Shown here: piece by piece, positions 1-25,425 of the stretch
Position numbering within the stretch: position 1 is the stretch's first letter
Layout of the letters: each line of letters begins with the position of its first letter
Origin: a virus
IMG/VR virus record: IMGVR_UViG_3300034062_000831
Location: 1-25,425 of that record
DNA length: 25,425 nt
Direction: 5' to 3' (one strand)
Program-made: the position numbers and the translations under genes
The notes under the pieces: model-generated
What the model was told of the DNA's origin: nothing
Databases searched by the model: none
Seen by the model: only the letters and a program-made list of their open reading frames with translations

Positions 1-2
1 AC

Positions 3-224
3 GCGCACATTAAGGAGCTGGAGCAGGCTCGGTTGGAGGAGCGCGAGGCGTGTGCGATTGCAGGCGGTGCAGCTGCCGATGCTGGGCTGGATGTCGCCGC
101 CGCCATCCGCGCCCGAGGTCAGCCAGACCCCAAGGTCACGCATCTCAACGAGTGGGCACGCGACCGCCTCGCCCGCCACGGCATCCAGCTCCCGGAGGAC
201 GACGATGGCAACCCTTCTTTCTGA
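3..224 (+). CDS. Hypothetical phage protein, 5' end missing
   Basis: The reading frame is open from the left edge and ends at 224, so the start lies outside the window. The visible 73 residues begin with a charged helical stretch rich in Glu and Arg (around HIKELEQARLEEREAC). An Ala-rich segment with AAAIRARG follows, then a tail ending in EDDDGNPSF. Small phage accessory proteins often have this kind of EREAC...AAAIRARG helix, but no function can be assigned. The last 20 bases overlap the next gene, which has its own ribosome binding site inside this one, so the two are probably coupled. A TTG at 33 could start a shorter protein. I prefer a truncated longer gene because the upstream codons continue the same coiled-coil-like pattern without a break. 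Confidence 0.6.
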   Translation, partial: AHIKELEQARLEEREACAIAGGAAADAGLDVAAAIRARGQPDPKVTHLNEWARDRLARHGIQLPEDDDGNPSF

Positions 225-483
225 AACGTTCCTGCGCGTCCACCCCGCCACGCAGGCCTGGTGGCAGCGCCGCGAGCGGTGCGAGTCGTGCAAGCACTCG
301 CGCCTGAAGCGTGGCGAGGGGAACGAAGGAGTGCTACGCTGCAACCGCGCGCAGCACCCGAACCCGCTGGTCCGGCAGATGCTCTCTGCTCGCGTCGGCG
401 CTGACCTGCGTCCCTACTGTATCGACGCCTCCGACGAGGGCGGGCAGTGCGGGCCGGATGGGAAACTCTACGAGGGAAAGTGA
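205..483 (+). CDS. Small cysteine-rich (zinc-ribbon-like) protein
   Basis: This 92-residue protein is unknown in function. The ATG at 205 is chosen because a good Shine-Dalgarno (GGAGGA, 194-199) precedes it; the frame is open further upstream but shows no comparable signal. It has five cysteines, C26-x2-C29, C46, C72 and C82, set among basic residues (CESCKHSRLKRG). This is the layout of small metal-binding phage proteins, and zinc binding is inferred from spacing only. The pattern CxSC followed by a basic residue, then a lone Cys and a YC/WC near the end, resembles the 67-residue protein at 22491-22694. The stop codon overlaps the next start by one base (TGATG), which suggests translational coupling. 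Confidence 0.7.
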   Translation: MATLLSETFLRVHPATQAWWQRRERCESCKHSRLKRGEGNEGVLRCNRAQHPNPLVRQMLSARVGADLRPYCIDASDEGGQCGPDGKLYEGK

Positions 484-716
484 TGGAACACTACTACACC
501 GACGGCACCGAGCCCACCATCCTGCGCCAGCCGCGCATCCCGCTGGGCTGCGACCAGCAGGGGCGGCACCCACAAGCCGCCGAGGCGTCCACCGAACTCG
601 GCCTGGAGGAGCCCGAGCACGACATGCTCAAGGTCGTCGCCACCGATGTCCTGCGGGCCGTGACCGCGATCTGCGCCCTGTGCATCGTGGTGCTGCTGGC
701 TATGGGGAACCTGTGA
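483..716 (+). CDS. Small single-pass membrane protein
   Basis: A 77-residue protein with a polar, acidic N-terminal two thirds and one hydrophobic segment near the C-terminus (about residues 55-75, AVTAICALCIVVLLAM). It ends two or three residues after that segment. This is the shape of a tail-anchored inner-membrane protein with its N-terminus probably in the cytoplasm. The ATG is fixed by a TGATG overlap with the upstream stop, and the same arrangement links it to the next gene. Its place just outside the lysis cassette raises the possibility of a lysis or superinfection role, but it is on the opposite strand from the lysozyme and no family was recognised. Confidence 0.65.
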   Translation: MEHYYTDGTEPTILRQPRIPLGCDQQGRHPQAAEASTELGLEEPEHDMLKVVATDVLRAVTAICALCIVVLLAMGNL

Positions 717-907
717 TGGCCGACTTCTACAGCTGGTCCAAGGAGTCGCTGGTGCAGTTCGCCCACGACGCCAATGAGCGCCTACGCGAGCAGGAGGAGG
801 AGATCAAGCGGCTGCAGATGCTGCTCGATTTCAGCCAGCAGGACGTAGCCTGCGCGCTGGTGGCGTACCGGGAACTGCTGCGGGGGTTGCCGCAGGAGAG
901 GCACTAG
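716..907 (+). CDS. Small coiled-coil-like protein
   Basis: This 63-residue protein of unknown function starts at a TGATG overlap with the upstream gene. Residues 15-40 form a strongly charged amphipathic helix (ANERLREQEEEIKRLQMLL) that would suit a short coiled coil, and a second helix follows. Nothing else in it is diagnostic. The stop TAG at 905-907 lies inside a CTAG that also supplies the stop of the lysozyme gene on the other strand (904-906), so the two convergent transcription units meet with no spacer. Confidence 0.65.
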   Translation: MADFYSWSKESLVQFAHDANERLREQEEEIKRLQMLLDFSQQDVACALVAYRELLRGLPQERH

Positions 908-1350
908 CTTAGCAGCGCCGCCTCGGCCGCGCGCCGGCGCACTAGGCCAGGCAGCACCCGGCCCCCGCCGCGCACCCACTTCATCAGCTCGACCTTCGCG
1001 CCCTCCACATCGTCGGCGTTGATGCGCTTGCGCAGCGTGCTGGACGACAGCGCCCCGGTGCCGCAGTTGAACGCGAAGTCGAGCACCGCGCCTTCTGCCT
1101 TGGGCCCCCACTCATGCAGTCTCGGGCACAGCGACAGCACTCGAGGCTGGATGTGGTGGATCTCCCAATCCAGCAGCTCGATAGCCCGTTCGCGCGAGAT
1201 CGGCGGGTCGGCCAGCGTCACCCGTGTGCCGTCCTCGTACCGCGTCGCGCCATAACCGATGGTCGGCACCGACGCGGGGCACAGGTACGGCTTGAGGTAC
1301 AGGCCCTCAAACACGCGGCACAGGTCGCGCGCAGTCTGGATGGCGCTCAT
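904..1350 (-). CDS. Endolysin: T4-type lysozyme (glycoside hydrolase family 24)
   Basis: This 148-residue muramidase should cut the N-acetylmuramic acid to N-acetylglucosamine bond of peptidoglycan at the end of infection. The family triad E-8aa-D/C-5aa-T is present as E15, C24 and T30, followed by the typical IGYGA. The middle residue is Cys, where T4 lysozyme has Asp; this is a known variant. The C-terminal half has the family's FAFNCGTGA and ALSSSTLRKRIN segments. There is no signal peptide or N-terminal membrane anchor, so the enzyme is cytoplasmic and needs a holin for release. The ATG overlaps the upstream stop (ATGA). It is the last gene of the leftward late operon and ends tail-to-tail with the plus-strand genes. 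Confidence 0.93.
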   Translation of the reverse strand: MSAIQTARDLCRVFEGLYLKPYLCPASVPTIGYGATRYEDGTRVTLADPPISRERAIELLDWEIHHIQPRVLSLCPRLHEWGPKAEGAVLDFAFNCGTGALSSSTLRKRINADDVEGAKVELMKWVRGGGRVLPGLVRRRAAEAALLS

Positions 1351-1814
1351 CGCCCACGCTTGCCGAGCGAACGGTCAGCGAAGAAGAACCCGAGGATCGT
1401 GCCGGCCAGCGCGAAGTCCCAGTCCTGCATGACCCAGCCCTGCGAGCCCAGCTTCAGGCACCACAGGATCAGGGCGATGCTGGCCGACGCGGGCCGGATG
1501 ATGCCGTTCCAGATGTCCACGAAAGCAAACCCGGACGGCTTGAACGCGCCGCGCATGGCCTCGGTGAACGCATCGGCTTCGGCGGTCGCCACATCAGCCT
1601 CGGCCTTCGCCGCAACGGTCTTGATGCCCAGTTCACTCTGCAGCCGCAGCGCCTCCAGATTGCGTGCGTGCTGAGCCGCATCGACTTCGGCCTGCAAGCG
1701 CAACCGCTCGATCTCAAACTGGTGATCCTGGCGCTTGTTGTACCACGAAGAAATCTCGCCCCAGATCATGCGGAACACCGAGCCGCCGAGGAAAGAAAGC
1801 AGGGCTTCGATCAT
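1347..1814 (-). CDS. Membrane protein of the lysis cassette, candidate holin
   Basis: A 155-residue protein. It has a short hydrophobic or amphipathic N-terminus (residues 1-24), a long charged helical stretch (about 27-95, heptad-like and rich in Ala, Glu, Gln and Arg), and two hydrophobic segments near the C-terminus (about 100-123 and 133-149). The ATG at 1814 is chosen because it overlaps the upstream stop as ATGA; an in-frame start 21 codons earlier would overlap the neighbour much further. Its position directly before the endolysin and its membrane segments make it a holin candidate, but the large helical domain is unusual for a holin. A spanin-like or inner-membrane structural role is also possible. 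No named family was recognised with confidence. Confidence 0.6.
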   Translation of the reverse strand: MIEALLSFLGGSVFRMIWGEISSWYNKRQDHQFEIERLRLQAEVDAAQHARNLEALRLQSELGIKTVAAKAEADVATAEADAFTEAMRGAFKPSGFAFVDIWNGIIRPASASIALILWCLKLGSQGWVMQDWDFALAGTILGFFFADRSLGKRGR

Positions 1815-2161
1815 CGCTTCACCTCGTTCTTGACATGCTCCCACACCCCCACCGCCAGGAACACCAGCGCTGCCCACAGGCCGAGGCTAGCCGTCTTGGC
1901 GAAGGCGTCGGACTTCACTTTGTCCCACCACGAAGCGTTGGCGATCTGCCGCTCATGCGCCACGCGATGCCCATGCGGATCCCCGCCCGGGAACGCCTCG
2001 GCAAACGACTGCCGCAGCGATGCGAATTGCCGGTCCATGTGCGCCATGAGGTGCTGCTCGTGGTTCGTGAGCGCCTGCTGCACCGCCTCGGAGATCATGA
2101 GCTTCACCCGGTCTTCGGTGAGCGCCTGGTCGCGGCGCTCGGGGCCTTCGTAGAGGGTCAT
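1811..2161 (-). CDS. Single-pass membrane protein, second holin candidate
   Basis: A 116-residue protein. Residues 1-55 are helical and charged, followed by the His-rich stretch PGGDPHGHRVAHE (58-70). One transmembrane segment (about 91-107, ASLGLWAALVFLAVGVW) precedes a short basic tail. Phage proteins with this build (soluble helix, GH..H motif, C-terminal membrane anchor) are often found beside lysis genes and may be holins or antiholins. That inference rests on topology and position only. Both ends overlap neighbours by four bases (ATGA), so its output is probably tied to the ejection-protein gene upstream and the other membrane protein downstream. Confidence 0.6.
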   Translation of the reverse strand: MTLYEGPERRDQALTEDRVKLMISEAVQQALTNHEQHLMAHMDRQFASLRQSFAEAFPGGDPHGHRVAHERQIANASWWDKVKSDAFAKTASLGLWAALVFLAVGVWEHVKNEVKR

Positions 2162-4623
2162 GGCTTCGCGCCCTCGGCTGCAATGTCCTTCACTTTCTTG
2201 CCTTTCTTCGGAGCCTCAATTCCAGCGCCTGGCTTGAGCATTTCGGCAAGTTCCTGTTGCGCCGCGCGCCTTGCCATCGCTTCTTTGATGGCCTGACGTC
2301 CACCACCCACCAAGGGGCCAACGACGGGAATTGCCTGTTCTGCGACACTCACGGCTTTTTCAGCGCCCGCCCTGATAAGCTGCGTCGCCGTGCTCGAGGT
2401 GCCCACAAACGACCCCGTGCGCTGCTGCTGCGTATACCGCGCCACGTTGCCCAGCGTGCGCAGCTGGTTGGCCTGCTCGGCTTCCATCAGGTCGAGCAGA
2501 CGAGGTTCCAGCGTCTGCAACGCTTTGTTGTAGCCGGCCTGCGAGAAATTGCCCTCAGCCTCGCCCACGATGCCGGCTTTGCCGCGCAGCCAGTTGATCG
2601 TGCCGGCGGCCATCACTTGGTGCGCATCCGACCCGCGCCCGAACTGCTGCACCATCTGCTCAATGTTGGCTTTCTTACCCGAGATCACGAACTTGTTAAC
2701 GAAATCATCGGCGGCCACCTTGTCGTTCACGGCGGCCTTGTATGCCGGATCACGCTCCAGCATCTGGAACCGATCTTTCGCCGCTGCTCGAGCCTGATCG
2801 GCCAGCGCCTTCAGACGCACCGCATCAGCGCCCTTCATCGGCAGATTCTCGAGCGATTGCCGCACCAGCGACGCCGCCATCTCGGCGTTACCGTCGCCGG
2901 CGCGCTCGGCCTTGCGGATCTCCGAGGCTAGGTTCGTGCGCAGCGCCTCGAACTGCTCAAACGTCATCGGCTCGCCTTCGCGGAACCGCTCCATCTGGCG
3001 ACGAATCGACGCCGGCAGAAACTCGGACTTGAGCTTCTTCCCGAGCAATCTGTCGGCATCTGCGACGAACGCCTTGCCATCTACCGGGAACCTCCCGCCA
3101 GCCGCATCCTGAAGCTGCTTGTACAGCCCGCGAATTTGCAGGTTGCGTGCATCGTCCAGCGACTTGTAAGCGTTGATGAGGTACTGCCCGTTCTCCACGA
3201 CGTTCGTGCCGTAGACGTTCGGCGCGGCGGCGTCGCGGATGGCGACCAGATTCTGCTGCAGCGCATCGTTCTGGTTCTTGAGTCGATACGCGATGGCCTC
3301 GCCGCCGGGCTGGCCGCGCTTGTTGAACTCGTCGGAAATCTTGACGATATCGCCCGTGGCTTGCCCCTCGGTGAGCCGCACCGGGATCGGCAGACTGTCG
3401 GCCTCCAGATGCCGGTCCAACGCCTGCTGGTTGATCCGACCGCCACGGGCGCGCACCGTTTCCAGCGTGGTGCGCAGCTCGGGCGTTGCCATCGCAATCG
3501 CCGCATCCAGCGTTGCACCCCGTGTGGCGGCGGCAGCCCCCACGGACCCGAATGGCGCAGGCTGACCCGCAACCCCAGCAGCGCCAGCCACGGCAGCGGG
3601 CGCTGCCACGCCGCCGGCAGCGGCTGGAACACCAGCAGCCGCAGGCACCGCTGGGGCGCCCATCTGCTGCGCTCGAGCCACGCGCTCGGCAACCGTCGGC
3701 ACGGTCTGCGCTGCGATGGTCTGCTCGGGCGTCAGGATCGTGGCGCCGCCCGGCAGCACAGCACCAGGCGCAGCAGGTGTAACCGGCGCACCGGGCGGCA
3801 CAGCAGCAGGCCGCGCTCCTCGAGCGGCAATCGCGCCGCGCGCCGGGATCGCGCCAGCCGCTAGGTTCAGCGGGTTCAGCATGATCTCAGCTGCCGTCGC
3901 GGCCGCAGGCGACCCGGTGCCACCAAGCGTTGCCAGCCCGATCTGCTGAGCCGGCACATTCAGGGTTTCCATGCCGCGCCCGATGGCTTCGGCAGCACGC
4001 TGGCCCTCGGGAATCATGCCTTGGGTCAGTCGGCCCATGATCGCGCTCTGCGTGGCCTCCACGGCCTGCGCCGCCTGCTCCGGGCTGCCCGTCGTGGCAA
4101 GTTTGTACAGGCCAGCCAAGCCAGCCGGGACCGACGCAGCCACGCCGCCCACCATCGTGCCAGCGGCCTCAACCCCGCCGAACAGCCGGCGGGCGAGGTT
4201 CATGACGTTCGACGGCGCCTGAGATTCGACGCTGGGCACTGCTGCCTGCTCGGCAGGCGCTGGCCGTGCCGGCATCGGAGCGCCCGTCATGCGGGCGATT
4301 TCGCGTTCGGCCTCCAGAATGTCGGTCTGCACGCGCCGGTACGTCGGCGTGTTCGGCTTGGTGTCGGCCAGGCGGTCGCGCATGCGGCCAACCACATCGC
4401 GGAGCTCGGCAAGGCCCTGCTCTTGGGGTGGAGCCAGCGTCGGAGCCGGCCGACCAGCGGGTGCTGGTGCGGCAGGCTGGCGCCCGAGAATCAGCGCGCC
4501 GAGCTCGTCGCTGACGACAGGAGCAGACGCCGCAGGCGCAGCAGCAGTTGCGGCCCGAGGTGCAGGTGCCGGTGCGCGGGCCGGCTGCTGGCCGAGAATC
4601 AGCGCGCCCAGTTCGTCGTTCAC
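2158..4623 (-). CDS. Large internal virion / DNA-ejection protein candidate
   Basis: At 821 residues this is the largest protein in the window. The N-terminus is Pro/Ala-rich and carries the motif DELGALILG twice (residues 3-11 and 39-47), each followed by Q or R then QPA. A charged helix follows (about 70-115), then a long small-residue, weakly hydrophobic region (about 145-380) with stretches like AGTMVGGVAASVPAGLAGLY. The last half is helical and charged. It is the third gene of a run that matches the position of the P22 ejection genes (gp7, gp20, gp16), between the tail genes and lysis. Its size and membrane-active-looking middle fit a protein that leaves the head and helps DNA cross the envelope. 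No enzyme motif, including a transglycosylase, was seen. Confidence 0.65.
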   Translation of the reverse strand: MNDELGALILGQQPARAPAPAPRAATAAAPAASAPVVSDELGALILGRQPAAPAPAGRPAPTLAPPQEQGLAELRDVVGRMRDRLADTKPNTPTYRRVQTDILEAEREIARMTGAPMPARPAPAEQAAVPSVESQAPSNVMNLARRLFGGVEAAGTMVGGVAASVPAGLAGLYKLATTGSPEQAAQAVEATQSAIMGRLTQGMIPEGQRAAEAIGRGMETLNVPAQQIGLATLGGTGSPAAATAAEIMLNPLNLAAGAIPARGAIAARGARPAAVPPGAPVTPAAPGAVLPGGATILTPEQTIAAQTVPTVAERVARAQQMGAPAVPAAAGVPAAAGGVAAPAAVAGAAGVAGQPAPFGSVGAAAATRGATLDAAIAMATPELRTTLETVRARGGRINQQALDRHLEADSLPIPVRLTEGQATGDIVKISDEFNKRGQPGGEAIAYRLKNQNDALQQNLVAIRDAAAPNVYGTNVVENGQYLINAYKSLDDARNLQIRGLYKQLQDAAGGRFPVDGKAFVADADRLLGKKLKSEFLPASIRRQMERFREGEPMTFEQFEALRTNLASEIRKAERAGDGNAEMAASLVRQSLENLPMKGADAVRLKALADQARAAAKDRFQMLERDPAYKAAVNDKVAADDFVNKFVISGKKANIEQMVQQFGRGSDAHQVMAAGTINWLRGKAGIVGEAEGNFSQAGYNKALQTLEPRLLDLMEAEQANQLRTLGNVARYTQQQRTGSFVGTSSTATQLIRAGAEKAVSVAEQAIPVVGPLVGGGRQAIKEAMARRAAQQELAEMLKPGAGIEAPKKGKKVKDIAAEGAKP

Positions 4624-6041
4624 TGCGGCGTCCCCGTTTCAACCATCCGGCGCACGCGCTGGTATCGGTCGAAGTATTCCTGCCGGCGCTTCGGATCGGT
4701 GCCGAACAGCTTGTCGATCTGCTCCTTACGCGCTTTCGGATCGGTCACATCACGCATGATGTTCATGGCCTCAAAGATACGCGAGTCGGCATTTGCGGTC
4801 CATGCCTGCTGGAATGCCTTGAGGTTGTTGTCACCGAACCGCTGGGCGAATTTCTGCGCGGCCTGCGCCTCGAGGTCCATCTTGGTGATGTCCGCAGCCG
4901 TGCGCCGCGCGATGGCGATGAGCACCTGCGGCGGGTACGTTTCGTCGCCGTTGGCAACCGCCATGAGCTGCTTGCCGGCGTCCGTCTGCATGCTGCCGCC
5001 GCTGGCCTGCAGCATGCTGATCTGGATGTTGGCGAGGTCTTTGCTCAATTCCTTGTAGCGGGGGTCGCCGATGAATGAGCGAATCTTGCGCTCAAGATCG
5101 CCTGCAAATCCGCTCTGGAATACATTGGTGTCGGTCAGCTCGCCGGCCTTCTTCAACACTTCCTCAATGTTCCGGCGCGAGGTCACCAGCGTAGGCTGCA
5201 CCGATACCAGGCCGCTGCGGTACTTAATGCCCGCCTCGGTGTCGGCCTGCTCGCTTGGGGCCAGCGCATACGGCACGCCGGCTTGGCGCACCGGATACGG
5301 CAGCACCATGCCGGTCGGTGCAGCACCACCCGGAACGCCAGCAGGAGGCGCAGCCATCGGCGCGGGCGCTCCCGGCATCTGCACGGGCTGCACCTGAGTC
5401 GTGCCCAGCGCGCCAGGCGCAACAGCAGCCGGCTGGCCGCCGAATTGCGTGGTGAGCTGCGGGGTCTGCAACGGCAGCTGGCCGGCGGTGCCCACGCCCT
5501 GACGCACGGCGGCCTGCAGCATGGTCGACAGCTGCCCCGGCTGGGCCTGCGCCATCGTGACGAACGGCGCGACGTGGGTCAACGCCTCGGCGTCGGTCAG
5601 TCCGCGCGCCTTAAGCGCCGTAAATGCTTCGGTCAGCGCGTTGATCGGTTCGTCGGGCGTCTTCGGATTCACGATGCGCGGATCGACGGCGTAAGCGCCC
5701 GCAATGTTCAGCGCGGCGTTGCGCTTGTCGCCGCTGAGCGCGAACCGCGCCTGTTGCTCCTGCGTCTGCGCCAATCCGGTCTGCGCGGCCTGCTGAGCGA
5801 TACGCGGCTGCTCGGTGGCGCCGGCGACGCGCGTGGCGATCTGCTGCTGCTGCAACAGGAGCGGATTCACCTGCGCCGCCTGCTCGACGGTCTGCTGCTG
5901 GGCCTGCAACAGCAGCGGGTTCATCTGCTGCGCCTGCCTGTACTGCTGCACGCCGCTGGCAAGGTTGAGCATCTCGCCCAGCGTCATCGGACGCACGGGC
6001 TGGATCTGCGTGGCAACGGGGGTCATGGTGAGGTCGGCCAT
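4620..6041 (-). CDS. Internal virion / DNA-ejection protein candidate (P22 gp20-like position)
   Basis: A 473-residue protein rich in Gln and Ala. Near the N-terminus the hexapeptide NPLLLQ occurs twice, 18 residues apart (41-46 and 59-64), inside a Gln-rich helical zone. A Pro/Gly/Ala-rich linker runs from about 195 to 260. The C-terminal 200 residues are a mostly helical, charged domain (AGIKYRSGLVSVQPTLV onward). The composition and the middle place in a three-gene run between the tail genes and lysis suit a P22 gp20-type ejection protein, but sequence similarity to P22 itself is not obvious. It starts one base after the upstream stop (TGATATG) and its own stop overlaps the next start (ATGA). 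Confidence 0.65.
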   Translation of the reverse strand: MADLTMTPVATQIQPVRPMTLGEMLNLASGVQQYRQAQQMNPLLLQAQQQTVEQAAQVNPLLLQQQQIATRVAGATEQPRIAQQAAQTGLAQTQEQQARFALSGDKRNAALNIAGAYAVDPRIVNPKTPDEPINALTEAFTALKARGLTDAEALTHVAPFVTMAQAQPGQLSTMLQAAVRQGVGTAGQLPLQTPQLTTQFGGQPAAVAPGALGTTQVQPVQMPGAPAPMAAPPAGVPGGAAPTGMVLPYPVRQAGVPYALAPSEQADTEAGIKYRSGLVSVQPTLVTSRRNIEEVLKKAGELTDTNVFQSGFAGDLERKIRSFIGDPRYKELSKDLANIQISMLQASGGSMQTDAGKQLMAVANGDETYPPQVLIAIARRTAADITKMDLEAQAAQKFAQRFGDNNLKAFQQAWTANADSRIFEAMNIMRDVTDPKARKEQIDKLFGTDPKRRQEYFDRYQRVRRMVETGTPQ

Positions 6042-6042
6042 A

Positions 6043-6981
6043 TCAGACCCTCCGATAGTCGACCGCCAAATGCCCGTTAGGCATCTCGCTCACGGCATCC
6101 GGGTACAGTTCGCGCACCTCCTGCGCCATCAGACCCACGCGCCGGCCGCCGCCCCAAACGTATTCAAACTCGTACACGCCAAGCCCATCCGGGCGCGTGG
6201 CGATTCGCGTGACGTTGCGCTTGAGTCGCCGGTCGCTGGGCGTGCCACCCAAACCAAGTCCGGCAGGCGGCCCAAAGTCAGCGCCGCCACCCACGCCAAT
6301 CGTGCTCGGCAGGAATGGCAATGTTGGCGCCCCGCCTGCGGGACGCATGAGGCTGTACATCATCCCCAGATTCCCAATCCCCTGCAGGCCTCCCGCCATC
6401 GCATTCGCGGCGCCGATCTGACCCGCCGCCAGCGCCGAACCTGCACCGATGCCGAGCTGCGACATCGCCCCAGCCGTGCCCATGCCGACCTGTCCAGATG
6501 CCTGCGTGGCGGTCTGCCCAAGCCCAGCGATGCCCGCGAGCGTGTTGTAGATCGACTCGCGCTGCTTCAGATACGCCGGCAGCGCCTGACCCATCGTGTA
6601 GTCGATGGCGAACCGCTGCCGAGCGCGCTCGATGTTGCTGCCGCCGCCGCCGACGTTCATGGCCTGTCCGACGGCGCCCAGCCCCTGCTGCAGGCCGAAC
6701 TGATAACCCGGCATGCCTTGGATGTCGGCCGCCGTCACCGGACTCGTCAGCATCGGCAGCATCTCGCGGATGCGCGACAGCGCGCCACCTTCGCCGGCAG
6801 CGAGCTCGCGGTAGGGGGCCTGCTGCGCGTTGAGGATGTCGAACATCTCGCGCTGCTGGCGCATGGCCTCGGCAGCAGATCCGGCCTGCGTCTGCGCAGC
6901 CGACTTGGCGGCGCTGGCTTGGCGCGATGCGCCGAACGCCGTGGCTGCTGCGCTGGCAAACAGTGCTGCTTCGATGCCCAT
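6043..6981 (-). CDS. DNA-transfer-type virion protein with C-terminal S74 auto-processing domain
   Basis: A 312-residue protein. Residues 1-30 are an Ala-rich hydrophobic helix (AALFASAAATAFGASRQASA). A helical region and a Gly/Ala/Met-rich middle (about 105-215) follow, with segments typical of phage DNA-transfer proteins (QQAPYREL, GMPGYQFGLQQG, IYNTLAGIAGLGQ). The last 64 residues match the peptidase S74 (intramolecular chaperone) domain: SDRRLK (249-254), then YEFEY, VGLMAQEV and LAVDY. In studied S74 domains Ser and Lys five residues apart form the self-cleavage dyad; here they are S249 and K254. S74 usually ends tail fibres, so finding it on a gene in the ejection group is odd. The protein could instead be a tail tip component. 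It starts in a TGATATG junction and precedes two larger ejection candidates. Confidence 0.75.
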   Translation of the reverse strand: MGIEAALFASAAATAFGASRQASAAKSAAQTQAGSAAEAMRQQREMFDILNAQQAPYRELAAGEGGALSRIREMLPMLTSPVTAADIQGMPGYQFGLQQGLGAVGQAMNVGGGGSNIERARQRFAIDYTMGQALPAYLKQRESIYNTLAGIAGLGQTATQASGQVGMGTAGAMSQLGIGAGSALAAGQIGAANAMAGGLQGIGNLGMMYSLMRPAGGAPTLPFLPSTIGVGGGADFGPPAGLGLGGTPSDRRLKRNVTRIATRPDGLGVYEFEYVWGGGRRVGLMAQEVRELYPDAVSEMPNGHLAVDYRRV

Positions 6982-6982
6982 A

Positions 6983-7342
6983 TCAGTGTCCCTTTACAAA
7001 CTCGCCGTTCGGGAGCTCCACGAATCCTAGCCGCGCCAGAATGTCGTGCATATATTCGTGTCCCGGCGTCACCCGTGTGCGTGTGGTTTGGTTGGCGAAC
7101 AGTTCGCGCAACAGCCCTTTGGTGGCCCATTTGCGACGCCAGGCCGGCAGAACACTGACATGCAGCTCGTCGCCGCGCCGGAATACGGCGCCGATGGGTT
7201 GATTGTCTCGCATAAGGGTCTGAACCTGCCAGCCCTCCATGCACATTCTGAACGTCGCCTCATCGACCGGCGCAGACCATTCCGTGGCTTCGTAGCCAAC
7301 CCGAAGGCCCGCCTGCCGATCGTCGATGATCTGCGTGCTCAC
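6983..7342 (-). CDS. GNAT-fold-like virion-region protein (T7 gp13-like candidate)
   Basis: A 119-residue protein starting at a GTG that overlaps the upstream stop (GTGA), with GAGG a few bases before it; longer in-frame versions have no such support. The central pattern IGAVFRRGDELHVSVLP then WRRKWATKGLLREL looks like the beta4 to alpha3 part of an N-acetyltransferase, where the family has a V.P strand followed by an R..G.. acetyl-CoA loop. Here the loop is RRKWATKG, a poor match to the canonical R/Q-x-x-G-x-G/A. It ends with a YMHDILARLGFVE segment, as in GNAT proteins. T7 gp13, a virion-assembly protein, belongs to a small family with a GNAT-like fold, and the position among ejection genes fits. 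It may be structural rather than enzymatic. The assignment is by pattern only. Confidence 0.55.
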   Translation of the reverse strand: MSTQIIDDRQAGLRVGYEATEWSAPVDEATFRMCMEGWQVQTLMRDNQPIGAVFRRGDELHVSVLPAWRRKWATKGLLRELFANQTTRTRVTPGHEYMHDILARLGFVELPNGEFVKGH

Positions 7343-7677
7343 GTTACCTCGCGCCCGCTGGCCCTGATGTTGATGCCCGTGGCATTGCTGGCAATCGTTG
7401 AGATGAACCCTCCAGGCGCCAGAGCCGCACCCACCAGCTCGGGGAAGGTGTAGCACTCATTTGGCTGCAGCGTGCGGGCCGCGACGATCTTGTTCTGATT
7501 GCCCACCGTGTCGCCACTAGTGACAAGATTCACCGTGATCGAGCGCGCCACCGTGTCGTAGTTTGTCGCGGTGAATTTGTCGATGATGGTCGTCACGCCG
7601 CTCGGCGCGGTGTACTGCGTGGTGTCCGACGCAACGGCGATCTTCGCCGGGATCAGGACGCGAACGAAGACGCTCAT
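7339..7677 (-). CDS. Small beta-rich virion-type protein
   Basis: A 112-residue protein of unknown function. The ATG at 7677 overlaps the upstream stop (ATGA), which decides it over an ATG 11 codons earlier. Apart from a short N-terminus it is a run of alternating hydrophobic and Thr/Ser residues (TTQYTAPSGVTTIIDKFTA, SITVNLVTSG, INIRASGREV). This suggests a single beta-sandwich of the type used for head or tail decoration and fibre attachment. It lies between tailspike and ejection genes, so a tail role is likely. It resembles the 91-residue protein at 13356-13631 in style, not in clear sequence. Confidence 0.65.
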   Translation of the reverse strand: MSVFVRVLIPAKIAVASDTTQYTAPSGVTTIIDKFTATNYDTVARSITVNLVTSGDTVGNQNKIVAARTLQPNECYTFPELVGAALAPGGFISTIASNATGINIRASGREVT

Positions 7678-7916
7678 AGGAAAATCTCCAGTGCGAGCCA
7701 CGCCAGCCATCCGGGCGCAGCGGTTGCGATTGCGTCCCAGGGGTCAACCTGGCCTTCCTTGCGATACCATTGCTGCACCTCGTAGAGCACGCCCACAGCG
7801 GTCGTGGTGTAGGCCAGGCACGCGCCCAGGCCGAACCAGGCGTGGATCGTGAGCGCGCCCAGCGCGCAGGCGATGGCCAGGACGCCGAGGGCTAGGTGAA
7901 GCGCCTTGTCTTTCAC
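7674..7916 (-). CDS. Small multi-pass membrane protein (VanZ/YfiM-like pattern)
   Basis: An 80-residue protein with three hydrophobic segments (about 5-24, 26-45 and 62-79). The pattern DK-x2-H at residues 3-7, YE at 45-46 and DPWDAIAT at 58-65 recalls small bacterial membrane proteins of the VanZ/YfiM type (DKxxH ... E ... D..A). This is a resemblance of motif order, not a proven match. It lies between the tailspike and a tail-type beta protein with ATGA overlaps at both ends. It could be a third holin candidate, or an envelope protein acting with the tailspike, for example in superinfection exclusion or host surface change. Confidence 0.6.
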   Translation of the reverse strand: MKDKALHLALGVLAIACALGALTIHAWFGLGACLAYTTTAVGVLYEVQQWYRKEGQVDPWDAIATAAPGWLAWLALEIFL

Positions 7917-10036
7917 TTGGCCTCCAGCGCGGAAACCTTGGCTTCGAGTTCTTCGATGCGCTTTTGCGCTTCTTGCAGCACGGTCTGCGCGATCACCGCC
8001 ATGATGGATTGCTTCACTGCCTTGGTGGCCGTGCCGGTGGGCTGCTCCACTTCCACGGTTTCGCCGGCCTCATTCGTCTTGACGACCTTCTCATAGTCGG
8101 GCGTTTCGTAGACCAACCCAGGGGAAACCTGCTCGATCTGCTGGGCGATCACGCCGAGCATCTTCTGCGAGGGGTTCGTCTTGAACGCGAAGCTGACGAA
8201 CTCGTAGGCTTTGAATTTGTCCCAGTAGCTCGGAGCGGCCGCGATGTCCTGCTTCAGCTTGATGTCGGAAATGGCGCTGAACGTGCCAGTGCGGTTCTGG
8301 CATGTTCCATTCGACCAGACGATGAACTTCGACTCTGTCGCGTCCTCCGCAAACTGAAACCAGCTTGATGTGTCATTCGGCGACAGATTGGGGAAGGTCT
8401 GTCGATACAGACGCAACGTGCCGCTGGACCCTGTGTGGTAGTCACGCACGGCGGCGTTGCTGGCGTCGGCGGAATAGAACCCGTGGAAATTTCCGCTAGT
8501 CGTGACAGCAGACGGACCGGACGCCCGTAAATACGGTTGCAGGGCGAAGCCGTATACCCCATCCATCCCCATCTGTAGGAATGTCGCTGCTTTGGCGTTG
8601 CCAGGGTCGGCCATCACACTCAGCCCGCCGCCGGCATCAGTCGCAAAATCCACATTGGCGTTTGCGCTGTCAAACGCCAACGTCAGACCATTACGGTCCA
8701 ACTTGACGATGTTCCTGAAGTTGCCAGTAGCCGGCGGGGTGTAGACCGTGCCGAACGTGGCGACTCCGTTTGTCCTTCCGTTGTACAGCGTTTCCGTGCA
8801 GGCTTCGATGTAGCCGCCGAACATTTGCACGATCTTGGCAAACGTGCCTTGCGAACTGACGTAGACGCCGGTTGGGGTAGCCAGCGGTGCGGTGCCGCGC
8901 GCGTTGCTGGTCGAGTTGATCAGTTCGACGTTGGTGTTGTAGAAAAAGACATCTCCAACACCTTTGGCGTAAATGCCGACGTTTCCGTTGACGAACGAGC
9001 AGTTATAGAAACCACTGCGCGTGGTGTAGTTTTGGTTGGTGCCGCTCGGCGCGGTGTTGTAGTCGTAGGGGTACGAGAACACCAGGTGCTGCGTGTTGGT
9101 GTTGCCGTGATAGTTGTAGACGGAATGGTAGAAACACCCGGACTGCCGATTGGTGGTGTCCGTAACACCCGGCTGAAAGTCCATGCCGATAAAGCAGTTC
9201 TTAATCGTAACGGAATGGCTGAGGAAATACGACTGAGATACAGGAGACGTCAACGTGACATTTCCAACATTCTCCGGCCACACGCCAATGCCAGTGACGT
9301 CTGTCTTGCCGTTGCCGTCGATGCAGATTCCGCTGATCTCCACAAACGTCGTGGACACGCGGAAGACCGCCATGCTGTTTGAGCCGGCCTTGATGGTGAC
9401 CCCGCCATCTCCAACCAGGCGCAGATACGGCCGCAGGTCGTAGTTGTTGTCCCACGGGAACAGCACGCCATTGAGAATCGAATCCGAGCTCGTCGTGCCG
9501 TTGATCAGGTAGGTGCCATCGGGCACATAGACCGTACCGCGCCCGGCCGCGATGACAGCGTTGACTGCCGATTGGAATGCAGCGCGGCTGTCCGATGCGC
9601 CCGTCGGGTCAGCGCCAAAATCCAGCACGCTCACGGTGTCGCGCAGCTTGCTCTGCACCGTGCGCGATTGTGCGTTGGTTCCGGCCTGAAGAAACCCAAC
9701 CAGCGAAGAGCCGCTAGATGCGGCCAAGGTAGACAAAATAGATGCTAACGTAGCCTGATCGGGACCGTTCAATCCATCCACAGTCCACACCAACACATTC
9801 GACGCCGTGTAGAGCGCCAGCTTGTACTGCGACGCAGCCAACCACACGGACGCCTCGCCGCGAGCGTCCAGAACCACAGGATTGGCATTGGCAACGTTGC
9901 CCGTCGAGTCCGTGTAGCTTGCCAACGGCGTCGTCGTGCCGGCCGCGTAGGTATACAGCTTGCCTCCCGCCAACGGATTGCCGGCGCTGTCGAAGAACTG
10001 CAGTTTGGGCTGGGGGCTGATGCTGACTGCGGGCAT
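7913..10036 (-). CDS. Tailspike/tail fibre: particle-binding domain, pectate-lyase-like beta-helix, C-terminal S74 domain
   Basis: A 707-residue receptor-binding protein. Residues 1-90 form a beta-rich particle-binding domain seen at the start of many podovirus spikes (KLQFFDSAGNPLAGGKLYTY, SVWLAASQYKLALY). A short helical neck follows (about 91-132). A pectate-lyase-3 type opening (SVLDFGADPTGASDSRAAF, from 136) leads into a long Asn/Gly-rich beta-helix (about 136-480) that probably binds or cuts host surface polysaccharide; catalytic residues cannot be assigned by eye. The C-terminus is an S74 domain starting at SDIKLK (590-595, dyad S590/K595) and ending in a coiled coil (IEELEAKVSALEAK). 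This domain normally trimerises the spike and then cuts itself off. The ribosome site AAGGA overlaps the upstream stop. Confidence 0.88.
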   Translation of the reverse strand: MPAVSISPQPKLQFFDSAGNPLAGGKLYTYAAGTTTPLASYTDSTGNVANANPVVLDARGEASVWLAASQYKLALYTASNVLVWTVDGLNGPDQATLASILSTLAASSGSSLVGFLQAGTNAQSRTVQSKLRDTVSVLDFGADPTGASDSRAAFQSAVNAVIAAGRGTVYVPDGTYLINGTTSSDSILNGVLFPWDNNYDLRPYLRLVGDGGVTIKAGSNSMAVFRVSTTFVEISGICIDGNGKTDVTGIGVWPENVGNVTLTSPVSQSYFLSHSVTIKNCFIGMDFQPGVTDTTNRQSGCFYHSVYNYHGNTNTQHLVFSYPYDYNTAPSGTNQNYTTRSGFYNCSFVNGNVGIYAKGVGDVFFYNTNVELINSTSNARGTAPLATPTGVYVSSQGTFAKIVQMFGGYIEACTETLYNGRTNGVATFGTVYTPPATGNFRNIVKLDRNGLTLAFDSANANVDFATDAGGGLSVMADPGNAKAATFLQMGMDGVYGFALQPYLRASGPSAVTTSGNFHGFYSADASNAAVRDYHTGSSGTLRLYRQTFPNLSPNDTSSWFQFAEDATESKFIVWSNGTCQNRTGTFSAISDIKLKQDIAAAPSYWDKFKAYEFVSFAFKTNPSQKMLGVIAQQIEQVSPGLVYETPDYEKVVKTNEAGETVEVEQPTGTATKAVKQSIMAVIAQTVLQEAQKRIEELEAKVSALEAK

Positions 10037-10045
10037 GATGAATCC

Positions 10046-10885
10046 TTAGCCGACGACGTTGATGTTGTTGGCAACGGTCAGGATGATAGACGGAATACCT
10101 GGGTGCGGGGCGACGGCGCCAGAGGCCAACAACTGCACGCCGAGGTTACTCACGCTGAACATGAGTTCGACGTAATCGCCGGCCTTGAGGTTGAAGAAGT
10201 AGTTCAGCGCGACGAACACTTCGGCGTTGTTGCCCTGCGTTCGCAGCTGGCTTGCCGAGTTTGTCACATCCACGCCGTTGAGCCTGAACCACAGGTAGAA
10301 CTCCTGCGCCGACGAGACGGTAGAGTCAAGCTGGATGCTGGTCTGGAAGTTGTAGATGCCCTCGGTGTCCACCACGATGCGTGATGTTGGGCTTCCAATC
10401 GTCACGCCATTGGACAGGTCGGTCGTGTTGAATGTGATCGCCGTGGCGGTATTGATGGTGCCCGCAGTCTGCGTCGTGGTGTCGTAGAACGACCCGTAAC
10501 GCGCTCGCCTGCGGGGCACAGGCGCTGGGTTGAGTGCCAGCCCCTGAACCATTGTAGACAGCGCTGCGAGTTCGTCCCGCGTGGCGCTGACCTGATCCGC
10601 AAGCGCCAGAGCCTGCACGGCAGTTTGCAGTGCGGCCACATCCGATACCGACGCGGCGCCCTGCTGGCCCGCGAGCTGGGCAGCTTGTGCGGCTGCTCCA
10701 ATATCGGCAAAGACATCCGACAGCTGCGGCGCTAGGTTAGGATCTTGCGCAGCCTGCGCGCCTCGGAACAGGCTGAGAAAAAACATATACCACGCCTGGT
10801 GGACGTTCCCCGTGCGCGGATCAATGATCGGCACATATGGCGGCGTGATCGGGGTCGGGGTGGCGTCAGGCGCGGCGGTTGCCAT
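10046..10885 (-). CDS. Tail fibre-like protein with C1q/TNF-like C-terminal domain
   Basis: A 279-residue protein. Its N-terminus (PYVPIIDPRTGNVHQAWYMFF, 16-36, shown here in parts) is a conserved-looking adaptor segment found at the start of several phage structural proteins. An Ala/Gln-rich coiled stretch (about 55-118) follows, then a short basic hinge (PRRRARY, 124-130). The last 150 residues are a jelly-roll of the C1q/TNF type: FNTTDLSNG, then GIYNFQTSIQL, FYLWFRLNGVDV, NYFFNLKAGDYVELMFSVS. Such domains form trimers and bind ligands. It probably sits at the neck beside the tailspike. It starts at a TGATG overlap with the gp10-like gene. It could be an adhesin or a structural cap. Confidence 0.75.
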   Translation of the reverse strand: MATAAPDATPTPITPPYVPIIDPRTGNVHQAWYMFFLSLFRGAQAAQDPNLAPQLSDVFADIGAAAQAAQLAGQQGAASVSDVAALQTAVQALALADQVSATRDELAALSTMVQGLALNPAPVPRRRARYGSFYDTTTQTAGTINTATAITFNTTDLSNGVTIGSPTSRIVVDTEGIYNFQTSIQLDSTVSSAQEFYLWFRLNGVDVTNSASQLRTQGNNAEVFVALNYFFNLKAGDYVELMFSVSNLGVQLLASGAVAPHPGIPSIILTVANNINVVG

Positions 10886-12366
10886 CAGTTATCTCCGACG
10901 CTCGCCTTGAGGTTTGCGCTCACGATGACGGCCTTGACCGGATCGGTGATGGCAACCTCAAAGATGCGATCTCGAGCGGTGCCGAGGCGCCGCCAGATGG
11001 CCCGGTTTCGGTACTGGCCCTGCGCGCCGATGCTTGTCCAGTGCTCGCTGGACCATGTTGACCCGCCGTCGTTGCTCCAGCGCAGCATGGCCTGCGGGTC
11101 GCTGCCTTGGCCCGTGGACAGACCGACGCCAGGCTGGAACTGAATCTGCAGTTCGTCAAAATACTGGCGCTGCAGGTCTGAAGTCAGGTGCGGAGCTCGG
11201 CGCAGGCGCCGGATGGTGGCGCCGTCCTCGGTATAGACCTCATTCTGCAGGCTGTAGATCTTGCCGTTCTCGTAGTCGCCGACGAGATTAAGGTTGGCGA
11301 ACAGCGCGTGGCAGTTCGACCGATGGCGTTTGAACACGGCATTCGTCGCGTCCCAGCTCAGCCACTTGTGCCACTGCTGGGTCGCCATGTCGTAGGCCCA
11401 GGTCAGGCCGTGCGGCCCGACGCTAGGAAACGTCACGACGTAGATTTCGTGGCCTTGGATCTGGTAGCTGTACGCGATGGCATCGCTGACGACTTGGCCC
11501 TCGAGCGAATACTCGACGGCGTGCGTGCTGAACCGCTTGAAGGCATAGCCTTCGACCATCTCAATAGTGGCGTTGCCGCGATTGTCCTGCGCCACTAATG
11601 CAAACCCGTCTCCGAGCCGCGCTACGCTGAACGGCGCATTCGTGCCGGACTGCATGCTCGCGCCTTGCACTCGAGAGAACGGAAACGAGATGACGCCACT
11701 GAGCACGTTACCCGTGTCGGTCCAGATTTCGGTCGTGATCTCGCCCAGCAGATACACCTGGCGGCGGTCAACGATCAGGCTCGCCAGCGAGTCGGGGGCG
11801 CCGTCCTTGGTGCCGAAATACGCCTCGGTGCTCAGCGCGCTACTCAGATCGGTGGCGGCCCAGTTGCGCGTCCCCGGTTCGTTGTAGATGACGTAGTTGT
11901 CAACGTTATCGACCACATCGGCGCCCTGCCAAGGGCCATCGGTGGCAGGCAGCGTGGTGAATGTGTTGGTGTTGGCGACCCAGGTATATCGGTTGGCGCC
12001 ATCGGCAATGTACGCCGTCAGGTCGCCCGACGTGGCGATGAGATCGGTGATGCTGACGGGTCCGGTGTTGCTGGCGAGTGTGCCCACCTGCGTTGCCGAG
12101 AATCCGGTGGTGATCCGGTAGACGTTCGTGCCACACACCGCCAGCAGGTACTGACCGCCGGATAACGCCCGCATGCCACGCACAGGCGCAGAGACGGGCA
12201 GCTCGACCTCTACTTTTAGCCCTGGCGTCGGGTACAGCGCGACGATGCCGCGCTCGCCCGGTTGCTTGGTCATGTCGATTTCAGGCCGGAAGTTGATGCA
12301 CTCCTGCGCGTCCTGATAGATCGACGGCGCCTCGTAGGCCGCCCCGACGAAACCGAAGTCCGGCAT
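10885..12366 (-). CDS. Packaged-DNA stabilisation protein (P22 gp10-like)
   Basis: A 493-residue protein, close in length to P22 gp10 (472). Gp10 binds the gp4 ring below the portal after packaging and keeps the DNA from leaking. The family's opening is clear (FVGAAYEAPSIYQDAQECIN, then FRPEI), and the remainder is a succession of WD/propeller-like beta repeats (GTNVYRITTGF, AYIADGANRYTW, DRRQVYLLGEITTEIW). GGAGG sits 8 bases before the ATG at 12366. Its place right after the gp4-like gene and before fibre genes agrees with the neck order in P22-type phages. Confidence 0.9.
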   Translation of the reverse strand: MPDFGFVGAAYEAPSIYQDAQECINFRPEIDMTKQPGERGIVALYPTPGLKVEVELPVSAPVRGMRALSGGQYLLAVCGTNVYRITTGFSATQVGTLASNTGPVSITDLIATSGDLTAYIADGANRYTWVANTNTFTTLPATDGPWQGADVVDNVDNYVIYNEPGTRNWAATDLSSALSTEAYFGTKDGAPDSLASLIVDRRQVYLLGEITTEIWTDTGNVLSGVISFPFSRVQGASMQSGTNAPFSVARLGDGFALVAQDNRGNATIEMVEGYAFKRFSTHAVEYSLEGQVVSDAIAYSYQIQGHEIYVVTFPSVGPHGLTWAYDMATQQWHKWLSWDATNAVFKRHRSNCHALFANLNLVGDYENGKIYSLQNEVYTEDGATIRRLRRAPHLTSDLQRQYFDELQIQFQPGVGLSTGQGSDPQAMLRWSNDGGSTWSSEHWTSIGAQGQYRNRAIWRRLGTARDRIFEVAITDPVKAVIVSANLKASVGDN

Positions 12367-12380
12367 CGGCTAGCCTCCGG

Positions 12381-13331
12381 TCAGCGGAACCCGCCCGACA
12401 GAATCCAGCCGGCGTCCTTCTGGCGGCTGTTCAGCAGCGCGTCGTCGTAACGGGCAATCTGCTGCGGCTTCATGTTCGTGCGCTTGAGGTTCGATTTCGA
12501 CTGCGCCGCATAGGCCATGATCATCTGGATCTGCTCGGGCGATTTCTTGCCGAACATCGGCATCAGTCGCTCGGCCAAGCACCAACGCAGCGCCATTGAG
12601 TAGCCCTGCGGCAGCACCACGGTATCGTAGAGCGACGCATAGCGAGCCAGCATCATGTCGGCGAAAACGTGCATTTCGCCCTGCGCCGGGCTGGGCCAGA
12701 CGAAGATATTGCCCAGCGGTTGCGTCGGCTGATAGTAGAGCGCCTTCGGCCACGGGCCGTTGAGCGTCTTCAGGCCGATCATCTCGTAGGATTCGACGTT
12801 CAGAATCGCCACCGGGTAGTCCAGATTCGACGCGCTGGTCGCCACGCGCACGAATGCCGAGTTCACCGCAATCGGCCGCTGATAACCGGCGCTGATGGAC
12901 GTGCTACCAGCGGTCTGCGAGATGTTCACCGTGTAAGTGCCGGCGTAGTTGACCTGGCCGCCTGCGCCCGTTCCGAACGCCACGATGGTCGTGCCGGCAC
13001 TGATGCCGCTGCCGGTGATGGTCTGCCCGAGGTTGATCGCCCCGCTGGTCAGGCTGCTGGCCGCCACAGTGAGCGTTGTGCCGCTGATGCTGCCCGTGAA
13101 CGCCGCCCCCACGCTGCCGCCTGGGCCGATGGTGTACTGCGTCACGTTGGGCGTGACCGGGAACACGATCTCGGTTTTGTAGTAAGGCAGCATCGACTCA
13201 TTCGACCACTGGTCGATGAGGTCGTTAAGCATGTCGAACGCATCCTGCGCGGCGTCAGCCGTCGGCGTTTCGCCGGCCTCGAGCGCGCCGATGTCCTTGA
13301 GCGACCGGCTGACGATGTCCAGAGGAGTCAT
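12381..13331 (-). CDS. Tail accessory factor (P22 gp4-like) with an inserted beta-rich module
   Basis: A 316-residue head-completion protein. Gp4 of P22 (166 residues) forms the first ring below the portal and extends it for gp10. The N-terminal helical region ([20 protein letters not shown]...IDQWSNE) and the C-terminal region ([23 protein letters not shown]) fit the family. The protein is nearly twice the P22 length mainly because residues about 73-149 are an extra Gly/Thr/Ser-rich beta segment ([29 protein letters not shown]). It is placed between YTIGPGG and [10 protein letters not shown], which would otherwise join directly. A small hairpin (13341-13354) overlaps the ribosome site CGGAG. 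The lysozyme activity described for P22 gp4 cannot be judged here. Confidence 0.87.
12885..13115 (-). other. Inserted beta-rich module inside the gp4-like gene
   Basis: This stretch codes for residues about 73-149 of the gp4-like protein. It has Gly, Ser, Thr and Val in short strands ([39 protein letters not shown]) and almost no charged residues, unlike the helical flanks. Very similar Gly/Thr-rich segments are known in many unrelated phage structural proteins, so it may be a swappable surface module. The limits are judged by composition. Confidence 0.6.
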
Positions 13332-13340
13332 TGCTGCGCT

Positions 13341-13354
13341 CCGAGGGTTCTCGG
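13341..13354 (-). promoter_or_regulatory. Small hairpin before the gp4-like gene
   Basis: CCGAG and CTCGG are separated by four bases and can form a 5-bp stem just after the upstream stop. On the minus-strand transcript the 3' arm runs into CGGAG, the likely ribosome site of the gp4-like gene, so folding could dampen its translation. The stem is short and has no U-tract, so it is not a convincing terminator. Confidence 0.3.
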
Positions 13355-13355
13355 A

Positions 13356-13631
13356 TCACTCAAAGATGATCGTGACCTGCGGGCTGGTGCCGCCGATTGC
13401 AACATACAGCCCTTGCGCGAACTCAATGCCATCCTCGGCGCCCGGCAGCGGGATCGCCAACGGCGTGCTCGCTGCGGTCATCGTGTTGACCATGCACCGG
13501 CTGGTGTCGGAGACGACATTGTCGTACAGCGCCACGGTCGGATTGGTGCCCGAAGAAAACACCACGCCCTTGACTTTGCCGGGGCCAAACTTGAGCTGCG
13601 CCGACGCAGTCAGTTGTGCATATTGCGCCAT
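13356..13631 (-). CDS. Small beta-rich virion protein, candidate decoration protein
   Basis: A 91-residue protein made almost wholly of short strands and turns (GKVKGVVFSSGTNPTVALYD, then GLYVAIGGTSPQVTIIFE). This suggests a compact beta-barrel or sandwich. It lies between the gp4-like gene and the glycosyltransferase, within the head region, so a head decoration or neck role is plausible. It is also a candidate substrate of the neighbouring modification enzymes because it is rich in surface Ser/Thr. No named family was recognised. The upstream stop is two bases before the ATG. Confidence 0.65.
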   Translation of the reverse strand: MAQYAQLTASAQLKFGPGKVKGVVFSSGTNPTVALYDNVVSDTSRCMVNTMTAASTPLAIPLPGAEDGIEFAQGLYVAIGGTSPQVTIIFE

Positions 13632-13633
13632 GT

Positions 13634-14365
13634 TCAGTTCTCCTTGTGCAGATCGCCGCCCGGCTGCTGCCGCAGATAGATGTGGAAATTGCCCGGATAG
13701 TCTTTGCCGTCCGCGCCATGATGCGTCAGATTGAAATCCGGCACAAGCCAGATGTCACCGCCCAGCGCCTCCCAGCGCCGGCAGAAGGCGTAATCCTCGC
13801 CCCACCAGACGCCCTGATGCGCGCCGTGGTTGAACAGATCCACGCTCAGTCGGTATCGCTCGCCGTAACACAGCTCGGGGTGCGCCTGCATGAACCGATC
13901 CACGGCCTTCGTGGTGATCTTCAGGAACCCCGCAGGCACCAGACGGGCCTTGATTGCGCCGTCTTCGCGCACCACAGGATGCCCGGCGGCGTCGCTGTGG
14001 ATCGTGCCCATGTAGGACACATCATCGGCGTCGGGATACTTGAACCGATAGGTGCCAGCCACGACATCGCCTGGCGTGTTGATGAGCGTCAGCAGGTCGC
14101 GCGGCCGCCAGCTCAGGTCGTGGTCGATGAACACGATCACATCGGCCTTGGCGTCCAGCGCCTTGCGCAGCATCGTGGCTCGAGCGGCCGAGATGTACGG
14201 ATTGCCGACCTCGCTGACCATCGCGTCCACCCAACCTGCGGCCTGGATCAGCGGCACGGACGCCTCAAGGCTGTCCAAGCACTGCTGATAGGGTCGCTTG
14301 ACCGTTGGCAAGCAGAAAACGACCTTCTGAGGGCGGTTCGGCGCAGGGTCGTGAATCGTGCTCAC
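13634..14365 (-). CDS. Glycosyltransferase (GT-A fold, family 2-like)
   Basis: A 243-residue enzyme expected to transfer a sugar from a nucleotide-sugar donor. Residues 15-20 form the first strand (VVFCLP). The metal-binding DxD motif is D81-H82-D83 in VIVFIDHDLSW. A GTYRFKYPD segment (104-112) and PAGFLKI (144-150) match the middle of GT-A enzymes. WGEDYAFCRRW (188-198) holds the acidic pair expected near the catalytic base, and VPDFNLTHHG (208-217) ends the fold. There is no membrane segment, so it works in the cytoplasm. It overlaps the methyltransferase gene by four bases (ATGA), and the pair lies inside the head-gene run. Possible targets are virion proteins, host surface precursors or DNA. 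Confidence 0.82.
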   Translation of the reverse strand: MSTIHDPAPNRPQKVVFCLPTVKRPYQQCLDSLEASVPLIQAAGWVDAMVSEVGNPYISAARATMLRKALDAKADVIVFIDHDLSWRPRDLLTLINTPGDVVAGTYRFKYPDADDVSYMGTIHSDAAGHPVVREDGAIKARLVPAGFLKITTKAVDRFMQAHPELCYGERYRLSVDLFNHGAHQGVWWGEDYAFCRRWEALGGDIWLVPDFNLTHHGADGKDYPGNFHIYLRQQPGGDLHKEN

Positions 14366-14871
14366 TTGGACGCGACCGCCATGAGGTTGTAGGACGGCAT
14401 GCGACGCACCGTGACAGAGCCGAATCCGGCTTGCTCAAACTCTCGCTGTAGCGTAGCAGCGGTAAATCCGGTGTGGTGCGCCATGTAGGGTTGAATCTGG
14501 ACCGCATCGCGCTTGCCGTAGATCAGGTCCATGCCTGAAATCGGCCCGCACGGCGAGTCGAACAGAGTTTCTTCGTTTGCCTTGATGTCTTCCAGATCGG
14601 GCACGAAGACGATGGCGAACCCGCCATCCTTCAACACCCGCCGAAACTCTCCGAGCGCCGTCTGCACATCGTGCGGAAACAGATGCTCGAGAGCGTGTGA
14701 GCAGTACAGCACATCGAACTGGCCGATGTCGCCCATGTCCGTCATGCTGGCAACGATGTCAGGCCGAACGTCCTCGCAGATGTCCAGCCTGACTTCGTTG
14801 AACTTTCCAACAGCCCACTCTGGCATAGAGTCGCCGCCACAGCCAACGTGCAGCAGCGACCCCATGCTCAT
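14362..14871 (-). CDS. SAM-dependent methyltransferase (class I, type 11-like)
   Basis: A 169-residue Rossmann-fold enzyme. The SAM-binding motif I is LLHVGCGGD (6-14), followed by an acidic residue after strand 2 (RLDI, D30), the strand-4 motif FDVLYCSHALEH (52-63) and VLKDGGFAIVFVP (79-91). The chain begins very close to motif I, so the N-terminal cap found in many family members is missing or short. HTGFTAATLQREFEQAGF (132-150) is the usual helix near the end. The substrate is unknown: no DNA-methyltransferase motif (DPPY/NPPY) is present, so a small molecule, sugar or protein is more likely than DNA. It is coupled to the glycosyltransferase by an ATGA overlap. Confidence 0.85.
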   Translation of the reverse strand: MSMGSLLHVGCGGDSMPEWAVGKFNEVRLDICEDVRPDIVASMTDMGDIGQFDVLYCSHALEHLFPHDVQTALGEFRRVLKDGGFAIVFVPDLEDIKANEETLFDSPCGPISGMDLIYGKRDAVQIQPYMAHHTGFTAATLQREFEQAGFGSVTVRRMPSYNLMAVASK

Positions 14872-14892
14872 CGTGCGGGCCTTGCGCAGCCG

Positions 14893-15150
14893 TTAGGCCG
14901 CGCCCTTCCACAGGCCCAGGCCCGTCAGGCAGGCTGCCACTTCGGCGTTAAACGCCGCTTGGTTGCTCACCAGGGACGCCCAGCTCGTCGCCGAGACAAG
15001 GGACGCGGCTTGCACGGCTGCCGCGCGTTGCGTGGCCGGCGTGGTGCCGTAGAAACCCATCTTGCCCGTCGCGGTGCCCAGCAGGACGCCATCGGCGGCG
15101 TTGCCTTGGAACAGGTAAAGCTCGGTGGTGGTGCTATTCGGTGCGGCCAT
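14893..15150 (-). CDS. Head-fibre-like small protein A (paralogue of 21906-22169)
   Basis: An 85-residue protein next to the coat gene, preceded by a strong ribosome site (AGGAGG, 9 bases from the ATG). The start is polar (residues 1-20). A GKMGFYGTTPATQ segment follows (29-41); GFxGxTPxxQ is common in small phage head-fibre or capsid-associated proteins. The last 45 residues (QRAAAVQAASLVSATSW ... GLGLWKGAA) are helical and identical to those of the protein at 21906-22169. It probably attaches to or protrudes from the capsid, with the shared part used for assembly and the different front part exposed. The evidence is position and motif, not a firm family match. Confidence 0.7.
   Translation of the reverse strand: MAAPNSTTTELYLFQGNAADGVLLGTATGKMGFYGTTPATQRAAAVQAASLVSATSWASLVSNQAAFNAEVAACLTGLGLWKGAA
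14896..15030 (-). repeat. Shared 45-codon segment, copy A
   Basis: Codes for the same 45 residues as 21909-22043. By hand count about 34 of the 45 codons differ and every difference is silent, so it is a repeat at the protein level but not at the DNA level. Confidence 0.9.
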
Positions 15151-15176
15151 CTTGTGGTCCTCCTATGTCAGTTGCG

Positions 15177-16427
15177 TCAGGCGGCCACGCGGCAGGCAAG
15201 CTCGGGATAGAGCGGTGCCCAGCCGTAGAGCACATCCAGACGGGTCGGGATGCTGTCGTTGTTGATCGTGTACTGGCGCACGACGCGGATCGAGAGGCCC
15301 AGCTCCTTGTCCGACGCGCGGCCGGCGAAGTGGACGCCGTCGGGCATCTCGAGATCGGCCATCGCCAGCGTGAACGCGTTGCGGTGCATCACGATGTTCT
15401 GCGGCGACACGGTGCCCACAGCCGAGGTGCCGATGCTGAACGGCGTCACGGTCGCGGTGCCCGAAGTCGTCGGAATCGTCACGTTCTGGAACTGGCCCGC
15501 CGTGATGATCGCAGGCGACACGGACACGGACAGCGCGCCCGAGCCGGTAACCGTCGAGTTCACCACGAAGTTGCGCAGCCGGTTCGACCCGTAGGCCTGA
15601 CGGTTCTGCGGGTTCACCGCGAACACGTTGGCGATGGTGATGACATCACCCGCGCGCAGCGTCACCGCAGCGCCGGCCGTGATCGTGATCGTGGACGACG
15701 AGGCCCAGCCCGACGAAATGCCGATGCTCGTCGTGCTGGCGGTCAGCGTCGAGGCGGTCGTGGTCCAGGCGCCGAAGGTCTGCGCCCCGACGTTCTGATC
15801 CATCTTCCACTTCATGCCGGCGCTGTCCACGCCCATCAGGCCCTTCTCGAACTGGTCGGAAACCTGCTTGGCGGGGTTGAAAAGGCCCTTCAGGCTGTCC
15901 ACGATGGTCGCCGAGGTGAACGGCTCGACCAGGCACGAACGCCGGCCGTCGCGCGGGGCGCCTTCGGCGTCCAGATACGCCTGCGCCGTCAGATACGTCA
16001 GCAGCGAGGTCGGCGGGGTGCCGGCCGTGCCCACGATGTTGGCGGTCTTGAGGCGGGCCATGCCCAGGCCGTCGTAGTCGATCTTGTTGGCGATCGCGGC
16101 CACGGCGGGCTTGAGCACGCGGTCGCTGAACATGTCCAGCGACAGGGCCAGATCCTGCGTGGTGAACTGCGTGTCAACGTGGAACTGGGTGTCCAGCGTC
16201 ACGGGCACGGACGTTTCGTTGAAGTCCTCGACGTTCAGGTTCGGCCCGGTCGTGCCGATGAAGCGGCCCGGACGGCGAACGTTGACGGTCGCGCCGATCT
16301 TGGCGCCGACGACGGCGAACTGGTCGTCGTAGTTGCGGTCGACCTCACCCGTGAAGGTGAGTTCGTTCTCGAGGACCATCAGGGCCTCGTTGGTGATCTT
16401 GCTGATGGTGAGCAAGGTGTTGCTCAT
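15177..16427 (-). CDS. Major capsid (coat) protein, P22 gp5-like
   Basis: A 416-residue HK97-fold coat protein, close to the 430 residues of P22 gp5. The family N-terminus (NTLLTISKITNEALMVLEN) and the next region (FAVVGAKIGATVNVRRPGRF, 37-56) are clear, as are FTTQDLALSLDMFSDRVL (88-105) and the C-terminal GLSIRVVRQYTINNDSIPTR stretch. Residues about 220-330 are a Ser/Thr-rich beta segment in the place of the P22 insertion domain, which in P22 stabilises the shell. The ribosome site AAAGGAA lies shortly before the ATG. The 50-base gap to the scaffold gene has no clear terminator. It is probably the most expressed gene here, helped by the promoter at 17483-17510. Confidence 0.93.
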   Translation of the reverse strand: MSNTLLTISKITNEALMVLENELTFTGEVDRNYDDQFAVVGAKIGATVNVRRPGRFIGTTGPNLNVEDFNETSVPVTLDTQFHVDTQFTTQDLALSLDMFSDRVLKPAVAAIANKIDYDGLGMARLKTANIVGTAGTPPTSLLTYLTAQAYLDAEGAPRDGRRSCLVEPFTSATIVDSLKGLFNPAKQVSDQFEKGLMGVDSAGMKWKMDQNVGAQTFGAWTTTASTLTASTTSIGISSGWASSSTITITAGAAVTLRAGDVITIANVFAVNPQNRQAYGSNRLRNFVVNSTVTGSGALSVSVSPAIITAGQFQNVTIPTTSGTATVTPFSIGTSAVGTVSPQNIVMHRNAFTLAMADLEMPDGVHFAGRASDKELGLSIRVVRQYTINNDSIPTRLDVLYGWAPLYPELACRVAA

Positions 16428-16477
16428 GGCGATTCCTTTCGGTGTGTTGTGCGAGTCTCAGCCTGCGTGGCGTCGAC

Positions 16478-17461
16478 TCACTTGATCTTGCCGGCCCTGC
16501 GCATCTGCTTCCACTGCTGGTAACTGCCTCGGAATTCTCCGCTGCTGTCCACCTCTGCTGCGGCGCCTGCTGCGACGGCCTTGATGGGGGTGATCGGGGC
16601 GGCTGCGCGGGGCCTGAGCACAGCGGCTACAGGTGCTGACGCAGGCGTCTCGGGGGATTTGCCGGCCTCGAACCGACCTTCCAGCTTGCCGATCTCGCGC
16701 AGTTGCGACGCAACGGACATGCTGGCGAGTTTCTTGCCCAGTTCCGGGTTCTCTGCCAGGTGGTACAGAATCCTCGGCCCGACCTCGGACTCGAGGATGG
16801 CGTCGCGCACGGCATCAGTGACTTGTACCTCGGATGAGGTCACCATGTCATCGAAGTCGGGCATCTCCGCCTTAGCCTTCGTCACACGGTCAGCCCAGGC
16901 AGTGATGACCTGCTGGCGCGTTTCGTTGGCCTTACGCTCGGCTTCCTCGGCCTTGACGCGCTTGACGGCTTGGTCGGATGACCATTTCGCCAGCGCCTTG
17001 GCATACTCGAAAGCGTCGCTGTAATCACCCGGCTGCGGCTCGGCGTCTGCCTGCGCGACCTGCGCGGGCTGGGCCGGCTCTGCGGCGGGCGTCTGTCCCT
17101 GCTGCAGAGCCTGGAGGCGGGCCTCGAGCTCCCTGACGCGAGCGGCCTCGGCTTCGGCTTTCGCCTCGGCTTCCTTGCGCGCACGGGTCAGGTCGCTGAA
17201 CCTGCGTTCCAGTTTCGGATTGGGTTTCTTCTCGGGTTCGGGCTGCTGCCCCGCTTCGGTCTGCTCGCCTTCGGGTTCACTCTGGGCCTGCGGCTCGGCT
17301 GCCGGTTCCGGGGTCGGATCGGCGGCGGGTGGCGGCTCAGCTAAACCCATACGGCGAAGCTGGAATTCGGCCAGATTGTCGCTCGTCACGACATGCTGGG
17401 CCTGAGGACGGTCTGCGGTGGCTGCTTCTGTCATCGGAAATTCCGAAGGGTTTTCCGGCAT
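16478..17461 (-). CDS. Scaffolding protein (P22 gp8-like)
   Basis: A 327-residue, very acidic and Pro/Ala/Glu-rich protein (P22 gp8 has 303). Residues 40-80 are a disordered EP-rich stretch, 83-122 a coiled coil (ARKEAEAKAEAEAARVRELE), and 160-235 helical. The last 16 residues are a basic helix (YQQWKQMRRAGKIK), as in P22 gp8, where a basic C-terminal helix-turn-helix binds coat. It lies between portal and coat, the usual place. The start is uncertain: the first ATG (17461) is preceded by only a weak CAGGA that is too close, and a second ATG nine codons later has CGGAA at better spacing. Confidence 0.85.
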   Translation of the reverse strand: MPENPSEFPMTEAATADRPQAQHVVTSDNLAEFQLRRMGLAEPPPAADPTPEPAAEPQAQSEPEGEQTEAGQQPEPEKKPNPKLERRFSDLTRARKEAEAKAEAEAARVRELEARLQALQQGQTPAAEPAQPAQVAQADAEPQPGDYSDAFEYAKALAKWSSDQAVKRVKAEEAERKANETRQQVITAWADRVTKAKAEMPDFDDMVTSSEVQVTDAVRDAILESEVGPRILYHLAENPELGKKLASMSVASQLREIGKLEGRFEAGKSPETPASAPVAAVLRPRAAAPITPIKAVAAGAAAEVDSSGEFRGSYQQWKQMRRAGKIK

Positions 17462-17482
17462 ATCCTGCCGTGGGATTTCAAT

Positions 17483-17510
17483 ATGGTACGACAGATTCTT
17501 TCACTGTCAA
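17483..17510 (-). promoter_or_regulatory. Candidate sigma70-type promoter before the scaffold gene
   Basis: On the minus strand a perfect -35 TTGACA (17505-17510) is followed after 16 bases by TACCAT (17483-17488), a 4 of 6 match to -10. The 50-base gap between portal and scaffold is much richer in A/T than its neighbours. Transcription would start near 17476, about 15 bases before the first scaffold ATG. GACAG and CTGTC form a 5-bp inverted repeat that overlaps the -35 box and could be an operator or hairpin. Predicted by eye. Confidence 0.45.
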
Positions 17511-17511
17511 T

Positions 17512-19647
17512 TTACTGGCGAATGATGAACGGATTGCCGGTATCGCCGACATCCTGCTCGGCATACACGGCAGACGCCGCGAGCTCGATGTCTCTGCGCT
17601 GAATCTCTGCCCGCAGCGCGCTCAGATCGACGCCGGCGAGGATCAGCTTGGTCATCGCATCCAGTTCGGCCTTGTTCTGACCGGCGATGGCTTGCACCGC
17701 AGTCTGGTTGGCCCGCGCCTCGTTGATCGTGTCGGTGTTGTGCGCCCTGCTGGTGAGCTGCATCAGCATGCGGCGGTCAGCGCCCTCTTGCTTGATGCCC
17801 TCGACATCCTGCCGGGTCTTGATCGCCATCTGCATGGCCTGCAGCTGCTGCTGCATGTCCTCAATCATCGCCTTCGACTGCGCCAGTTGCATCTGCACCT
17901 GCGGCGGGACATCGGATTTCTCGTCAATCTGCGCCAGCGGGTTCACGGCAGCCAGGCGGTCGGCGATGACATCGGCGCCGGGGAAGTCCATGTTGCGGAA
18001 CACCAGATCGCCAGCGGCCTGGAACAGTTGCTCGTTCGCGCCCAGCAGCGGCAGCATGGCTTCCACAGCCTGCATCCGCTTGCTCTGGTAGCCCGGTCCG
18101 GTGTCCATCACCACGTCGAACTCGCCCACGGTGACATCGTTGACGACCTTGAACGCGCCCATCGCGTCCTGCACGCGCTCATTGATGGTCACCAGATCGG
18201 GCTGGCCGTCGGCGCCGATGATGCGCATCACGCGCTGCTCGCTGTACACGTAGGGCACGAGGTCCAGAATGATCTTGCCCGTGTGCCGGATGCTGCGCGT
18301 CAGGTTGTCGTAGAAATGGAAGTTCGTCATGTCGATCTGCTGCTGCTGACCGGACAACGCCTTCCCTGAGATATTCCCCGTGGGCAGTTGCGACGGGTCC
18401 ATGATGCCGATGACCGTCTGCAGGTCGAACGCGACCGTCTCTGCTGCAGCCAGCACGCCCTGCGGTGGTGGCTCGGGCTGCAGGCGGGTCGGGGGCGGCG
18501 CCTGGCGGCCCTCGATGTCGGTCTGCTTGTAGCGCAGCACCGGGGCCGAGCGCGTGTTCGCCTGCGCCCACTCGGTTTCATGACCCTCGTCCTGGCCTTC
18601 GGCGAGCAACCACTTGGCCTTCGGCGCAAGCGCGACCGATTCGGTCATGCTGGTGCGCCAGAAGTTGTACATCCGCTGCGGGTCTTTGGCGTAGCGCACC
18701 AAGCCGATCTTCTTGCGCTTGTCCTCGACCGTCAGGCGCATGCCGTAGACGGGCACGACGGGGATGTAACGCCCGTCGAGATCGCGCTCCTCGAGCACCT
18801 GCAGCGCGGTGAGCTTGCACCACTTGAGCTGCTTCTTGACCGACGGCCGGCGCGCGACAATGTACACGCCGTCCTGCAGCATGACCTCCTCGCTCGGGGC
18901 CTCGCTGGCGAACACGCGCGTGCCATCGGACAGCAGCAGCAGCTGATCGGCCTTGCGCTCAAAGTGGAAGTATTCGGCCACGCGGATGTCCTCGCGCATG
19001 ATCCACTCGGCGTTCGCATCTCCCGTGCTGCGGGCCAGGAATCCGGTGCCGTCATCCGCGTCGGGGTACATCGCGCGGAACTCGGTCTTCGACATCACGC
19101 TGGTCACCAGGCACTGCTCGGCGTCGCTGCCGTCAGGCGCGGTGCTGTGCGGGTCGAAATAGACGGTGAACGGGTTGTCGATGGGCTGGATGAAGATTTC
19201 CTGCTCAAACGAGTCCTCGCGCACATAGTCCGTCACGATGCGCCAGTAACCCCAGCCCATCCGCACGGCGTACTCGAAGGCGTGGTCGTAGGCCGCGTCG
19301 GCGTTGCTGTTGACCTCGATGTGCCGCGTGATGCCCTCAAGCACCTGGGCCACCTTCGCGTCGGCCGCCGTGTTCGTCGGATGAACCTTGATGCGCGGGC
19401 GCTGCTGGCGCTGTTGGTTGCAGACCTGGCGCACGTAGGCATCGACCTTGTTGATCGTCAGGCACGGCCTGGCCTCGAGGTTGCGCGAGTTCTGGAGCTC
19501 CACCGGCCACTGGTCGCCGGCTGAGAATTTCAGATCCTCAAGCGCCTCGCGGCGGTTCGCGCTGTCGGCTTCGGCCACCGTGCGCAGCAGTTTCATTGCG
19601 CCCGCGATGCGCGGGTCGTCGGACATGTCGGCGGTCTGGTAGGCCAT
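17512..19647 (-). CDS. Portal protein (P22 gp1-like)
   Basis: A 711-residue portal (P22 gp1 has 725) that forms the twelve-fold ring at one head vertex through which DNA enters and leaves. The N-terminal part matches the family: ALEDLKFSAGDQWP (36-49), RPCLTINKVDAYVRQVCNQQRQ (60-81, shown in parts), then FEYAVRMGWGYWRI and IDNPFTVYFDPHS. The middle has NISGKALSGQQQQIDMTN, the region by the DNA tunnel. The C-terminal 150 residues are Gln/Ala-rich helices (QVQMQLAQSKAMIEDMQQQL), which could form the internal barrel known from P22. A good CAGGAG precedes the ATG, and it starts 33 bases after the large terminase stop. Confidence 0.92.
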   Translation of the reverse strand: MAYQTADMSDDPRIAGAMKLLRTVAEADSANRREALEDLKFSAGDQWPVELQNSRNLEARPCLTINKVDAYVRQVCNQQRQQRPRIKVHPTNTAADAKVAQVLEGITRHIEVNSNADAAYDHAFEYAVRMGWGYWRIVTDYVREDSFEQEIFIQPIDNPFTVYFDPHSTAPDGSDAEQCLVTSVMSKTEFRAMYPDADDGTGFLARSTGDANAEWIMREDIRVAEYFHFERKADQLLLLSDGTRVFASEAPSEEVMLQDGVYIVARRPSVKKQLKWCKLTALQVLEERDLDGRYIPVVPVYGMRLTVEDKRKKIGLVRYAKDPQRMYNFWRTSMTESVALAPKAKWLLAEGQDEGHETEWAQANTRSAPVLRYKQTDIEGRQAPPPTRLQPEPPPQGVLAAAETVAFDLQTVIGIMDPSQLPTGNISGKALSGQQQQIDMTNFHFYDNLTRSIRHTGKIILDLVPYVYSEQRVMRIIGADGQPDLVTINERVQDAMGAFKVVNDVTVGEFDVVMDTGPGYQSKRMQAVEAMLPLLGANEQLFQAAGDLVFRNMDFPGADVIADRLAAVNPLAQIDEKSDVPPQVQMQLAQSKAMIEDMQQQLQAMQMAIKTRQDVEGIKQEGADRRMLMQLTSRAHNTDTINEARANQTAVQAIAGQNKAELDAMTKLILAGVDLSALRAEIQRRDIELAASAVYAEQDVGDTGNPFIIRQ

Positions 19648-19680
19648 GTCAGGCTCCTGTGTGTGGTGCGGCGGGCCGGA

Positions 19681-20958
19681 TCAGCCCATCCAGGCGTGCG
19701 AGTCGGCCCGCACGAATTGCGGCGTCGGCACGCGGCGCTGCGCTTTGCGCGGGTCGCGGATCATGAGGCCGATGTAGCGAAACGCATCGGCGCCGTGGCT
19801 GTACTGGTCGTGCAGCGGATTGCGGCTGAACTGGCCCGTGTCGGGGTCCACCTCGTAGCGGTAGTGGCGCAAGCACTGCAAGCCCTCGCCGGCGTTCTCG
19901 CGGTCGAACCAGCAGTTCGGGAAGATCGTCCGCGCTGCGTTGATGCTGTCGGTAACGGGAACCTTGGGCAGAATCGCCACGCGATGCCCAGCTGCGCGCA
20001 CAATCTCCTCGATGCTGCGCCCGTTGGCGGCCAGCGTCTTGTTCTGCGCGTCGTGCGGCAGGTGCATCGTGTCGTAGACGTAGCCGAACTTCTGCAGCTC
20101 GGCCAGGTAGTGCGTGATCGTTTTCTGGCTGTCCTCAATGTACCGGATCAGCCGCGTTTCCATGCCGATGAACTGCACGAACCAGATCGCCGTCTGGTCG
20201 CTCCAGCCGAGATCCCACACCGCATGCACCGGCTTAGCGGGGTCATACGCCACGCGCCCGATGCGGCCTTCGATGTCTGCGGCCTCGAGCTCGCGGGCAA
20301 AGATCGCGCCGTCCACGGTTTGCCGGCACACGCCCTCCCAGACGGTCGCGTAGGCCGCAGGGTCGCGGGCTTTCAGCGAGTCTTTCTCGGCACGCAGCGT
20401 CTCGGGAAACCACGGGTTGTCGGACCAGTTGATCTTCTGCACCACCGCGCCAGGCGGCGGGCTGACGACAAACCGCTGGTAGGTCTCGTCCTGCTCGAGC
20501 TCGGGGTTGAACGACACCCAGATTTCCGAGCCCTCTTTGCGGATGGTCGGGATCAGCACGTTCCAGCTCAGCCGGCTCACCGACTGCGCTTCCTCGACCC
20601 AACAGATGTCGACGCCCTCAAACGACTTGATGTTCGATATGTTGTTCTTGAGGCCGACGAAGAAGAACTCGCTACCGTTGCGCCCACGGATGCTGCTCTG
20701 CGTGATCTCGTAGAGACCCATCATGCCAAGCGCGTCGATCTGATCGACCAGCAGCTTGTGAACCGAGTCGCGGATGCTCGTCTGGAACTCCCGCGCGCAC
20801 AGGATGCGCATCGGCGCCTGGGCGGCCTTGATCAGCAAGGCCCGAGCAATGCCCCAGGACTTTGCGCCGCCTCGCCCGCCATACAGCACGCGATAGCGCG
20901 ACCGGGGCGGGTCGAACAGGCAGGACAGCTTTTCAGGGAAGACGGCTTGGGCTTCCAT
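19681..20958 (-). CDS. terL: Terminase large subunit (ATPase and nuclease)
   Basis: A 425-residue packaging motor. The ATPase has Walker A GGRGGAKS (27-34), Walker B with the catalytic acids in ICWVEEAQ (E122/E123) and the coupling motif SFNP (149-152). The RNase-H-like nuclease has its first Asp in WDLGWSDQ (D249), then PHDAQ (D303) and DQYSHGADAFRY (D391). The opening and length fit the PBSX/phage-35 type rather than P22 gp2. It cuts concatemeric DNA and pumps it through the portal. A GAGG precedes the ATG, which lies 26 bases inside the small subunit gene. Confidence 0.95.
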   Translation of the reverse strand: MEAQAVFPEKLSCLFDPPRSRYRVLYGGRGGAKSWGIARALLIKAAQAPMRILCAREFQTSIRDSVHKLLVDQIDALGMMGLYEITQSSIRGRNGSEFFFVGLKNNISNIKSFEGVDICWVEEAQSVSRLSWNVLIPTIRKEGSEIWVSFNPELEQDETYQRFVVSPPPGAVVQKINWSDNPWFPETLRAEKDSLKARDPAAYATVWEGVCRQTVDGAIFARELEAADIEGRIGRVAYDPAKPVHAVWDLGWSDQTAIWFVQFIGMETRLIRYIEDSQKTITHYLAELQKFGYVYDTMHLPHDAQNKTLAANGRSIEEIVRAAGHRVAILPKVPVTDSINAARTIFPNCWFDRENAGEGLQCLRHYRYEVDPDTGQFSRNPLHDQYSHGADAFRYIGLMIRDPRKAQRRVPTPQFVRADSHAWMG

Positions 20959-21262
20959 CGGCGACCTCGGGCGCGGCCGCCGGCGCGGCGCTGGGCGTCG
21001 AGCCTGGCCGGATGAACTCCACGCGGATGCCGGCCAGCAGGGGCGACCCGTCTTCGTTGGCGACGGTCATGGCTTGTACGGATTTGCCGTCCACGCGGTC
21101 AATGAGCTCCTTGATCGCCCACGCCTCGCCTTGCTCGGCCTTGCTCACCAGTTGCTCGGCGATCTGCCGCAGGCGATGCGGTTCCTGCGTGAGCACCAAG
21201 CGCAGCTTGTCGTAAAACATCCGCTGCTTGGCGCCATTGGCATTTCCGAAAGGTGCTCCCAT
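20933..21262 (-). CDS. terS: Terminase small subunit candidate
   Basis: A 109-residue protein whose 3' end overlaps the large terminase by 26 bases. It starts GAPFGNANGAK and has a helical body (KLRLVLTQEPHRLRQIAEQL, then AEQGEAWAIKELIDRVDGK). The tail is Pro/Ala-rich. The AIKELIDRVDGK segment is frequent in small DNA-binding phage proteins located just before terL. The role, choosing the DNA to be packaged, is inferred from position and helix content. The nearest ribosome-site-like AAGGA lies about 14 bases before the ATG, inside a perfect hairpin (21271-21286), so translation may depend on RNA folding or coupling. Confidence 0.75.
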   Translation of the reverse strand: MGAPFGNANGAKQRMFYDKLRLVLTQEPHRLRQIAEQLVSKAEQGEAWAIKELIDRVDGKSVQAMTVANEDGSPLLAGIRVEFIRPGSTPSAAPAAAPEVADGSPSRLP

Positions 21263-21270
21263 TGTGCAAT

Positions 21271-21286
21271 GCGCAAATCCTTGCGC
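21271..21286 (-). promoter_or_regulatory. Perfect inverted repeat before the terminase small subunit
   Basis: GCGCAA and TTGCGC form a 6-bp perfect stem around a 4-base loop. On the minus-strand RNA the AAGGA that would bind the ribosome is partly in the stem and loop, 9 bases before the terS ATG from the end of the stem. It could gate terS translation or be a protein-binding site on DNA. There is no U-tract, so it is not a typical terminator. Confidence 0.45.
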
Positions 21287-21289
21287 CGT

Positions 21290-21436
21290 TTACTTTTTCT
21301 TCGCCGGCTTCGCTGCTGCCGCCCGTTTCGTCGCGTAAGCGATGGCCACGGCCTGCTTCGGCGGCTTGCCGTGGGCAATTTCGGTCTTCACGTTTTTCTT
21401 GAACGCGGCTTCGGACTTCGACTTCACCAGCGGCAT
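21290..21436 (-). CDS. Small basic phage protein, 48 residues
   Basis: This short gene codes for a lysine-rich protein that begins MPLVKSKSEAAF, continues with KTEIAHGKPPKQAVAIAYA and ends in a run of Ala, Pro and Lys. Short proteins with the KPPKQAVAIAY pattern are common near phage packaging genes. Their role is unknown; nucleic-acid binding is suggested by the charge. AGAGGA lies a few bases before the ATG. It fills the space between terS and the next small gene with close spacing on both sides. Confidence 0.75.
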   Translation of the reverse strand: MPLVKSKSEAAFKKNVKTEIAHGKPPKQAVAIAYATKRAAAAKPAKKK

Positions 21437-21447
21437 CTCGGTTCCTC

Positions 21448-21621
21448 TCAGCGTTTCTTGGCGGTCTTCGCCGACTCGCGGAACGCCTCGGCAGTCGGTG
21501 CGCCCTTGGTGCCAGGTTTGCGCATGCGCTCGGGCGTCTTGCCGGCAGCCTTCTGCGCTTCGATGCGCTCGCGCTTGGCGTGGATGTTGGCGTAGAGGCC
21601 GGGAGGGGTTTTCAGCGGCAT
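21448..21621 (-). CDS. Small basic phage protein, 57 residues
   Basis: This short gene codes for MPLKTPPGLYANIHAKRERI, then a hinge with GKTPERMRKPGTKGAPTAEA and a basic end (KTAKKR). The GLYANIHAKRERI ... RKPGxKGAPTA pattern is typical of a widespread small phage protein of unknown function found beside packaging genes. CGGAG is present before the ATG. The order and spacing with the 48- and 85-residue neighbours suggest they are made together. The charge and size suit a nucleic-acid-associated or internal head protein, but this is a guess. Confidence 0.78.
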   Translation of the reverse strand: MPLKTPPGLYANIHAKRERIEAQKAAGKTPERMRKPGTKGAPTAEAFRESAKTAKKR

Positions 21622-21651
21622 GTCGACTCCGATGTTGGCTCTAGCGTGCAG

Positions 21652-21909
21652 TCAGCACTTCCAACGCTTGAGCGCCGCCTTGGCGCGTTCGCCGTTCTCG
21701 GCCTTGGCCGCGACGGCACCCATACGGGCGCAGAAACTGGCTTTGCGCCCCTTATCGGCCTCGGTCTTGGGGTTCGGCGCCGGCGGCTTGAGGTTACTGC
21801 CGGTGGCCGCGTTGTACTTGGCGCGACCCTTGGCGGTCAGCCCAGCGCCTTGGCTGGCCGGCAGTTTCTCACCGCGACCGACGCTCAGGCTGACCGATTT
21901 CTTGGTCAC
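21652..21909 (-). CDS. Small basic protein with GLTAKGRAKYN motif (DUF6321-like)
   Basis: An 85-residue protein started by GTG at 21909, fixed by a GTGA overlap with the head-fibre-like gene upstream; a longer in-frame version would overlap that gene by 40 bases. It has GRGEKLPASQGAGLTAKGRA (residues about 11-30), KYNAATGSNLKPPAP, then PKTEADKGRKASFCARMG and the ending ALKRWKC. The GLTAKGRAKYN...TGSNLK...SFCARM...ALKRWKC series is a recurring phage family, which I believe is DUF6321. No function is known. It is basic, with two cysteines (C72-type and C-terminal). Confidence 0.72.
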   Translation of the reverse strand: MTKKSVSLSVGRGEKLPASQGAGLTAKGRAKYNAATGSNLKPPAPNPKTEADKGRKASFCARMGAVAAKAENGERAKAALKRWKC

Positions 21910-22169
21910 GCCGCACCCTTCCAGAGCCCGAGGCCGGTGAGACATGCGGCGACCTCGGCATTGAACGCGGCCTGGTTCGACACCAAGCTGGCCCAGCTGG
22001 TGGCGCTGACGAGGCTGGCCGCCTGGACTGCGGCGGCTCGCTGAACCACGGGCGTTTTGCCGTAAAAGCCGACCGTGCCGGCAGGCGAGGAGGTGGCAGC
22101 TGCGCCAATGATGGCGCCGTCGAGCTCGGGGTCGCTGTATGCGACGCCCACTGCGATGCTGTTGGTCAT
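21906..22169 (-). CDS. Head-fibre-like small protein B (paralogue of 14893-15150)
   Basis: An 87-residue protein, with AGAGGA before the ATG. Its first 30 residues (VGVAYSDPELDGAIIGAA) differ from protein A. It has the same kind of GFYGKTPVVQ element (34-43), and from the Gln at 43 its last 45 residues are identical to those of protein A. It lies upstream of the terminase, away from the coat gene, among accessory genes. Both proteins probably dock on the same partner through the shared C-terminus and show different N-termini. It could be an alternative head fibre, or an assembly competitor of protein A. Confidence 0.7.
   Translation of the reverse strand: MTNSIAVGVAYSDPELDGAIIGAAATSSPAGTVGFYGKTPVVQRAAAVQAASLVSATSWASLVSNQAAFNAEVAACLTGLGLWKGAA
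21909..22043 (-). repeat. Shared 45-codon segment, copy B
   Basis: Codes for the same 45 residues as 14896-15030 through mostly different synonymous codons, including four serine codons switched between the AGC and TCN sets. Confidence 0.9.
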
Positions 22170-22203
22170 GGTGTGTTCCTCTCAGGTGATCGTTTTCGCC
22201 GGA

Positions 22204-22494
22204 TTATGCCGCTTTCGCCTGCTCGCTGTCGAATTCCACGACAGCGCAGACATCGGCCTCTTGGATGATCTGGTAGTCCTGGCCGTCGAACCGCTGCGTC
22301 GGCCAGTTGAGGTAATCGCCGTTTCCGTACTTGACGAAATCGCCCACCTTGGCCTGCTCCACCAGCGGCCCCACGGCGACGATGGTGCCCTCGTTGAACG
22401 GCTCGCGGTTCACCACATGGATGATGTCGCTCAGGTGTCGAGCTCGAGGTTTGACCACGATGCGGTCGCGCAGAGGTCGGATCGGACAGGTCAT
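22204..22494 (-). CDS. GroES-like co-chaperonin
   Basis: A 96-residue protein, close to E. coli GroES (97). The family start IRPLRDRIVVKP (5-16) is clear, then EGTIVAVGP (35-43), VGDFVKYGNG (50-59) and the end YQIIQEADVCAVVE (74-87). GroES caps GroEL and helps fold substrates; its mobile loop carries a hydrophobic IVL that touches GroEL. Here the loop region reads SDIIHVVN (22-29), so a hydrophobic patch is kept but the usual Gly-rich GGIVLTG is not. P22 coat folding depends on host GroEL/ES, so the likely client is the coat protein. Its ATG overlaps the upstream stop (ATGA). Confidence 0.83.
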   Translation of the reverse strand: MTCPIRPLRDRIVVKPRARHLSDIIHVVNREPFNEGTIVAVGPLVEQAKVGDFVKYGNGDYLNWPTQRFDGQDYQIIQEADVCAVVEFDSEQAKAA

Positions 22495-22694
22495 GCTGGT
22501 TTGGTCTTTGGCGGCCTGCCGCGTCGTTTGGGCGGCGGCTCAGCCTGCGGAGTGGTCAGGCTCATGGTGGGGAGTTCGCTCGGGCGATACTCGCCGCACC
22601 AATCGGTGTGGTGCTTGGTCACGATCTGCGGATACCGCCGGCACTGGCCCAGCACAGGGTCTGGGGTCCACCATCGGCAGGAACCGCAGTTCAT
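22491..22694 (-). CDS. Small zinc-binding-like protein with AT-hook-like tail
   Basis: A 67-residue protein. C3-x2-C6-x11-C18-x14-C33 (CGSCRWW, GQCRRYP, DWCGEY) is a small four-Cys metal site. The C-terminus has KRRGRPPKTK (56-65), whose core RGRP is the AT-hook that binds the minor groove of A/T-rich DNA. The start at 22694 is inferred from the first ATG before the Cys site; the ribosome site is weak, and the frame is open further upstream. A role in DNA binding or regulation is likely, but the partner is unknown. It is coupled to the GroES-like gene by an ATGA overlap. Confidence 0.65.
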   Translation of the reverse strand: MNCGSCRWWTPDPVLGQCRRYPQIVTKHHTDWCGEYRPSELPTMSLTTPQAEPPPKRRGRPPKTKPA

Positions 22695-22714
22695 CGCAAC
22701 GGCGCCGCAGTAGG

Positions 22715-22927
22715 TCAGCCAGGCTGGTGCGATTTGCGCCCGTGGACGTACTGCACGCCGCTGTGGCTGCCGCCCGCGAATCGGTTGTCGGGGCCGCAGC
22801 GGTCCATGACGCCCATGCCGACGCCGGCCTTGGTGGCCCCGGAGCGTCCAGCGGTTGCTTGCGCCGGAATCTTGGCCTGGACGCCGTAGCCGGCGGGTTG
22901 CGTGTAGGGGTTGCCCTTGGATTTCAT
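22715..22927 (-). CDS. Small Gly-rich phage protein, unknown
   Basis: A 70-residue protein of low complexity, rich in Gly, Ala and Gln (KSKGNPYTQPAGYGVQAKIP, then GPDNRFAGGSHSGVQY). It has no membrane segment or catalytic motif. A very good AAGGAG precedes the ATG, so it is probably well translated. Such proteins occur in phage accessory regions near the head genes without known function. The gap to the zinc-binding gene is 20 bases. Confidence 0.65.
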   Translation of the reverse strand: MKSKGNPYTQPAGYGVQAKIPAQATAGRSGATKAGVGMGVMDRCGPDNRFAGGSHSGVQYVHGRKSHQPG

Positions 22928-22977
22928 CGTGTCGCTCCTTGCGAATGCGGTCAGAAAACGCGCCGAGTGTAGCGCGG

Positions 22978-23319
22978 TCAGTTGAGAAACCGCAGCTTAT
23001 ACAGCGTGGAGTCGATGAGCGCTGCAATCTCATCGACCAGATTCTGCAGTTCAGTATCCTGCGGCAAATGCTCGCGGGATTCCGAAACGAAGGATTGCAT
23101 TTTCTTCAGATATTCGATGGGGTCACCCGCGCCAAACCGCAGTTTCTCATGCGCCCCCATATACGCCTCGGCCAGCGCATCGGTTTTCTCCACGATGCCA
23201 TCGTAATACTCGCCCAGCGCGGTGTGCTTGGAGAAACTGTCGGTTTCCCAATGCATCAGGTGCGCATCGACGCTCGAGCGCAGCAGGAACATGACGAAGG
23301 TGGCGACGTCGTGGGTCAT
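22978..23319 (-). CDS. Dps/ferritin-like helical protein (DUF5856-like)
   Basis: A 113-residue, mostly helical protein. HLMHWETDSFSKHTALGEYY (20-39) then DALAEAYMG (47-55) recalls Dps proteins, which oxidise iron and bind DNA. In E. coli Dps the ferroxidase ligands are H51, H63, D78 and E82; here H20, H32, D47 and E51 have the same 12-15-4 spacing, although the HW pair is H23-W24, so either H20 or H23 could be the first ligand. It is shorter than Dps (about 167) and lacks the last helices, so it may form a different oligomer. I believe phage DUF5856 is this type. The start is the first ATG in a typical position; no clear ribosome site is seen. It is the first gene after the control region. 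Confidence 0.62.
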   Translation of the reverse strand: MTHDVATFVMFLLRSSVDAHLMHWETDSFSKHTALGEYYDGIVEKTDALAEAYMGAHEKLRFGAGDPIEYLKKMQSFVSESREHLPQDTELQNLVDEIAALIDSTLYKLRFLN

Positions 23320-23349
23320 CGGAGGCGGCCAGCGGGCAGCGTAGGTGGG

Positions 23350-23379
23350 CTTATAGCACGGCCCGGTGGGGGGATGCAA
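23350..23379 (-). promoter_or_regulatory. Candidate promoter for the leftward accessory/late operon
   Basis: On the minus strand TTGCAT (23374-23379) and TATAAG (23350-23355, 5 of 6 to -10) are 18 bases apart. The start would be near 23343, about 24 bases before the ATG of the Dps-like gene. The -35 match is only 3 of 6, so a phage activator may be needed. Four TGCA motifs (23375-23405), two of them in an exact tandem of ATGCACG (23394-23407), lie at and just upstream of the -35 and could be operator sites. Confidence 0.35.
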
Positions 23380-23420
23380 GAGGTGTTGCAAAAATGCACG
23401 ATGCACGGATAAGTTAGTGA

Positions 23421-23530
23421 CCGCTCACGGGGAGACTAGGGGAGGGTTAAACCATTTACAGGGTATCGCGTGCGGGCGCGCGGGTGACGTATATAACCGG
23501 ATAACCCTCCCCAACCCTCCCCTTGCCTCA
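23421..23530. repeat. Repeat-rich control region (inverted and direct GGGGAGGGTT repeats)
   Basis: This lies between the primase-helicase gene and the next operon (non-coding 23320-23533). GGGGAGGGTTA at 23439-23449 is matched by its exact reverse complement at 23502-23512, and a second copy of the 10-base core follows directly at 23513-23522. The spacer holds TATATAACC (23490-23498). GTGACCGCTCAC (about 23417-23428) is a smaller inverted repeat. Such arrays next to a primase gene can be replication initiator sites or operators; which one is not shown. Confidence 0.55.
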
Positions 23531-23533
23531 TTT

Positions 23534-25425
23534 TTAGGCGTTTTCCAACCCCTTGGCCTTCTCCGAAGCCGTCAAGTCCAGGCCCTTGACCGTCATCACG
23601 CCGGCCCGCTTGACCTTCTGCAAGCCAGGCACAACGCTAATCTTTTCGCCCCACACCGTCTGCGAAGGCTCGTGCTCGCCCCTGGCGCGCTTCCAGCGCC
23701 TGAAGCTGGCGTACAGATCCGACGACTTGGCGAACGTGCCATTCTCGACCTTGCAGCACTCCTCCATCCACATGGCGATGTCGTCGTGCTCGGCCATATA
23801 GTCGCGGCTGGCGTCTTCCACGTTGCCAGGAATCGCCAAGCCGTCCGCGTACCACTTGCGCGCCCCGTCGATGATCCAGGCCATGATGCCGGGCGCCTCG
23901 GCCTTCAATTTCTCCGGCAACTTGATATCTTTGGCGCGGCCCTCGAACTTCTGCAGGAACGGCAGCAACACCATGCGGCGGGCCATCGCAGGGTCGCCGC
24001 CCTTCAGCCGTGGCTTGTGGTTGCCCGCGATCAGGTGCTTGTGCGACATCGTGAACGTAAAGTTGTCCTGCCGCATGAACCGAGCCGTGAGCGTCTCGTC
24101 GCCTGTGAGCTCCTTGATCCGCGCCTCGGCCCAGAAACTGCCCTCCTCGAGCTCGTTGCTGACCGCCAAACGCTTGCCGTGCAGCTGGGCCAGTTCGGTC
24201 GGGTGTCGGTCGGTTTTGGTCATCATCAGCACTGTCGTGGGCAGTTTTAGTGCGTAGGAACCCATGATCCACATGAGTATGTCCAGCAGCGTGGATTTAC
24301 CGTTGCTACCCTGACCGTGGGCGAAAAACAGTTTCTGCTCACGCCTGTCGCCAGATAGGCAATACCCGCACATGCGCTGCACAAACTCGATTGTGTCGGC
24401 GTCGTTGTTGAATACGTCGGATATGAACCGCAACCAGTTTTCTGTCGTCTGCTGATTATCTGGCGATACTCTGGCAATCTGCGTCAGATACTGTGCGCGA
24501 TTGCGTTCGTGCAGTTTTCCGCTGCGCAGATCGACCAGACCTGCAGGCGTGTTCAGCATCAGCGGGTCGTTGTCCCACTGCGATGCTGGCACCACGATAT
24601 CGGGGTCGGACTGTGCGAGGAACAGCAGCGCGTTGACGGTCTTGGCGCTGGTGATGGCCTTGCGCACCTTGGCGTCGGCCAGCATCGCCTGAGAGCGGGC
24701 TGCCTTGCGAGCAAGATCGAACCGGATGAGGTGCTCGTCTCGTTTCCAGTGCGTGCCTTCGTCGTGCATCCAGCCCATGCCTGGCGTCCAGCGCAGGCCG
24801 GCGCCGAACTGCGCGACGAACTCAAGCGCGAGCGAGTCGTCGGAGAACTCGGGCGGCAGGGGTTCGACTTCGCCCGTCTCCGGGTCGATGATTTCGGTGG
24901 CTTGGGGCGGTGCGGGCAGGGCCGGGGGCGTCGGGGCGGCGACCGGAACCCAGACCGACGCGCGCGAGACCATCCACGCCCTGCACGCCTGCCACGAGTC
25001 AAACACAGCATCAGCCGCATCCCACCCATCAGGCTGGCCCGATACGTCCAGCACCTTGACCTCGGCAGCATCCCCGGCGATGATCTGTGCCACACGGTGC
25101 ATGGCCTTTTTGCCAGGCTCATCTGCGTCCGGCCACAGCAACACCTTGCGGCCCGTAAGCGGCGTCCAATCGGCTTTATCTACCGCCATCGCGCCTGCTG
25201 GCCATGTGACCACTGCGTAAGGCGTGGCGAACCTACGCGCAGCGTCTGCGGCCTTCTCGCCCTCTACCACCAGCACAGCAGCATCAGGACGCGCCTCGAG
25301 CTCCTGCAGCCCGTACAGCGGCCTCAAAGCGGGCCACTGCCCCATGCCCCAGGCTTCGCCGTCCCATGTCCACGGGATAATCTGCTTTCGGTCGCCTGCC
25401 GGGTCGTAGCGTGCGACGTAGCCCA
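23534..25425 (-). CDS. Primase-helicase (TOPRIM, D5/P4-type helicase), N-terminus missing
   Basis: 629 residues are visible; the start lies past the right edge, since the frame stays open through GYVARYDPAG at the edge. The first part is a TOPRIM-type primase segment, VLVVEGEKAADA (visible 50-61) and WPDADEPG (97-104), with the acidic residues that bind metal. A Pro-rich linker (about 160-175) leads to the D5/P4 helicase: Walker A GQGSNGKST (370-378), Walker B region AVSNELEEG (420-428), AGNHKPR (466-472) and AMARR (478-482) as sensor and arginine finger. A winged-helix end follows. It should prime and unwind DNA for replication. An N-terminal zinc or AEP domain may lie outside the window. 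Confidence 0.9.
   Translation of the reverse strand, partial: GYVARYDPAGDRKQIIPWTWDGEAWGMGQWPALRPLYGLQELEARPDAAVLVVEGEKAADAARRFATPYAVVTWPAGAMAVDKADWTPLTGRKVLLWPDADEPGKKAMHRVAQIIAGDAAEVKVLDVSGQPDGWDAADAVFDSWQACRAWMVSRASVWVPVAAPTPPALPAPPQATEIIDPETGEVEPLPPEFSDDSLALEFVAQFGAGLRWTPGMGWMHDEGTHWKRDEHLIRFDLARKAARSQAMLADAKVRKAITSAKTVNALLFLAQSDPDIVVPASQWDNDPLMLNTPAGLVDLRSGKLHERNRAQYLTQIARVSPDNQQTTENWLRFISDVFNNDADTIEFVQRMCGYCLSGDRREQKLFFAHGQGSNGKSTLLDILMWIMGSYALKLPTTVLMMTKTDRHPTELAQLHGKRLAVSNELEEGSFWAEARIKELTGDETLTARFMRQDNFTFTMSHKHLIAGNHKPRLKGGDPAMARRMVLLPFLQKFEGRAKDIKLPEKLKAEAPGIMAWIIDGARKWYADGLAIPGNVEDASRDYMAEHDDIAMWMEECCKVENGTFAKSSDLYASFRRWKRARGEHEPSQTVWGEKISVVPGLQKVKRAGVMTVKGLDLTASEKAKGLENA

Follow-up and report, generated by a model that had tools for sequence, protein, structure and literature searches.

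Paired small proteins of podoviruses with P22-type coats tend to match in their C-terminal modules as protein, not as DNA

The head fibre or decoration proteins of phages are exemplified by gp8.5 of phi29. In tail fibres with a cognate chaperone, such as gp38 of T4 or Tfa of Mu and lambda, a C-terminal module swaps between phages together with a downstream gene that acts on it. Mycobacteriophages such as Maravista encode putative glycosyltransferases, which have been suggested to glycosylate the capsid (PMC11256854). Paralogs can also evolve in concert by gene conversion, as described for yeast histones (PMC4700949) and in prokaryotes (PMC6053082). Here we describe two small phage genes that touch on each of these systems.

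Two small genes in a podovirus genome fragment

The window analyzed here is the whole 25,425-nucleotide stretch of IMG/VR record IMGVR_UViG_3300034062_000831. It is a fragment of a podovirus with P22-type coat, scaffold, portal, and terminase genes, and it contains matches to PF11651 and to phrog_283, 8865, 156, and 3717. Judged by their sequences, its genes A and B (Table 1) encode two paralogous small proteins that differ in their N-termini and share a C-terminal module some 45 residues long, the W-module. The N-terminus of A is of the S type (TTELYLFQGNAADGVLLGT) and is followed by a GFYG-TP-Q motif and then by the module, whereas that of B is of the V type (IAVGVAYSDPELDGAIIG). The final 45 residues of A and B are identical (QRAAAVQAASLVSATSWASLVSNQAAFNAEVAACLTGLGLWKGAA), as the initial annotation had reported; the interval it gave for the pair, 14896 to 22043, runs from inside A to inside B, and the full extents of the genes are those in Table 1.

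Table 1. Positions of A, B, their modules, and neighboring genes in the window
Feature	Position	Strand	Size or match	Remarks
Gene A	14893-15150	-	85 aa	Directly downstream of the coat gene
W-module of A (45 codons)	14896-15030	-		Stop codon at 14893-14895
Gene B	21906-22169	-	87 aa	Between the GroES-like gene and the small-terminase region
W-module of B (45 codons)	21909-22043	-		Stop codon at 21906-21908
P22-type coat protein	15177-16427	-	PF11651 (2.2e-29), phrog_283	Directly upstream of A
SAM-dependent methyltransferase (MT)	14362-14871	-	Pfam Methyltransf_11 (5.8e-10)	Directly downstream of A
GT-like gene	13634-14365	-	PHROG 1574, function unknown (4.5e-16); motifs	Accompanies the W-module
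GroES-like gene	22204-22494	-	PF00166 (5.6e-7)	Directly upstream of B; neighbor outside the module

The order of coat gene, small gene or genes, MT (where present), GT-like gene, and neck genes is kept in relatives, and of the 186 family loci whose upstream sequence is long enough, 178 have the coat gene upstream of the small gene. Where relatives carry two copies, these are mostly in tandem; some 7 kb separates them in the window and in the sister virus L006, and B of the window lies at about that distance from A and the GT-like gene. MT separates A from the GT-like gene in the window, L018, and L019 and is missing from the sisters L006 (site at about 17290-17410) and L023. The variant of A (Leu60 versus Ala60) accompanies the presence of MT, not the coat variant. 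In L035 (1711-3446), L036, L050, and L052 the order is coat, small gene, GT-like gene, small gene, and (MT), which places a modifying-enzyme gene between the two small genes. Two GT-like genes lie near each other in G004 (21955-23380), the genome of L200, which is another matched pair.

Two further features of the window deserve mention. The gene following B (DUF6321, 21652-21945) has its listed start 40 nt inside the 3' end of B; since its domain match does not begin until residue 33, it might instead start at a later GTG just past the stop codon of B. At 7913-10036 the window encodes a tail-spike-like protein, which combines a pectate-lyase-like domain with an S74 endosialidase chaperone domain at its C-terminus.

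Neither A nor B, nor the relatives that were searched as well, matched a family in Pfam, PHROG, NCBIfam, or PDB sequences. The label "head-fibre" in the initial annotation found no backing in profile matches of A or B, and the only match to a "head fiber" PHROG came from the relative L127 and was not significant (E = 0.77). Searches of GenBank phages by tblastn found the family in two Manatee Spring records only, a scan of bacterial genomes found it in two metagenome-assembled contigs only, and literature searches returned nothing on this small-protein family. From their gene position, A and B are probably virion surface proteins. The GT-like protein likewise lacked a sequence match in Pfam or PDB. 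Its motifs DhD and GEDYaF and a late histidine, conserved over 65 sequences, suggest a putative GT-A-type glycosyltransferase.

Matching of paired C-termini in protein and in DNA

Between the modules of A and B, 34 of the 45 codons differ through 40 nucleotide changes (5, 4, and 31 at codon positions 1, 2, and 3, respectively). Four serines differ as TCN and AGC and one leucine as CTG and TTG. The hand count of about 34 silent codon differences and four serine switches was therefore accurate, and the codon alignment proposed with it showed synonymous change to be saturated (Nei-Gojobori pS 0.86). Independent draws from the phage's own codon usage predicted 24.4 ± 3.1 codon differences as opposed to the 34 seen (P ~0.0013). 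However, in 39 nonredundant two-copy genomes the summed codon differences were 865, against 892 expected (mean z -0.26). The most extreme genome of this set is the window (z 3.0), followed by its sister L006, which shares the same history. Thus, the excess in the window is by itself only suggestive.

Scans of IMG/VR gave 239 nonredundant family loci, 78 of which contained two copies, so the pair does recur, a point the initial annotation had left to be checked. In the 39 genomes tested, C-terminal identity was 0.756 within a genome and 0.536 with shuffled partners (0 of 20,000 permutations), a comparison that leaves phylogeny unmodelled and in which independent type changes are fewer than genomes. 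The synonymous difference at identical residues was 0.628 within and 0.649 between the same genomes, which is not significant. A set of 31 genomes gave similar values (C-terminal match of 0.80 versus 0.61; synonymous difference of 0.615 versus 0.629), the largest type, QAAS, taken alone gave a match of 0.873 versus 0.787, and 10 thinned genomes gave p = 0.001. Paired C-termini are thus matched in amino acids without homogenization of their DNA. The homogenized paralogous DNA expected of concerted evolution by gene conversion was not found, since synonymous difference is equal within and between genomes. Matching of the C-termini, but not of their codons, supports the strong selection on a shared interface that had been proposed from A and B alone.

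Rare residues common to both partners numbered 68, against 3.9 expected, and were mostly written with different codons. Among the independent matched cases, both copies of L313 carry QANSVV and LNALG, and both copies of L144 carry AGCG. Matching peaks over residues 4 to 34 of the 45. C-terminal domains of several types are exchanged between genomes. In about one-quarter of the two-copy genomes the two modules are clearly unlike; C-terminal matching is therefore a strong tendency rather than a rule. A group of genomes (L103, L104, L158, L165, and L328) combines mismatched C-termini with one GT-like gene. The clearly unlike C-termini of L103, L104, L158, L160, L165, L166, and L327-L329 offer a natural control for the partner need of each module.

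The sister virus L006 allows a comparison at closer range. Its B gene is the ortholog of B in the window, the module dS is about 0.5 and thus unsaturated, and four module residues differ. At all four, B of the window carries the residue of A in another codon (GTC/GTG, CTC/CTT, TTG/CTG, and TGT/TGC), which excludes gene conversion at these sites; the ancestral state was assigned by parsimony. Among the genomes compared, Leu20 of the module is confined to the two copies of the window. B shows more synonymous change between the window and L006 than several neighboring genes do, so either allele may have come by recombination. Recent gene conversion was considered and ruled out by these other-codon matches together with the equal synonymous difference within and between genomes, and the saturated codons agree with the initial view that the pair is no recent duplication.

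Genes that vary with the module

In 24 genomes, the C-terminus of the V copy correlated with that of its partner (r 0.77), as opposed to 0.02 with its own N-terminus and 0.06 with the coat; a further module-coat correlation was 0.01. The V N-terminus, in contrast, tracked the coat (r 0.76), which makes the N-terminus a better candidate for a capsid anchor than the C-terminus. The D N-terminus mainly followed the coat lineage (0.8 with scaffold and 0.89 with portal), with some link to the GT-like gene (0.33). Among other genes, the module was linked to MT and to the GT-like gene, and no link was found to scaffold, portal, or neck genes. Given the coat and both N-termini, the correlation of the V C-terminus with the GT-like gene was 0.49. 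The link between the V and D C-termini was 0.58 given the coat, the GT-like gene, and the N-termini. The pair link exceeds the GT link and still stood at 0.63 after control for the GT-like gene.

The GT link was absent in the first 15 genomes of the QAAS type and emerged only in a larger set. Because a few clades had produced the first signal, which that subset did not reproduce, the test was redone on 90 thinned genomes. The partial correlation of the module was 0.81 with the GT-like gene given the coat and 0.02 with the coat given the GT-like gene. In the enlarged set, the GT link was 0.82 in single-copy genomes and 0.49 within the QAAS type, where a minority signal of the coat given the GT-like gene (0.16) was also seen. 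Coat docking, which the initial annotation had offered as the reason for the match, is at odds with these values, and the near-zero module-coat correlations rule out coat tracking as the main cause.

A GT-like gene lies within 5 kb at 81 of 83 W-module loci, as opposed to 1 of 12 loci with a plain C-terminus and 15 of 45 others. The W-module loci without a nearby copy are L003, a B-only contig ending at the coat gene, and L295, whose GT match lies elsewhere. In the GenBank record MW202520, the coat is 80% identical to that of the window and the N-terminus of A is similar, but the C-terminus is plain, and neither a second copy nor a GT-like gene was found. MW202573 and L103 have the C-terminus and the GT-like gene in common, with coats that are 68% different. 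The W-module behaves as an exchangeable unit, decoupled from its own N-terminus (in the V type) and from the coat.

A common partner, its alternatives, and known systems

The recurrence of the pairing across relatives and its association with the GT-like gene suggest a common partner for both proteins. The enzyme encoded by that gene covaries with the module across unrelated coats, which makes it the best candidate. That one partner, most likely this enzyme, serves both A and B is our leading but tentative reading. We put forward with greater reserve its specific form, in which one co-encoded glycosyltransferase would serve two virion proteins through a swappable C-terminal recognition module, a concerted evolution of protein without exchange of DNA. 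The module would then be a docking or acceptor domain for the enzyme and, where present, for MT. Both proteins would have to stay readable by the same enzyme, and their modules would coevolve as protein while the codons drift freely. A Ser/Thr-rich segment within the matched region, SLVSATSWASLVS, is a plausible candidate for the acceptor site. The GT-like gene alone need not be the cause, since the paired C-termini are linked more strongly to each other than to that gene, and their link persists once the gene is controlled for.

For the same reason, the common-enzyme reading could hold together with its main rival, in which A and B assemble through a C-terminal helix, as mixed coiled-coil trimers or as neighboring subunits, with core residues matched between the chains. 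We consider this assembly somewhat unlikely. It would account for the V-D link that persists given the coat, the GT-like gene, and the N-termini, and for Leu20 being confined to the two copies of the window. AlphaFold monomer models place a C-terminal helix at about residues 56 to 80, with low confidence (pLDDT 58); positions 20, 24, 27, 31, 34, 38, and 41 of the 45-mer would fit an a/d heptad, and two of the four concordant changes between the window and its sister (20 and 34) fall on these positions. However, the same module is retained in many one-copy genomes, about one-quarter of the two-copy genomes are mismatched, and the GT link is left unexplained.

Less likely again is a history in which a linked block of C-terminus, MT, and GT-like gene moves between phages, an old conversion having equalized the modules before purifying selection froze the protein and the codons became saturated. 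The genes are adjacent, purifying selection is strong, and the D N-terminus is partly GT-linked; as MT and the GT-like gene physically adjoin the D copy or A, part of the correlation could stem from the transfer of a cassette. Against this, the D N-terminus lies between both modules and mainly follows the coat lineage, and B of the window is far from A and from the GT-like gene. Nor can an old conversion explain the four matches of B to A, which use different codons although B of the window and B of L006 are unsaturated.

Docking of both proteins at the same capsid site, with a module that follows the coat protein, is improbable. The family genes do directly follow the coat gene, a minority coat signal exists within the QAAS type, and the coats of the window and L006 differ, as do their A and B, with all coat differences confined to residues 231-325, which we take to be the region of the P22 I-domain. 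However, L018 combines a window-type A with an L006-type coat, the coat is tracked by the V N-terminus, and the correlations of the C-terminus with the coat are close to zero. Selection on codon divergence itself to block recombination between the copies, as proposed in the initial annotation, would fit the excess seen in the window. It is very improbable and as a general rule close to refuted, since across the family the codon difference equals rather than exceeds random expectation, including in tandem copies, which would need the protection most; it could hold only for the lineage of the window and L006.

The pair provides a clean natural case of two paralogs that are alike in protein and not in DNA across dozens of viruses, and through it the question of coevolution or gene conversion becomes measurable. 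Should the GT link be causal, it would reveal the acceptor domain of a phage protein-glycosylation cassette not described before, and with it a widespread family of small proteins that Pfam, PHROGs, and NCBIfam lack.

Compared with the systems introduced above, the family resembles head fibre and decoration proteins, among them PHROG 6994 ("head fiber protein"), in its small size, in a gene next to that of the coat, and in a short C-terminus that forms a helix. It differs from them in the lack of a significant match and in that two paralogs carry an exchangeable C-terminal module accompanying a GT-like gene. With gp38 of T4 and Tfa of Mu and lambda, the locus shares a swappable C-terminal module linked to a downstream gene; here, however, a GT-like enzyme is the candidate partner, the module is kept alike in two separate proteins, and no tail fibre is involved. 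As in Maravista, a phage gene for a putative glycosyltransferase suggests virion glycosylation, but that virus is of another type, its abstract describes no paired substrates, and the substrates here are proposed from covariation only (PMC11256854). Finally, as under concerted evolution by gene conversion, paralogs in one genome are more alike than expected; there the sequence is homogenized, whereas here the codons are saturated and the protein alone is matched (PMC4700949, PMC6053082).
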